NCBI GenBank assembly: GCA_026707225.1 | Contig: JAPOXG010000117.1 | Coordinates: 46,697 to 110,696, forward strand | DNA: 64,000 bases | Origin: Chloroflexota bacterium | Lineage (GTDB): Bacteria; Chloroflexota; Anaerolineae; Aggregatilineales; Phototrophicaceae | Reading direction: 5' to 3' | Part shown: one piece after another, positions 1 through 64,000 of the stretch | Layout of the letters: each line of letters opens with the position of its first letter | Position numbering within the stretch: position 1 is the first letter of the stretch | Notes under the pieces: generated by a model | What the model was told of the DNA's origin: nothing | Databases searched by the model: none | Seen by the model: only the letters and a program-made list of their open reading frames with translations | Made by a program: the position numbers and the translations under genes

Positions 1-931
1 GTTTGCGCGGCAGCGGGTGCATCAGGATGGCGTCCGCCGGCGCCCAGGACAGCAGATCCGGCGTCATGATGAAGCGGTCTTTGATGCGCTCGTATGCCTC
101 CGCGTCGTTGAACCTCTCCTCCTGAATCCGCGTCCAATAGATGACATCGGTCTCGGCGATGACATCCATCAGATTGTCGGTTTGGCGGACGGCGATGCCA
201 TGCGCCTGCACCAGATCGGTGATGTCGCTTGGCATGCCCAGGCTCTCCGGCGCGACCAGACAAAGCCGGACGTCAAGGGCATCGTAGTAGGCGATGAGTT
301 TCGCCAGCGAATGCACCGTGCGGCCGTGTTTGAGATCGCCGACGAGCGTGATCGTCAGCCCGTCTAGCGAATTCTTCCGGTCGTAGATGGTGAATATATC
401 GAGCAGGGCCTGGGTTGGGTGCTCGCCTATGCCATCGCCGCCGCTGATGGCGACCGTCGGATTGTCGATGCGCCCGTTGAGTAGGTCGAGATAGTAGCCG
501 GCTTCATAAGACGATCCGATTTCCGGGTGACGCAGGACGATCACGTCTGAATAGCAGCCGGTGGCGCGGATGGTATCGGACAGGTTCTCGCCTTTGTACA
601 TCGAGGAAAAGCGCACGCCGTTGCTGACGGCGATCACATCGCCGCCGAGGCGCCGCATCGCCGCCTGAAAGGACATATCGGTCCGGGTGCTGGCTTCGAA
701 AAAGAGCGATGCCATCACCTTGCCGGCGCAGAGTTCGGTCAAGCCACGGTCGCTGCTGCGGATGCGTTTGCGGATGGATGCCGCGGCGTTGAAGAGGATA
801 TCCAGGTCGCGCCGCTGAAATTGGTCGACGGAAATGATGTGCTTGCCCAGAAAGTCGCCCCGGATGGCCGGTGGCTGATAGTTGCGAGCGTGAGAGCTGA
901 TAGCTGATTCAGTGCCGCTTTCGCTTGCCAA
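1..931 (-). CDS. pyrB: Aspartate carbamoyltransferase catalytic chain (3' end beyond the window)
   Basis: Joins carbamoyl phosphate to L-aspartate, the first committed step of pyrimidine synthesis, in the cytoplasm. The frame is absent from the ORF track because it runs off the left edge without a stop. Translating the minus strand gives about 310 residues with the family motifs in order: ASTRTDMSF (carbamoyl phosphate site), GEHPTQALLD, and HPLPR just before the edge. Perhaps 10-20 C-terminal residues are missing. I place the start at a TTG at 931 because GGGAGG lies 5 bases upstream and the residues after it lead straight into the family N-terminus (FLGKHIISVDQF). The ATG ORF at 960 is in another frame and is a shadow. 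It lies downstream of fhs on the same strand, separated by an inverted-repeat element. Confidence 0.93.
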   Translation of the reverse strand, partial: MASESGTESAISSHARNYQPPAIRGDFLGKHIISVDQFQRRDLDILFNAAASIRKRIRSSDRGLTELCAGKVMASLFFEASTRTDMSFQAAMRRLGGDVIAVSNGVRFSSMYKGENLSDTIRATGCYSDVIVLRHPEIGSSYEAGYYLDLLNGRIDNPTVAISGGDGIGEHPTQALLDIFTIYDRKNSLDGLTITLVGDLKHGRTVHSLAKLIAYYDALDVRLCLVAPESLGMPSDITDLVQAHGIAVRQTDNLMDVIAETDVIYWTRIQEERFNDAEAYERIKDRFIMTPDLLSWAPADAILMHPLPRK

Positions 932-968
932 TGAGACCTCCCAGTCCTTTCTATCCCCATCCAGTAAG

Positions 969-1054
969 ATATCTGTAGGGGCGACTTATCAAGTCGCCCG
1001 ACAACGCATCTTGTCGCTACGACGGGCGACCCAATGGCTCGCCCCTACAGATAT
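969..1054. repeat. Full-length paired-hairpin interspersed repeat (TGTAGGGGCGA family)
   Basis: The outer arms ATATCTGTAGGGGCGA and TCGCCCCTACAGATAT are a perfect 16-base inverted repeat. Inside the left arm is the hairpin GGGCGACTT-ATC-AAGTCGCCC; the right half carries GGGCGACCC-AAT-GGCTCGCCC. It fills the fhs-pyrB gap. It is one of four full-length copies in the window. Confidence 0.85.
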
Positions 1055-1080
1055 CATTTGCGCGACTATGTGTCACTTGC

Positions 1081-2784
1081 TCAGAACAAGCCAACAACCT
1101 TACCATCTTCGTCAATATCGACGTTCATCGCCGCTGGACGCCGTCCCAAGCCAGGCATGGTCCGCACATCGCCACAGAGCGGATAGATGAAGCCGGCGCC
1201 CGCCGCGGCGCGAATGTCGGTGATGCTGATGCGGAAGCCATCTGGCGCGCCCTTCAGCTTGGGATTGTCGCTCAGGCTGAGGTGCGTCTTGGCCATGCAG
1301 ATCGGCAGCGAGCGCAGCCCCTGTTCTTCGTATTGTCGAATCTTGCGGCTGGCAACCGGCGCATAATCGACGCCATCGGCGCGATAGATCTCGGTCGCGA
1401 TCGTTTCGATTTTGTCTTTGATTGACATGTCGTCGGGATAAAGCAGGCGGAATTCATTGTGCATCTCGCAAGCGGACACGATCATCTCAGCCAGCTCGAC
1501 CGCGCCCGCGCCGCCTTCCGCCCAGTGCCGCGCCACCGCGACGCCGGTTGCGCCAGCGGCCAAGGCGATCTCGCGCGCCGCGTCAATTTCCGCGGCCGTA
1601 TCATCGGCGAAGACATTTATGGCGACCACCGGATTGACGCCGAACTTCTTGAGGTTTTCCAAGTGGCGCGCCATATTAACCGCGCCCGCTTCGACATCAG
1701 CGACATTTTCATTTTTCAAAGCCGGATCAATGGGCTTGCCGGGGATGATGGTGTATTTGCCGGTATGCGCCTTGAGCGCGCGAATGGTGGTCACGAGGAC
1801 GACGGCGTTAGGCTTCAGGCCGCTGATGCGCGATTTGATATTGAAGAATTTCTCCGCGCCGATATCCGCGCCGAAGCCGGACTCGGTCACGACATAATCG
1901 CCGCATTTCATGGCGATCAAATCGGCGATGATGGAGGAATTGCCGTGGGCGATATTGGCGAAGGGACCGGCATGGACCAGAGCTGGGGTGTTTTCCAGCG
2001 TCTGCATGAGATTTGGCTTGATCGCTTCTTTCATCAGCACGGTGGCGGCGCCGGCCGCTTGAATGTCCTCGGCGGTGACCGGATGCTTGTCGCGGTCGTA
2101 GGCGACGACCATCTCGCCGATGCGTTCGCGCATATCTTGCAGCGAGGTGGTCAGCGCCAGGATCGCCATGATTTCCGAAGCGACGGTGATATCGTAGCCG
2201 GATTGGCGCGGCACGCCGTCAAAGCGCGCCCCCAAGCCGACGATGATATTGCGCAGGGCGCGGTCGTTGAGGTCGACGACGCGGCGCCAGGCGATGTTGT
2301 GGATATCGATGTTGCGGGCGTTGCCATGATAAATGTGGGCGTCGAGCATGGCGGCGATCAGATTATGCGCGGCGCTGATGGCATGGATGTCGCCGGTCAA
2401 ATGCAGGTTGAAATTCTCCATTGGCACAATCTGGCTGTAGCCGCCGCCGGCCGCCCCGCCTTTGATGCCGAAGGTGGGACCTTGCGAGGGCTGGCGCACG
2501 GTGATGATTGCGTTCTTGCCGATGTGTTTCATCGCCTGTCCGATGCCGACGGTGGTGGTGGATTTGCCTTCGCCCAGCGGCGTCGGCGTGATGGCGGTTA
2601 CATCGACATATTTGGCGTCAGGTCTTGACTGGAGTCTTTCAAGCGCAGCGAGATTGATCTTGGCGACGTGCTTTCCGTAATGCTCCAGGTCCGTCTTCGG
2701 ATCCAGCCCCATTTGTTCCGCGATTTCATTGATATGAGCGAGGTTTGCCTTCTGCGCGATTGCCAAGTCAGATGGGATGCTCAT
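1081..2784 (-). CDS. fhs: Formate--tetrahydrofolate ligase
   Basis: ATP-dependent formation of 10-formyl-THF from formate and THF, feeding purine and one-carbon metabolism or the Wood-Ljungdahl methyl branch. About 567 residues, close to the usual 555-560. The P-loop PTPLGEGKSTTT is near residues 68-78, followed by the glycine-rich FTHFS signature GIKGGAAGGGYSQI and a C-terminal GDVRTMPGLGRRPAA. The ORF track starts at 2805, but the second Met (MSIPSD) has GAAAGG about 8 bases upstream and fits the family better, so 2784 is used. No acetyl-CoA pathway genes are nearby, so an anabolic folate role is as likely as acetogenesis. Confidence 0.95.
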   Translation of the reverse strand: MSIPSDLAIAQKANLAHINEIAEQMGLDPKTDLEHYGKHVAKINLAALERLQSRPDAKYVDVTAITPTPLGEGKSTTTVGIGQAMKHIGKNAIITVRQPSQGPTFGIKGGAAGGGYSQIVPMENFNLHLTGDIHAISAAHNLIAAMLDAHIYHGNARNIDIHNIAWRRVVDLNDRALRNIIVGLGARFDGVPRQSGYDITVASEIMAILALTTSLQDMRERIGEMVVAYDRDKHPVTAEDIQAAGAATVLMKEAIKPNLMQTLENTPALVHAGPFANIAHGNSSIIADLIAMKCGDYVVTESGFGADIGAEKFFNIKSRISGLKPNAVVLVTTIRALKAHTGKYTIIPGKPIDPALKNENVADVEAGAVNMARHLENLKKFGVNPVVAINVFADDTAAEIDAAREIALAAGATGVAVARHWAEGGAGAVELAEMIVSACEMHNEFRLLYPDDMSIKDKIETIATEIYRADGVDYAPVASRKIRQYEEQGLRSLPICMAKTHLSLSDNPKLKGAPDGFRISITDIRAAAGAGFIYPLCGDVRTMPGLGRRPAAMNVDIDEDGKVVGLF

Positions 2785-2946
2785 GCTGGGTCGCCTTTCG
2801 ATCATGCAAACTGGGCGGCGCAGGTGGGCGATAGGCGCGGCGGAAGATGATAGCGTTCATTAGCGGTCTCTACTCTAACTTTAACATACTAAGCGATTTT
2901 TCCTAATGAGGCCTAGACATTGGCTTTCAATTGAGCGATTGACTTC

Positions 2947-2952
2947 TATAAT
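2947..2952 (+). promoter_or_regulatory. Candidate -10 box for the MFS gene
   Basis: A perfect TATAAT lies 36 bases before the proposed TTG start. The -35 region is poor (CTTTCA at 17 bases), so only the -10 is marked. Confidence 0.4.
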
Positions 2953-2988
2953 CTTGAGAATCAATCAAGCAAGCGGGGCGAGCGGATC

Positions 2989-4275
2989 TTGCGGCTATTG
3001 ACAGCGAGCGCGCCGGGCCAGAGCAGGCTGGTCGCCGCCAGCCCATTCTTCTACGGCTGGGTGGTTTGGCTGGTCGCCTTGATCGGGGCGATCTGCAGCT
3101 CTCCCGGTCAAAGTTTTTCCGTCTCGCTGTTCATGGATTTCTTCATTGAAGATTTCGGGCTGGACCGCACGACGGTCAGCGGATTATATGGCGCGGGCAC
3201 TTTCGTCGCCTCGCTGGGCTTGACCTGGGTTGGCCGGCGGATAGACGCCATGGGCAACCGCCGCGTCGGTGTCGCCATCGGCTTGCTGTTCGCGCTTGTC
3301 TTGGCGCTTTGCTCGCTGATCAACGGTCCCGTCATGCTCTTCTTCGCCTTCGCCGGCATGCGCGGGTTGGGGCAGGGCGCCTTGACGCTGGTGAGCACAA
3401 CGGCAGTGGCCAACTGGTTTCGGCAGCATCGCGGCCGAATGATGGCGCTCTTGGCTTTGGCATTCGCTTTGTTTCAGGGCCTCTATGTCAATCTGCTGCG
3501 CCTGCTGCTGGAGGCGACAGATTGGCGGTCGGTTTTCATCGTCCTGGGCGTCGCCGTCATGGCGCTCGTGGTACCGGCATTCGGTCTGCTGATGCGCAGC
3601 CGGCCAGAACCGTACGGGCTGATGCCTGACAATGCGGCGGACGATGAGAAATCGAACGGAGCCGGCGAGGGCGATCACGAGGACAACTGGAGGCTGAAAG
3701 AGGCGCTGCGCACCCCGATATTGTGGGTGTTCATCGCCGCGCGCATACTCCCGTCCGCTTGGGGAACGGGGCTGATTCTGCATCAGGTCTCCATCTTCGC
3801 CGTGCTTGATCATAGCGCGCAAGTCGCCACCGAGACCTTCGCGATGATATCGCTCTTTGCAGCCGGCTCTGCGCTATTGGCTGGCTATTTGATTGATCGC
3901 GTCAAGCCCTCTTATGTGGCCGCCTTGCAGATGCTGGCGCTGCTCTGCTCTTGCGCGCTGGCGATGATCATGCGCGAGCCTCACCAACTAATCGCCTACG
4001 CCTTGGCTTTTGGCTTGGGCATGGGCATCGGCTACGTATTTGATGGCGCCGTTTGGCCCAATCTCTTCGGGCGGCAGTTTCAGGGCGAGATTCGCGGATT
4101 CGTTTACACGTCCAGCGTCATCGGCAGCGCGCTCGGTCCGGCGATTTTTGGCCTGAGTTTTGACGCGAGCGGCGGTTATCAACCGGTGCTTTGGCTGGGC
4201 GCGGGCTTGTGCCTGCTGGTGCTGATGGCGGCGCTGCTCACGCCTCTACCGCGGCGCAAGTTCCCCATCCAGTGA
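2989..4275 (+). CDS. Major facilitator superfamily transporter
   Basis: A 428-residue polytopic membrane protein of about 12 hydrophobic segments. The N-terminus (FFYGWVVWLVALIGA) followed by an MFS loop 2-3 motif (GRRIDAMGNRRVG, around residues 82-94) resembles the oxalate/formate antiporter and monocarboxylate branch of the MFS. A charged central loop (ADDEKSNGAGEGDHEDNW) separates the two six-helix halves. The substrate cannot be read from the sequence. The start is a TTG with no strong ribosome site, so the N-terminus is uncertain by several codons. It diverges from fhs and converges with glgB. Confidence 0.85.
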   Translation: MRLLTASAPGQSRLVAASPFFYGWVVWLVALIGAICSSPGQSFSVSLFMDFFIEDFGLDRTTVSGLYGAGTFVASLGLTWVGRRIDAMGNRRVGVAIGLLFALVLALCSLINGPVMLFFAFAGMRGLGQGALTLVSTTAVANWFRQHRGRMMALLALAFALFQGLYVNLLRLLLEATDWRSVFIVLGVAVMALVVPAFGLLMRSRPEPYGLMPDNAADDEKSNGAGEGDHEDNWRLKEALRTPILWVFIAARILPSAWGTGLILHQVSIFAVLDHSAQVATETFAMISLFAAGSALLAGYLIDRVKPSYVAALQMLALLCSCALAMIMREPHQLIAYALAFGLGMGIGYVFDGAVWPNLFGRQFQGEIRGFVYTSSVIGSALGPAIFGLSFDASGGYQPVLWLGAGLCLLVLMAALLTPLPRRKFPIQ

Positions 4276-4280
4276 CATCC

Positions 4281-4411
4281 TTAGGGGCGACTCGGCGCGT
4301 CGCCCGCGACAAACATCCTGAACATGTCGGCGATCGAGCCACGGGCTCGCCCCTACAGCGCCCGCCGGACAATTGGTGAATCTCTGGGCGACTCACAGAG
4401 TCGCCCCTACA
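4281..4411. repeat. Paired-hairpin repeat plus an extra half unit
   Basis: 4281-4358 is a full copy: TTAGGGGCGAC...GGGCTCGCCCCTACA, with mismatched inner arms. 4386-4411 is a right-hand half unit, GGGCGACTC-ACA-GAGTCGCCCCTAC, with a perfect 9-base stem. Both lie between the convergent MFS and glgB genes, where they could act as bidirectional RNA hairpins. Confidence 0.8.
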
Positions 4412-4461
4412 ATTCTTCCTTATTGTAGACAGTCCAATTCATGGGCAATCACTATTTCAGC

Positions 4462-6669
4462 CTACTTGGACTCTTCAGTGCTTTGGATTTTCAGGATCAA
4501 AATCGCTAGTGGAGGCAAGCGCAGGTTGATGCTATGTGGCAGGCCGTGAGTGGCGAACTCGTCGCTGTGGACGCCGCCCGCGTTGCCAACATCCCCGCCG
4601 CCATAGCAGCTGGCATCGCTATTGAGCAGCTCGCGATAATAGCCGGACTCCGGGACGCCGATGAGATAATTCTCACGAACCACCGGTGTGCAGTTCAGCA
4701 CGGCGACGAGGAAGTCTCCTCTATCTCGGGCATAGCGGATGTAGCTGTAGACGCTGTAATCGGCGTCATTGGCTTCAATCCAGCGGAAGCCCTCCGGCGC
4801 GAAATCAAGCTCCCAGAGGGCGCGCTGCTGGCGATAGAGAAGATTGAGGTCGCGGACATAAGACTGCATTTGAGCATGTTTTTCGTAGTCCAGCAGGTAC
4901 CAATCGAGGCTGCGCTCCTCGCTCCATTCGGCGAATTGGGCGATTTCGTTGCCCATGAAGTTGAGCACCTTGCCGACCTGGGTGTATTGGTAGCCGAAGA
5001 GCAGGCGCAGACCAGCGAATTTCTGCCAGTAGTCACCCGGCAGCTTGCCGATCAGCGAGCCTTTCAGGTGCACGACTTCATCGTGGGAGAGGGGGAGGAC
5101 GAAATTTTCGCTGAAGGCGTAGAGCAGGGCGAAGGTAATCTGATGGTGATGAAAACGCCGATGCACCGGTTCGCGCGCCATGTAGTTCAACGTGTCGTGC
5201 ATCCAGCCCATGTTCCATTTTAGGGTGAAGCCGAGCCCGCCAATGTACGTCGGGCGCGAGACCATGTTCCAGGCGGTGGATTCTTCGGCGATGGTGATGG
5301 CGCCGGGCGCTTCGGCGTGGACGACTTCGTTGAATTCGCGCAAGAAGGCGAGGGCGGCGAGATTCTCATGGCTGCCGTATTCGTTCGCTCGCCACTCGCC
5401 GTCTTCGCGCGAGAAGTTGAGATAGATCATCGACGAGACGGCGTCCACGCGCAAGCCATCGATGTGATACTCTCTCAGCCAGAATAGGGCGTTGGAAAGC
5501 AAGAAACTGCGGACCTCACTGCGGGCATAGTTGAAGGTCATGGTGCCCCAGTCCGGTTGTTCACCCTGCAGCGGATCTTCGTGGCTGTAAAGATGCGTGC
5601 CATCGAAGTAATTCAGTCCATGCCCGTCTTTGGGGAAGTGGGCTGGCACCCAGTCGAGGATGACGGCGATGTTGTTCTGGTGGCAGCGGTCGATCAAATG
5701 CATGAAGTCGGCCGGGGCGCCGTAGCGGCTGGTCGGGGCGAAATAACCGGTCACTTGATAACCCCAGGAGGCGTCCAGCGGATGCTCGGCGACCGGCAGC
5801 AATTCGAGGTGGGTGTAGCCCATATCGACGAGATAGGGCACAAGCTCCTCCGCCAGCTCGCGATAGGTCAGGAATTCGTCTCCCTGCTTGCGCCGCCATG
5901 AACCCAGGTGCAGCTCATATATATTCATCGGCTGCGAGAGCGGGTCGCTTTGCGGGCGGGCGCTCAACCAGTCGCGGTCGCTCCAGGGATACTGCTCAAG
6001 GTGGTAAACAATCGAAGCGGTTTGCGGGCGCAGCTCGCTGTAAAAGCCGTAAGGGTCAGACTTTTGAGCGCGATAGCCGCGGTTGTGCGAGCGGATTTCG
6101 TATTTGTAGCGCGCCCCTTCCGCCAAGCCCGGCACGAAGATCTCCCAAATGCCTGACTCGCTGTTGTTTTCCATGACGTGGCTGCGCTCGTCCCAGCGGT
6201 TGAAATCTCCTACCAAGGCGACTTTGTAGCAGTTGGGCGCCCAAACGGCGAAATGGATGCCGGCCAGGCCCTTGATCTCGCGGGTGTGCGCGCCCAGCTT
6301 CCGGTATATGTCCCGATGCCTTCCCTGGCTGAATAGATAAATGTCGTATTCCGACAGGAGCGGTGGATGAATGTAGGGATCGCCCCAGGATTCGCTGCTG
6401 CCATCAACGGTGATCGCCTCGAAGTGGTAGGGCGCGTCAGCCCAAGTCGAATCCAGCTCAGCGATGAAGAAACCATCCTGGTGGGACTTCTTCATGGGGA
6501 CGCGGACATCAGACGCGTCATTGACCAGCGTTACGCGTTTTGCCCAAGGTCGCAGCGCGCGGATGGAGACCTCGTCGCCTTGATGATGTCTGCCTAGTAT
6601 GGACGACGGCGCGCCCATCTCGCCCGTGACAAGCGCTTGAATCGCATCCGGATGTATTGACAGCGGCAT
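4462..6669 (-). CDS. glgB: 1,4-alpha-glucan branching enzyme
   Basis: Cuts alpha-1,4 glucan chains and re-attaches them by alpha-1,6 links in glycogen synthesis. 735 residues, the normal length of the long bacterial form. An N-terminal beta-sandwich (about 1-110) is followed by a CBM48 module (around 115-210, GIHFAVWAPNCYKVALVGDFNRW) and a GH13 barrel. The catalytic set is visible: nucleophile Asp in GLRVDAV (about 406), acid Glu in TIAEES (about 461), and Asp in PLSHDEV (about 529). A C-terminal all-beta domain follows. No other glycogen genes are in the window. Confidence 0.96.
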   Translation of the reverse strand: MPLSIHPDAIQALVTGEMGAPSSILGRHHQGDEVSIRALRPWAKRVTLVNDASDVRVPMKKSHQDGFFIAELDSTWADAPYHFEAITVDGSSESWGDPYIHPPLLSEYDIYLFSQGRHRDIYRKLGAHTREIKGLAGIHFAVWAPNCYKVALVGDFNRWDERSHVMENNSESGIWEIFVPGLAEGARYKYEIRSHNRGYRAQKSDPYGFYSELRPQTASIVYHLEQYPWSDRDWLSARPQSDPLSQPMNIYELHLGSWRRKQGDEFLTYRELAEELVPYLVDMGYTHLELLPVAEHPLDASWGYQVTGYFAPTSRYGAPADFMHLIDRCHQNNIAVILDWVPAHFPKDGHGLNYFDGTHLYSHEDPLQGEQPDWGTMTFNYARSEVRSFLLSNALFWLREYHIDGLRVDAVSSMIYLNFSREDGEWRANEYGSHENLAALAFLREFNEVVHAEAPGAITIAEESTAWNMVSRPTYIGGLGFTLKWNMGWMHDTLNYMAREPVHRRFHHHQITFALLYAFSENFVLPLSHDEVVHLKGSLIGKLPGDYWQKFAGLRLLFGYQYTQVGKVLNFMGNEIAQFAEWSEERSLDWYLLDYEKHAQMQSYVRDLNLLYRQQRALWELDFAPEGFRWIEANDADYSVYSYIRYARDRGDFLVAVLNCTPVVRENYLIGVPESGYYRELLNSDASCYGGGDVGNAGGVHSDEFATHGLPHSINLRLPPLAILILKIQSTEESK

Positions 6670-6783
6670 GCCCTTTCCTTGAGAATGATGCGGAAATCGC
6701 TGCGCGCATTATAGCGACATAATGTCGATTTGTAGATTGTCCGCCGGCGGACGGAGTTTGGACCGGTTGGGAACTGACGGACT

Positions 6784-6813
6784 TTGTGATATTATAGAAA
6801 ATAAATTCTATAA
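6784..6813 (+). promoter_or_regulatory. AT-rich palindrome upstream of dinB, candidate operator
   Basis: TTATAGAA-AATAAA-TTCTATAA (6792-6813) is a perfect 8-6-8 inverted repeat. It lies between a possible -35 (TTGTGA, 6784) and overlaps a possible -10 (TATAAC, 6809). A further TTCTATTCTGAAT half-like motif follows. Its position over the promoter of a translesion polymerase suggests an SOS-type repressor site. The sequence is not one of the well-known LexA boxes. Confidence 0.45.
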
Positions 6814-6863
6814 CATTCTATTCTGAATACGATGATGATCATTCTGCTCGCGGCGCAGCACTA

Positions 6864-8072
6864 ATGGCGAAGACGCGCAAAATCTTACACCTTGATTTGG
6901 ACGCCTTCTTCTGCGCGGTCGAAGAGCAGTTGAATCCCGAGTTGCGCGGCAAAGCGATTGCGGTTGGCGGCAAGCCGAACGAACGCGGCGTCGTCTCGTC
7001 CGCGTCTTATCCGGCGCGGAAATACGGCGTGCGCTCGGCGATGCCGATGGCGCAGGCGCTGCGCTTATGTCCGCACCTGATCGTCGTGGGGCAGACGCGC
7101 GGCGTCTACGGCGAGCGATCGAAGGCGGTGATGGCGATCTTGCGCGACACCGCGCCCTACGTCGAGCCCCTGTCAATTGACGAAGCTTTCCTCGATGTGA
7201 CGATATTGCCGGATGACATTGAAGCGATTGCCAGCAAACTGCAAAAGCGAATCAATGACGAGCTTGATTTGCCCTGTTCCCTGGGTGGCGCGACCAACAA
7301 GCTGGTTGCGAAGACGGCGAACACGGTTGGCAAGGCGCGGCGATTGACGGACAAACCGCCGAACGCTATTACGATTGTGCCGCCAGGCGAAGAGGCGAGC
7401 TTCCTGGCGCCACTGCCGATACGGAGGCTTTGGGGCGTCGGACCGAAAAACACGGAAACGCTGAACGCGCTCGGCCTGACCACTGTCGGCGATATCGCCA
7501 ATTGGACCGAGGCGGCATTGACAGCGCGGCTGGGAAAGCTGGGCGCCGATATCTGGAGGCGCGCGCAGGGAATCGACTTCCGGCCCGTCTTGACGGAGCA
7601 CGAGGCCAAGTCAATCAGCAAGGAAGTGACCTTCGCCAAAGATGTCGCGGACGAGGCGGACCTGAAGCTGACGCTGCGGCGCTTGTCCGATGGCGTTGGG
7701 CGCCAGGCGCGCAAAGCCGGTCTCGCTGGCACAACCATCAAGCTCAAACTGCGCTGGACCGATTTCACGACGCTGAGCCGTCAATTGACGCTGGACAATC
7801 CGACCGATTTGGATGGCGTGATTTACAATTCAGCCATTCAGCTTTTCGACCAGGTATGGATCAAAGGCAAACCGGTCCGCTTGATCGGGGTCGGCTTGGG
7901 TGGTTTCGGCGCGCCGAGCAATCAGCTGGGCTTGTGGGACGACCGCGGTGGCGAACGGCATGCGGAGGAATTGCAGTCCGCGCTTGATCAATTGCGCGAC
8001 CGTTTCGGCGAGACGATGATAACGAGAGCCAGCGATCTGCGCTATGTGCCCAATGAGGACAACAAGCGATGA
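6864..8072 (+). CDS. dinB: DNA polymerase IV, Y-family translesion polymerase
   Basis: Error-prone bypass polymerase. 402 residues. The N-terminal catalytic Asp motif HLDLDAFFCAVEE is near residues 9-21. The second acidic motif SIDEAFLDVT is near 103-112. The palm is followed by a helix-hairpin-helix thumb (LWGVGPKNTETL) and a little-finger domain. The extreme C-terminus (ASDLRYVPNEDNKR) shows no obvious QLxLF-type clamp-binding motif, though QLGLWDD around 355 could serve. It stands alone and is convergent with the ABC exporter genes, 13 bases apart. A palindrome over its promoter suggests damage-inducible control. Confidence 0.94.
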   Translation: MAKTRKILHLDLDAFFCAVEEQLNPELRGKAIAVGGKPNERGVVSSASYPARKYGVRSAMPMAQALRLCPHLIVVGQTRGVYGERSKAVMAILRDTAPYVEPLSIDEAFLDVTILPDDIEAIASKLQKRINDELDLPCSLGGATNKLVAKTANTVGKARRLTDKPPNAITIVPPGEEASFLAPLPIRRLWGVGPKNTETLNALGLTTVGDIANWTEAALTARLGKLGADIWRRAQGIDFRPVLTEHEAKSISKEVTFAKDVADEADLKLTLRRLSDGVGRQARKAGLAGTTIKLKLRWTDFTTLSRQLTLDNPTDLDGVIYNSAIQLFDQVWIKGKPVRLIGVGLGGFGAPSNQLGLWDDRGGERHAEELQSALDQLRDRFGETMITRASDLRYVPNEDNKR

Positions 8073-8085
8073 GTGGCGAGGTCAG

Positions 8086-9915
8086 TTACACCAGCGTGAA
8101 CAGTTGGTGGTAGACGCCTTCCTGATCGAGCAGTTGCTGGTGGCTGCCCATTTCGATGATTTCGCCGTGGTCCATCACCACGATCAGGTCGGCTGAGGTG
8201 ATGGTGCTGAGGCGATGGGCGATGACGAAACTGGTGCGCCCGATCAAGAGATGTTCCAGCGCCGCCTGAATCTGCCGTTCGGTCTGGGTATCGATGTAGC
8301 TGGTCGCTTCATCAAGGATGAGGATGCGCGGGTCGGCAAGCAGGGCGCGGGCGAAGGCCAGCAGTTGCCGTTGGCCCGTCGATAGCACGGCGCCGCCTTC
8401 CATAATATCGGTGAGATAGCCATTAGGCATCTCGGTGATGAATTGATGCGCGCCGACTGCCTTGGCCGCCGCTACCACCTCGTCATCGGTCGCGTCCAGC
8501 CGTCCATAGCGAATGTTATCCATCACGCTGCCTGAGAACAGGTGCGTGTCTTGCGGCACGACGCCAATCTGCCGGCGCAGGCTGTTCTGGCTGATGTGCT
8601 TTACGTCCTGGTCGTCAATGGTCACCCGGCCTGCGGTACTGTCGTAGAAGCGCATGATCAGCTTGATCATGGTGGTCTTGCCGGCGCCAGTATGCCCGAC
8701 GAAGGCGACGCGAGAGCCGGGCGCCACATCGAGATTGATATGCTTCAAGACCAACTCGCCATCGCGCGTATAGCGGAAAGACACATCTTCGAAGCGGACG
8801 CGACCCTTGATGGCGGGCAAATCGCTGGCCTCGAGGTCGTCGCGGATTTCGACCGGGAAATCCATCAATTTGAAGATGCGATAGCCGGAGGCGATGACCG
8901 TCTGCAAGAGGTTGAATCGCCGCGCCAGCATTCGGATCGGGAAAAAGAATTGCTGGATATAAAGAATGAAGGCGAGCAGCACGCCGACCGAGATTCTTTC
9001 GTCCAGAACGAGCGTGCCGCCAACGAATATCAGCGTGCCGGTGGCGACGCCGCCAATCATTTCCACGGTGGGATAAAACAGGCTGGCGATCAGCGTGGCT
9101 CGCTCGGCCGCGTTTCGGCTGGCCATGTTGATTTCGCCGGTGAAGCGGTCGCGATTGTGCCGCTGGCGGGCGAAAGCCTGGGTGACACGGACGCCGTTGA
9201 AAGCCTCGGATAACTCGGCGTATACCTTGGCATTGGAATCGGACACGCGCAGGTAAGCCTCGCGGGCATGAATGCGCCAATAGTTGGCGATGATGGATAG
9301 TATGACCAGCGCTGTGAAGGCGACCAAGGTCAGCGGGATATTAATGAGGACCATCGAGATGATGATGCCAAAGAGCATCAATACTTCGCGAATCGTGCCG
9401 ACAGCGGCGAAGGTGACGGCTTCGCGCACGACGTTGACATCGCTGATGACGCGGGCGATCAAGCGGCCCACTTCGTATTCGGCGAAGAACCCGATGGACA
9501 GGTATTGGATATGGTCGAAGAGTTGGTTGCGCAGCGTCTGGATAATCGTCTGACCGATGACCGCCATATTGCGCAGCTGCACGCGAAAGCCAATGAAGCC
9601 GAGCAGCTGCAGAATGATAAATAAGACAACGCCGCCGCCGAGCACGGTCATGTCTCGCTTGCTGATGCCTTCGTCGATCGCCCAGCCGATCAGAGGCGGG
9701 CTGGCGACATTGGCGAGTACGCTGAACATCATCATCACGACGGCGACCCCGAGGTCCTTCCGATGGGGCTGCAAGTAAGAGAATAGGCGCGCGGTCACCT
9801 CGCGATCGAAGCCGGGCTTATGATCGTCATCAATCTCGAGGATGCTGGGTTCCGCCTCTGGCGTTTTGTCTTTGGCGGCGGCCTGCTTCAGTTTTCTTCG
9901 ATTCAGGAGGACCAT
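8086..9915 (-). CDS. ABC exporter half-transporter, canonical-site subunit
   Basis: 609 residues: a membrane domain (about 40-350, six helices) fused to an ATPase domain. Walker A is GHTGAGKTT (about 404-412), the Walker B region ILILDEATSYID keeps the catalytic Glu, and the H-switch VIAHRLST keeps its His. The signature is LSTGQ instead of LSGGQ. With the upstream partner this gives one competent and one degenerate ATP site, as in heterodimeric exporters such as TM287/288 or BmrCD. It starts 21 bases after its partner, so the two form an operon. Substrates of this class are often drugs or lipids; none can be named here. Confidence 0.9.
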   Translation of the reverse strand: MVLLNRRKLKQAAAKDKTPEAEPSILEIDDDHKPGFDREVTARLFSYLQPHRKDLGVAVVMMMFSVLANVASPPLIGWAIDEGISKRDMTVLGGGVVLFIILQLLGFIGFRVQLRNMAVIGQTIIQTLRNQLFDHIQYLSIGFFAEYEVGRLIARVISDVNVVREAVTFAAVGTIREVLMLFGIIISMVLINIPLTLVAFTALVILSIIANYWRIHAREAYLRVSDSNAKVYAELSEAFNGVRVTQAFARQRHNRDRFTGEINMASRNAAERATLIASLFYPTVEMIGGVATGTLIFVGGTLVLDERISVGVLLAFILYIQQFFFPIRMLARRFNLLQTVIASGYRIFKLMDFPVEIRDDLEASDLPAIKGRVRFEDVSFRYTRDGELVLKHINLDVAPGSRVAFVGHTGAGKTTMIKLIMRFYDSTAGRVTIDDQDVKHISQNSLRRQIGVVPQDTHLFSGSVMDNIRYGRLDATDDEVVAAAKAVGAHQFITEMPNGYLTDIMEGGAVLSTGQRQLLAFARALLADPRILILDEATSYIDTQTERQIQAALEHLLIGRTSFVIAHRLSTITSADLIVVMDHGEIIEMGSHQQLLDQEGVYHQLFTLV

Positions 9916-9936
9916 AAGCCCCTATCTCTGTTGGTG

Positions 9937-11847
9937 TCAGTTCGAGTATTTGCCAGTGAGCCGGTCGATCAGGGCGCGGAATTGCTGGGTGGAGCGCCGC
10001 TCTTCCAGGGGAATCTTGATGACGCCGGCGATGATGGCTTCGCGGCGGACGCGCTCTTGTTCTTCCAACTGCAATTTGTAGATTTCTTCGTAGAGACCGC
10101 CATCTTGCAGCAAAGTTTCGTGCGTGCCCTGTTGGATGATTTCGCCGTCGCGCAAGACGATGATTTGATCGGCTTTCAAGATCGTGCTCATGCGCTGAGC
10201 GATGACGAAGGTCGTGCGGTCCTCCATGATACGCTCCAACGCTTGCTGAATCAGGTGTTCCGTCTGCGTGTCGACGCTGCTGGTGGCGTCGTCCAGAACC
10301 AGGATGCGCGGATCAATGAGCAGGGCGCGGGCGATGGCGATGCGCTGTTTCTGCCCGCCGGACAGGGTGACGCCGCGCTCGCCGACTTCCGTCAGGTAGC
10401 CATCGGGAAACTCGGAGATGAAGTCGTGCGCATTGGCTGATTTGGCTGCAGCCACAATCTGATCGCGCGTGGCTCCGGGGTTGCCGTAGGCGATGTTTTC
10501 GTCGATGGTGGCGTTGAATAGAAGCGGCTGCTGCATGACGATGCCGATCTGGCTGCGCAAGCTGTCGAGATCAAAGTCGCGCACATCAATGCCGTCAATG
10601 GTGACAGCGCCCGAAGTCACGTCATAGAAACGCGGAATCAAATTGGCGATGGTGGTCTTGCCGGAGCCGGTTAAGCCGATGATGGCGACAACTTCGCCCG
10701 GCTGCGCTTCCAGGTCGATTTGATTGAGCACGGCCTGGTTGGAACTGCTGTAGCGTGTGCTGACATTATCGAAGCGGACTCTGCCCGTGATGGCGGTCTT
10801 GATGGCATTTGGTTTGTTCACGACTGCTTCCGGCTCGTCCAGGACTTCAAAGACCCGCTCGCCACTGGCGACTGCCTGCGTGGTCAGCAATATGATGAAG
10901 CCGATGAAGCGCAGCGGCTGTGACAAGAGCAGCACGTAAGCGTTGAAAGTCACGATCAAGCCCACGGTGATGTTCGCCATGCCCTGCGATTCCAATATGC
11001 CGCCGAACAGCAGGACAAGCGCTGTCGACATCGCCGCCAGGAAGGCGCTCGCTGGCAAATAAGTGATCCACTGCGTGATAAAGTCGAGCTGCTCTTCATA
11101 GAGATTCTGGTTTTCTTTGTGGAAGCGCTCAATCTCGTAAGGCTCGCGGGCGAATACGCGCACGACCTCGGCGCCCAGGGCATTTTCCTGGATGTGGTTG
11201 CTGAGCACCTGCATCCGGTCCATCACTTTTTTCCAGCGCGGATGCACGCGCATGACGAAATGGTTGGAATAAAATGCCAGCGGCGCCAGCGGAATAAAGG
11301 CGATGATCGCCAGGAGCGGACTCGAAGCCAGCATGATCCCGACCACGCCAAAGAGCAAAATGATGAAGTTTAGACCATCCATCAAGCCGAAGGAGAAGTA
11401 GCGCTGAATCTCGTTGACATCGCTGATCGCGCGCGTGATGATCGTCCCCACTTGCGCGCTGTCGTGATAGCTGAATGATTGCTGCTGTACTTTGTCGTAG
11501 ATTTGGTTGCGGATATCGTATGACACGTAGTGGGACAGGCGCTCGCCAAAGAAGCGGCCCAGGAAGGCGACCGCCCCGCGGATCAGACCCAAGGCGACGA
11601 CGAGCAGGCCCGCGCTGAGCATATAGGCGCTGTCTTTGCCGGCGATGCCGATATCCACAACATCGCGCAAGATATAGGGAACGACGATCAAGAGGACATT
11701 TAAGCCAATGATGCCTATGGCAGCCAAGCCGACCCAAAGCTTATAGTTGGAAAGATAAGCCATCAGGCGCTGCCAAATGCGCAGGGCGGCGAATTTGCGT
11801 GGCTTGGGGAGGGCGTCGAGCTCTCTGGTGGAATCGGCGGATGCCAT
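9937..11847 (-). CDS. ABC exporter half-transporter, degenerate-site subunit
   Basis: 636 residues, membrane domain then ATPase. Walker A is GLTGSGKTT (about 394) and the signature is intact, LSGGQKQR (about 492). The catalytic Glu after Walker B is Asp (ILVLDDATSSVD) and the H-switch His is Gln (VIAQRMST, about 549). These are the two hallmark losses of the degenerate site in heterodimeric exporters, complementary to the LSTGQ signature of the downstream gene. CAGGAGA precedes the ATG. First gene of a two-gene minus-strand operon. Confidence 0.9.
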   Translation of the reverse strand: MASADSTRELDALPKPRKFAALRIWQRLMAYLSNYKLWVGLAAIGIIGLNVLLIVVPYILRDVVDIGIAGKDSAYMLSAGLLVVALGLIRGAVAFLGRFFGERLSHYVSYDIRNQIYDKVQQQSFSYHDSAQVGTIITRAISDVNEIQRYFSFGLMDGLNFIILLFGVVGIMLASSPLLAIIAFIPLAPLAFYSNHFVMRVHPRWKKVMDRMQVLSNHIQENALGAEVVRVFAREPYEIERFHKENQNLYEEQLDFITQWITYLPASAFLAAMSTALVLLFGGILESQGMANITVGLIVTFNAYVLLLSQPLRFIGFIILLTTQAVASGERVFEVLDEPEAVVNKPNAIKTAITGRVRFDNVSTRYSSSNQAVLNQIDLEAQPGEVVAIIGLTGSGKTTIANLIPRFYDVTSGAVTIDGIDVRDFDLDSLRSQIGIVMQQPLLFNATIDENIAYGNPGATRDQIVAAAKSANAHDFISEFPDGYLTEVGERGVTLSGGQKQRIAIARALLIDPRILVLDDATSSVDTQTEHLIQQALERIMEDRTTFVIAQRMSTILKADQIIVLRDGEIIQQGTHETLLQDGGLYEEIYKLQLEEQERVRREAIIAGVIKIPLEERRSTQQFRALIDRLTGKYSN

Positions 11848-11999
11848 GCGCGGTCTCCTGAAGGCGCGGCTGCAGTTCAGTCAATGGGTCAGCGTCTGGA
11901 TGCCATTTTCGCGACGCACAAGCCTACAGTGTACAGCAGGGGATGTCAGTTGACTACGAGCAGATAGCGCAGTTTGAAAATGATGACTGACTTGTGATC

Positions 12000-12057
12000 G
12001 GCACTGGAATTCCTTGACAGATTGGTCAAAATATAAGCAGTGAAAAAGTCCAGTGCC
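12000..12057 (+). promoter_or_regulatory. Nested inverted repeats upstream of the sugar isomerase gene
   Basis: GGCACTGGA (12000-12008) and TCCAGTGCC (12049-12057) form a perfect 9-base inverted repeat. Between them lies TTGAC-AGATTG-GTCAA (12014-12029), itself an inverted repeat containing TTGACA. No -10 box stands at a normal distance from that TTGACA. A regulator-binding site or a leader stem-loop are both possible. Confidence 0.35.
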
Positions 12058-12071
12058 GAGAGGGAACTGCC

Positions 12072-12836
12072 ATGTCTGAACTGAAACCGATAGCGCTTCA
12101 ACTTTATACCGTGCGCGAATTGCTCGGGGAAGATTTCGAAGGCACGGTGCGGGCTGTCGCCGATGTGGGTTATATCGGCGTTGAACCTTACACCGGGATG
12201 CCATGCGAGTTGGCCGAGGCGGCGACGCTCTTCCGCGAGTTGGATTTGCAGACCTTCAACAGCCACGCGCCCTTCCCTGATGAAGCCAACCAGGAGGCCG
12301 TGCTTGAAGTCGCCGAGGCCTTTGATCTCGAAAGCGTCGCCATTGCTATGCTGCCGCCGGAAGACTTTGAGACCATCGATTCCATCAAGCGAACTTGCGA
12401 AAGGCTGAATCAAGCCGGCGAATTCGCCCGCGCCAACAATCTGGGCTTGCACTATCACAATCATTGGTGGGAGTACAAACAGATTGACGGCACCGCCACG
12501 GTAGATGTCATGCTGGATGAGTTATCAGACAGCGTTGGTTTGCAGATTGATACTTATTGGGTGCAGGTTGGTGGCGAAGACGCCGTTGAGCTGGTCAAGC
12601 AAGTAGGGGCGCGCGCGCCGCTGATTCATCTAAAGGATGGCTGGCTGGAGCCGCGTGGCGATATGGCGGCAGTCGGGCATGGCGTGATGAAGGTCCCTGA
12701 GCTTGTTGATGCGACGGCGGAGACCGCCGACTGGTACATCGTCGAGCAGGATCGCAGCAATAACGCCCGGCTGGAAGCGGTGCGCGAGAGCTATGCCTAT
12801 CTGACTTCAAACGGCTTCGCGCGCGGCAAGAAATAA
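12072..12836 (+). CDS. Sugar phosphate isomerase/epimerase-like TIM barrel
   Basis: 254 residues of the xylose-isomerase-like AP-endonuclease-2 fold. The start IALQLYTVRELL and later LGLHYHNHWWEY, LQIDTYWVQVGG and PLIHLKDGW segments are the usual strands carrying metal-binding His, Asp and Glu residues. Members act on sugars, inositols and hydroxypyruvate; the substrate is not readable. The start ATG has GAGGGA upstream. The Ldh2-type dehydrogenase begins 33 bases downstream, so the two may be co-transcribed for sugar or polyol use. Confidence 0.85.
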   Translation: MSELKPIALQLYTVRELLGEDFEGTVRAVADVGYIGVEPYTGMPCELAEAATLFRELDLQTFNSHAPFPDEANQEAVLEVAEAFDLESVAIAMLPPEDFETIDSIKRTCERLNQAGEFARANNLGLHYHNHWWEYKQIDGTATVDVMLDELSDSVGLQIDTYWVQVGGEDAVELVKQVGARAPLIHLKDGWLEPRGDMAAVGHGVMKVPELVDATAETADWYIVEQDRSNNARLEAVRESYAYLTSNGFARGKK

Positions 12837-12869
12837 ACATCGCGCTGGCGCGGGCATGGAAGCGGCAAA

Positions 12870-13871
12870 ATGAAAATTCCAATTGAAGCATTGCGTTCGG
12901 CGACGAGGCGGGCAATCGCGGCGCAGGGATTCAACGCGGCTGATACCGAGATCATCCTTGAGATCATCATGTACGCCCAGCTGCGCGGCAATAATCAGAA
13001 TGTGATCAAGCTGTTGGGCGCGGGCATGCCGGCGGACCCAGCCGCCCGTGAAATCAGGGTCGTCAAGGATACCAAGCTGTCGGCGCTGATTGATGGCGGC
13101 TGGAACCAGGGCATGGTGGTCGTAGATCGCGCGACCGGCCTGGCCATCGAAAAGGCGCAGGCGCATGGCTTTGGCATCGTCGGCACGCGGCGCAGCAACT
13201 CACCCACCGGCGCCATCGGTTATTTTGCGCGGACGCTGGCCGATGCGGGCATGATTGGTTTTGTTTGCTCCGGCTCGATGGAGTTGATGGCGATGCACGG
13301 CTCTTACGAGCCCTTCTTCGGCACGAATCCACTGGCGATTGGCATCCCAACGGCGGGCAATCCGATCGTCTTCGATATGGCGACGGCCGCGATCGCCTGG
13401 TATGGCATTCACCTGGCCCATGCCGAGGGACGGTCAATACCGGAAGGCGTCGCCTATGACTGCGACGGACAGATCACGACCGATCCGGCGGCGGCGCTGG
13501 CGGGCGCGATCAGAGCCTTCGGCGGCTACAAAGGCGCGGCGCTGGCGCTCATTGTCGAAGTGCTGACGCGTCCACTGGTCGGCGCCGTTCGAGACGACGC
13601 GGGCAAGAAGCGGGACTGGGGCAATCTGGTTTTCGCCATCGACCCTGAACTGCTAGCCGATGATTTAGCGAGCTTTCAGGATGGAGTCAGCGACTTGCTG
13701 GCGCGCCTCAAACGTCTGAAGCGCTTGCCGGGCGTCGAGGAGATTCTGGCGCCGGGCGAACGCGGGGATCGCATCCATGAACGCATCATGGCGGCGGGCG
13801 AAATCGAAATGGACGAACAGATCTGGCTTGATTTGCAGGCGGTCGGCGCTTCAGTCGACGATCCCGATTGA
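12870..13871 (+). CDS. Ldh family oxidoreductase (malate/L-lactate dehydrogenase-like)
   Basis: 333 residues of the NAD(P)-dependent Ldh2/malate/ureidoglycolate dehydrogenase family, unrelated to classical LDH. Family landmarks include the GTRRSNSPTGAIGYFARTLA region carrying the conserved His-less substitution site (the usual SNHxG is SNSPTG here), PFFGTNPLAIGIPT, and GGYKGAALALIVEVLT. The usual catalytic His of SxHxG reads Ser/Pro, which is unusual and may change substrate or activity. Its last 21 bases overlap the 3' end of the convergent gene on the other strand. Confidence 0.85.
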   Translation: MKIPIEALRSATRRAIAAQGFNAADTEIILEIIMYAQLRGNNQNVIKLLGAGMPADPAAREIRVVKDTKLSALIDGGWNQGMVVVDRATGLAIEKAQAHGFGIVGTRRSNSPTGAIGYFARTLADAGMIGFVCSGSMELMAMHGSYEPFFGTNPLAIGIPTAGNPIVFDMATAAIAWYGIHLAHAEGRSIPEGVAYDCDGQITTDPAAALAGAIRAFGGYKGAALALIVEVLTRPLVGAVRDDAGKKRDWGNLVFAIDPELLADDLASFQDGVSDLLARLKRLKRLPGVEEILAPGERGDRIHERIMAAGEIEMDEQIWLDLQAVGASVDDPD

Positions 13872-15419
13872 GGGCAGCATGCGCTCGTAGATCACGCCGC
13901 GCTGCCCGCGTCTGTCGGATGGCAGGCTGGCCAAGCCGCCGGCGACAAAGAGGTGACTGGAGCCCTCGCCGCTGAGGTTGAGGGCGTCGACGGCGCCCGC
14001 CTCTTGCAAAATGCCGATCATTTCATCCAGCGTTGCGCCGTGGCTGTCCATCTCGGTGCGGAAGCTTGGATTGCAGCCGTCCACGACGACGAGAAGCAAA
14101 TTCCCATCCGGCTTGATGCCGAGAGCGCTGCGAGCTTTGCGTTGGCTCTCCCCGCCCAGGTCGATATGCACGGGTGAAACGCCGACGGCAGCGCCTCGGC
14201 TCGGATAAAACTCTTCGGCAGCGGCCGACTGCTCAAGCACATTTTCCCCCTGGCGCATAAGAATCGGTCCAGCTTGTATCGCGGACTGCAAGCGACTGTT
14301 CTCATCGGCGAATTCATATTCGACCCAGGCGTTTTCAATCAGGTCTTCGGCGACGCGGGCGGGCAGCGCGCCGTCTTGGAGCGACAGTACAAAGCCATTT
14401 TGCGGGATCTGCAGCCCACCGCCGCGCTTCCAGCTCAGCACCTGTCGATTGACGAGGACGAACTCCATGCGATCCGGCGCTGCTGGACTGCGATCATGCG
14501 GGCGGCTGTCGTCGGCTAATCCGCCGGCGCGCGTATATATCGTGATTGGCTGCGGATCCGGCGGATTCAGGTGGAAGCGCTGGACGCAATCGGCGATGGC
14601 GCTCAGGGTGATGTCTCCAGGCAGGACGAGCTGGATCTCATTCAAGCTGAATGTCTCAATGCGCCAGGCGGCGCCATCGTAGAGCAGGGCGCCGCGGCGA
14701 TAAATGGGCGGACGCAGGATTGTGTTTTCCGCGACCATCAAGCCGATTGCGTCGCCATAGCCCGAATGATGGCTGATCAGGTCATCATGTTCGTGCAGGA
14801 AATGCGTCGTGTTGAAGACAACCTGACGCTCGTGGTTTTGCACAAAGCGTCGGATGAAATCGCAGCGGCCGATGCGGATGAAATTGTGCCGCACATCAAA
14901 GGGGCGGAACACGCGCGGTTGGTAGCTGCCACGCTCGATGTTGGGGTAGAGATCGAGCTGGATCGATTCTTCCAGCCAGCTCAAAACGGAGGCCGCCCGC
15001 GCCCGCCAGTCGCGCTGCGCCGCCGGGATATCGACCTGCCATTCGTACGTGTCGCCGATGTATTCGTGCAGCTGCAGCCAGCCTTCCGCCAGCAGTTTGC
15101 GCAAGACGCATGTGATGAAAGAATTGGCGCTGATGATTTGCTCGCCGTCGTCTGTCCGGTAGCTGAGCCCGGGGAACATCTGCTCGGCGCGGCGGTCTGT
15201 TTGCATGGCGGTCCAGGTCAGGATATGCGGTCGGTCTTCGCCGCGGGCGCGCGCTCTGGCGTAATGCATGCGGGCGATATCCTGCTGGCGGACATAGCTG
15301 CTCATGGGGTGCAGGTCTTCAAAGCGCAGCCGCCCGGCCGGAATGTCAACCCTGTGCACAGTGGAAAAAATGCCGCCGTTGAATTGCCGCGTGGTTTTGT
15401 GATAGCGGATTTCGGACAT
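13851..15419 (-). CDS. Phosphodiester-glycosidase-like (NAGPA/DUF2233-type C-terminus) protein
   Basis: 522 residues. The N-terminal 330 residues match nothing I recognise. The C-terminal 180 residues look like the NAGPA domain: HGATLDEMIGILQEAGAVDALNL, then SGEGSSHLFVAGG and PSDRRGQRGV. The family core is normally NLDGGGSS; here it is NLSGEGSS, so the Asp and a Gly are changed. No signal peptide is seen at the start (MSEIRYHKTTRQFNG), which is odd for a cell-envelope glycosidase. The final 21 bases overlap the convergent Ldh-type gene. Function is therefore tentative. Confidence 0.65.
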   Translation of the reverse strand: MSEIRYHKTTRQFNGGIFSTVHRVDIPAGRLRFEDLHPMSSYVRQQDIARMHYARARARGEDRPHILTWTAMQTDRRAEQMFPGLSYRTDDGEQIISANSFITCVLRKLLAEGWLQLHEYIGDTYEWQVDIPAAQRDWRARAASVLSWLEESIQLDLYPNIERGSYQPRVFRPFDVRHNFIRIGRCDFIRRFVQNHERQVVFNTTHFLHEHDDLISHHSGYGDAIGLMVAENTILRPPIYRRGALLYDGAAWRIETFSLNEIQLVLPGDITLSAIADCVQRFHLNPPDPQPITIYTRAGGLADDSRPHDRSPAAPDRMEFVLVNRQVLSWKRGGGLQIPQNGFVLSLQDGALPARVAEDLIENAWVEYEFADENSRLQSAIQAGPILMRQGENVLEQSAAAEEFYPSRGAAVGVSPVHIDLGGESQRKARSALGIKPDGNLLLVVVDGCNPSFRTEMDSHGATLDEMIGILQEAGAVDALNLSGEGSSHLFVAGGLASLPSDRRGQRGVIYERMLPSIGIVD

Positions 15420-15587
15420 GATCAGGACCGTAAATGGGACGGATAAATTCTACTATCACTATACCTGTTTCGCGCTTGCAGGCAAAGTTCGCAATATCTC
15501 AGGGGAGTGTCTAATGTTATGGATACAGGAAATGGATGAGGTGTGCGTCATAGGCCGCCCCATTGCCAACGTCCCTCCGTACTAGAA

Positions 15588-15838
15588 CTAGCGACTGCCC
15601 AGCTCAATCGGGATTTCGGCGACGCGGCGCGTCAGATTGGCGGGGATCGCGAAGCCGACGCCGGAACTGCTGCGCGAGCCGCCGATGATCTGCGCGTCCA
15701 CCTTGATGACGGCGATGTCGGAAGCCAGATCGAGGCCCACCAGACGGGCTCGGTAAATCCCGCCCTCGATGCATTCAGCCGCGATCTCTTCGGCCTCGTC
15801 GACCACGTGGGCATTGGTCACGATGTGGCCCGCCTGGT
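15588..15838 (-). pseudogene. HtrA/DegP-type serine protease remnant
   Basis: The minus strand reads QAGHIVTNAHVVDEAEE (the strand with the catalytic His), then DLASDIAVIKVD (the catalytic Asp), then jumps to AQIIGGSRSSSGVGFAIP. In intact HtrA some 60 residues with the GNSGGP Ser motif lie between the last two pieces, so an internal deletion has removed the nucleophile. The fragment also lacks its N-terminus and PDZ domain. The first 52 residues of the tracked ORF (15588-15995) are the antisense of the neighbouring binding-protein fragment, not protease. Confidence 0.75.
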
Positions 15839-16402
15839 CTTTTGGCGGCGACTTCATCGACGCCGAAACCGGCGAAGCCATGATGACGTCCGAACCCGTG
15901 CAGCTCGCTCTGAGCCTGCTCTCAACAATGTGGGTTGACGACGAATCGATGGTCTTGCCCGGCGCGGAAGGCATGACGATGGATCGAATTGCCATGGCGA
16001 ATTTCGGACCATGGAGCTCTTGGTAGGTCTATTACAATGTCGACTTCGAATGGGAGTTTGTGCCGGCGCCGATAGGCACGGATGAAGTCGTGCTCGCCTG
16101 GGGCAGCGCCTGGGCTGCCTTCGCCAGCTCCGTGTATCAAGACGAAGTTCGCCAGTTCATGGATTTCTTCCTGCGCCGGACAAGCAATTCCAGCGCGCCG
16201 CCGATTGGGCTTGGTCCCCGCCGGGCAAGGCGGCTACCGAGATCGAAGGCTTCGTGGCGAAAGCGGCCCTGAAGTTGTCGGCTGAACAAAAGCAGTTTGA
16301 GATCGAGTCGGTCGCCAATGGAAGGGCGCCCTTCGCGCATCGTGAAGAAGCGCGTCTGCACAATATCTACAGCCAGGAGGTCAGCCTGGTCACCTCGGGC
16401 CA
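15839..16402 (+). pseudogene. Carbohydrate ABC transporter substrate-binding protein remnant (C-terminal part)
   Basis: A readable chain resumes across lesions: FGGDFIDAETGEAMMTSEP, MANFGPWSSW, an in-frame TAG at about 16024, YYNVDFEWEFVPAPIG, VLAWGSAWAAFASSVY, then a one-base frameshift near 16175 to DKQFQRAADWAWSPPGKAAT and EGFVAKAALKLSAEQKQFEI. This is the C-terminal half of an extracellular sugar-binding protein. It starts abruptly against the reversed protease remnant and ends abruptly against a hydrolase remnant, so it is a rearranged relic. It is a different branch from the intact binding protein at 30.8 kb. Confidence 0.7.
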
Positions 16403-17311
16403 AGCGGCACATCGAGCTCGTGCCCAATCAGAACAGTTTCGGCCACATGGAACGCTGGTTTGAGCAGCCGCAGTACCGACATCTGGCCGAAGTCGACGTC
16501 GAATTCAGCGCGCCCTGGGGTGTGCCTCATCTGCCATCCACGCTGTCGCCCGCGGTACCGGAAACGCTAGCCTTTATCGAAAGTCTTTATGCTGAGCTCT
16601 TGCCCAACTTCAGCAGCAAACTGTTCAATATCGGCTGCGACGAGACCTTTGAACTGGGATTGGGGCGACACCTGGGGCTGGCGGCGCTGTCTGCCCGTGA
16701 GCTATCTAGGCTTCGCCTATGGCGCGGCTCTGAGTTGGGCTTACGCCGAAAACCGCGAACTGAATCTGCCGCTGGCTCTGGATTCCTTCGTGTTCGAGGA
16801 CCGCAAAGCCTTGATGGGGCAGCTCGTCTACGACCTCGGCAATGCTTACCAGGAAACCGGCGTCATCCAAAACGTCGCCAGCCTGCTGTATTCGCTGCAC
16901 ATTTACTCGCTGGACAACTTGCGCGAGCGCGCCTCGCTGCTCTTTCACGCAGGTGAAAGCCAGAAGACCTTATTCGATGACGATCAGCTGCGCGCAAAAC
17001 TGCATGCGTCGCTGGAATACATTGCTGATTGCAGCGCGCCAATTAAGCAAGCGCGGATGGGTGTGTCCGACGCGGAGCTGATCAAGCGCGAATTCAAGCA
17101 TATGGCGCTGCTGCCGCAGCATGGCGCTCGCCGCGGCTTGCTGCAAATGTCCGATCCAGCGGGGACGCGACAGAGCATGCGCGATGAGCTGGCACTCATT
17201 GAAGCCGAGTTTCCCTTGCTCTGGCTCGCGCGCAGCCGGCCCGGGGGCATGGTCGACAGTCAGCGGCAACTTTCCGAGATGCGACTGCATTATGAATCGG
17301 CGGAAAGCTAA
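16403..17311 (+). pseudogene. GH20-like beta-N-acetylhexosaminidase remnant
   Basis: The chain starts mid-domain at RHIELVPNQNSFGHMERWF and reaches FNIGCDETFEL, where the adjacent Asp-Glu pair typical of GH20 sits. It then jumps frame to NWDWGDTWGW and PVSYLGFAYGAALSWAY, continuing open to 17311. In intact relatives roughly 130-150 residues lie between these blocks, so an internal deletion has occurred, apparently across the short repeat GAACTGG/GATTGGGG. The N-terminal half is also missing. Family naming is from memory of the motifs, so moderate. Confidence 0.65.
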
Positions 17312-17339
17312 GGGAGCGCCGCCAAGTAGCGCCGGTCGA

Positions 17340-17386
17340 TCAGGACGCGTAGACACAGACCACCGGAGCGGGCGACCCGTGGACCG
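17340..17386. repeat. Degraded copy of the interspersed repeat, subtype B
   Basis: GCGTAGACACAGACCACC followed by GGGCGACCCGTGGACCGCCCC resembles the reverse complement of the subtype seen at 59198 (GGTCAGTGTCTACGCG core). It lies in the gap before the desaturase gene. Confidence 0.4.
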
Positions 17387-17542
17387 CCCCAGCGGATTCC
17401 GCTCCGTGAAAAGCCGGGCGAGCAAAGGGAGAGACTGCACTGAAGCTGTGAATATGAAGCTGAAACCATATATAATAGGGCTAGCATGAGGCAAGACCAG
17501 GTTGCGCGCTCGATGTAGCCTGGCAAGTAGAGAGGTCGATCC

Positions 17543-18556
17543 ATGACCGAGGACAGTCAGCAAAGGCGGATTAAGTTTTATCGTTCGCCGGTTTCGGCCG
17601 CCGATTTGGCGCGTTTGAACCAGCGCAGCGACGTCAAGGGCATGGCGCAGACTTTGGCTTTCCTGGGGGTACTCTTTTGCACCGGCGCGCTCGCCTGGTA
17701 CGCCGTCGGCCGGGCGCATTGGCTGGTCGTCATCGCGCTGATTTTCTTGTATGGCTCTTTGCAAAAGTTCACTGTCAATGGACACCACGAATTCTGTCAT
17801 AAGACCGTATTCAAGACTCAATGGCTCAACGAGTTCTTCGTGCACATTTTCAGTTTCCTCGGCTGGTTCAGCCATATCTCCTTCTGGGCCAGCCATCAGG
17901 CGCATCATCGCTATACCTTGCACCCGCCCGATGATTCCGAGGTCGTCCTGCCGGTCAAGTTCACGCTCAAGTCTTATCTCCTTTTCGCCTTCATCAATGC
18001 GCGCGGTTTCTTCCTGCGCATGAGGCATACGCTGAAGCTCTGTTTCGGCATTATTGAAGATGATTGGGAGCAAGTTCTCTTCCCGCCAGAAAATGTAAAG
18101 GGCAGGCGAGCGCTCTTCAATTGGGCGCGCGCCCTCATGATTGGTCACGGGTTGATCGTACTCGTCTCGGTCTTGACCGGCTGGTGGATGCTGGCGGTGC
18201 TGGTTACCTTCGGGTCATTCTACGCCGGCGGATTCCAATATCTGTTGAATGTCGCGCAGCATATCGGCTTGACTGACAACACGCCCGACTACCGCATAAA
18301 CACCCGCACCATCGCGCTCAATCCGATTCTGGCCTTCCTCTACTGGCAAATGAATTATCATATCGAGCATCATATGTACGCGGCTGTGCCCTTCTACAAC
18401 CTGCCGGAATTGCATCGGATCGTGAAGCATGATATGCCTGAGCCCTGCCAGGGCATCACCGGGACATGGCGCCAGATCATCCCCATCCTGCGGCGGCAAC
18501 AGATCGAGCCGGACTATCAGTTCGCGCCGGAAGTGCCCAATCCTCAAATGTCGTAG
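17543..18556 (+). CDS. Membrane fatty acid desaturase
   Basis: 337 residues. Inserts a double bond into an acyl chain using a di-iron centre held by three His boxes, all visible: HHEFCH (81-86), HQAHH (about 118-122) and HIEHH (about 273-277). Paired hydrophobic segments (about 38-75, 96-112 and 195-225) anchor it in the membrane. The reaction needs oxygen and an electron donor, so the host is at least oxygen-tolerant. A TATAAT at 17471-17476 could be its -10. It stands alone, between the pseudogene patch and the Dpp-type operon. Confidence 0.9.
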   Translation: MTEDSQQRRIKFYRSPVSAADLARLNQRSDVKGMAQTLAFLGVLFCTGALAWYAVGRAHWLVVIALIFLYGSLQKFTVNGHHEFCHKTVFKTQWLNEFFVHIFSFLGWFSHISFWASHQAHHRYTLHPPDDSEVVLPVKFTLKSYLLFAFINARGFFLRMRHTLKLCFGIIEDDWEQVLFPPENVKGRRALFNWARALMIGHGLIVLVSVLTGWWMLAVLVTFGSFYAGGFQYLLNVAQHIGLTDNTPDYRINTRTIALNPILAFLYWQMNYHIEHHMYAAVPFYNLPELHRIVKHDMPEPCQGITGTWRQIIPILRRQQIEPDYQFAPEVPNPQMS

Positions 18557-18621
18557 CGCTTCAAGATCAGATGTCGTCGCCTGCGCTGGTGCCAGTTGGC
18601 TCGTTGGCGGCCCTCTGAGGT

Positions 18622-18650
18622 TTGACAGGCAAATGCATCGTGACTAGAAT
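18622..18650 (+). promoter_or_regulatory. Sigma70-type promoter of the Dpp-type operon
   Basis: TTGACA (18622-18627), a 17-base spacer, then TAGAAT (18645-18650). The predicted transcript has a leader of about 115 bases before the first permease gene. Confidence 0.65.
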
Positions 18651-18770
18651 CCACTTTACAGCGGAGTCGATTGCTGTTGGTTGCCAGGCGCCGTCGGGCA
18701 GATTTCCGCGAGCGAGACTTGCAATCCCAGCTCCGATGATGTTTCCAACTAGATCTCGCAGATTGAGACG

Positions 18771-19712
18771 ATGAAACAATACATCCTGCGGCGAGTCATC
18801 TTGATGATTCCCCTCGTCTTTGGCGTGACCACCGCCACCTTCGCGCTGATTCATCTTATCCCCGGCGACCCGGTCGAATTAATGATGAGCAACGCGCGGC
18901 AGCTGACCCAGGAAGAGATACATCGGATTCGCGAAAAGCTGGGTCTCAACGATCCGCTGCCGATCCAATATGTACGCTATGTGACAAATCTGCTCAAAGG
19001 CGACATGGGCAAATCGGTGCGGTCGCGCTCCGCCGTCAGTTATGAGATCATGCAGCGGCTGCCCGATACCGTCATCCTTACGGTGACGTCCATTTGCCTT
19101 GTGCTTGTCCTAGCCTTGCCCATCGGTATTCTGTCCGCCTTGAAACGCGGCACCTGGATCGACACGTTGGCAATGACCTTCGCTTTGTTCGGCGTATCGA
19201 TACCGGCCTTTTGGTTTGGCATTATGCTGATGCTAATCTTTGGGCTGCACCTCGATTGGCTGCCCACTGTCGGCCAGGGCAAGACGCCGATAGAATTCGC
19301 CCGCTCGCTCATTCTGCCCTCCGTGACACTGAGCCTGATTCTCCTGGGGCTGGTGACGCGGGTGGCGCGTTCCAGCATGTTGGAAGTATTGAGCCTGGAT
19401 TACGTGCGCACGGCGCGGGCGAAGGGCTTGGGCGCGAAGTGGGTCAATTTCCGCCATGCTTTGCCCAATGCCCTCATCCCGATTTTAACCGTCGTCTCCG
19501 GACAATTTGCCAGCTTGCTCGGCGGCGCCGTCCTTATCGAGAAAGTCTTCGGCTGGCCCGGCATAGGTCGGCTCGCGGTCGATTCCATCTTCGCCCGCGA
19601 CTACCTGGTCGTCACCAACACGGTGCTGGTGTTCGCGGTCATGGTTATTCTCGTCAATCTCGCCAATGACATTCTGTATTGCTACATCGACCCGCGCATT
19701 CGATTTCAGTAG
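18771..19712 (+). CDS. Peptide-type ABC transporter permease (DppB-like)
   Basis: 313 residues, inner-membrane permease of a peptide/nickel-class importer. It starts MKQYILRRVILMIPLVFGVT, the usual first helix of DppB, followed by the periplasmic loop IPGDPVELMM and LGLNDPLPIQY. The EAA-type cytoplasmic loop reads DYVRTARAKGLGAKWVNFRHALPNALIP. It is followed 10 bases later by the DppC-like gene and then by the binding protein. No ATPase gene lies with them. Confidence 0.92.
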   Translation: MKQYILRRVILMIPLVFGVTTATFALIHLIPGDPVELMMSNARQLTQEEIHRIREKLGLNDPLPIQYVRYVTNLLKGDMGKSVRSRSAVSYEIMQRLPDTVILTVTSICLVLVLALPIGILSALKRGTWIDTLAMTFALFGVSIPAFWFGIMLMLIFGLHLDWLPTVGQGKTPIEFARSLILPSVTLSLILLGLVTRVARSSMLEVLSLDYVRTARAKGLGAKWVNFRHALPNALIPILTVVSGQFASLLGGAVLIEKVFGWPGIGRLAVDSIFARDYLVVTNTVLVFAVMVILVNLANDILYCYIDPRIRFQ

Positions 19713-19722
19713 AGGATGAAGC

Positions 19723-20622
19723 ATGGCTGAACATATTGTCGACTTGGCTGCGGACGCGGCCTTCATTGAGCTAACTGAGCCCAAGTCCTTTTTCTATAAA
19801 GCTTCCCAGCAGCTCTTTGGAAAAAAGCAGGCAATCTTGGGTTTCGTTGTTTTGATTGTGCTTGTCCTGGCGGCGATTTTCGCCGAACAGATCGCGCCCT
19901 ACGATCCCTACAAGACCAATTACGCCAATGTGAAGCAGCCGCCCAGCGCGGAACATTTCATCGGCACGGATGAATTGGGGCGCGATGGCTTCAGCCGCTT
20001 GATTTATGGGGCGCGCATCTCGCTGATGGTTGGCGTGTCTGTCTCCGCCATATCTACCACCGTCGGCGTCGCCCTTGGGGCTATCGCGGGATATTTCGGT
20101 GGCGTGATAGACATGATCATCATGCGCGCGGTCGACCTATTTATGGCATTCCCTTTTCTCGTTCTCGCCATCGCCCTGGTCGCTGTCTTTGGTCCCAGCC
20201 TTTTCAATATGATGCTGGCGCTGATCCTATTGTATTGGATCTGGTTTGCGCGGCTTGTGCGTGGCATGGTCTTGACCCTGCGCGAGACTGAATTCATCGT
20301 CGGCGCCAAAGCGGCGGGCGCCTCCGATATATCAATCATCTTCCGCCACATTCTGCCCAACGTATTCCCGGTGGTGGTCGTCCAAGGCTCCTTCAGCGTT
20401 GCCGACGCGATTCTCATCGCCGCTGGCCTGAGCTACCTGGGCCTGGGCGCCCAGCCGCCAACCGCCGAATGGGGCTCCATGCTCAGCAACGCCAAAGAAC
20501 TGATGCGCATCTTGCCTGTACTGTCCATCGCGCCCGGCGTCGCCATCATGATCACCGTGCTCGCTATCAACTTCATCGGCGATGCCTTGCGCGACGCGCT
20601 CGACCCCACCTTGCGCAATTGA
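19723..20622 (+). CDS. Peptide-type ABC transporter permease (DppC-like)
   Basis: 299 residues, partner permease of the preceding gene. The N-terminal cytoplasmic stretch (LFGKKQAILGFVVLIVLVLAA) leads into helix 1, then the FIGTDELGRDGFSRLIYGAR motif typical of DppC, and the EAA loop EFIVGAKAAGASDISIIFRH. GAGGATGAAGC lies before the ATG. The next gene is the binding protein, about 230 bases on. Confidence 0.92.
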   Translation: MAEHIVDLAADAAFIELTEPKSFFYKASQQLFGKKQAILGFVVLIVLVLAAIFAEQIAPYDPYKTNYANVKQPPSAEHFIGTDELGRDGFSRLIYGARISLMVGVSVSAISTTVGVALGAIAGYFGGVIDMIIMRAVDLFMAFPFLVLAIALVAVFGPSLFNMMLALILLYWIWFARLVRGMVLTLRETEFIVGAKAAGASDISIIFRHILPNVFPVVVVQGSFSVADAILIAAGLSYLGLGAQPPTAEWGSMLSNAKELMRILPVLSIAPGVAIMITVLAINFIGDALRDALDPTLRN

Positions 20623-20851
20623 TTTGCATAATGGGCGCGGACTGCGATAATATCTCGGAAACGCGTCTCTCCACCTCTCCCCGCGCATCACGATCACCGA
20701 GATGTATTCCAAGGGATAGCGTTGGCTTGGCGTTCTATTCGAGCGCATGATGCTCACCTGCACAGGAAGGAGGCGATTATTGGCCTGTCCGCGGGAAAGA
20801 AGACTTTTCGGTTCTTGCAGCAAATCAAGCTTGCCTAAGGAGAGCTTAATC

Positions 20852-22453
20852 ATGAAACTCAAAACGGTATTGATTTACGCCGCGCTGGTCTTGGTCCTGT
20901 CGCTTTCGCTGGCGCCAGCCGCCGCCGACGGTCACTGCCCGCAGGAGGGCGGCACCTTCACAATCGGTGTCGATACTTTCTTGCCGATGGACCCCAACAC
21001 CGCCGCGCATGACTGGACCTTCTACGCCATCACCAACATCAACAGCATGCTTTTCCGCATCGAATCTGGCCAGCCGGTCGGCGATCTGGCCGAGTCCTGG
21101 GATATCAGCGAGGACGGCACGGTTTACACCTGGCATATCCGGCCCGGCATGATGTGGCACGATGGCAATGAGGTTTTCCCCGAAGGCGAAAGCCGCGAAG
21201 TGACGGCGCATGACGTAGTCTATTCGATCTATCGCCAATATGATGATACGTCGTCGATCATGGCGGCCGACCTGCGCAATCTCTTTGTCTCAGCCGAGGC
21301 AACGGACGACCATACGGTGGTTTTGACCCTCAGCGGGCCCGACGCCATCATGTATGACAAGGCGCGCGGTTTGACCTTCACCGCCATCGTCGCCCAAGAA
21401 GCGATCGAGCATTATGGCGATGACTACGGTTTGAACCCGCTGGGTTCCGGTCCCTTTGAATTTGTCTCTTACTCGCCCGACGAAGAAGTCGTTCTGCGCG
21501 CGAACGAGGACTACTATATCGACCCCTGCCTGGACGAGGTCATCTTCCGCGTCATGCCCGATGTGCCGGCGGCGATGATCGCGCTGGAAGCCGGCGACAT
21601 CGACTGGTGGGGCGCGGTAACGCCCGGCGACGATGTAGGTCGCTTCCTGGATAACGAAGACATGACCGTCATCAACTTTGGCTGCCCGGTCGCCACCCGC
21701 CTCTACATGTCGGTGGACAAGGCGCCATTTGACGATGTTCGCTTCCGCAAGGCGCTCTCCCACATGAAAGATGGCAACGCCATAAACGCGGCGCTCCGCG
21801 GTCCGACTCATGTGAAAGGCGCCGGTACAGCTGGTCCTGGCGTCGCCGGTTATGTCGAAGGGCTCTATGACGAATACCACGCCTATGATCCCGAATTGTC
21901 AATGTCGCTGCTGGATGAACTCGGCATCGTCGACAGCGATGGCGATGGCTGGCGCGAGATGGATGGCGAGCTCCTGGAGATTCCCATGTTCGCCTGGAAC
22001 TCCGATCCGGCGCCGGATTATGTGGCTGCTACAGTAGACGCCGGCGCCCAGATCGGCCTCAAGATCCGCCCGGAAATCGCTGATCCCGGCACCAACAATG
22101 CCAGACGCAAGGACGGCGAATGGGGCATCTATCTGGGTCAAGGCTGGTGCGGCGAAGGCGGCACCAACGCGCTCTGGGGCAGAAACGGCTGGATTTCTAC
22201 GCTGGGTTATGTCGATGAAGAGATCTTCACGCTGCTGGATCAGTCGGCGCAGAACCTCGACGAAGAGTCGCGCGAGGCGCAGTTGCAAGCGGCCACGACG
22301 CGCGTCGCCGCGCTCTACTTTGAGCCGGCCTTCGGTTTCTTCAACATCTTCACAGTGAAGAACAATTACGTGAAGGACTTCTTCGGTGGCGAATGGACGC
22401 TGAATCTCGTCACCGATGACCACAACGTGTGGATCAACGAAGACGAGAGATAG
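20852..22453 (+). CDS. Peptide-type ABC transporter substrate-binding protein (SBP family 5)
   Basis: 533 residues, exported. The tracked ORF begins at 20747, but the Met at 20852 follows AAGGAGAG by 8 bases and opens a clear signal peptide (MKLKTVLIYAALVLVLSLSL, cleavage likely after APAAADG). The mature part has family 5 features: LAESWDISEDGTVYTWHIRP, EVTAHDVVYSIYR, LNPLGSGPFEF and RFRKALSHM. No lipobox Cys follows the signal, unusual for a monoderm lipoprotein. It supplies ligand, probably peptides, to the two permeases upstream; the peptidases that follow support that. Confidence 0.9.
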   Translation: MKLKTVLIYAALVLVLSLSLAPAAADGHCPQEGGTFTIGVDTFLPMDPNTAAHDWTFYAITNINSMLFRIESGQPVGDLAESWDISEDGTVYTWHIRPGMMWHDGNEVFPEGESREVTAHDVVYSIYRQYDDTSSIMAADLRNLFVSAEATDDHTVVLTLSGPDAIMYDKARGLTFTAIVAQEAIEHYGDDYGLNPLGSGPFEFVSYSPDEEVVLRANEDYYIDPCLDEVIFRVMPDVPAAMIALEAGDIDWWGAVTPGDDVGRFLDNEDMTVINFGCPVATRLYMSVDKAPFDDVRFRKALSHMKDGNAINAALRGPTHVKGAGTAGPGVAGYVEGLYDEYHAYDPELSMSLLDELGIVDSDGDGWREMDGELLEIPMFAWNSDPAPDYVAATVDAGAQIGLKIRPEIADPGTNNARRKDGEWGIYLGQGWCGEGGTNALWGRNGWISTLGYVDEEIFTLLDQSAQNLDEESREAQLQAATTRVAALYFEPAFGFFNIFTVKNNYVKDFFGGEWTLNLVTDDHNVWINEDER

Positions 22454-22494
22454 GCGACTTCTGCGCATTGCATGCAGCCGCCATCAGAAACGCC

Positions 22495-22599
22495 TAGGGG
22501 CGAGCCTTGGCTCGCCCACCGAATCATAAGCTGTAGGGGCGAGCTATCAGTTCGCCCGCCGAATCACAAACTGTAGGGGCGCCCCTTGGGTCGCCCTAG
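22495..22599 (+). repeat. Three direct half units of the interspersed repeat, about 39-base period
   Basis: Three half units begin at 22495 (TAGGGGCGAGCC-TT-GGCTCGCCC), 22532 (TGTAGGGGCGAGCT-ATC-AGTTCGCCC) and 22572 (TGTAGGGGCGCCCCTTGGGTCGCCC). The linkers CCGAATCATAAGC and CCGAATCACAAAC are near identical, so this is a tandem array, unlike the head-to-head copies elsewhere. Confidence 0.8.
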
Positions 22600-22632
22600 C
22601 AACGCAAACCTTTAAGGCATGCAGGCTGAGCT

Positions 22633-23991
22633 ATGGACCTACAGCAGATCGCCGCTGACATTCCCGAGTATCAAGCCTTCCTCACTGTTGATGAATTGAA
22701 CGCGTCCAGCTACCGGCTGCGCGAGCAGTACCCGGATCTCGTCAGCATCCGCGAAGTTGGCAGCACGCGCAATGGCGAGCCAATCGAGCTCTTGACCATT
22801 GCCGGCGGCGAAGACAGGGCTTTCGTCTTTGGCGGTCCCCATCCCAACGAACCCATTGGCTGCATGACGATTGAATACCTCTCGCGGCGGCTCTGCGAAG
22901 ATGATCAATTGCGCGCGGAACTGGGCTACAGCTGGGATTTCATCAAATCGATTGATGCCGACGAAATGCGCCTCAATGAAGGCTGGTTCAAGGGACCCTA
23001 CACTCCCAGCAATTACGCCCGCCATTTCTATCGCCCGGCGCGGCGTGAACAAGTCGAGTGGACTTTTCCGATAAATTACAAAGCGCTCAAATTCGACGAT
23101 CCCTTGCCGGAGACCCGCGCCTTGATGCGCGTGATTGACGAGACCAAGCCCAAGCTGCTTTATTCATTGCATAACGCCGGCTTCGGCGGTGTTTACTATT
23201 ACGTTTCCGGCGAGTGCCCGACGCTTTACGACACCTTTCATCGGATACCCGAATGGTTCGGTCTCGCGCTTGATCTGGGCGAGCCTGAACTGAGCTTCGC
23301 CGAGCCTTACGCGCCGGCGATTTATCGCATGTTAACCAGCGAAGACATGTACGATCATCTCGAGCGGCACGGCGTCGCCGATCCAAGCGCGGTCATCGGC
23401 TTCAAAGCATCGAGCGCGCAGTACGCCGAGCGGCACGGTTCTTTCTTTTTGATTGTCGAAATGCCTTATTTTGATGAACCGCGGGTCAACGATCCATCAT
23501 CAACGACGACGATACGGCGCGATGCGATACTGGGCGCCATGGACATCGCCATCGAACACGACGATTGGATTCGCGGGCGGCACGCGGCTGTTGAAGACGC
23601 CCTGCGCCTGGATACGCCTGTCCGACGGGCGCTGGAAGATTTCCTCGAGATGAGCGCCGGCTTTCGCGAAGCCGATCGCGAGTGGGTCATGCGCGCGGAA
23701 GAAACCAATCGACCGGCCACGCAGGCCGAATTGTTCAGCAATTTGCATACCTCCCGCTTCTACAAAATGCTGAACACCGGGCTCTACGCGCGCATGCTGC
23801 GGGAGGAGATAGCTGGTGGGAATACGGATCCCGCCATTCAATCGGCAAGCGATGACGCGGAAGCGCGCTTGAAAGCGGACGGCCAGGCGCTGGAAAGCGC
23901 GCTCGATTACCGCGCCATCCCGATCCGAAGCCTGGTCGGGGTGCAATGCTGCGCCGGGCTCGCGGCCGCCGCTTACCTGCAAAGTCGCTGA
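22633..23991 (+). CDS. M14 family zinc carboxypeptidase
   Basis: 452 residues. Zinc-dependent removal of C-terminal residues from peptides, or a related amidase. The HxxE zinc pair is in GGPHPNEPIG (His70, Glu73). The third ligand His is in LLYSLHNAGFGG (about 182), and the likely catalytic Glu is in FFLIVEMPYF (about 276). No signal peptide is seen, so it is probably cytoplasmic and could process peptides brought in by the adjacent importer. The C-terminal 130 residues are helical and not recognised. Confidence 0.85.
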   Translation: MDLQQIAADIPEYQAFLTVDELNASSYRLREQYPDLVSIREVGSTRNGEPIELLTIAGGEDRAFVFGGPHPNEPIGCMTIEYLSRRLCEDDQLRAELGYSWDFIKSIDADEMRLNEGWFKGPYTPSNYARHFYRPARREQVEWTFPINYKALKFDDPLPETRALMRVIDETKPKLLYSLHNAGFGGVYYYVSGECPTLYDTFHRIPEWFGLALDLGEPELSFAEPYAPAIYRMLTSEDMYDHLERHGVADPSAVIGFKASSAQYAERHGSFFLIVEMPYFDEPRVNDPSSTTTIRRDAILGAMDIAIEHDDWIRGRHAAVEDALRLDTPVRRALEDFLEMSAGFREADREWVMRAEETNRPATQAELFSNLHTSRFYKMLNTGLYARMLREEIAGGNTDPAIQSASDDAEARLKADGQALESALDYRAIPIRSLVGVQCCAGLAAAAYLQSR

Positions 23992-24061
23992 TGCTTCAGT
24001 CACCACGCAGCTTGACTTTGGCGCGGCGCTTCAAAACTGCCATAAACGAGAGGGGCGCACG

Positions 24062-25240
24062 ATGAATATCTCGAATGCACGCGCATATCTGATCGCAGTC
24101 CTCATGCTGATCACATTTGTCCTGGTCGCCTGCAGCGATGGCGCGTCCAACAGCGCCGCCGTCGAAGAAGTGACCAGCCAGGTCGCCTTTCTTTATCGCG
24201 AAGACATTGAGGCATACAATTGGAGCCATTTGCATGAGATCGGGCGCCTGTATCTGGACGAGCAGCTGCCCGATCTAGGCACGAAATATATTGCCAATGT
24301 CTCGGTTGACGGCGCCGAAAAGGCTTTGCGGCAATTGGCGGAAGAGGGGCACAAGCTCATCTTCGCCACCTCCGCCGAATATTATGACGCGGTGCTGAAA
24401 GTTTCCGAAGATTTCCCCGATACCTATTTCGAAGTCTATGGCGGCGGCGAGACAGCGGACAATGTCGCGACCTACGACGGGCGCATGTACCAAGCGTTCT
24501 ATGTCGCCGGTGGATATACTGGCGAGATGACGGTCAGCGGCATCATCGGTTTGATCGCTCCCGAGCCAACCGTTGAAGTCATTCGGCACATCAATGCCAT
24601 TACCGCCGCCTCGCTGCTAGTTAGGACCTGCGAAGATATTTCGGTGCACATTCGCTGGACCGGCTCCTGGAATGACCCGGAGGCGGAGCGCGCGGCCGCC
24701 CTCGAACTGGTGGATCTCGGCGCCGATGTCCTCGTTCAGCATACCTATAGTCCAGAAGTGCAGAAAGTCGCCGAAGAAAAGGGCGTACGCTCGATGGGCT
24801 ACGGCTTCGATATGCGCGAATTCGCTCCCAATGCCAACATGACCAGCATCATCTGGCAGTGGGGTTGGTACTATTTGCTGCAGGTCGAGAAAATGCTTGA
24901 GGACAAATGGAAAGCCAAAGCCTACGATGGCAAGGTCTCCACCAAGGCTCATGGCCGCGGCATCGTCGACTTGGCGGCTTATAACTACGACCAGATCCCC
25001 CACATCATGGAAGCGCCTCCGCTCAAATGGCGCATCACCTGGAATGAAACGGTCAAAGATTCTTTTGACGGTCCAGTCTATGCCCAAAACGGCGACCTGG
25101 TGCTGGCGAAGGGAGACAAGTTTCCCAAGGGTTACATCTTCACCGATATGGATTGGTTCGTGGAGGGCGTTGTCGGCGACGCGCCCGGCGACGCGCCGGA
25201 AAAGGTAGAAGGCCGCGGGCGCGACGTCGTCTGCCGTTAG
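24062..25240 (+). CDS. BMP-family (PnrA-like) substrate-binding lipoprotein
   Basis: 392 residues. The lipobox LVAC ends at Cys24 after a hydrophobic signal (YLIAVLMLITFVLVACSDG). The body matches the basic membrane protein family that binds nucleosides or similar ligands: VAFLYREDIEAYNWSHLHEIG, HKLIFATSAEYYDAV, HIRWTGSWNDPEAERAAALEL and GYGFDMREFAPNANMTSIIWQW. No permease or ATPase of that importer type is adjacent, so it is an orphan binding protein inside a peptide-use region. The ligand is unknown. Confidence 0.88.
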   Translation: MNISNARAYLIAVLMLITFVLVACSDGASNSAAVEEVTSQVAFLYREDIEAYNWSHLHEIGRLYLDEQLPDLGTKYIANVSVDGAEKALRQLAEEGHKLIFATSAEYYDAVLKVSEDFPDTYFEVYGGGETADNVATYDGRMYQAFYVAGGYTGEMTVSGIIGLIAPEPTVEVIRHINAITAASLLVRTCEDISVHIRWTGSWNDPEAERAAALELVDLGADVLVQHTYSPEVQKVAEEKGVRSMGYGFDMREFAPNANMTSIIWQWGWYYLLQVEKMLEDKWKAKAYDGKVSTKAHGRGIVDLAAYNYDQIPHIMEAPPLKWRITWNETVKDSFDGPVYAQNGDLVLAKGDKFPKGYIFTDMDWFVEGVVGDAPGDAPEKVEGRGRDVVCR

Positions 25241-25333
25241 GCTTCGCCGCTGTCGACCGGACTCGTGCGTTAATCCCAGCTACTAATGAAAGTAGCTGTG
25301 GTAGAAATGCGATCGCCAGAATGATCGAGATGC

Positions 25334-25405
25334 TGTAGGGGCGAGACTTGTCTCGTCCTCCCGCTAAGCCGCAAGCTAGTGGTTGTTTCGCCGGCTCGCC
25401 CGTAC
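25334..25405. repeat. Decayed paired-hairpin repeat in a 341-base gap
   Basis: TGTAGGGGCGAGAC-TT-GTCTCGTCC at the left and GGCTCGCCCGTAC at the right, with substitutions in both arms. The rest of 25241-25581 holds nothing recognisable except ACAGGAGAAACAA, the ribosome site of the next gene. Confidence 0.65.
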
Positions 25406-25581
25406 GAACGCAAAATATAGGGCGTAGCTATGTGCCAGGCAGCCGTTTCAGCAAGAATCTTATGCAAGATCGATTGCGAGACTGCCATATTTTCCTCTGT
25501 GACCTCTGTATTGCCTCGAATCCTCAGTGGTAAGACCTTTGAAATTTGTTGCTCGTCGAGGGATAGAAACAGGAGAAACAA

Positions 25582-26934
25582 ATGCCCCACGCTTTAGTAA
25601 ACGAAAGCCCGGATCTGGCGGCGGCCATCGACCTCTACGACGCCTGGATTCGCTACACCATGCAGCGGAAACACCAGCCTGGGCTGGCGGTTGGCATCGT
25701 GCATGATGGCGATCTCTTGTGGGGACGGGGATTTGGATATGCCGATGTCGACGCCAAAAGGCCAGTCACCTTTGACACGCGATTTCGCATCGCCAGCATC
25801 AGTAAGACTTTCACCGCTGTCGGCATCTTGCAGCTGCGCGATGCCGGGGCGCTTTGCCTTGATGACCCGGTTTCAAAATACCTTGACTGGTTCGATTTGC
25901 AATATGAAGGCGCGCCGGCAATCACGATCCGGAATTTGCTGACGCATAGCTCCGGGCTGCCGCGCGACTCTCACAACCCCATGTGGACGGAATGCGACGC
26001 GCCGGCCTGGGATGAATTCGCGCGCGAGCTGCTGGCGCGCCCGCCGACGCGCCCGCCTTATGACAAGTTCGCCTACAGCAATGTCGGCTACTCCCTGCTG
26101 GGCGGCATCATCGAGCAAGTGTCGGGCGAGTCATGGGCGAGCTATCTGCAGCGCAATATCCTTGATCCGCTGGGCATGTCGGAAACGCATCCGGCGCCGC
26201 GCGGCGACGACCCCCAGTTGGCGATTGGCTATTCACAACTGAATGATCAGTACGAGCGCAGGCCGATGCCCTTCTTCTTGATGAATGGCTTTGAAGCGTC
26301 GGCCAATTTCGCTTCGTCCCTGAATGATCTGGTCAAATTCGCCGCCTTCCACCTGAGCGAGGAAGAGAACGCGGTCCTCTCCCCGCATTCCCTGCGCGAC
26401 ATGCATCGCATTCACTGGCTGGAACCATCCTGGAACGAAGGTTACGGCTTGGGCAGCATGCAGTACAAGCTGGGCGACTGGTCAATCAGTGGCCACGCCG
26501 GCGGCTACCCCGGCTACCTCACCGGTTTCACGCTCTGCCGCGAACACAAGACGGCCGTAATCGCGCTCACGAACGCGTTGGGCAGCGCGCCACCCGAATA
26601 CATCAACCAAGGCTACAAACTCGTCTTACCCGAGATCATCAGGGCGACCGAAGCGGCGCCGCCCGAAGCGGACCCGGACTGGCAGATTTATCTCGGTGAG
26701 TACCGCCATGATTGGGGATATGAGAAAGTCATTTTGCGCGCCGGACAACTGCAGATTGTCTCGCTTGACGCCATGAACGATTCGCCCGTCATCCTCAAAC
26801 CGACCGACGCCGAGCACGTTTTCACCATCGAAGAGCAGGGCGGATCCAACGAAACGGCGCGCTTCGAGTTGGATGCATCGGGCGCTGTCCTGAGGATGTG
26901 GCTGCGCAATGAATACGCATTCAAAGCAACGTAA
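25582..26934 (+). CDS. Serine hydrolase, beta-lactamase class C / penicillin-binding-like
   Basis: 450 residues. The class C hallmarks are present: SxxK as SISK (Ser72, Lys75) in RIASISKTFTAVG, YxN as YSN (about 167) in KFAYSNVGYSLLGG, and a GHAGG motif (about 304) in place of KTG. A C-terminal beta domain (about 360-450) follows. There is no signal peptide, so a peptidase or esterase role in the cytoplasm is more likely than antibiotic resistance. ACAGGAG precedes the ATG. It lies among peptidase genes. Confidence 0.85.
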   Translation: MPHALVNESPDLAAAIDLYDAWIRYTMQRKHQPGLAVGIVHDGDLLWGRGFGYADVDAKRPVTFDTRFRIASISKTFTAVGILQLRDAGALCLDDPVSKYLDWFDLQYEGAPAITIRNLLTHSSGLPRDSHNPMWTECDAPAWDEFARELLARPPTRPPYDKFAYSNVGYSLLGGIIEQVSGESWASYLQRNILDPLGMSETHPAPRGDDPQLAIGYSQLNDQYERRPMPFFLMNGFEASANFASSLNDLVKFAAFHLSEEENAVLSPHSLRDMHRIHWLEPSWNEGYGLGSMQYKLGDWSISGHAGGYPGYLTGFTLCREHKTAVIALTNALGSAPPEYINQGYKLVLPEIIRATEAAPPEADPDWQIYLGEYRHDWGYEKVILRAGQLQIVSLDAMNDSPVILKPTDAEHVFTIEEQGGSNETARFELDASGAVLRMWLRNEYAFKAT

Positions 26935-26942
26935 ATGGCGTT

Positions 26943-26971
26943 TGTATGGGCGAACTCGGCGAGTCGCCCGC
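26943..26971 (+). repeat. Single half unit of the interspersed repeat
   Basis: TGTATGGGCGAACTCGGCGAGTCGCCCGC: the core with one inserted T and an imperfect hairpin. It lies in the 113-base gap before the S9 peptidase gene. Confidence 0.6.
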
Positions 26972-27047
26972 TTGCGGAAACACGACATGTTTCGAATGGC
27001 ATGATTGCATCGGCTATTCTGTGAAGCGCCAGACTTGAGAGGCTGCC

Positions 27048-28985
27048 ATGACCGAGACCAGCGGAAAACGCGACTTCGACATATTGGATGATTTGCGCTA
27101 CGCGCGCATCGGCAGCGCCCAGCTTTCCCCCGGCGGCGAGTATGCCGTCTGCGATCTGACACGGCACGACTTGGAAAACGACCTCGCGACTACATCGCTT
27201 TGGCGGATTGACCTTGCGAACGGGGACGCGCGCCAACTAACGCGCGAAAACGGCAGCGACAGCTCGCCGGTTTGGTCGCCGGATGGGGCGCAAATTGCCT
27301 TTCTTTCCGATCGCTGCGGCGCAAAGCAAGTATTCCTGCTGTCCGTCGACGGCGGGGAAGCGCGCCAGCTCACCGATCTCCTGGGTGGCGTCGATGGTCC
27401 GCCGGTCTGGTCGCCGGATGGAAACACGATCGCGTTCACCGCTTCACCCAAAACCGCGCCCAGAGATCCGACGGCGCCTTATCGGGTGACGCGCTTCGTC
27501 TATCGCTTCGATGGAATTGGCTATGTGGATGATGCCATCCAAAACATCTACGTCCAGCCGATCGACGGCGGCGGCGCCCGGCAGCTCACCGATGACGCGC
27601 ACCTGGACCGAACACTGCGCTGGTCGCCCGATGGACGCGAGATCCTTTACCTCGCTTCCTTTGATCCGGATCGGCCCGATTTGTTCTCGGCCAAATTGCG
27701 CGTCGTCAATCTCGATGGCGACGTTGAAGAGCTTCTTGCTCTGGATTGGGGCTTCATTAAGAATGCCGGTTGGCTGCCGGATGGGGACCGCGTCATGGTG
27801 GTCGCGTCCCGCGGCGACCAGCCGATGGCGACCAAAGACGACCTCTGGATTCTGGACCGCGAGAGCGGCAAAACGGTCAATCGCACCGCCGATTTGCCCA
27901 CCGGCATTGAAGTGCAGTGGTTTCCCGTCTTTAGCGCGGCGCAGATCCTGAAAACGGACCAGGCGGCTCTGGTCAATGTGGTGGAACGCGGCAAAAGAGG
28001 CATCTACGCCGTCGCCTTGAGTGGTCAGTCTGAATGGCGACAGTTGCTTGGCGGGGAGAGAACGACAACGCTGCACGATGCCGATGACAAAATCATGCTC
28101 TATCTGTCGGGAGATTTGGCGAACCCGGGCGACCTGCATGTCGCGTCGCTGGACGGGACCGACGAGCGGCCGATCACGCGCTTTAACGATGCGTTGCTGG
28201 GCAGTATCGCTTTTCCACGGGTCGAAGAATTGCTTTACCAAACTGAGGACGGCACAGAGATTCAGGGCTGGCTGCTGCCGCCAAATAATAGCGAGCCGCC
28301 TTACCCGACGATCCTTTACATTCATGGCGGTCCCCACGGCTGGTATGGCTATCAATACGGCGGCGACTTTCAGATGCTGGCCGGCGCCGGTTACGCCTTG
28401 CTCTTCGTCAATCCGCGCGGCTCCACCGGTTATGGCGACGCCTTCGCCACCGCGCTATCGGGCAACTGGGGCCTGCTGGATCACAAAGATCTCCTGGATG
28501 GCGTCGACTACGCGGTTGAAACGGGCTTGGCCGATGCTGACCGGCTTGGCATTTGCGGCCTGTCCTACGGCGGCTACCTCACCTGCTACACCATTGGGCA
28601 AACGAATCGCTTCAAGGCGGCGGTCGCGGAAAACCCGATAACGGATCTGGTCAGCCGCTATGGCACTGCCGACATGGGGCCCTGGGGCTCGCTGAGCGAG
28701 CTAGGCGGCAAACCCCATGAGATTCCCGAGGTCTATCGGCGCGGATCGCCCATTACTTATGCGCACCAATGCCGAACGCCGACGCTCTTGATCCAATGCG
28801 AAGACGACTTCCGCTGTCCCGCGGGGCAGGCGGAACAATTCTACGGACACTTGAAAGCCAATGGCTGCGCTGTGGAGATGCTGCGGATTCCCGGTCAGTC
28901 TCATGTCGCCTCCATCACGGGTCCCATCCGCGTGCAAAAGGCGCAGAACGAGGCGCTCTTTGATTGGATGATGCGCTATGTTTGA
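27048..28985 (+). CDS. S9 family peptidase (acylaminoacyl-peptidase / prolyl oligopeptidase type)
   Basis: 645 residues. An N-terminal WD40/TolB-like propeller shows repeated SPVWSPDGAQIAF, GPPVWSPDGNTIAF and TLRWSPDGREILY blades. The C-terminal alpha/beta hydrolase has nucleophile Ser in GLSYGGY (about 505), the acid in CEDDFRCP (about 585) and His in GQSHV (about 617). An oxyanion motif HGGPHGWYGY lies near 425. It cleaves short peptides, so it fits the neighbouring importer and carboxypeptidase. No signal peptide is seen. Confidence 0.92.
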   Translation: MTETSGKRDFDILDDLRYARIGSAQLSPGGEYAVCDLTRHDLENDLATTSLWRIDLANGDARQLTRENGSDSSPVWSPDGAQIAFLSDRCGAKQVFLLSVDGGEARQLTDLLGGVDGPPVWSPDGNTIAFTASPKTAPRDPTAPYRVTRFVYRFDGIGYVDDAIQNIYVQPIDGGGARQLTDDAHLDRTLRWSPDGREILYLASFDPDRPDLFSAKLRVVNLDGDVEELLALDWGFIKNAGWLPDGDRVMVVASRGDQPMATKDDLWILDRESGKTVNRTADLPTGIEVQWFPVFSAAQILKTDQAALVNVVERGKRGIYAVALSGQSEWRQLLGGERTTTLHDADDKIMLYLSGDLANPGDLHVASLDGTDERPITRFNDALLGSIAFPRVEELLYQTEDGTEIQGWLLPPNNSEPPYPTILYIHGGPHGWYGYQYGGDFQMLAGAGYALLFVNPRGSTGYGDAFATALSGNWGLLDHKDLLDGVDYAVETGLADADRLGICGLSYGGYLTCYTIGQTNRFKAAVAENPITDLVSRYGTADMGPWGSLSELGGKPHEIPEVYRRGSPITYAHQCRTPTLLIQCEDDFRCPAGQAEQFYGHLKANGCAVEMLRIPGQSHVASITGPIRVQKAQNEALFDWMMRYV

Positions 28986-29031
28986 GAGTTGCGGCTGAGG
29001 ACGCGTTCGCCGCCATTCCCAGGTTTCAGTC

Positions 29032-30450
29032 CTAGACCTGCGGTGGCTGACGCTCATGCCAGTTTTGCGCGCTCTCATAAGCATAGGCGATGCGATAGAG
29101 CGTCGTTTCGTCAAATGGCCGCCCCATCAACTGATAGCCAACCGGCAGACCCTCCGGAGTGAATCCGCCGGGCGCGCTGATCGCCGGCTGCCCGCTCAGA
29201 TTGGCTGGGTAGACGTGATGAACGAAGCCGGCGGTTGGGGTTTCGCCGTTCTCCATATCGTCGCGTGGCTGCCAGACATCTTCCAGCAGTGGCGCCGACA
29301 CTGGAATCGTCGGCGATATCAGCGCATGCAGATTCTCGCGCCAGAATAGATTCTTCATAGCGGAACGGAAGCGTTCGCGCGCGCGCAAGGCGGCGACATA
29401 CTGCGTCGCCAGAATGACTTCGCCCATCTGCAACGTGGCGCGTGTGCCCGGGCTGTAGAGATGTCCCTGCTCGCGAATCCGCCCCCGATGATAGCTTGCC
29501 GATTCCACCATCCTGATCGTCATCAGCGTCTCACGCGTCAATTCCAATTCCGGCAGGTTGACCTCGATGATCATTGCGCCCTGCGCCGCCAGCTCGTCCA
29601 TGACCGCTTCGGTGACCGCGCGCACGCTATCGACGACGCCGGGATACAAGAAATAGCCGCGATCGATGCCGATGCGCATACCCTGCACGCCGCCGTCAAT
29701 CGCCGCTGTAAAGTCCGGCACATCGACGCAGGCGGAATTGGCGTCTTTGGGATCGTGCCCGGCCATCGCCCCCAACATAATCGCATTGTCGCGCACCCTG
29801 CGCGTCAAGGGACCCACATGATCAAGCGACCAAGCCAGCGGCAGCACGCCGTATGCGCTGACGCGCCCATAGGTTGCTTTCATGCCGACGAGATTGTTGA
29901 GCGTTGCTGGTATGCGAATGGATCCGCCGGTATCGGTGCCGATAGTCCCGAATGCCGAGCGCGCCGACAGCGCCACGCCCGAACCGATGCTGCTGCCGCC
30001 GGGGAATCGGTCACGGTCCCAGGCGCTGCGCGTCGGCGGTTCGCTGCCGCCGCAAGACCATTCGTGACAGCGCGTCTTGCCGATCAGGACGGCGCCGGCG
30101 GCGTAGAGCTTAGCCACGACCGTCGCATCGTAATCCGGCACGAATCCTTCCATCGCCTTGGACCCAACTTCGGTCAGGATGCCCTTGGTGTAGCAGTTGT
30201 CTTTGACGCCAATGGGGATGCCATGCAAAAGACCGCGATCGCGCCCGGCGGCCAATTCCCAGTCGGCGCGCGCAGCGGACTCGAGCGCCCGCTCCGCGGT
30301 TACCGTGGCGTAGGCTTGCACCGTCGGCTCAGTTGCTTTGACGCGCGCGAGCGTCGCTTGGGTTAGCGCGAGCGATGTCGTCTCGCCACGGCGCAGAGCG
30401 GCGGCCGCTTCGCTGATGGACATGTTGATCAGAGCGCGAGAATCACTCAT
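29032..30450 (-). CDS. Amidase signature enzyme (GatA/AtzE-like)
   Basis: 472 residues. The Ser-cisSer-Lys triad is visible: Lys in IPIGVKDNCY, the bridging Ser in FPGGSSIGSG, and the nucleophile Ser in GTDTGGSIRIPA. The amidase signature core is intact. Its start overlaps the stop of a 68-codon GatC-like gene by 8 bases, so the two are translationally coupled. No gatB is present, so this need not be the tRNA amidotransferase. A stand-alone amidase with a GatC-like helper, as in AtzE/AtzG, is a fair model. The substrate is unknown. Confidence 0.87.
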   Translation of the reverse strand: MSDSRALINMSISEAAAALRRGETTSLALTQATLARVKATEPTVQAYATVTAERALESAARADWELAAGRDRGLLHGIPIGVKDNCYTKGILTEVGSKAMEGFVPDYDATVVAKLYAAGAVLIGKTRCHEWSCGGSEPPTRSAWDRDRFPGGSSIGSGVALSARSAFGTIGTDTGGSIRIPATLNNLVGMKATYGRVSAYGVLPLAWSLDHVGPLTRRVRDNAIMLGAMAGHDPKDANSACVDVPDFTAAIDGGVQGMRIGIDRGYFLYPGVVDSVRAVTEAVMDELAAQGAMIIEVNLPELELTRETLMTIRMVESASYHRGRIREQGHLYSPGTRATLQMGEVILATQYVAALRARERFRSAMKNLFWRENLHALISPTIPVSAPLLEDVWQPRDDMENGETPTAGFVHHVYPANLSGQPAISAPGGFTPEGLPVGYQLMGRPFDETTLYRIAYAYESAQNWHERQPPQV

Positions 30451-30649
30451 GCCAGTCCGCGTCCATTCTTAGTATCGGCGGGAAGTCCCCCAGCTCTGCT
30501 TTTTCCAGCGCGTCAATCGTTTGCAGCTGGTCCGCCAGCGCTGTCAAGTCCTCCTCGGCCAAATCCAGGCGCAGCATCTCCGCCAGCCGGATCAATTGAT
30601 TCGCAGTCGTTTCGCTTTCCGCTGCTTGATCTGTTCTTGGCATGGGCAT
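30443..30649 (-). CDS. Small GatC-like subunit
   Basis: 68 residues, mostly two helices (ANQLIRLAEMLRLDLAEEDL, TALADQLQTIDALEKAEL) followed by an extended tail (ILRMDADWHE). The helix-then-tail form is that of GatC, which wraps around GatA. It is shorter than typical GatC (about 95). It overlaps the downstream amidase start by 8 bases. I infer that it is the stabilising partner of that amidase. Confidence 0.65.
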   Translation of the reverse strand: MPMPRTDQAAESETTANQLIRLAEMLRLDLAEEDLTALADQLQTIDALEKAELGDFPPILRMDADWHE

Positions 30650-30786
30650 GCAGTCCTCAGAATCGATGGCAATGCGGCGATTCTAACACGCTTTTCGCGC
30701 AGAATCTGACAGGAGCTTGCTGCTGGGGACGCAATACGATAAAGTCTTGCTGGTGAAGAGAATGATTTCAGAGGAGACTCGATACT

Positions 30787-32076
30787 ATGAACAAGAAACA
30801 CATGGCTGTGAAATGGCGGCAACTGGCGCTTGTCGTCACGGTGGCGCTCTTTCTTGGCGCCTTTGCCTTGGCGCCGGCTGTCGCGCAAGACGCCACCAAC
30901 ATATTGGTATGGTCCTTGGGCTACAGTGGCGATTACAATGACGTGCTCGTTGAGCGTTTCAATGAGGCGCATGAAGATGTGCAGATTACCTACGAAGACG
31001 TCTTGACCGGCACCTTCACCGAGAACAATCAAAAGGTGCGCATCGCGCTGGAAAACGAAGCCGGTCCGCATGTGCTAGGCGGGGTTGATGTGGGCGCCAA
31101 CTTGCGGGCGCTGGTCTCGAGCGGGCAGGTCAAAGATCTGACGGAGTATTATCGCGCTTCCGGCTTGATTGATCGCATCCCGCCACTCCTGCTCTCACAA
31201 GTCACGGTCGAGGGGCGGATTTACGCCATCCCGCAAAACATGGAATCGGTCGGCATCTTCTACAACAAAGATGTCTTTGCCGAATTGGAGCTGGATGTCC
31301 CGACGGAATGGGCGGAATACATCGACGTCTTGGAGGCGGTGAAAGACGCGGGTTACTATGGCTATACCATGGGGCTCGCCGGTGGCTGGCCCTCGGCGCT
31401 GATGGCCTCCATGTTTATGTACAGCAGCGCCGGCACGGAGTATATTGACGTGCTCAGCGGGACGCAGCCCTGGACGGATTGTGACAATTGCCTCGACGGA
31501 ATGAACGCCTTCTATGGCATGGTCGAGAACGGATACGCCAATCCGGAGCCGCTGGGCATCGACTACGATCAGTCGCTTGACCTCTTCTATCAGGGGATCA
31601 CCGTCATGGTGCTCAACGGTCCCTGGTTCATTGACGATGCGGTAGCGGCTGAGCCCGATTTCGAAATTGGCTTCTTCTACCTGCCGCCGGTCAATCCCGC
31701 TACCGATATCAAGACGCTCGGCGGCATTGGCGGCTCGATCATTGTCGCCGAATACGCTGATGTGGACGCCGCCTTCAAGGTCGTGGAATGGCTGACCACC
31801 GAAGAGGTAGCGGTTCAAGCGCTGCGCGAAGCCTTCGTGCTGCCGGCATTCTCAATCGAAGTGCCGGAAGATATCGATCCGCTCACCTATCAGATTGCCT
31901 CAGAAACAGCCGCCAATGTCGACAAGATCGGCTTCTGGCCTGTTACCTATCTGCCGCCCAAGGTATTTGGCGATATGAACCAGATCGTACAAGGCATGAT
32001 CGGCGGCATGCTCACGCCCGAAGAGCTCCTCAGCGAAATGCAGGAGACGCACAGCACCTATCTGGCGGAGAACTAA
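30787..32076 (+). CDS. Carbohydrate ABC transporter substrate-binding protein
   Basis: 429 residues of the family 1 sugar-binding type. A signal peptide runs to about residue 35 (ALVVTVALFLGAFALAPAVAQ, cleavage near VAQ-DAT), without a lipobox Cys. The mature part has VERFNEAHEDVQITYEDV, YAIPQNMESVGIFYNKDVF and GGIGGSIIVAEYADVDAAFKVVEWL, all usual for this class. GAGGAGA precedes the ATG. A hairpin terminator separates it from the permease genes. The adjacent sulfatase hints at a sulfated glycan or its breakdown product as ligand. Confidence 0.92.
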   Translation: MNKKHMAVKWRQLALVVTVALFLGAFALAPAVAQDATNILVWSLGYSGDYNDVLVERFNEAHEDVQITYEDVLTGTFTENNQKVRIALENEAGPHVLGGVDVGANLRALVSSGQVKDLTEYYRASGLIDRIPPLLLSQVTVEGRIYAIPQNMESVGIFYNKDVFAELELDVPTEWAEYIDVLEAVKDAGYYGYTMGLAGGWPSALMASMFMYSSAGTEYIDVLSGTQPWTDCDNCLDGMNAFYGMVENGYANPEPLGIDYDQSLDLFYQGITVMVLNGPWFIDDAVAAEPDFEIGFFYLPPVNPATDIKTLGGIGGSIIVAEYADVDAAFKVVEWLTTEEVAVQALREAFVLPAFSIEVPEDIDPLTYQIASETAANVDKIGFWPVTYLPPKVFGDMNQIVQGMIGGMLTPEELLSEMQETHSTYLAEN

Positions 32077-32105
32077 GCGCCAGTCGGTTAGCCAGACAAT
32101 AACAG

Positions 32106-32145
32106 GCGCGACGGTTGTAGCCGCAGTCGTCGCGCTTATTTGCTT
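32106..32145 (+). terminator. Intra-operon terminator after the sugar-binding protein gene
   Basis: GCGCGACG (32106-32113) pairs perfectly with CGTCGCGC (32128-32135) across a 14-base loop, then TTATTTGCTT. Its place between binding protein and permeases fits partial termination that keeps the binding protein in excess. Confidence 0.6.
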
Positions 32146-32201
32146 GTAGACGTCCACCTCGTTGCGGACGCAGACTTTCTGGCGCGAAGGGGAGCTAAAG
32201 C

Positions 32202-33119
32202 ATGGCGCAATCGTTTAGCGCGCCAAGAAAACGAGCGGCCAGTCCGCGCTTCCGTATTGACCTGATGCCCTACCTATTCATTCTGCCCGCCGTCGTCATT
32301 TACGTTATCTTCAACCTGGGTCCGGTGCTGGCCTCCTTCTTTTTGAGCTTCTTCCGCTGGGATCTGCTGTCGCCGACCACAGAGTTTATCGGCTTCAAGC
32401 ATTACAACTTCATCCTCAATGACGACCGCTTCTGGAACGCGCTCAGTCACAACTTCATCTTTCTGGGACTGGCGGTGGTCATTCCCGTGTCGATGGGATT
32501 GTTTCTCGCCGTATTCATTTACGAGATCCGCAAGGGACGCGTCTTCTTCCGCGCCGCGCTTTTCTTGCCCGCAATCTTCTCCGGCGTGGTGATCGCCTAC
32601 GTCTGGAAGTGGATCTACCATCCCTTCGCCGGCGTGCTGAACCCGACCCTGGAATTGGTCGGTCTGGGCGCCTTCACGCAATCCTGGCTAGGCAATCCCA
32701 AGATTGCGCTCTACTCGACCTTTATCGCCTATACCTGGGCCAGCTTCGGTTACTCGATGGTCATCTTTCTCGCCGGACTGCAAGATATCTCGACCGACAT
32801 ATTTGACGCGGCGCGGGTTGACGGCGCCAACTTCCGCCAGAAGCTCTTCTATATCACGATTCCCTGCCTCTACGACGTTTTCACCTTTGTCATCACGCTG
32901 CGCATTTTCACGGCGATGGGCGTCTTTGGCGTCATCTATATTCTAACGGGCGGCGGACCCTTCTACGCTTCCGATGTCATCGACATATACGTATTCCGTA
33001 TGATCGGCAATTATGAAATGGGCTGGGCGACCGCAGCGGCGACGGTCAACACGGTCGTTGTCGTCTTTCTCTCGACCGGATTCATCAAGTACCGGGAATG
33101 GCGCTCATGGAGTTCCTAA
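32202..33119 (+). CDS. Sugar ABC transporter permease, MalF/UgpA-like
   Basis: 305 residues with about six helices. The N-terminus (YLFILPAVVIYVIFNLGPVL) and the EAA loop DIFDAARVDGANFRQKLFYITIP are typical of the first permease of sugar importers. GGCGAAGGGGAGC precedes the ATG. It overlaps the next permease gene by 22 bases. Confidence 0.93.
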   Translation: MAQSFSAPRKRAASPRFRIDLMPYLFILPAVVIYVIFNLGPVLASFFLSFFRWDLLSPTTEFIGFKHYNFILNDDRFWNALSHNFIFLGLAVVIPVSMGLFLAVFIYEIRKGRVFFRAALFLPAIFSGVVIAYVWKWIYHPFAGVLNPTLELVGLGAFTQSWLGNPKIALYSTFIAYTWASFGYSMVIFLAGLQDISTDIFDAARVDGANFRQKLFYITIPCLYDVFTFVITLRIFTAMGVFGVIYILTGGGPFYASDVIDIYVFRMIGNYEMGWATAAATVNTVVVVFLSTGFIKYREWRSWSS

Positions 33120-33949
33120 ACCGAAGCGCGCGGCGGCGGCTGCAGGGCGCGCCCTTCTACATTTTGCTGATCTTTGCGACCGTCATCACGCTGGTTCCCA
33201 TCATCTGGGTCTTCGCCAGCGCGCTCAAGTCGAACAAAGAAATTCGTGAGAATCCCCTGGCTTTGCCAGGCGAATGGCGTTTTCAGAATTACCTCGACGC
33301 CTGGTTCGGCGCCAGCTTTGACGCCTATTTTTTCAACAGCATCTTCATCACTGTGACGAGCGTTGCGCTTGTGCTGATACTGAGCTCGCTGGCTGCGTAT
33401 TCCTTCGCCAAGATGCGTTTTCGCGGCAATCAATTGTTGTTCTTCATCTTTCTTTTCGGGATGGCTTTTCCGCTGTCGGCAAAGCTGGGACCGCTGCTTT
33501 CCCTCATGTACGAACTGAATCTGGCAAACAGCCGTTTTGGCTTGATCCTGGTCTATGTCGCCGGCAGCCTGCCCTTCGCCATTCTGATGCTGCGCGCCTT
33601 CTTTCAGGGCTTCCCGCAAGAGCTGGAAGATTCGGCCGCGCTGGACGGCTGCAGCCGCTTCCAATTCTACCTTCGCATCCTGCTGCCGCTGTCCAAGCCA
33701 TCGCTGATGGCGCTGGGCATCTTTGTCTTCATGGGCACCTGGAACGAATTCTTCCAGGCGCTGCTCCTGATCAACGAAGACAGCAAGCGCACCCTGCCGC
33801 TGGGCTTGACCGCCTTCCAAGATGAATACTTCACCGACTTCGCGCTGTCTTTCGCCGGCATCAACATCACGGCGGTGCCGGTGATCATCGTCTATATCAT
33901 GTTTCAGCGCAACCTCATCGAAGGCATCACGGTCGGCTCGCTCAAATGA
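33098..33949 (+). CDS. Carbohydrate ABC transporter permease, MalG/UgpE-like
   Basis: 283 residues, second permease of the pair. The EAA loop reads ELEDSAALDGCSRFQFYLRILLPLSKP. The first helix is FYILLIFATVITLVPIIWVFASALK and the C-terminus YIMFQRNLIEGITVGSLK is the usual ending of this family. The start overlaps the preceding gene; ATG at 33107 is a possible alternative. No ATPase gene follows, so a shared MsmX-type ATPase encoded elsewhere is likely. Confidence 0.93.
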   Translation: MALMEFLNRSARRRLQGAPFYILLIFATVITLVPIIWVFASALKSNKEIRENPLALPGEWRFQNYLDAWFGASFDAYFFNSIFITVTSVALVLILSSLAAYSFAKMRFRGNQLLFFIFLFGMAFPLSAKLGPLLSLMYELNLANSRFGLILVYVAGSLPFAILMLRAFFQGFPQELEDSAALDGCSRFQFYLRILLPLSKPSLMALGIFVFMGTWNEFFQALLLINEDSKRTLPLGLTAFQDEYFTDFALSFAGINITAVPVIIVYIMFQRNLIEGITVGSLK

Positions 33950-33995
33950 GGCAACAGATTTTGCATTCACATTTGGAAAAGGACGTCTGAACGGC

Positions 33996-35501
33996 ATGTC
34001 ACATTCAAAACCCAATATCGTCTTCATCATCGCCGATCATCAAGCTTTCTACGGGCACGATCGCGAAGGCGAATACGAGTACAAGTGGCCCAATTACGAA
34101 CGCTTCGCCTCGGAAGGGGTGCGCTTCGACCGCGCCTATTCGGTCTGCCCGCTCTGTTCGCCAGCGCGCAGCAGCATGATGACCGGCGTTTACCCCAGCT
34201 CGCATGGCATCATCATGAATACCGAAGGAGAGATCTTCGGGAACCAACCCGATCTTGACTCGGGGCAACCGCTCTACAGCCACTACTTGTCGCAGGCTGG
34301 CTATCGGAATGGCTACGTCGGCAAATGGCACTGCGGCCGCGAGCGCCTGCCCATCGACTACGGCATTGAAGGCTGGAGCTTGCCTGATTACGGCAGGATC
34401 TACATGTCGGATGCCTATAAGGATTATGCTGAAGAGCGCGGCTTCGGCGATGCGCGCGCCCTAATCGAATACAATATCAATTATCCCGATTGGCGCGGGC
34501 AGGAGGTCGTCTTGCACGATCCCTCGCCCTGGAAGTTTATGAACGGCTCGGGCATCCTGGCTGGACCGCCGGAAGCGCATGAAGAGCAATTCGTCGCCCA
34601 CCTGGCTTGCGAGAAGCTGCGCGAATTCGCCGCGGGGGAGCAGCCCTTCAGCCTGATCGTCAGCCTGTGGGGCCCGCACCAGCCCTATTACCCATCGGCC
34701 GAGTACGCCGACATGGTCGACCCGGCCGACATACCCGAGTATCCCAGCTTCCGCGACGACCTGAGCGGCCGCCCCCTCCGTCACGTCTTCCACCGGGAAA
34801 TCTCCCATCAAAGCGCGCAATCCTTCCCCGAATGGTCCACCTGGCAAGAGATCCTCGCCCGCTGCTATGCGCAAGGGTATCAGACCGACGCCGCCGTCGG
34901 AACTGTGCTGGATACGCTGGATGAGCTGTCGCTGACGGAGAACACAATTGTGATCTGGCTGGCGGATCATGGCGATGCGGTCGCCAGTCATGGCGGCTTG
35001 TGGGACAAGTCCTCAACCTTTATTGAGGAGGTCGTGCGCGTGCCCATGGCGATCCGCTGGCCTGCGGCAATCGAAGGGGGCGGGCGAACCGAACAGTTGG
35101 TGTCCAATATGGACGCGACCGCCACCATTCTGGATGCCGCCGGCATAGACGCGCCCGACTATATGCACAGCCGCAGCGTACTGCCGCTCTGCCGCGATGG
35201 GGAAGATGCCGCATGGTCTGATGAGCTCATCTGCGAGCACATGGGGCATGGTGGACACTTCTTTCCCCAGCGCATGCTCCTGCATGACCGCTACAAATTC
35301 GTCTTCTCGCTGCACGACATGAATGAACTCTACGATCTGCAGGATGACCCCTATGAGATGAACAATCTGGTCAATGATCGGCAATGCGCCGACCTCGTCG
35401 CTGAAATGAAGGGGCGCTTGATCAGGCATCTTGAAGGATCAGATATGCGCAATCAGAGAATGAAGCGGCTGCTCCTGCTCGCTTTGGAGCATGATCAGTG
35501 A
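33996..35501 (+). CDS. Sulfatase (type I, formylglycine-dependent)
   Basis: 501 residues. Hydrolyses sulfate esters, probably on sugars. The active-site motif CSPAR (Cys54 as formylglycine precursor) sits in SVCPLCSPARSSMMTG, followed by GYRNGYVGKWHCG. Metal-binding DH (14-15) and the later WLADHGDAVASHGGLWDKSS supply further ligands. It has no signal peptide, so it would act on imported material. It lies 46 bases after a sugar importer permease gene, the same strand, so it is likely the enzyme for that importer's ligand. No maturase gene is near. Confidence 0.92.
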   Translation: MSHSKPNIVFIIADHQAFYGHDREGEYEYKWPNYERFASEGVRFDRAYSVCPLCSPARSSMMTGVYPSSHGIIMNTEGEIFGNQPDLDSGQPLYSHYLSQAGYRNGYVGKWHCGRERLPIDYGIEGWSLPDYGRIYMSDAYKDYAEERGFGDARALIEYNINYPDWRGQEVVLHDPSPWKFMNGSGILAGPPEAHEEQFVAHLACEKLREFAAGEQPFSLIVSLWGPHQPYYPSAEYADMVDPADIPEYPSFRDDLSGRPLRHVFHREISHQSAQSFPEWSTWQEILARCYAQGYQTDAAVGTVLDTLDELSLTENTIVIWLADHGDAVASHGGLWDKSSTFIEEVVRVPMAIRWPAAIEGGGRTEQLVSNMDATATILDAAGIDAPDYMHSRSVLPLCRDGEDAAWSDELICEHMGHGGHFFPQRMLLHDRYKFVFSLHDMNELYDLQDDPYEMNNLVNDRQCADLVAEMKGRLIRHLEGSDMRNQRMKRLLLLALEHDQ

Positions 35502-35646
35502 GCTAAGGACCGCGCTGCATTCAAGCCTATAGTCAACGCGCAAACGGTCACAGCAAACAAATAAGGCGCGATCGAGCGCTGGCAGGTCTTTGACTGTCGT
35601 CGCCAAGTCCAGTGAACGCCGGCGCCCAGTCAGGTTTCACGCTCGC

Positions 35647-36897
35647 TTAGCCGATGAGGTAGAAAGACTCCTGCCGGCCATCCAGCCAGCGCATTTCGCC
35701 GCCGGTGAGCGCGGCGTCCTCTTCAAGCATGATGCGCGCATCCTGCCCCGACCACTCGGGAATGCTGCGAGTGACGTTCAACTCGATCGAATAGACCGTG
35801 TCATCGTAGAGCGGATAATCGCCAACGCCCGGAACGCCGTCTTGGCGATCCCACAAGCCCACAAGCGGTCCGGCCGCGTGGCCGTGCGCGCCGAGCGGAT
35901 GCGTATAGACTTGCGCCCGAATGTCTTCGCTCGCGGCTCGCTCCAGGATAGCGCGCAAGACATCGTTCCCGCTGCGGCCCAGCCGCATTTCTTCCAGGTG
36001 GATATCCTGCAGGCGATTGCCGTCTTGAAGGGCGGCTATGAGTCCGGTCGGCGCGTCCGATTCGCCGGGACGCAGCACGTAAGCATGCTGCTGCTGGTCG
36101 GTTGCCAGTCCCAGATAATGGAAGCCCATGTCGCAGTGAAGCAGATCGCCGGGCATGATGGTCTTGCGTGGATTCTCGCTATCTTCGTAGCTCTGTCCCG
36201 GCGCCTGAATATCAATGCTGGGCTGAAACCAGGCGCTCAAGCCCGCCTCTTGCATGCTTTCCCGCATCCACCAAACGACATCGTCGGTGCTGGTCAAGCC
36301 GGGGTGAATGACCGCGGTGGAAAAGGCGCGGGCGATTATCTGGTGACCCGTTTCCACCAATCGCGGATAAGCCATGATTTCCTCGGGAATCCGTCGCTCC
36401 AGCCAGCCAACGCAGAGGTTTTCGGCGGAAGTCAAGCGTGCTGCGTATGGTGCGCCCAACGCATTGCTGACCAATCGGAACTCGGTCTGTGATATGCCGT
36501 CGCCAAAAGCGAAAGTCTCCGAGGAATTGATGCCGATCCTCTTGGGATCGCGCTCGCGAACGATCCGCGCGAGGCACTCGAATTGGTCTTCTTTGTCAGG
36601 ATTCCACACGCTTTCGTAGAAGCCCTCGTAGCCGTAGCGCGAAAGCGTCATCCGCTCCACCTCGTCGCCATTGCGCGAGAAAAGGAGAATGGTGCGACGG
36701 CGCGCTGACATGGATGTGGCGGGCAGCAGCGACAGGAGCACGGGATCTTCGTTGTATTCACGGCAAACGACGATCCACAGGTCGATGTTTTCGCGCGCAA
36801 GCAACTCCGGGATGATAGTCTCGAGCCGCGTCTTCAGCCAGCGATCGCGGATGGCGGCTTGTTCGCGCAATGGAAGAATCTCATTGATGAAGTCCAT
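35647..36897 (-). CDS. M24 family metallopeptidase (Xaa-Pro aminopeptidase type)
   Basis: 416 residues in the revised model. The track starts at 37083, but the first 62 residues there are antisense-like to the MATE gene; ATG at 36897 (MDFINEILPLREQ) has GGGGA upstream and lies 20 bases after the MATE stop. The creatinase-like N-domain is followed by a pita-bread domain. The five metal ligands can be picked out: Asp in HCDMGFHYLG, Asp in LATDQQQH, His in AHGHAAGPLVG, Glu in YSIELNV and Glu in MLEEDAAL. A cytoplasmic exopeptidase or related hydrolase. Confidence 0.85.
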   Translation of the reverse strand: MDFINEILPLREQAAIRDRWLKTRLETIIPELLARENIDLWIVVCREYNEDPVLLSLLPATSMSARRRTILLFSRNGDEVERMTLSRYGYEGFYESVWNPDKEDQFECLARIVRERDPKRIGINSSETFAFGDGISQTEFRLVSNALGAPYAARLTSAENLCVGWLERRIPEEIMAYPRLVETGHQIIARAFSTAVIHPGLTSTDDVVWWMRESMQEAGLSAWFQPSIDIQAPGQSYEDSENPRKTIMPGDLLHCDMGFHYLGLATDQQQHAYVLRPGESDAPTGLIAALQDGNRLQDIHLEEMRLGRSGNDVLRAILERAASEDIRAQVYTHPLGAHGHAAGPLVGLWDRQDGVPGVGDYPLYDDTVYSIELNVTRSIPEWSGQDARIMLEEDAALTGGEMRWLDGRQESFYLIG

Positions 36898-36917
36898 TTC
36901 ATATTTGTCCCCGCTTC

Positions 36918-38273
36918 CTAATTGCCCAGCGAAGGCGCGACAGTTGACTGCCAGTGCAGACGCAGCGCCGCGTGCCCGCGCCGATACGAAAAATACAGGT
37001 GAAGCAATTCGACCGTCATCCCGACAGTCAAGCCGAGGGAGGCGGCCAAGATGCCATGCAGTCCGAGGCCGATGCCGCCCCATACCGTCGCCGCGGTCAG
37101 CGCGAAGCCGATGACGATCGCCGTATAGATGGCGCCGGTGCGGTGGCTTAGCATCAGCAAGGCGCGCAGGTAGCTCTGCAGCGTCGTCAGCAGCGGCAGC
37201 ACAATGCCGGCCTGCGCCCCAAGTAGCACCAGAGCGTGTAAATGCGCCGGCACCCGCAAGATGGCGTCTTGATAGACGAGAAGCGCCGGGGTGAAGGCAA
37301 AGCAGGTCATAATCAAACTGAGCGCGAGCCCGAGCCGAATGGTGAAGTTGCGCAGTACGCGATGATGCGCTTCGCTTTCGTTCAGCGAGATCACCACCTC
37401 TTGATAAGCCATGCCGCCGGAGCGCGCGATCAGCAAGATGGTGAAGATCACGGGCCAGGCAGCCAAGCTCTGCGCCGCGTCAGGCATGCTGGCGAGCCCG
37501 CGCTCAATGACCGGGCTGGCCAGGATCGTGACGACGCTGGTGGCCGCCAAGGGCAAGTGAAATCGCAAGGCGTCACGCTGTGTCAAGGCGCGCCTGCCGG
37601 CTGCCAGCGGCGTATCGAGCAGGCGCTTCACGTCGGGGCGTGAGATGGTATAGGTGTAGAGGGTTTCGGCCGCCATCGCCAGGATCAAGGCGATCGCCCC
37701 GACGACGGCGCCGGCGATGGTCGTAATCGCGCCTAGCCAAATAGCGACGCCACTGGATACCAGCGCGCGCAGCACCGTGCCGTACGCGATATAACGCGTG
37801 TTGCCCTGCCGAATGATGACGCCCTGATGAAAGCGGCGATATCCAATGAAGGCGCCCCAGAGAATCATGATCTTCATGCCCGGGCGCGTCGCTTCAATGA
37901 TGTGCCCAGGCACGTTTAGCAGGCTCCCGAGATAAACATCCAGCAGCGGCGTAAATGCCATCAATATGGCCAGCGCCGTAACAAAGATGTTGACACCCAT
38001 CATGAAACGCCACAAGACGCGAAAGGATTGGCGATCGCGGGAGAGGGCGTTGCTGGTCGCCAGCAGCATGATGACCGGCGTCTCGATGAGAACGGACAGC
38101 GAGAACATCAAGCCGAAGGCGGCCAACTGCGTCTCCGCATCCGGCTTGCGGCCAATCACGCCCTGGATCCAGAGGCCCTCGAAAGTCATCAGCAGCCAAG
38201 ACAGCGCCAAGGGCAGCCAAAACACCAGGACTTTTCGATAGTTCACGCTGCTGCCGCTTCTCGATTTGGGCAA
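36918..38273 (-). CDS. MOP-superfamily (MATE/ANK-like) membrane exporter
   Basis: 451 residues with about 12 hydrophobic segments. The opening VLVFWLPLALSWLLMTFEGL, followed by LAAFGLMFSLSVLIETPVIMLLATSNALSRD, resembles the MATE and ANKH-like branch of the MOP flippases. Substrate unknown. The start is TTG, or the GTG ten codons in; neither has a strong ribosome site. The M24 peptidase gene follows 20 bases later, so the two are co-transcribed. Confidence 0.7.
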   Translation of the reverse strand: MPKSRSGSSVNYRKVLVFWLPLALSWLLMTFEGLWIQGVIGRKPDAETQLAAFGLMFSLSVLIETPVIMLLATSNALSRDRQSFRVLWRFMMGVNIFVTALAILMAFTPLLDVYLGSLLNVPGHIIEATRPGMKIMILWGAFIGYRRFHQGVIIRQGNTRYIAYGTVLRALVSSGVAIWLGAITTIAGAVVGAIALILAMAAETLYTYTISRPDVKRLLDTPLAAGRRALTQRDALRFHLPLAATSVVTILASPVIERGLASMPDAAQSLAAWPVIFTILLIARSGGMAYQEVVISLNESEAHHRVLRNFTIRLGLALSLIMTCFAFTPALLVYQDAILRVPAHLHALVLLGAQAGIVLPLLTTLQSYLRALLMLSHRTGAIYTAIVIGFALTAATVWGGIGLGLHGILAASLGLTVGMTVELLHLYFSYRRGHAALRLHWQSTVAPSLGN

Positions 38274-38429
38274 TGCCGCGTATTCTATCCGAAATGCCCG
38301 ACGATTGATACAAGACTTGAACGTGAGCGCGGCGCCATAGTCCCATTGCTATTGCGAGCGTTCGTCAATGGCGGATGCCGGCAGTGCGATAAAGCTCTCG
38401 CCTCCTTCGTCCCTTGAGCCGTTTCCCAC

Positions 38430-38458
38430 TTGACAGCGAATGAGTCGGATGTTAGATT
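38430..38458 (+). promoter_or_regulatory. Promoter of tRNA-Asp
   Basis: TTGACA (38430-38435), 17-base spacer, TAGATT (38453-38458), 12 bases before the mature tRNA end. Confidence 0.7.
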
Positions 38459-38470
38459 ATGCGCGTTGCT

Positions 38471-38543
38471 GGGGGCGTGGTGTAGCGGTTAACATGCCGG
38501 CCTGTCAAGCCGGAGATCGCGGGTTCAAATCCCGTCGCTCCCG
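38471..38543 (+). tRNA. tRNA-Asp (GTC)
   Basis: A 73-base cloverleaf: acceptor GGGGGCG/CGCTCCC with one G-U pair, anticodon stem CCGGC/GCCGG with loop CTGTCAA (anticodon GTC at 38504-38506), T-arm GCGGG-TTCAAAT-CCCGT, discriminator G. CCA is not encoded. G73 and the GTC anticodon agree with Asp identity. Confidence 0.95.
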
Positions 38544-38549
38544 TCGAAT

Positions 38550-38585
38550 GGAGACATCGCAAGTGGTGTCTCCGTTTTGTTTCTT
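38550..38585 (+). terminator. Rho-independent terminator after tRNA-Asp
   Basis: GGAGACA (38550-38556) pairs with TGTCTCC (38567-38573), followed by GTTTTGTTTCTT. It separates the tRNA from lysA, which begins 20 bases later. Confidence 0.75.
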
Positions 38586-38604
38586 GAGTTCGCTGTAAGC
38601 GACC

Positions 38605-39840
38605 ATGGTTTTCAATTCCTCCATCCGATACCTGGACAAGCGCCTGACCGTCGACGAAATAGACATCGAGGCGATCGTCAACGAAGTCGGGACGCCGGCT
38701 TACCTGTACAGTCTCGCAAGGATGCGCCGCAATTTTCATCGCCTAAGAACCGCCTTTGCGTCCGTGAACGCGCGTCTCCATTTCAGTGTCAAGGCGAACG
38801 GCAATCTGGATGTCTTGCGCGCGCTGGATGCTGTCGGCGCCGGTTTCGATTGCGTCAGCGGCGGCGAGATTTACCGCGTGCTTGAGGCGGGCGCGGTGGC
38901 GGACGATATCGTCTTCGCCGGTGTGGGCAAGACGCGGGCGGAACTCGCTTATGCGATTAAGAATGGCGTCGGCTGGATCAACGTCGAGAATGTCGGCGAA
39001 CTGGCGCTGATCGACCAATTGGCGGGGGATGCCAATGGCAAGGCGGTGCGGGTGGCGCTGCGGCTCAATCCCGAAGTGACGGCGCTTACCCATCCTCACA
39101 TGGCGACCGGGCACGGCGCGGCGAAATTCGGCATGACGGCTGATGTCATTCGCGACCTGCTTGACAGACCCGAGGCATATCCGCGGATTCGATTCGCTGG
39201 CATCCACATGCACATCGGCAGTCAGCTGGGCGATTTGAGCGCGACTTTGGCGGCGCTGGACAAGCTCTTGGCGCTGACCACAGACTATCCCTGGATCAAT
39301 GCGATCAACTTGGGTGGCGGCCTGCCGGTGGCTTATCGTTTTAACGAGGCGATTGCGGCGCCGGATCAACTAGCCGTGCAACTGTCGCACCGTCTGAAAG
39401 GCTACGATGTGCTGCTGGAGCCGGGCCGCGCGATCGTCGCCGATGCAGGACTGCTGGTGGCGGAAGCGCTCTATGTGAAGCGACAGGCAGGCCAGACCTT
39501 TGTAGTGGTGGACGCGAGCATGGCTGAGCTGATCCGGCCCGCGCTCTATGGCGCGCACCATGAGATTGTGCCGCTGCGACAGATTGAGGGCGATACGGTG
39601 ACGACGCAAGTTGTGGGACCGGTCTGCGAATCGGCGGATCTGCTGGGCGCCGATCGTGAGCTGCCGCCCTTGAAACCGGGCGACAAAGTCGCGTTGATGA
39701 CAGCCGGCGCTTATGGCATGACGATGGCGAGCAATTACAACGCCCGTCCGCGACCTGTTGAGGCTGTGGTGGATGGGGAGCGCTGGTGGGTCAGCCGGAG
39801 AAGGGAGACCTATGCGGATTTGCTTCGAAACGAAGTTTGA
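38605..39840 (+). CDS. lysA: Diaminopimelate decarboxylase
   Basis: Last step of lysine synthesis, meso-diaminopimelate to L-lysine. 411 residues, fold III PLP enzyme. The PLP Lys63 is in FSVKANGN. GGEIYRVLEAG, HMHIGSQ (about 208) and NLGGGLPV are on the barrel, and LLEPGRAIVADAG binds the cofactor phosphate. The C-domain holds the catalytic GPVCESADLL, plus AGAYGMTMASNYN with the substrate Tyr. No Shine-Dalgarno precedes the ATG, and a terminator stands just upstream, so expression may rely on a weak internal promoter or a leaderless message. Confidence 0.95.
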   Translation: MVFNSSIRYLDKRLTVDEIDIEAIVNEVGTPAYLYSLARMRRNFHRLRTAFASVNARLHFSVKANGNLDVLRALDAVGAGFDCVSGGEIYRVLEAGAVADDIVFAGVGKTRAELAYAIKNGVGWINVENVGELALIDQLAGDANGKAVRVALRLNPEVTALTHPHMATGHGAAKFGMTADVIRDLLDRPEAYPRIRFAGIHMHIGSQLGDLSATLAALDKLLALTTDYPWINAINLGGGLPVAYRFNEAIAAPDQLAVQLSHRLKGYDVLLEPGRAIVADAGLLVAEALYVKRQAGQTFVVVDASMAELIRPALYGAHHEIVPLRQIEGDTVTTQVVGPVCESADLLGADRELPPLKPGDKVALMTAGAYGMTMASNYNARPRPVEAVVDGERWWVSRRRETYADLLRNEV

Positions 39841-39850
39841 ATCGAAAAGA

Positions 39851-39879
39851 ATACAACATAAAAGACCCGCTCACGGGTC
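39851..39879 (-). terminator. Terminator for the tRNA-Met pair
   Basis: On the minus strand GACCCG-TGAG-CGGGTC is followed by TTTTATGTTGTATT. It lies 9 bases beyond the tRNA 3' end and 11 bases after the lysA stop. Confidence 0.7.
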
Positions 39880-39887
39880 CCAATCAG

Positions 39888-39961
39888 TGCTGATGGGAAG
39901 ATTTGAACTTCCGACCTCGCGATTATGAGTCGCGCGCTCTAACCAGCTGAGCTACATCAGC
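39888..39961 (-). tRNA. tRNA with CAT anticodon (elongator Met, or Ile2)
   Basis: A 74-base cloverleaf: acceptor GCTGATG/CATCAGC, discriminator A, anticodon stem CGCGA/TCGCG with loop CTCATAA, and T-loop TTCAAAT. CAT may be Met or, after lysidine modification, Ile. Position next to the initiator tRNA and the general body favour Met slightly, but sequence alone does not decide it. Confidence 0.85.
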
Positions 39962-39965
39962 TCGA

Positions 39966-40037
<72 letters not shown>

Positions 40038-40225
40038 TCATCATTGCAACGATCAACGTTGCGAACATAGAGCGTATCAGCTAGGCTTGCGCTTGTCAAT
40101 GGCGAGGCGAAAAGATCCGCAAATTGGCAGTCTTGCCGTGACGATGCTGGCTTGCAATAGGAGGCGAAAGGCAGTTATACTCAGTGCTGCCAGCGAACGC
40201 CCGTTCTGAATCTTGAGGTCTGACC

Positions 40226-42247
40226 GTGCCCGAATTCGCATTGGAAGCCCCCTTCGCGCCGACTGGCGACCAACCGACTGCCATCGAGGGCTTGCTGGCC
40301 GGCTTGCATCAGGATCATAAACATCAGACGCTGCTGGGCGCGACTGGCACCGGCAAGACCTTCACCATCGCCAATATCGTGCAGGCGACGCAGCGACCGA
40401 CCCTGGTCATGGCGCATAACAAGACTTTGGCCGCGCAGCTCTACGCCGAATTCAAGCGCCTCTTCCCCAACAACGCCATCGAGTATTTCGTCAGCTATTA
40501 CGACTATTACCAGCCGGAAGCCTATGTGCCGCGCCACGACTTGTATATCGAGAAGTCGACCGATATCAATGAGCAGATTGAGCGCCTGAGACTATCGGCG
40601 ACCGCCTCGCTGTTTTCCCGCCGCGATGTGCTGATTGTGGCCTCGGTCTCCTGCATTTACGGCATCGGCGATCCGGTGAATTGGCAGAAGATGTCGGTCG
40701 ATCTCACGGTCGGCGATGTGGTGGTGCGCGAGCGCGTGCTGCGCGATTTGGTGCGGATTCAATATCACCGCAACGATTTGGAATTGCGCCGCGGCACCTT
40801 TCGCGCGCGCGGCGATACACTGGAGATCGTTCCCGGCTATTCCGAGACAGCTTTTCGGATTTATCTCTGGGGCGACGAAATCGAAAAGATTGTCGAGTTT
40901 CAGCCGCTGACCGGCGAAGTGGTTCATGTTCATCAACACGTGACCATCTTCCCGGCGCGCGAATACATCACCGATGAGGAGCATATCCGCGAGGCCCTGC
41001 ACGACATTGAGCTCGAGCTGGAAGAGCAGATCACCTATTTCAAGCGCGAAGACAAGCTGATTGAAGCGCAGCGCATTGAGCAACGGACGCGCTATGATAT
41101 TGAGATGCTGCGCGAGGTCGGCTTCACCACCGGCATCGAGAATTACTCGCGCCATTTCGATCGGCGTCCGCCCGGCAGCGCGCCCTTCACGCTGATCGAT
41201 TATCTGCCGGAAGATCACCTGTTGGTCATAGATGAGAGTCACATGACCGTGCCGCAGATTCGGGGCATGTACAACGGCGATCGGGCGCGCAAACAAATCC
41301 TGGTCGATTTTGGCTTCCGCCTGCCCAGCGCCCTGGACAACCGTCCCCTGCAATTCAACGAGTTTTGGGAGCGAGTCGGGCAGACGATCTATACCAGCGC
41401 CACCCCTGGAGCATACGAAGGGGCACAGGCCGAGCAAATCGTCGAGCAGATTATCCGTCCGACTGGCATCGTCGATCCGCTGGTTGATGTTCGTCCCATT
41501 GAGGGGCAGATCGACGACCTGCTGCAAGAGATCGCTCTGCGCGTGCGCGAAGGGCAGCGCGTATTGGTGACGACCCTGACGCAGCGCATGTCGGAAGAAT
41601 TGGCCGGATATTTGAACGAGCTCGGCATCAAGGGGCAATACCTGCATGCCGAAGTCGATACGCTGGAGCGGGTGGAGATTCTGCGCGATTTGCGCATGGG
41701 CGTCTATGACGTAGTAGTCGGCATCAACCTCTTGCGCGAAGGGCTGGACTTGCCTGAAGTATCCCTGGTTGCCATCCTCGATGCTGACAAATCGGGTTTT
41801 CTGCGCTCGGAGCCGGCTCTGATTCAGACGATAGGGCGGGCGGCGCGCCATGTCGAAGGCAAGGTCATTATGTACGCCGAGACCATGACGCCAGCGATGC
41901 AAGGCGCCATCGACGAGACCGATCGACGCCGCTTGAAGCAAGAGACCTTTAATCTCGAAAACGGCATTGTGCCGCAGCAAATCGTCAAAGACATCCAAGA
42001 TATCACCGACCGCTTGCGCGCGATCGACGGCGACAGTGAAGACGATGAATTGGCAACTGACGCGGGTCTGGCGGCTTTACCCGCGGATGAGCTGCAAGGC
42101 ATGATTGATGAGCTCGAACGCGAAATGCAGAAGGCGGCGAGCGCCTTGGAATTTGAGAAGGCGGCGGCGCTTCGCGACCAGATCTTCGACCTACGCGGCG
42201 CCCTCGTGCAAGAGCACGGACTCGAAGGCGATCTGATGTTGACTTAG
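40226..42247 (+). CDS. uvrB: Excinuclease ABC subunit B
   Basis: Damage-verifying helicase-like subunit of nucleotide excision repair. 673 residues. Walker A is [10 protein letters not shown] (about 40). The beta-hairpin [12 protein letters not shown] is near 92-103. The DEAD-like box is VIDESH, and motif VI is [13 protein letters not shown]. The C-terminal UVR motif is [20 protein letters not shown], which docks UvrC. The start is GTG with TTGAGG upstream. Its stop overlaps the convergent HDAC-like gene by 4 bases. No sequence like the dinB palindrome is seen upstream. Confidence 0.97.
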
Positions 42248-43275
42248 AATCGGTGAATCTGGCGGAGCTGCCCGATAAGCGACTGAATGTCCGAGTTGAT
42301 CCCCGACTGTGGTGATCCGTACGGGTCGCTGATTTCGTCCTTGTCGAGAAGCGCGCGGGCGATATTGCTCCAGCCATGCGCCAGCGCCGTCAAGTGGTAG
42401 CCGCCTTCCATGACGAAAACGATTCGGCCCTCACAGAGCCGCTCGGCCTGTTTGATGCATTCGCGCGCCAAGTAATCATATCCCGCCAGCGTCAATTGCA
42501 TGCTCGCCAAAGGATCGGCAAAATGAGCATCGAATCCGGCCGAGATCAGCATCAAGTCGGGCTGAAATCGTTCAATGGCGGGAACCACTATTTCAGTGAA
42601 TAGCTCCCGATAACTGGCGTCGCCGTGCCCGGCAGGCAGCGGGATGTTGATGGTCGCGCCTCGCCCTTCGTCCTCGCCGACTTCGTTTAGCGCCCCGCTG
42701 CCGGGATAATGGGGATATTGATGAAGCGAAATGAACAGAACCGAGGGATCCGCATAGAAGATGTCATTCGTGCCGTTGCCGTGATGCACGTCATAATCCA
42801 GGATCAGCACCTTGTCAAAGCCGTGCCTTGACTGAGCCTGGCGCGCGGCGATGGCGATATTGTTGAGCAGGCAGAAGCCCATCTGCCGGTCGGTGGTGGC
42901 GTGATGCCCGGGCGGCCGCACGATCGCCAGCGCATTATCGGCTTGCGTCGACAGCACCGCATCGACGGCGCCGATGACCGCTCCCGCCGCCAATCTTGCT
43001 GCGTCATACGAGGCGGGTAGGGCATAGGTGTCGGGATCCAGGCGAACCAGCCGGTCGCCTTGCGAGACCGCCACGAGTCGCTCCAGGTGTTCCCTGGTAT
43101 GGACGGCGAGGATCTGCTCGTCGCTTGCCGGGGTCGGTCTGATTTGCCGGAGTTGATCGGAGAGACCGGCGGCGCCAAGCGCTTGCCAAACCGCCTCTAT
43201 GCGACCAGCGTGTTCCGGGTGCTGCGGATGATTGTGCTGGGTGAAGCTGTCGTCAGTCAGGTAGGCCGTTGTCAT
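42244..43275 (-). CDS. Histone-deacetylase-superfamily amidohydrolase
   Basis: 343 residues from the ATG at 43275, chosen for GGAAGGAACTCCAG just before it. Zinc-dependent deacetylase of the class II/acetylpolyamine/acetoin type. The motifs are RPPGHHATTD (catalytic His pair), the metal site ILDYDVHHGNGTND, and ISAGFDAHFADP, plus FVMEGGYHL near the end. Bacterial members act on acetylpolyamines or acetyl-lysine proteins; the substrate is not readable here. It overlaps the upstream glycosyltransferase gene by 23 bases, so the two are co-translated. Confidence 0.92.
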   Translation of the reverse strand: MTTAYLTDDSFTQHNHPQHPEHAGRIEAVWQALGAAGLSDQLRQIRPTPASDEQILAVHTREHLERLVAVSQGDRLVRLDPDTYALPASYDAARLAAGAVIGAVDAVLSTQADNALAIVRPPGHHATTDRQMGFCLLNNIAIAARQAQSRHGFDKVLILDYDVHHGNGTNDIFYADPSVLFISLHQYPHYPGSGALNEVGEDEGRGATINIPLPAGHGDASYRELFTEIVVPAIERFQPDLMLISAGFDAHFADPLASMQLTLAGYDYLARECIKQAERLCEGRIVFVMEGGYHLTALAHGWSNIARALLDKDEISDPYGSPQSGINSDIQSLIGQLRQIHRF

Positions 43276-44869
43276 CTGGAGTTCCTTCCCCGCCGTCGAG
43301 TTCCATAGGATAAAGGATGCTGTAATCGAAGCCATTCATGTGAATCGTAAGCGCATGCTGGTAATTGTCGCCAATCGCCGCCAGCACGGGCGGAGGATAA
43401 AATTGCGCGCGCAGGATGACGATGCCGAATTCACGCCGCGCAATCAGCTCAATCAATTGGCTGCCATCAAACAAACCCGCCAGGTGCAAGTTGCGCAGTT
43501 GCGTGGGATTGGTAACCACCTCGCGGCCCGCCGCCATGGCAAAGCCCGCTTCTTCGCTTAGCGTCGGTCCATCTGTGTCATCAATCAGCTGCACTATTTC
43601 CGCGCCCGCTTCCCAATCCGCGTCCGTCAGGAAGTAGCCGATGCGGGCGTATCCGCCGACCAAAAAAGTGGCCGAGTCGTAGAAGTCCTCGCGCACGTTG
43701 GCGGCGACGCCCAGAGCCTTCGCCACCGGTTCAAAGGCGCCATCGGTCGGCATTTTGAGCGTCGCGCGGGCGTATCCCAGATAGAGCAGCGGGACAATGA
43801 TCAACCCGGCGCGGGAAAATCTCGCAATCGATGCGCCGCCGGCTATCCCAGGTAAACCTGGGGCATTCGTCAACAGTCGCGAGCAAAAGATGCCGCTGAG
43901 GATGCAGACCACGGCGATTGAGGAGACGAAGTAACTGTCGCCCGCGCCCCAGGTGCCCGATGCCAAGCCGCCCAAAAGCGCCGAAAATACGAGCCAAATG
44001 CTGTAGATCGAGAGTCTATCGAAGTAAAGCTCATAGATGAGCAGCATCACCGCCGGGACCAGCAGCAAACCATGCAGCTTGAACCAGAGGATGAAAAGCC
44101 CGATCGCTTGGTCGGGGATGAAGTCGTTTACATTGGCGACGATCGCCTGGATCCACCACTGTCCGCCGGAGGCGAAGTTCAGCCAGAGGAAGGCAGCGGC
44201 GCCGCCCACGGCGAATGCGAGCGACCAGCGAGTCGCGCGCCATGGCGCCCGCAGGAACATCCATACCAGCGCTGAGGCGGCTGTGATGGCGGCAAGCTGT
44301 TTGGTGTAGCCGGCGCAGATCAGCAAGCCGAGAGCGGCGGCGATGCCTCGCTTGTCGCGCTTGGGAAAGGCGCTTGCCAGCAGAACCACCGCCAGCGTCT
44401 CGAAGGTGACCATCATCGTGTGCTGGCGAAATAGCGGACCAATGTGATATACAAAATTCGAGCTCAAGAATGCCAAGCCCGCCAATAAGGCGATCCAGCG
44501 CTGTCGCTCCCCATCGCGATAAACGGCGTTGGCAATAGCGCAGGCGCTGACCACAGAAGCAAGAAAGCCGAGCAGCCGGCCATACCAGTAAGATGGACCG
44601 AAGAGCCAGACGAAGGGCGCCGCCATCATGTGAAAAAGCGGCGGATAGTTGCTGGCGTAGAAGGGGTAGCGCTCAGTATCGCGATAGGGCAGCTGGAAGC
44701 GACTGAAGAGCGCGGTATCGTGCAATTCAAAGCCCTCTCCCTGATCATAATCGTAGGGGAATGCGATCAGGTTGGCGGCGTAGAGCAGGTAAATCAGCAA
44801 GGCGAATAGCAGCGCGGCAGTTGCCGCCAGCATGAGCGCCACGTGCAGCTGTCTAGGCGCGCCCTTCAT
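43253..44869 (-). CDS. Polytopic membrane glycosyltransferase-like protein (PMT/ArnT-like)
   Basis: 538 residues with about 10-12 hydrophobic segments. After the first helix comes an outward loop with YDYDQGEGFELHDTALF and YPFYASNYPPLFHMMAAP, the acidic pattern of GT-C fold enzymes that use polyprenyl-phosphate sugars (GT39/GT83 type). A soluble C-terminal part of about 130 residues follows. The acceptor is unknown. Its start overlaps the small gene upstream by 4 bases (ATGA). Confidence 0.75.
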   Translation of the reverse strand: MKGAPRQLHVALMLAATAALLFALLIYLLYAANLIAFPYDYDQGEGFELHDTALFSRFQLPYRDTERYPFYASNYPPLFHMMAAPFVWLFGPSYWYGRLLGFLASVVSACAIANAVYRDGERQRWIALLAGLAFLSSNFVYHIGPLFRQHTMMVTFETLAVVLLASAFPKRDKRGIAAALGLLICAGYTKQLAAITAASALVWMFLRAPWRATRWSLAFAVGGAAAFLWLNFASGGQWWIQAIVANVNDFIPDQAIGLFILWFKLHGLLLVPAVMLLIYELYFDRLSIYSIWLVFSALLGGLASGTWGAGDSYFVSSIAVVCILSGIFCSRLLTNAPGLPGIAGGASIARFSRAGLIIVPLLYLGYARATLKMPTDGAFEPVAKALGVAANVREDFYDSATFLVGGYARIGYFLTDADWEAGAEIVQLIDDTDGPTLSEEAGFAMAAGREVVTNPTQLRNLHLAGLFDGSQLIELIARREFGIVILRAQFYPPPVLAAIGDNYQHALTIHMNGFDYSILYPMELDGGEGTPDDNGLPD

Positions 44870-45129
44870 GCCGGCGCATCGCCCCGTGGAATCAGAGACA
44901 GACCAATGAGCGCGCAGGCAAGCGCGAGACCGAGCGCCATCCGCTGCGCCGGACCAATGCCGCCGGGCCGGCCGACATCGATCACATCAATCAGCAGAAT
45001 CGCCACAAAGCCGAAAGCCCCGACCAGCGCCAGGAAACGGCCAAGCTGCTTTTTGGTGATCGCCCGTTCGTGCCTCTCCATCAGCGTGAGTGTAGTCAAC
45101 CCGAATCGGACTGTAAAGAGCGGCGGCAC
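44866..45129 (-). CDS. Small two-helix membrane protein
   Basis: Up to 87 residues; a later Met (MERHERAITKKQLGRF, start 45081) may be the true start, but neither has a good ribosome site. Two hydrophobic stretches (LALVGAFGFVAILLIDVIDV and RMALGLALACALIGLSLI). The stop overlaps the glycosyltransferase start by 4 bases, the best evidence it is real. Family not recognised. Confidence 0.55.
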   Translation of the reverse strand: MPPLFTVRFGLTTLTLMERHERAITKKQLGRFLALVGAFGFVAILLIDVIDVGRPGGIGPAQRMALGLALACALIGLSLIPRGDAPA

Positions 45130-45235
45130 CGTCTGGAATGGAGAAAGCTAATGATTTAGCGCATTCTTCAAAATCTACCTCTGTTCCCTCACTAGAATCA
45201 AAAAACTAATGTAAATTCCGCCGATGGCACGATCT

Positions 45236-45311
45236 TTAGGGGCGACATACCATGTCGCCCGCAAGCACAAGATACGGCGGCAACGGGCGACCAGATTGGT
45301 CACCCCTACAA
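45236..45311. repeat. Full-length paired-hairpin repeat in a 419-base gap
   Basis: Left half TTAGGGGCGACAT-ACC-ATGTCGCCC (perfect 9-base stem); right half GGGCGACCAGATTGGTCACCCCTACA. The rest of 45130-45548 contains no gene I can support; GAGGAGGGG at its end is the aspS ribosome site. Confidence 0.8.
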
Positions 45312-45548
45312 CGCTCGCTCTTTTGTGCGCGAATCGCTTAGTATCGCTCCTGTGTTGGTTGCCAGCGTCTACGCGACCCTCTGTGGTGAGAATATGCGAC
45401 CTACTCGATAAAGGGCGATTCTCAACCGAATCACCGAACGCGAATGACCATACATTTGCCAGAATCTACGTGATAAGCTAGGTCGCTGATTTGGCGGCAG
45501 CCAGATAATGGTCGAAGATTCAAGCTACGAATGAGGAGGGGTCGCCCG

Positions 45549-47351
45549 ATGATGAAGACACATACTTGCGGCGAATTGCGGATGAAAGACGCCGGGACGC
45601 CGGTTCGCTTGGCCGGCTGGGTCAATCGGCGGCGCGACCAGGGCGGTCTAATATTCATCGATTTGCGCGATCGCTGGGGCATCACGCAAGTGGTCGTCGA
45701 TCTTGAATTGGCGCCCGAAGCGCACGCTGTCGCCGATAGCGCCCGCAACGAGTATGTGTTGAACGTCGAGGGTAATGTGAGAATTCGCCCCGAAGGCACA
45801 GCCAATCCTGAATTGGCCACCGGCGATATCGACATAGTCGCCGATGAGATCGTCATATTGAATCCGTCACGGACGCCGCCCTTCTACATCAACCGGGATG
45901 AAGACAATCTGGACGAAGCGTTGCGCATGCGCCATCGCTACCTGGACTTGCGGCGCGAGGCGATGCAGCTAAGCATCTTGCTGCGGCACAAGACGGTGAA
46001 GTTCATTCGCGATTTTCTGGAAGCGGAGGACTTCATCGAGATCGAAACGCCGATTCTCTTCAAAACGACGCCCGAAGGCGCGCGTGATTTTCTGGTGCCG
46101 AGCCGCTTGCAGCCGGGCAGGTTCTACGCGCTGCCGCAATCGCCGCAGCAGTTGAAGCAATTGCTGATGGTGGGTGGATTCGAGCGCTATTTTCAGATCG
46201 CTCGCTGCTTCCGCGATGAAGACCTGCGCGGCGACCGTCAGCCGGAATTCACCCAACTGGATTTGGAGATGAGCTTTGTCGAGCGCGAAGATGTCATGCG
46301 GCTGATGGAGAAGCTGGCGACAGCGATTGTCAAGAGCGTCACGCCCGAGAAGCGTCTGATCGCCGAGCCCTTGCCGCGGATTCGCTACCAGGATGCGCTT
46401 GAGCAATATGGCACGGACAGACCCGATATCCGCTTCGATTTGCGCTCAATCGACATTAGCGATATCGCCGGTCGCTGCGCCTTTCCGGTCTTCGTGGAGA
46501 ATGTCAAAGCGGGTAAGAAAGTCAAATGCATGCGCGTGCCCGAGGTGGCCGGCGCGCTCAGCGGCACCCAGCTGCGCAAGGTGGCGAGAGACTTGGAAAA
46601 CATGGCGCGGCGGCAGGGCGCGAAAGGCTTGGCGTACATCACCATTCCAACCGAGCCCGAAGACGAATTGCGCGGTCCCATCGGCAAGTTTTTCAATGTC
46701 GAGCTGAAGTTGGAACTGATCGAGGCGGTGGGCGCGCAAGGCGGCGATCTGTTGCTCTTCATGTCGGACGAAGACGAGATAGTCTATGCTGTCACCGACG
46801 CGCTGCGCAACCATTTCAAAGCCGACATGGACCTCGATGACGACCTGCTCGCCTTCTGTTGGGTGATCGACTTCCCCGAGTTCATCTGGGATGCCGAGAA
46901 TGAACGCTGGGACCCGTCACAGCATATGTTCACTATGCCTTTGCCGGAAGACTTGCACTTGCTCGAAAGCGACCCCGGCGCGGCCCGCGGCTCACAATAC
47001 GACTTGATCTGCAATGGCTATGAGATCGGCGGCGGCAGCATCCGCATCCACGATCGGGCGATTCAGGAGAAAATCTTCCCGCTGATTGGGCAGACTATGG
47101 AACACGCGATGCGCGAATTCGGCCACATGCTCGAGGCTTTCGAATACGGGGCGCCGCCCCACGGTGGCATGGCCTGGGGCATTGACCGGCTGGTGATGCT
47201 GCTCGCCGGCGCGCCCAATATCCGCGAGGTGATCGCCTTCCCCAAGACGCAGATGGGCGCCGATATTATGGCCAACGCGCCATCCACTGCCGAGCTAGAG
47301 CAACTCAGCGAACTGCATCTGCAACTCAATCTGCCTGAAGACGAGGGCTAG
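45549..47351 (+). CDS. aspS: Aspartyl-tRNA synthetase
   Basis: 600 residues, class II synthetase of the bacterial type. The ATG at 45549 is preferred over the tracked 45531 because GAGGAGGGG stands 7 bases upstream. An N-terminal OB-fold anticodon domain (VRLAGWVNRRRDQGGLIFIDLRDR) comes first. Then motif 2 (YFQIARCFRDEDLRGDRQPEFTQ) and the bacterial GAD insert (about 290-430) follow. Motif 3 is MAWGIDRLVMLLAG. Whether it is discriminating or also charges tRNA-Asn cannot be told. It is unlinked to the tRNA-Asp gene at 38.5 kb. Confidence 0.97.
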   Translation: MMKTHTCGELRMKDAGTPVRLAGWVNRRRDQGGLIFIDLRDRWGITQVVVDLELAPEAHAVADSARNEYVLNVEGNVRIRPEGTANPELATGDIDIVADEIVILNPSRTPPFYINRDEDNLDEALRMRHRYLDLRREAMQLSILLRHKTVKFIRDFLEAEDFIEIETPILFKTTPEGARDFLVPSRLQPGRFYALPQSPQQLKQLLMVGGFERYFQIARCFRDEDLRGDRQPEFTQLDLEMSFVEREDVMRLMEKLATAIVKSVTPEKRLIAEPLPRIRYQDALEQYGTDRPDIRFDLRSIDISDIAGRCAFPVFVENVKAGKKVKCMRVPEVAGALSGTQLRKVARDLENMARRQGAKGLAYITIPTEPEDELRGPIGKFFNVELKLELIEAVGAQGGDLLLFMSDEDEIVYAVTDALRNHFKADMDLDDDLLAFCWVIDFPEFIWDAENERWDPSQHMFTMPLPEDLHLLESDPGAARGSQYDLICNGYEIGGGSIRIHDRAIQEKIFPLIGQTMEHAMREFGHMLEAFEYGAPPHGGMAWGIDRLVMLLAGAPNIREVIAFPKTQMGADIMANAPSTAELEQLSELHLQLNLPEDEG

Positions 47352-47371
47352 GACGCCCGCCCTCGGAAAAC

Positions 47372-47432
47372 GTAGGGGCGACCGGCGGGCAGTGTCGGCG
47401 GTTAGTGTCTACGCGCCCCTTGGCTCGCCCGC
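47372..47432. repeat. Interspersed repeat, subtype B
   Basis: GTAGGGGCGACC and CTTGGCTCGCCCGC flank an internal CAGTGTCGGCGGTTAGTGTCTACGCG, which recurs at 59198 and, decayed, at 17340. It fills most of the gap between the convergent aspS and aquaporin genes. Confidence 0.65.
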
Positions 47433-47448
47433 TTACGCCACTGCCCCA

Positions 47449-48153
47449 TTACTTCCCAGGCTCGCCATCTGGCTTCAAGATGCCGCCTTGGACCAAGCCC
47501 GCCACGATGCCGCCGCCGAAAATCCCGATCAGATAGGGAATCAGATACGACGTGTCACCGGCGATCAGCGCCGGACCCAAGGTGCGCGCCGGGTTCAGCG
47601 AAGCGCCTGTAGCGGGACCGCCAGCCAATATGCTGGCCGCCAAGGTGAAGCCGATGGCGACGCCGGCCAGATTGCCCGCCTTGCCGTAAGCGGCGGCTTG
47701 AAAGACCGCGCTGACCAGGAAAAAGGTCAGGATGGCTTCATAAAGCGCCGCCGTCCACACTGACTCTGCGGTCAAGAAGCCGGTCGTCTGCCCGAAGTTG
47801 TAAGCGTTCTCGCCCAGGAACCCAGCAACCGCCGCGTTTTCTTGCGGGAAAACAACGACCAGCACCGCCGCCGCGATGATGCCGCCGATGAATTGGGCGA
47901 CGATGTAATAGGCTGATTTCGTCCAGTCCTGCTGCCCGCCGACAGCCAAGCCCAGCGTGACAGCCGGATTGACTTGCGCCCCGGAAATATGGCCGTAGGT
48001 ATAGATGAGGGCGCAAAGTATCAGGCCGTGGGCGAAGGCCGGCACAACAACGCCAAAAATCGGCGCTGCCAAAACCGCGGCTGAACCAACAAATACTAAG
48101 ACAAACGTGCCAATTAACTCCGCCAACAATTCTCTTTTGAGTTCGTCGTTCAC
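47449..48153 (-). CDS. Aquaporin/MIP family channel
   Basis: 234 residues, six helices plus two half-helices. Both NPA boxes are present: SGAQVNPAVTLG (loop B) and GASLNPARTLGPAL (loop E). The residues after the second box (NPAR with TLGPAL) and a short loop E fit a water channel of the AqpZ type better than a glycerol facilitator. The start is a GTG at 48153 with GAGGAGG 6 bases upstream; the tracked start at 48174 lies before that ribosome site. Confidence 0.9.
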   Translation of the reverse strand: MNDELKRELLAELIGTFVLVFVGSAAVLAAPIFGVVVPAFAHGLILCALIYTYGHISGAQVNPAVTLGLAVGGQQDWTKSAYYIVAQFIGGIIAAAVLVVVFPQENAAVAGFLGENAYNFGQTTGFLTAESVWTAALYEAILTFFLVSAVFQAAAYGKAGNLAGVAIGFTLAASILAGGPATGASLNPARTLGPALIAGDTSYLIPYLIGIFGGGIVAGLVQGGILKPDGEPGK

Positions 48154-48516
48154 GAATTTCCTCCTCAAGCGCAAATCGCGCCATTCCTCTCTCGCCTTCC
48201 CGACAACACTATTATAAGCGCGAGTCGGATTCTTGCTCGCGCGACAATGTTAAGGATAAGCGCAATTGACGGACGCCGTTGAATTTGCTATAACCAGCGG
48301 CGCCTGCTGTACGCGTGATAGGACTATATGTGCCGAGCCAACATTCTCTATATGGGAGTCTATCTTTGGCAGCCCATGTAATAGGCACAAGCCAAAACAG
48401 CGGTTGTCAAGCGATTCCCAGCCTGTAACTTTGCAGGTTCGCGACACTATGGCTACACGGTACGGTGGGTCTGTTCTGATGGGCAGTGCGCGAGTTGCGC
48501 GCTGTCTTTGTTTCAG
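48154..48516. other. 363-base gap with no supportable gene
   Basis: Between two minus-strand genes. Short ORFs here have no family features or ribosome sites. It should hold the aquaporin promoter on the minus strand; a TTGACA is present on that strand near 48410 but no -10 stands at a normal distance. No copy of the interspersed repeat is seen. Confidence 0.5.
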
Positions 48517-49809
48517 CTAGCGGCTGTAATCGTCGCCGAAGGTCTGGCGCAGCAGAATCGGCAGCCTTTCCACGCGTGGCACGAGCACCTGCTGCTGATA
48601 CTCCTCAGTGATGTATTCTTCCAGATATTCAAAATCCATCACGCGCATGTTGATGTCGCCGAGTTCGATATCCTTCACCAGCAGCGCCAATTGAACTATC
48701 TGCTCCAGTTCGAGCCCCGTTTGCACATGTTCGCCCAGGGTCGCCAGCAAGGCCGGCGCTTGACCGATCAACTGCAGGAAATTCAGGTTTTGAATCCGCT
48801 CACGAATGGCGTATAGGATCATCTGCTGTCGTTCAGCCCGGCGCACATCGTTGTTTCCGTGGCGGGTGCGGGCGAATCGCAGCGTGTCGCGCCCGTCGAG
48901 AATGTGCTGGCCCGCCGGCAAGTAGAAAGGATCATAGCCGTAATTCATATCGGGGTATCTTTCGTCGTTGATGGTATAGTCGATGCTAATCTCGATGCCG
49001 CCGAGATGATCGACAAGATCAATCACCGCCTGGAAATCCACCAAGACGTAATTGTGAATGCGCATGCCCAGATTCCAGCTGACCGTCCGCTGCAAGAGAT
49101 TCGGTCCGTAGCCGGTCGCTAGGCTCTCGCCAAGGAAGTAGGCGCGATTGATGCGGTCATGCTCTTCCTGTTCCGGGATGCGCACCCAAAGGTCACGCGG
49201 GATGCTGAGCACGCCAATGCTATTGCTGGTTGGATCAATGCTGACGAGCATTAAGCTGTCGGTTCTTACCGGTTCTCCCGTTTGATCAGGGCGCCTGTCC
49301 AGCCCGCCGACGATGATGGTGTAGCGGGATTTCCCATCCCAGGGGATCATGTCAATCAGGCTGCCGTCGTCGAGCTGCAAAACATCAACGCCGACGCGGC
49401 GTCCATCGGCGATGTATTTGCTGCGCGCGTCAACTGGGGTCGGCAGCGGGGATCTGAGATCCGCCGTCGGGATGACCTCCTGGATGGAGTGGGGTATGCG
49501 AATCAGCACAAACATCGCCAAAACGAGAAAACCAAAGACAGATATCATGCCGCCTGCTAAGATCACCCAAGCCCATTCGTTGCGTCGGCGACGTTGACGA
49601 AGGCGGCGTTGACGCTTGTGGGCGCCGGTAAGCGCATGCTTCGGCGGCGGCGCCTTGTATTGCTGTTTAATGTATTGGGTCGTGCTGTATTCGGGCGCCT
49701 GACCGTGCTTGGGCGGCGCTTTCGGGATCGTCGATCCCGTAGCGGTTCCCACGACATTAGACCTTCTGGGCGGCGCGGCGCGCCTGTTGTGGTCAGACTG
49801 GCGAGACAT
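48517..49809 (-). CDS. LytR-CpsA-Psr (LCP) family cell-wall glycopolymer ligase
   Basis: 430 residues. Transfers lipid-linked glycopolymers onto peptidoglycan or related envelope acceptors. A long basic, proline-rich cytoplasmic head (1-78) leads to one membrane helix (about 79-103). The LCP domain follows: RYTIIVGGLDRRPDQ, TDSLMLVSIDPTSNSIGVLSI, PRDLWVRIP and DGRDTLRFARTRHGNNDVRRAERQQ. The Arg and Asp residues that bind the polyprenyl pyrophosphate are in place. It lies alone on its strand. Confidence 0.93.
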   Translation of the reverse strand: MSRQSDHNRRAAPPRRSNVVGTATGSTIPKAPPKHGQAPEYSTTQYIKQQYKAPPPKHALTGAHKRQRRLRQRRRRNEWAWVILAGGMISVFGFLVLAMFVLIRIPHSIQEVIPTADLRSPLPTPVDARSKYIADGRRVGVDVLQLDDGSLIDMIPWDGKSRYTIIVGGLDRRPDQTGEPVRTDSLMLVSIDPTSNSIGVLSIPRDLWVRIPEQEEHDRINRAYFLGESLATGYGPNLLQRTVSWNLGMRIHNYVLVDFQAVIDLVDHLGGIEISIDYTINDERYPDMNYGYDPFYLPAGQHILDGRDTLRFARTRHGNNDVRRAERQQMILYAIRERIQNLNFLQLIGQAPALLATLGEHVQTGLELEQIVQLALLVKDIELGDINMRVMDFEYLEEYITEEYQQQVLVPRVERLPILLRQTFGDDYSR

Positions 49810-49871
49810 ATAGAACCGATTTCAGTGGGCAGCGGTTAAAGTATAAATGTCAGTATAAGTTTGGTCATAGA

Positions 49872-50690
49872 ATGCGGCAAATGCGCAGCTTGCAAGATTG
49901 CCTCTTTCGCGACGGCGCCAGCAATATGGCGGTCGATAGCGCGATATTGGCGGCGGTCGCCGGCGGGGACCAGCCACCGACTCTGCGGCTCTATGGCTGG
50001 GACCCGTTTAGTCTCTCGCTTGGCTATGGGCAGCGAAGCCGCGATGTCGACTTTGACGCCCTGGCCTCGCGCGCTTGGGATTTGGTGCGCCGCCCCACCG
50101 GCGGCAAGGCAATCTTGCATGGCGACGAGCTGACCTATAGCCTCAGCCTGCCGCTGGATCATCCCTTGGCGGGCGGGGATATCGTCGAAAGCTATCGTCG
50201 AATCAGCGCCGGCTTTCTGCGCGCGCTGGAGATATTGGGGCTGGCAGCGGATGCGCCGCATCAAGGCGAGCGAGCGCGAGGCGCCGATCTCGGTCCCGTC
50301 TGTTTCGAGATGCCGTCGCATTATGAAATCAGCGTCGGCGGACGGAAACTGATCGGCAGCGCCCAGCTTCGGCGAAGAGGCGCTCTGCTGCAGCATGGCG
50401 CGCTTCCCCTAGTTGGCGACCTTGCGCGTATATGCGACGTGCTCCATTTTGCCAGCGAGGCGTCGCGTGCCTTGCGGAAACAAAACTTGCGCGATCGGGC
50501 GCTGACCCTCGCTGAAGCGGCTGGCAAGCCCTTGACCTGGTCCGCAGCCGCCTCCGCCATCGAGCAGGGTTTCGCCGGCGCCTTTGATTTGGAGATCATG
50601 CCCGATCAGCTTTCACCAGCCGAGTCAAACCAGGTTGAGCAACTGCTGGCCGAGCGATTCCGCAACCCGGCCTGGACGCACAAACGCTAG
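49872..50690 (+). CDS. Lipoate/octanoyl transferase (LipM-like)
   Basis: 272 residues of the biotin/lipoate A/B ligase fold. RRPTGGKAILHGDELTYSL is the lipoyl-binding motif. The invariant Lys is in GGRKLIGSAQLRRRG (about 159). A Cys144 in GPVCFEMPSHYE sits where the LipM octanoyltransferase keeps its nucleophile, which favours octanoyl transfer over ATP-dependent ligation. No strong ribosome site precedes either ATG (49872 or 49881). The recombinase-like gene starts 28 bases downstream. Confidence 0.85.
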   Translation: MRQMRSLQDCLFRDGASNMAVDSAILAAVAGGDQPPTLRLYGWDPFSLSLGYGQRSRDVDFDALASRAWDLVRRPTGGKAILHGDELTYSLSLPLDHPLAGGDIVESYRRISAGFLRALEILGLAADAPHQGERARGADLGPVCFEMPSHYEISVGGRKLIGSAQLRRRGALLQHGALPLVGDLARICDVLHFASEASRALRKQNLRDRALTLAEAAGKPLTWSAAASAIEQGFAGAFDLEIMPDQLSPAESNQVEQLLAERFRNPAWTHKR

Positions 50691-50718
50691 CGCGGGTGAA
50701 TGGAGGGCGGCGCGCCAG

Positions 50719-54583
<3,865 letters not shown>

Positions 54584-54600
54584 GCCCGCGCCTCATTGGA

Positions 54601-56352
54601 CTAAGAAAGACCCTTGAGCCACTGTCTGAAGCGCTCGAGAGGCCAAGTGTTGACCACATGCCGCGCTTCCACCCAGCCGCGGCGCGCGTTCGTCACGCCG
54701 AATTCCATCAGATCCAGATGCGCCACCTGGTGGGCGTCGGTGTTGATAGCCAGCGGGACGCCCATGTCCTGCGCCAGGCGCGCCAGTTCGGGCTTGAGAT
54801 CGAGACGCAAGGGATTGGCGTTGATCTCGAGGATGGTCTCCGCTTCCTTTGCCGCCGCCAGCACCGCGTCCCAATCGGCGTCGACCTCGTCGCGGTTGGG
54901 GAATTGCCGCGCTGATGGATGCCCAATCATGCGGACGTATGGATTGCGAATGGCGTTGAGCAGGCGCGCCGTCACTTGCTCGCGTTTTTGGCTCAAGCCC
55001 GAGTGCAAGCTGGCGATGACGAAATCCAAATGCGCCAGCACCTCATCGGGATAATCGAGGCTGCCGTCGGCTTTGATGTCCATTTCAGTGCCGGCCAGCA
55101 CTTCAATCGCCTCGCCCGTCTCATCGTTAATCCGCCGCACCTCTTCCGCCTGCGCCAGCAAGCGCTCAATTGAGAGTCCGTTGGCGATGCCGAGGCTGCG
55201 CGAGTGGTCGGTGATGACGATGTATTGATGACCGCGCTCGACGCAGGCTTCAACCATCTCGCGGATCGTGTTCTTGCCATCGCTCCAGTCGCTGTGCATG
55301 TGCAGGTCGGCGATGATGTCGGCTCTGGTGACCAGTCGGGGCAGGCGCCGCTCGCGCGCCGCTTCGATTTCGCCGCTGTCTTCCCTCAGCTCCGGCGGCA
55401 CGTATTGCATTCCAAGGGTCTCATAGACCTTCTCTTCGCTATCGCAGAGGGTCTTCTCCGCCGAATCGATGATCGTCTTGTTCGCATCGACCGGGCTGAG
55501 CGCGTGCTCGTTGAGGCTGAGCCCGCGATCGAGGGCGATCTGCCGCATTTTGACATTATGCGCCAGGCTGCCGGTGAAGTAGTTGAGCGCGGTGCCCCAA
55601 CGTGATTTCGCCAATACCCGCACATCGACCTGCAAGCCGGAGAGCAATTCGACCGAACTCTTGGTCGGTCCGTGCCCGAGCACGCGCCCGACATTTTCCA
55701 TCGTCACGAAGCGCTGCATGATTGGACCTGAATCATCAGCGGCGACCAGAATGTCGACATCGCCAATGGTCTCCCGTCCGCGTCGGATGCTGCCGGCCAG
55801 CGCGCCTTCCTGCGCCTCCGGCAATTCCATCAGCAGGTCAAGAATCTTCTGCGCAGCCGGCAAAGCCTCGCCGATATTCGCCCGGCCCGTTTGGCGCGAA
55901 AGCGCTTCAATGCCATCTAGAATCTTCTGTTGGCTCTTCTTGCCCATGCCGGCCAAGCCGGCCAGCTTGCCGGCATCGGCGGCGATCTTCAGTTCGTCCA
56001 CCGAGGTGATTTCCAGCTGTTCCCAGAAGAGCTTGGCTTTCTTCGGTCCCACACCGTTGATGTGCATGATATCGACCAAGCCTTCGGGGATCTCAGCTTT
56101 GAGCCGATTATAAAAATCCAGTTCGCCGCTCTCGAGCATCTCGTCGATTTTCGCCGCGATCGTCTTGCCGATGTAGCTTAAGTCGGTCAGGGCGCCTTCG
56201 CTTGATATCACTCGCAGATCGCGCGGGAGGCTGCGAATCGTTTCCGAGGCGCGGCGATATGACAGCACGCGGTGGATGTTGTCGCCGCGGATCTGAAGCA
56301 TATCGGCGCAGCGCTCAAAGATATCGGCAATTTCCCGATTGCTGAGGCTCAA
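54601..56352 (-). CDS. polX: DNA polymerase/3'-5' exonuclease PolX
   Basis: 583 residues. Family X repair polymerase joined to a PHP nuclease. The N-terminal 8-kDa-like and HhH parts (YIGKTIAAKIDEML, HINGVGPKKAKLFWEQL) come first. The polymerase Asp pair is GDVDILV (about 200) with a third Asp in QVDVRVL. The PHP domain follows with HMHSDWSDG (about 350), ITDHSRSLG, LAGTEMDI and INTDAH, all metal ligands. Gap filling in base excision repair or end joining is the usual role. First gene of a polX-SH3-ligA operon. Confidence 0.95.
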   Translation of the reverse strand: MSLSNREIADIFERCADMLQIRGDNIHRVLSYRRASETIRSLPRDLRVISSEGALTDLSYIGKTIAAKIDEMLESGELDFYNRLKAEIPEGLVDIMHINGVGPKKAKLFWEQLEITSVDELKIAADAGKLAGLAGMGKKSQQKILDGIEALSRQTGRANIGEALPAAQKILDLLMELPEAQEGALAGSIRRGRETIGDVDILVAADDSGPIMQRFVTMENVGRVLGHGPTKSSVELLSGLQVDVRVLAKSRWGTALNYFTGSLAHNVKMRQIALDRGLSLNEHALSPVDANKTIIDSAEKTLCDSEEKVYETLGMQYVPPELREDSGEIEAARERRLPRLVTRADIIADLHMHSDWSDGKNTIREMVEACVERGHQYIVITDHSRSLGIANGLSIERLLAQAEEVRRINDETGEAIEVLAGTEMDIKADGSLDYPDEVLAHLDFVIASLHSGLSQKREQVTARLLNAIRNPYVRMIGHPSARQFPNRDEVDADWDAVLAAAKEAETILEINANPLRLDLKPELARLAQDMGVPLAINTDAHQVAHLDLMEFGVTNARRGWVEARHVVNTWPLERFRQWLKGLS

Positions 56353-56499
56353 GGCAACCTCCTGATTAAAGCTGCAAGACTAGAACGCATATTCGGGAAT
56401 AGTATACCAGAAATGCGCCTGCGGTTAAAGATGGTTTGGTCGGCGTGGCGAATGCTGTGGATACACATTTTTAGCGCCAGTTCCGCCGCCGGCGAAATT

Positions 56500-56574
56500 T
56501 GTAGGGGCGACTTATCAAGTCGCCCGAAAGCGCGCGCTGTTGCTGTGACGGGCGAGACAAGTCTCGCCCCTACA
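56500..56574. repeat. Full-length paired-hairpin repeat between polX and the trp leader
   Basis: Left half TGTAGGGGCGACTT-ATC-AAGTCGCCC, right half GGGCGAGAC-AA-GTCTCGCCCCTACA. Outer arms TGTAGGGGCGA/TCGCCCCTACA are perfect. Its left half is identical to that at 973. Confidence 0.85.
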
Positions 56575-56677
56575 GATTCCCATTTCACCGAGTTTATTAT
56601 TTTGTGCGCGCCGAGTCCTGACTCGCGAGGGGCTATGGTTCGTTTTCGAATTGTCCTGTCCCGCTCCTGAATCGCGC

Positions 56678-56706
56678 TTGACAGCGACTTGAATCCGCGC
56701 TACCAT
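56678..56706 (+). promoter_or_regulatory. Promoter of the trp operon
   Basis: TTGACA (56678-56683), 17-base spacer, TACCAT (56701-56706). The predicted start near 56713 gives a leader of about 300 bases that includes the T-box. Confidence 0.6.
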
Positions 56707-56760
56707 CTTCGCAAATTGATATCCCAAAAGACTGAGATCCAGAGTAGTAGGCGTCATCGA

Positions 56761-57000
56761 GCGGTTCAGAGACTCGCTAGCTGCTGAGAATGCGAGACAC
56801 GCAGAGACGCCGAATGGACTGGGGAGTCGCGCAGGTGAAAGGGCAACCGACTAGCTTGCGCCGGAGAGCGCACCGTTAGCAGCGCAGGATATCGACCTTG
56901 CGTCCGTATCCACAAAGCGGTCCGCGCGAGCGGGCAATCAAGGTGGCACCGCGGGAACCCATCTCGTCCTTGAATGGATGATTCGGGTTCTTTTGATTTT
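56761..57000 (+). promoter_or_regulatory. Tryptophan T-box leader with antiterminator and terminator
   Basis: The T-box core AGGTGGCACCGCGGG is at 56941-56955. Its TGGC bulge matches a GCCA tRNA end, that is discriminator G73, as expected for tRNA-Trp. A TGG specifier (56815-56817) lies in the 3' side of a helix closed by GACTC (56771) and GAGTC (56824). The antiterminator pairs GGTCCGCG (56919-56926) with CGCGG-GA-ACC (56950-56959). The terminator pairs GAACCC (56955-56960) with GGGTTC (56985-56990) before TTTTGATTTT. The two structures share GAACC, so uncharged tRNA-Trp would permit transcription. Stem I is only about 58 bases, shorter than the usual 100. Confidence 0.88.
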
Positions 57001-57012
57001 GAGGAGAAGACG

Positions 57013-58536
57013 ATGTTCGAGACCTTGCCACTTGAGCGAACCGACATCAAGCCCGCGCGCGAGGAGATCTACCGACATTTCGAGCATGGCGATCATGTGC
57101 CGGTATATCGAACGCTGATCGCCGATCTTGAGACGCCCGTATCGGTTTATATGAAGCTGAAGGAAGCGGGCAAACCGGCCTTTCTGCTGGAAAGCGTCGA
57201 GGGCGGCGAACAGGTGGGGCGCTATTCTTTCATCGGCGTCAATCCCAAAGGCGTGCTCAGCGTCAAGGACAATGTCGTCAACTTCGAGCGCGACGGCGAG
57301 ACCACGAGATTTGCCGTACCCGAAGGGCAAGATCCGCTGCATGTGATCAAGCGCCACTTTCAGACGGTGAATCCGGTGGCGCTCGAGGGCTTGCCACGCT
57401 TGGTCGGGGGCGCGGTCGGCTACATGTCTTATGACATCGTTCGCTATTTTGAAGATCTGCCGGCCACCGCCAGCGACGATCTGCGCGTGCCGACGGTTGC
57501 GTTCATGCTGCCGGATACGCTGGTGATTTTCGACCACGCCATGCACCAGCTCATCATTTTGGCCAACGCGCATAATACGGGCAATGATCCGGACGCCGCC
57601 TATGAACGGGCGATAGAAAGCATAGACGGGATTGCCGAAGCCTTGTCGGCGCCCTTGGCGCATCCGGCTTACGATATGCCTCTGAATGGCGAACTGGAGG
57701 ATCCGAAAGCGAACATTGAAAAGCGCGTTCACGAAGCGCGCGTGCGGGCGGCCAAGGAATATATCCGCGATGGCGATGCCTTTCAGATTGTCTTGGCGCA
57801 GCGCTTCAGCCGCCATACCGAAGCCAGCCCGCTGCAGATTTACCGCGCCTTGCGAGCGACCAATCCGTCGCCCTATATGTTCCTGCTCGAATTCAGCGAG
57901 GACCTGACGCTGGTGGGCGCATCGCCGGAGATGCTGGTTCGCCTCGAAGATGGCATTGCCTACAATCGCCCAGTCGCCGGCACCAGACGCCGCGGAGCGA
58001 CCGAGAAGGAGGACCTCGAGCTGGAAGAGGAGCTGATCAACGATCCCAAAGAGCGCGCCGAACACGTCATGTTGGTCGATCTGGGCCGGAATGACCTGGG
58101 GCGCGTCTGCGATTATGGCACGGTCAAAGTGACAAAGATGATGTATATCGAACGCTTCTCGCACGTGATGCATATCACAAGCCAAGTCGAAGGTCTGCTT
58201 AGTAAAGGCATGGACGCCTTCGATTTGGTGCGAGCCACTTTCCCGGCGGGCACGCTCAGCGGGGCGCCGAAGGTGCGGGCGATGGAAATCATTGAAGAAC
58301 TTGAAGAAACGCGCCGCGGACCCTATGGCGGGGCGGTCGGTTATTTCAGCTTCGACGGCTCAATGGATATGTGTATTACGATACGCTCCTTGTTGATGCA
58401 GAATGGCGCCATAAGCGTGCAAGCCGGCGGCGGCATCGTGGCCGACAGTGATCCGACGGCGGAATACTATGAAACAATCCACAAAGCCGCGGCTGTCTTC
58501 GAAGCGGTCAAATATGCGGAAAGCGGACTGATGTGA
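57013..58536 (+). CDS. trpE: Anthranilate synthase component I
   Basis: 507 residues. Converts chorismate to anthranilate with TrpG supplying ammonia. The ATG at 57013 follows GAGGAG by 7 bases; the tracked start at 56974 lies inside the terminator. The N-domain has the Trp feedback site LLESVEGGEQVGRYSFIG. The C-terminal chorismate-binding domain has FQIVLAQRFSR, the PVAGTRRRGAT block and FPAGTLSGAPKVRAMEII, then GPYGGAVGYFSFDG. The T-box leader controls it. Confidence 0.96.
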   Translation: MFETLPLERTDIKPAREEIYRHFEHGDHVPVYRTLIADLETPVSVYMKLKEAGKPAFLLESVEGGEQVGRYSFIGVNPKGVLSVKDNVVNFERDGETTRFAVPEGQDPLHVIKRHFQTVNPVALEGLPRLVGGAVGYMSYDIVRYFEDLPATASDDLRVPTVAFMLPDTLVIFDHAMHQLIILANAHNTGNDPDAAYERAIESIDGIAEALSAPLAHPAYDMPLNGELEDPKANIEKRVHEARVRAAKEYIRDGDAFQIVLAQRFSRHTEASPLQIYRALRATNPSPYMFLLEFSEDLTLVGASPEMLVRLEDGIAYNRPVAGTRRRGATEKEDLELEEELINDPKERAEHVMLVDLGRNDLGRVCDYGTVKVTKMMYIERFSHVMHITSQVEGLLSKGMDAFDLVRATFPAGTLSGAPKVRAMEIIEELEETRRGPYGGAVGYFSFDGSMDMCITIRSLLMQNGAISVQAGGGIVADSDPTAEYYETIHKAAAVFEAVKYAESGLM

Positions 58537-58552
58537 GCGGATTCAGATGGAC

Positions 58553-58578
58553 TGTAGGGGCGACCCTTGGGTCGCCCG
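58553..58578 (+). repeat. Half unit of the interspersed repeat between trpE and trpG
   Basis: TGTAGGGGCGACCC-TT-GGGTCGCCC, a perfect 9-base stem, 16 bases after the trpE stop. Confidence 0.8.
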
Positions 58579-58611
58579 AAAACTATGAACATAGGGGCCG
58601 AAGGACAACTC

Positions 58612-59202
58612 ATGATCCTGGTGATCGACAATTACGACAGCTTTACCTACAACATCGTGCAGGAACTGGGCGAGCTCGGCGCGACCCTGACCGTCTATCG
58701 CAATGACAAAATTACGGTGGACGAGATCCGGTCGCTGGCGCCGGAGCGCATCGTGATATCGCCGGGACCCGGCTTTCCCATTGACGCCGGCGTTTCGCTA
58801 GAATTGATTCGCGAGCTCGGTTCAGAGATTCCGCTGCTGGGCGTTTGCCTCGGTCATCAGGCGATCGGCCAAGCCTACGGCGGTCTGGTCGTGCATGCGC
58901 CTGAACTGATGCACGGCAAAACCAGCATGATCTATCATGATGGCGATACGATCTTGGGCGGCATTCCCAATCCCTTTGAGGCGACTCGCTACCACAGCCT
59001 GATTGTGAAGGAGGCCACCTTGCCCGAGTGTTTGCAGATTACAGCGCGGACTGAAGGCGGCGAAATCATGGGCCTGCGCCATCGGCGCCATCCAGTGATT
59101 GGCCTCCAGTTTCACCCGGAGAGCGTCTTGACCGGCTATGGCCTGCAAATCCTGGGTAACTTTCTCAACTACGAACCCATTTCATTTATGGAGAAAATGT
59201 AG
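58612..59202 (+). CDS. trpG: Anthranilate synthase component II (glutamine amidotransferase)
   Basis: 196 residues from the ATG at 58612, preceded by GAAGGA; the tracked ORF start at 58567 lies within the repeat. Class I amidotransferase: [14 protein letters not shown] at the start, the nucleophile Cys in [15 protein letters not shown] (about 81), and the His-Glu pair in QFHPESVLT (about 170). It could also serve para-aminobenzoate synthesis, since such subunits are often shared. The stop codon TAG is the TAG of the repeat copy that follows. Confidence 0.94.
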
Positions 59203-59270
59203 GGGCGGGCGGCGGTCACTGTCGGCGGTCAGTGTCTACGCGACCTACGCGACCCATCGGGTCGCCCGCT
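59198..59270 (+). repeat. Interspersed repeat, subtype B, overlapping the trpG stop
   Basis: TGTAGGGGCGGG...CGACCCATCGGGTCGCCCG with the internal GGTCACTGTCGGCGGTCAGTGTCTACGCG. Its first TAG (59200-59202) is the trpG stop codon. The internal part contains the near repeat GGTCACTGTC/GGTCAGTGTC. Confidence 0.75.
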
Positions 59271-59313
59271 GGACCGCTCAATTCTTTATGCGCGAATAGA
59301 TGAAGGAACAAAC

Positions 59314-60345
59314 ATGGATATCCAACAAGCTATTGATGAAATGAGCCGCTACGGGCATCTCAGCGCCGAACAAGCCGAATCGGTGATGCGGCAAATCATG
59401 ACTGGTGGCGCAACCGAAGCGCAGATTGGCGCCTATCTGATGGCGCTGCGCATGAAGGGGGAGACCACCGACGAGATCACGGGAAGCGCGCGGGCGATGC
59501 GACAAGCGGCGACCAAGGTGCCGACGTCCGGCACCGCGGACATGCTGGATACCTGCGGAACCGGCGGCGACCGCTCGGGAACCTTCAACATCAGCACGAC
59601 CGTCGCTTTCGTGGCGGCTGGCGCTGGCATCCCGGTGGCGAAACATGGCAACCGCGCGGCCAGCAGCAAGAGCGGCAGCGCGGATGTGCTGGCGGCGCTG
59701 GGCGTCAACCTGGACTTGGAGGCGGAACAAGTCGGCGCTTGCATAGACGAAATCGGCATCGGTTTCCTCTTCGCCGTCAATCTGCACCCGGCCATGCGTT
59801 ACGCCATCGCGCCTCGCCGTCAACTGGGCATCCGCACGATATTCAACATTTTGGGTCCCTTGACCAATCCCGCCGGCGCGCAGCGATTCTTGATGGGCGT
59901 GTTCGCGGCCGAGATGACCGACTTGCTGGCCCAAGTCTTGCGCGCGCTGGGCGTCAAGTCGGCAATGGTTGTCAACGGCTATGGCGGCTTGGATGAATTG
60001 ACGGTGACCGGACCCAACCGCATCAGCTATCTGAAGGAGGACGGGAGTCTTACTCATTTGGATGCAGATCCAACTGATTTGGGATGCCATCGCGCCAGCC
60101 TGGAAGACCTCAAGGGCGGTGAACCGGCCGATAACGCGGCTATCTCGCGCGCTGTGCTCGACGGCTCCGATCATGGACCCAAGCGGGATATCGTGCTGCT
60201 GAACGCGGGCGCGGCCATCATGGCGGCGGGACGAGCCAGCTCCATCGCCGACGGCGTCGTGACGGCGCGCGACAGCCTCGATAGCGGCATGGCGCTCAAG
60301 AAACTCGATGACTTGATCGAAATGAGCCAAAGTTTCGCTACATGA
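59314..60345 (+). CDS. trpD: Anthranilate phosphoribosyltransferase
   Basis: 343 residues, the usual length. Adds phosphoribose to anthranilate. The PRPP-binding glycine loop DTCGTGGDRSGTFNIST (about 86) and VAKHGNRAASSKSGSADVL (about 108) are intact, followed by HPAMRYAIAPRRQLGIRTIFN and GPLTNPAGA. AAGGA precedes the ATG. Its stop overlaps the trpC start by 4 bases (ATGA). Confidence 0.96.
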   Translation: MDIQQAIDEMSRYGHLSAEQAESVMRQIMTGGATEAQIGAYLMALRMKGETTDEITGSARAMRQAATKVPTSGTADMLDTCGTGGDRSGTFNISTTVAFVAAGAGIPVAKHGNRAASSKSGSADVLAALGVNLDLEAEQVGACIDEIGIGFLFAVNLHPAMRYAIAPRRQLGIRTIFNILGPLTNPAGAQRFLMGVFAAEMTDLLAQVLRALGVKSAMVVNGYGGLDELTVTGPNRISYLKEDGSLTHLDADPTDLGCHRASLEDLKGGEPADNAAISRAVLDGSDHGPKRDIVLLNAGAAIMAAGRASSIADGVVTARDSLDSGMALKKLDDLIEMSQSFAT

Positions 60346-61160
60346 GCCAAGCCTTCGTCACCACCGACACCGTCCTCGACCGCATCCTCGACCGCAAAGT
60401 GGAGGAGCTCGCCATTTCGCGCGCGCGGATCGCCGACGGCGAAATGAGGCGGCAGGCGGAAGGCGCCGCTTTCGCCACACGCGATATGATGGCCGCGCTG
60501 CAAAGCGAGCAGGTGAGTCTGATCGCCGAAGTCAAGCGAGCGTCGCCCAGCAAGGGCGCGCTAACCAAGGATTTCGCGCCGGTGATGACCGCCGCCACCT
60601 ACGCGCAAAATGGCGCGGCCGCGATATCGGTGCTGACTGACGAAGATTTCTTCCAGGGCAGCCTGCGCTATCTGACGGCGGTGCGGCGGGCGGTCGCGGC
60701 GCCAATCCTGCGCAAGGACTTCGTCATAGATCCTTACCAGGTCTACGAAGGGCGGGCGGCCGGCGCGGATGCGATACTCTTGATCGTGGCGGCGCTTTCC
60801 GATCCGCAGTTGATTGACCTCTACGCCTTGACTCGCGATCTCGGCATGACGGCGCTGGTCGAGGCGCACAATGAATGGGAAATGTCGCGCGCCTTGCGAA
60901 TCGGCGCGCAGCTCATCGGCATCAACAACCGCGATTTGAAGACCTTCCATGTTGATCTGGACACGACGGCGCGGCTGGCTGGTATGGTGGATGACGATGT
61001 CGTCTTGATTGCTGAGAGCGGCATTTTCAGCGCCGCCGACGCGCGAGCGATGGGGCGGCTGGGAGCGCATGGGATTCTCGTTGGCGAGGCGCTAATGAAA
61101 GCGCCGGACATGGTTTCCTTGATCCGCGAACTATCCTGCCAGCCAAAGCGCAAACTGTAG
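60342..61160 (+). CDS. trpC: Indole-3-glycerol phosphate synthase
   Basis: 272 residues, TIM barrel. Ring closure of CdRP to indole-3-glycerol phosphate. SLIAEVKRASPSKGAL holds the catalytic Glu and Lys, followed by ISVLTDEDFFQGSLRYL, PILRKDFVIDPYQVYE, LIGINNRDLKTFHVDL and LIAESGIF. The last codons CGC AAA CTG TAG run into the repeat that follows, whose TAG is the stop. Confidence 0.96.
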   Translation: MSQAFVTTDTVLDRILDRKVEELAISRARIADGEMRRQAEGAAFATRDMMAALQSEQVSLIAEVKRASPSKGALTKDFAPVMTAATYAQNGAAAISVLTDEDFFQGSLRYLTAVRRAVAAPILRKDFVIDPYQVYEGRAAGADAILLIVAALSDPQLIDLYALTRDLGMTALVEAHNEWEMSRALRIGAQLIGINNRDLKTFHVDLDTTARLAGMVDDDVVLIAESGIFSAADARAMGRLGAHGILVGEALMKAPDMVSLIRELSCQPKRKL

Positions 61161-61220
61161 GGGCGCATTTTCTGGTCGCTCGCCAAAACGCAAACTGTAG
61201 GGGCGAGACTTGTCTCGCCC
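61150..61220 (+). repeat. Two direct half units between trpC and trpF
   Basis: CGCAAACTGTAGGGGCG occurs at 61150 and again at 61189. The first unit's hairpin is weak (GCATTTTCTGGTCGCTCGCC). The second is perfect, GGGCGAGAC-TT-GTCTCGCCC. The first nine bases of the first copy are also the end of trpC. Confidence 0.8.
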
Positions 61221-61259
61221 AAAAGCACGAAAGCTCATGTTCGCTGAGGACATACAAAC

Positions 61260-61925
61260 GTGACCAAGGTTAAGATCTGTGGCATACGATCGGTCGAAAA
61301 CGCGCTGACAGTCGCACATGCCGGCGCCGATTTGCTCGGCCTCAACTTTTATCCGGGGACGCCGCGCTACGTGACGCCAGCGGTCGCGCGCGAGATTGCG
61401 CGGCGATTGCGCGAGGCGCTGGGCGCATCCTGCCCCACGCTGGTGGGCGTCTTTGTCAATGCGTCGGCTGATGAGGTTCGTGAAACTGTGGAGACGGTCG
61501 GGCTGGAATTCGCGCAGCTAAGCGGCGACGAACCTGCCGAGACCCTGTACGCGCTGCGTGACATTGCCTTTAAGGCGATTCGCCCGGCTGATGAAGCGGC
61601 GGCGCTGGCCGAGGTGGAAGGCTTGCGATTCGCCTTTCCTCAGGGCGAAGACGCGCCTTCCATTCTATTGGATGCTTACAGTCGAGAGCTCTACGGCGGA
61701 ACCGGCGAGACTGCAAGCGAGGGCATCGCCCGGGCGGTGAAAGCGGCGGCGCCGCGCCTGATGCTGGCTGGCGGTCTCAACCCGCAGAATGTCGCCGAGC
61801 GCGTACGGCGCATCCGACCCTGGGGCGTGGATGTCGCCAGTGGCGTGGAAGCGGGCGCGCCAGGCCTCAAAGATGCGGGAAAAGTGCGCGCTTTCATAGA
61901 GGCGGTACGGACGGCCGAGGCATGA
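61260..61925 (+). CDS. trpF: Phosphoribosylanthranilate isomerase
   Basis: 221 residues from a GTG with GAGGA upstream. Amadori rearrangement of PRA to CdRP. The catalytic Cys is in VKICGIRSVENAL (about 7). LLGLNFYPGTPRYV, VGVFVNASADEV, LEFAQLSGDEP, LDAYSRELYGGTGE and GLNPQNVAERV are in order, with GVDVASGVEA near the end. A 4-base overlap couples it to the nudix gene. Confidence 0.95.
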   Translation: MTKVKICGIRSVENALTVAHAGADLLGLNFYPGTPRYVTPAVAREIARRLREALGASCPTLVGVFVNASADEVRETVETVGLEFAQLSGDEPAETLYALRDIAFKAIRPADEAAALAEVEGLRFAFPQGEDAPSILLDAYSRELYGGTGETASEGIARAVKAAAPRLMLAGGLNPQNVAERVRRIRPWGVDVASGVEAGAPGLKDAGKVRAFIEAVRTAEA

Positions 61926-62545
61926 GCGAGCGCTTCGACATTTACGACGAAGCGCTGAATCACATCGGCGTGAAGCGGCGCGCGGCGGTCCATCGGGACG
62001 GCGACTGGCATCAGGTCTTTCACTGTTGGGTGATTGGGCGCGAGGCGAGTGGCGCTCCCTTCGTGGTCCTGCAAAAGCGCCCAGACTATCTGGATTATCC
62101 CAACAAGATTGATATCAGCGCGGCCGGGCACTTGCTGGCGGGCGAGACCGCGCGCGACGGAACCCGCGAAATTGAAGAGGAACTGGGTATGCGCCTGGCT
62201 TTCGACGAGCTGATTCCGCTCGGGCGGCGCATTGGGATCCATCGAAGCGGTGAATTCGTCGATTGCCAAATCTGCCATGTTTTCCTCTATGAGTGCGATC
62301 AGCCGCTGGATGCTTACGCGTATCAGACTGAGGAGATAGCTGGTTTGGTCCGGCTGCGGATTGACGACGGCTTGCGCCTGTTTGCGGGCGAAGTCTCCCA
62401 GGTGCTGGCGCCCGCTGTTGGACTGGGTGCGCCGCAAGTCGCGCTCAGCAAAGACGACTTTATTCCCAGCGTCGACCACTATGTTGAGAAAGTCTTGATT
62501 CTTGCCCAGCGCTATTTTGCCGGGGAGCAAGAACTATGGATATGA
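61922..62545 (+). CDS. Nudix hydrolase
   Basis: 207 residues. Nudix box GHLLAGETARDGTREIEEELGM (about 75-96), with one residue fewer than the textbook spacing, as in the IDI-like/YfcD-like subgroup. The N-terminal YDEALNHIGVKRRAAVHRDGDWHQVFHCWV is typical of that subgroup. Substrate not readable; the family hydrolyses nucleoside diphosphate derivatives or acts as isopentenyl diphosphate isomerase-like. Its ATG overlaps the trpF stop by 4 bases, so it is a genuine member of the trp transcript. Confidence 0.88.
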   Translation: MSERFDIYDEALNHIGVKRRAAVHRDGDWHQVFHCWVIGREASGAPFVVLQKRPDYLDYPNKIDISAAGHLLAGETARDGTREIEEELGMRLAFDELIPLGRRIGIHRSGEFVDCQICHVFLYECDQPLDAYAYQTEEIAGLVRLRIDDGLRLFAGEVSQVLAPAVGLGAPQVALSKDDFIPSVDHYVEKVLILAQRYFAGEQELWI

Positions 62546-62589
62546 AAGCGACAGGCGAACAATCACATACAAAAAAAGCTGGCGAAAAT

Positions 62590-62710
62590 TGTAGGGGCGA
62601 CCTATCAGGTCGCCCGTCAGCACTCAATAAATGTACGGGCGAGCCGGTGGCTCACCCCACTAAAACCTAAATCGTAAAGTGCTTTCAAGCAAACAGGTGG
62701 CTCGCCCGAA
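62590..62710 (+). repeat. Repeat half units and a remnant between the nudix gene and trpB
   Basis: 62590 starts TGTAGGGGCGACCT-ATC-AGGTCGCCC (perfect stem). 62632 starts TGTACGGGCGAGCCGGTGGCTCACCCC (decayed). 62697-62708 holds a lone GGTGGCTCGCCC. Together they fill most of the 187-base gap. Confidence 0.7.
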
Positions 62711-62732
62711 ACAACCAACAGGATATTTTCTC

Positions 62733-63950
62733 ATGACTGATCTGTACATCCAAACCGACCTAAGCGACCTGCCCGACGAGCGCGGCTACTTCGGCGAATT
62801 CGGCGGCCGCTTCGTGCCCGAGACGATCATCCCGGCGCTGGACGAGCTGGAAGCGGCTTATGCCGAGGCCATGGCCGATCCCGCGTTTCATCATGAATTG
62901 AGCCATTTGCAGCGGACATACACGGGCCGCCCAACGCCGATCAGCCATGCCCAGCGCTTGAGCGAGGCCCTGGGCGGCGCGCAGATCTATCTCAAGCGGG
63001 AGGACTTGGCGCATACCGGCGCGCACAAGATCAACAACGCGCTTGGCCAAGGCTTGCTGGCGAAGCGCATGGGCAAGCGCCGCATTATTGCGGAGACGGG
63101 CGCCGGACAGCACGGCGTCGGTACGGCGACAGCGATGGCGCTGCTCGGCCTGGAATGCCATGTCTACATGGGCACGGTCGATATCCGCCGCCAGCAGCCC
63201 AACGTCTTCCGCATGAAGCTGCTGGGCGCCGAGGTCATTCCGGTTGAGAGCGGCAGCCGCACCTTGAAAGACGCCATCAATGAAGCCATGCGCGACTGGG
63301 TGACCAATGTCGAGACCACCTTTTATCTGCTCGGTTCGGCGTTGGGTCCGCATCCCTATCCGATGATGGTTCGCGATTTCCAAAGCATCATCGGCGCCGA
63401 GGCTCGCCAGCAGATCCAAGCTCTGACCGGTCAGCTGCCGGAGGCCTGTATCGCCTGCGTCGGCGGCGGCAGCAATGCCATCGGGCTGTTTCACGCCTTT
63501 CGCGACGATGTGAACACCGAGCTGATCGGCGTCGAAGCCGGCGGGCGCGGCATCGAAAGCCGGGAACACGCGGCGCGCTTCGCCGACCTGGATATCAGCC
63601 GCCCCGGCATATTGCATGGCACGCGCTCATTCGTCATGCAGAATGAAGACGGGCAAATCATGGAAACGCACAGTGTGTCGGCCGGCTTGGATTACCCGTC
63701 GGTCGGTCCCGAACATGCGCACCTCCGTCAATTGGAACGCGCTTATTATACGATGGCGACCGACGAGGAAGCGCTGGAGGCTTTTCAAGTCTTGAGCAAA
63801 ATGGAAGGAATCATTCCCGCGCTGGAGAGCGCGCACGCCGTCGCCGAGGCGATCAAGCGGGCGCCGACAATGCCGCGCGACAGTGTGCTGCTGGTCAACT
63901 TGTCCGGCCGCGGTGACAAAGACCTCGATACCGTCATCGGGCTTCTGTAG
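62733..63950 (+). CDS. trpB: Tryptophan synthase beta chain
   Basis: 405 residues from the ATG at 62733 (AGGA 9 bases upstream; the tracked 62679 start lies in repeat sequence). Condenses indole with serine on PLP. The N-terminus [17 protein letters not shown] is the TrpB1 hallmark. The PLP Lys is in [17 protein letters not shown] (about 95), the phosphate loop is [13 protein letters not shown], and [12 protein letters not shown] is near the end. The chain ends VIGLL and stops at a TAG that abuts an IS3-type terminus, so the last few residues may have been altered. trpA, which normally follows, is not in the window. Confidence 0.96.
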
Positions 63951-64000
63951 TGGTCCTGAAAAACTGGACACCTAGTAAAGAGAGTATACTAGATGCTCAG
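63951..64000. mobile_element. Probable terminus of an IS3-family insertion sequence
   Basis: TGGTCCTGAAAAACTGGACACC followed by TAGTAAAGAGAGTATACTAG has the TG start, the ACTGGACAC motif and the short purine-rich spacer seen at IS3-family ends. It begins immediately at the trpB stop and runs off the right edge, so no transposase is visible. It could begin at TGTAGTGG (63947), in which case it supplies the trpB stop. Confidence 0.55.

Follow-up and report, generated by a model that had tools for sequence, protein, structure and literature searches.

A tryptophan T-box leader with a full-length Stem I in front of trpE in a member of the Chloroflexota

T-boxes have been described from a range of phyla that includes the Chloroflexi (PMC3766115), and the passages on T-boxes in Wels et al. 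(2008; PMC2494555) place them in two Dehalococcoides genomes, in one case at trpE. T-boxes that act on transcription require a long Stem I and most of those that act on translation have an intermediate or ultrashort one (PMC7583486), the short Stem I of the translational ileS T-boxes of actinobacteria being covered in the part of this 2020 review that cites Sherwood et al. (2015). The same review treats T-box insertions whose function is unsettled as an open question. In the present work, we have analyzed a window of 64,000 nucleotides (the whole stretch of DNA under study) from an uncultured Chloroflexota bacterium, in which a preliminary description had placed a tryptophan T-box that joined an ultrashort Stem I to a transcriptional terminator. 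Our analyses indicate, with very high confidence, that this leader is a canonical tryptophan T-box which acts on transcription, has a full-length Stem I, and controls the trp operon. It belongs to a known family, of which it is an ordinary and well-supported example, and adds to the control of tryptophan genes through tRNA sensing already known in the phylum.

A covariance search of the window has identified a match to the T-box model RF00230 at positions 56725–56974, on the forward (+) strand like all other features of the leader, with a score of 104.1 bits (gathering score 93 bits; E = 6.8e-22) that extends over the whole model (model positions 1–219). Folding the leader and scoring it against this model, the check which the preliminary description had proposed, confirmed the T-box. 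The leader is located directly 5' of trpE (57013–58536, forward strand; TIGR00564, 567.7 bits, cut-off 517.7), and the T-box core AAGGTGGCACCGCG (56940–56953) can be read from the sequence. Both the sequence and the RF00230 fit place the specifier codon TGG at 56815–56817 in the loop GAATGGA, the codon that had been chosen by eye, and GAATGG is invariant in 36 Chloroflexota trpE leaders. The T-box bulge TGGC (56944–56947) is complementary to the tRNA-Trp 3' end GCCA. The genome itself encodes a tRNA-Trp with the anticodon CCA, whose gene ends in CCCCTG and hence carries G73, so that both contacts, at the specifier and at the bulge, are complementary. As in class I T-boxes, the specifier matches the anticodon of the tRNA for the amino acid whose pathway is regulated, with trpE downstream, and the UGGN bulge is complementary to the discriminator base and CCA; the fourth bulge position, facing G73, is C in this leader, whereas 46% of the Trp T-boxes in TBDB have U, not C, at this position (PMC7778990). 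The specifier, the bulge, the G73 of tRNA-Trp(CCA) and the trp genes downstream together support the tryptophan specificity and the control of trpE that had been proposed. A chance resemblance, or a degraded T-box without function, has a negligible probability and is already refuted by conservation: the E value speaks against it, a T-box core is found upstream of trpE in all 40 of the 40 Chloroflexota-type trpE loci examined (in one, L012, the contig end falls inside the core), and compensatory changes are seen across the 36 aligned leaders.

The genomic surroundings of the leader were also examined. A consensus scan only, with 10 of 12 matches, has identified a sigma-70-like promoter (TTGACA-17-TACCAT) at 56678–56706 on the forward strand, which would be well placed for a transcription start near 56713. 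Upstream of the leader and on the opposite strand is a gene for a PolX family DNA polymerase/3'-5' exonuclease (54601–56352). The gene order from trpE onwards is trpE-G-D-C-F-(ORF)-B, where the other trp genes were assigned by NCBIfam models. The ORF between trpF and trpB (61922–62545) overlaps the end of trpF by 4 bases and contains, as judged by eye, a Nudix-box-like stretch (GHLLAGETARDGTREIEEELGM); it was not matched by any Pfam or NCBIfam model. Inverted repeats with TGTAGGGGCGA are present at 56499–56575, with copies at 974, 1039, 4347, 4401, 22532, 25334, 58553, 61196, and 62590, and several copies sit between trp genes. In the window there are 19 near-matches to these repeats against 0.9 expected, the genome holds 35 exact matches to TGTAGGGGCGAGAC-N2-6-GTCTCGCCC palindromes, and the repeats resemble a dispersed family of the REP or MITE-like type. 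A 6S RNA (RF00013) was detected at 48298–48474 with a score of 51.5 bits, just above the cut-off of 46.4. Two more T-boxes are found in the same genome, before valS-like (specifier GTC) and pheS-like (specifier TTC) genes, identities which are our reading of the downstream proteins; a tRNA-Thr(CGT) gene (L001:1380–1452) precedes the valS T-box by about 48 bases.

The covariance fit and the minimum-energy fold both place a full-length Stem I of 99 nt at 56730–56828. Its helices are a GACT/AGTC base (56730–56733 with 56825–56828), CCAG/CTGG, GGCGTC/GACGCC, GCG/CGC, and a distal CTCGC/GCGAG (56773–56777 with 56792–56796), and the specifier loop is located between the CCAG/CTGG and GGCGTC/GACGCC helices. 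The two halves of the distal motif, which a Stem I other than a long one would not be expected to contain, are both present and conserved, viz. the internal bulge CAGAGA (56767–56772), whose AGAGA is aligned to the Rfam consensus and kept in relatives, and the terminal loop at 56778–56791, which contains GCTGAGAA (in relatives GCTGTGAA) and is supported by the RF00230 fit and by the relatives. By analogy with the family, this motif would bind the tRNA elbow. The leader thus has the Stem I of a class I T-box, with a K-turn-type base, a specifier loop, an AG bulge, and a distal loop. In the 36 Chloroflexota trpE leaders 92.7% of the alignment cells of this stem are paired and 16 of its 22 pairs have changed on both sides, and in 500 shuffles neither the paired fraction nor the count of both-side changes was reached even once. 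When a Stem I model built from the trpE leaders was applied to 138 further T-box loci of the phylum, 113 of them matched it over its full length.

The preliminary description had instead confined the specifier helix to about 58 bases (56771–56828), closed by GACTC/GAGTC at its ends and topped by a CTGC/GCAG stem, and had combined it with a transcriptional terminator. The four strings (GACTC, 56771–56775; GAGTC, 56824–56828; CTGC, 56781–56784; GCAG, 56801–56804) are present and complementary in this single sequence, and conservation is apparent at several of the proposed pairs, but the strings do not pair with one another. The true Stem I base joins the GACT at 56730–56733 to a 3' side that lies within GAGTC, and it is for this reason that the short helix appears conserved; the CTC of GACTC belongs to the distal helix CTCGC/GCGAG. 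The covariation score of the short helix in the 36 leaders is 0.122 against 0.113 in shuffled alignments, with 102 of the 500 shuffles as high, and in 25 of the 36 relatives its central C-G pair (alignment columns 64/119), one of five basal pairs, is disrupted. When forced, the short helix reaches −20.3 kcal/mol, whereas the free minimum-energy fold of 56725–56835 is the full-length Stem I at −34.6 kcal/mol. The Rfam model likewise recovers a full-length Stem I that starts 31 bases upstream of 56761, a fit which the preliminary description had itself named as decisive against its helix; the interval which it had considered (56761–57000) omits the first 31 bases of the stem. Assignment to the ultrashort-Stem I class, which lacks comparative support for the short helix and is at odds with the distal elbow-binding motif, was therefore rejected and has virtually no remaining probability. 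The unusual feature that had been claimed arose because strings which do not belong together were matched by eye. This negative result removes an apparent exception to the long-Stem-I rule for transcriptional T-boxes, in which a terminator would have been combined with a short Stem I, and the full-length tryptophan leader fits this rule (PMC7583486) and does not break it.

The middle part of the leader consists of Stem II (GCGCAG...CTTGCGC; 56829–56861), as given by the RF00230 fit and the pair counts of the 36 leaders, the Stem IIA/B pseudoknot (CGG/CCG and GCGC/GCGC, with the F-box CCGTTA; 56862–56885), whose pairs are invariant or covarying in these leaders, and Stem III (56920–56935), in which 6 of 6 pairs have changed on both sides. 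Stem I, Stem II, IIA/B, and Stem III all covary in the 36 trpE leaders. The purine motif which flanks Stem III, AAGCG ... AA (56915–56937 with the stem), corresponds to the RRRxG-Stem III-AA motif given in PMC7583486. The folding program used does not allow pseudoknots, and its minimum-energy structure pairs GCGCAGG with CCTTGCGT in place of the IIB pseudoknot and of a hairpin that follows it; the comparative pair counts favor the latter two.

The 3' part of the leader can adopt two forms. The antiterminator (56940–56971; AAGG/CCTT, the bulge TGGCACC, and GCGGG/CTCGT) is 100% paired and nearly invariant in the 36 leaders. The intrinsic terminator (56955–57000), consisting of the hairpin GAACCC...TCGTCC/GGATGA...GGGTTC (56955–56990) followed by TTTTGATTTT, has 94.7% of its cells paired; its covariation alone is not above that of shuffles because the helix hardly varies. 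A generic terminator scan did not list it, a miss that is probably due to its internal loop. The two forms share 56955–56971, so that only one of them can form, and both are conserved. The terminator has a fold energy of −18.0 kcal/mol and the bare antiterminator one of −5.4 kcal/mol, which makes the terminator the default form. The pairing in relatives and these energies bear out the terminator and antiterminator of the preliminary description, and the RF00230 fit, the sequence, and the folds agree with it on these two forms as well as on the core, the specifier, and the bulge. By analogy with the family, uncharged tRNA-Trp would contact the leader in three places: its CCA anticodon would pair with TGG at the specifier, its elbow would rest on the distal motif of Stem I, and its GCCA end would pair with the TGGC bulge. 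This last contact would stabilize the antiterminator and allow transcription into trpE; with charged tRNA-Trp the bulge contact would be impossible, and the more stable terminator would form and stop transcription before trpE.

Control of translation, with the leader sequestering the ribosome site, is a very improbable alternative to control of transcription. It would draw on the Shine-Dalgarno-like GAGGAG (57001–57006), which is situated only 11–16 bases past the hairpin, and on the imperfect U-tract, interrupted as it is (TTTTGATTTT). However, GAGGAG lies outside the hairpin and the U-run, which makes transcriptional control the better reading, no sequestering partner for it was found in the fold, and relatives keep a T-rich run directly 3' of the hairpin.

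The only less standard element of the leader is an extra hairpin, GGATAT-C-GAC...GTC-C-GTATCC (56887–56911), between IIA/B and Stem III, in a stretch after the IIA/B pseudoknot that RF00230 treats as a 26-base insertion. It covaries in the 36 leaders, where 99.7% of the cells of its 9 pairs are paired and 6 pairs have changed on both sides. Its generality was assessed in T-boxes picked by RF00230 alone and aligned with 3'-half and Stem I models. Most of the Chloroflexota Trp T-boxes sampled carry it, and a smaller share of the non-Trp ones. A linker that folds freely with at least 6 pairs is present in 25 of 28 T-boxes with a TGG specifier and in 12 of 40 with another readable specifier (Fisher P = 1.2e-6, a descriptive value since the sequences are related); a count based on the model, which required 7 or more of the 9 pairs and whose alignment was fitted to the hairpin and leans towards it, gives 23 of 28 and 3 of 40, respectively. 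The Val T-boxes sampled have short linkers without the hairpin, and several of the Ile and Phe T-boxes sampled carry a version of it. A near-identical linker hairpin (GGGTATC...CTGTACC) is found in the trpE T-box of Peptoclostridium acidaminophilum, and a T-box on a phage contig (L268, with near-identical copies) has the linker hairpin GAGTATGTTTGTACTC. A scan of viral contigs with AGGGTGGCACCGCG gave putative matches only; a stricter GGTACC pattern yielded T-boxes, 6 of the 8 scanned being confirmed by Rfam. The hairpin looks like an old, optional T-box element that is favored in Trp leaders and is not an invention of this genome. We tentatively propose, at somewhat less than even confidence, that the Trp T-boxes of Chloroflexota and of at least one clostridial species hold a structured domain absent from the standard model, viz. 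a near-invariant TAT/GTA hairpin between IIA/B and Stem III. This domain may determine how the decoding half of the leader is placed relative to the half that senses aminoacylation, or it may touch tRNA-Trp; a spacer or geometric role between the two domains is our guess. A description of the hairpin was not found in the literature searched, and Vitreschak et al. (2008) and Gutierrez-Preciado et al. (2009) lay outside this search, so that an earlier description is possible. The hairpin provides a concrete case of the T-box insertions raised in PMC7583486.

Among the known systems, the Dehalococcoides trpE T-box, as it appears in the T-box passages of PMC2494555, shares the phylum, the regulated gene, and the amino acid with the present leader but comes from a different taxonomic class, the relatives studied here being labelled Anaerolineae, and these passages do not describe the extra hairpin. 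The actinobacterial ileS T-boxes, as far as they are covered in the relevant part of PMC7583486, have the logic of specifier and T-box bulge in common with it; however, in most of them the distal motif that binds the elbow is missing and the ribosome site is sequestered, whereas the present leader has a long Stem I and a terminator. The T-box of P. acidaminophilum (L263) is likewise a Trp T-box at trpE with a very similar linker hairpin, and differs in that a second antiterminator/terminator-like unit follows, whereas the present window has one unit; at L263:1130–1330 the T-box is succeeded by a second T-box core and a terminator-like unit (GGGTGGCAACGCG...TTTTTTT) in a partial tandem arrangement. 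With the class I T-boxes of RF00230 the leader shares a Stem I of full length, which includes the specifier loop and the distal motif, as well as Stem II, the IIA/B pseudoknot, Stem III with its purine flanks, and the antiterminator/terminator pair, and to these it adds a 25-base hairpin between IIA/B and Stem III.
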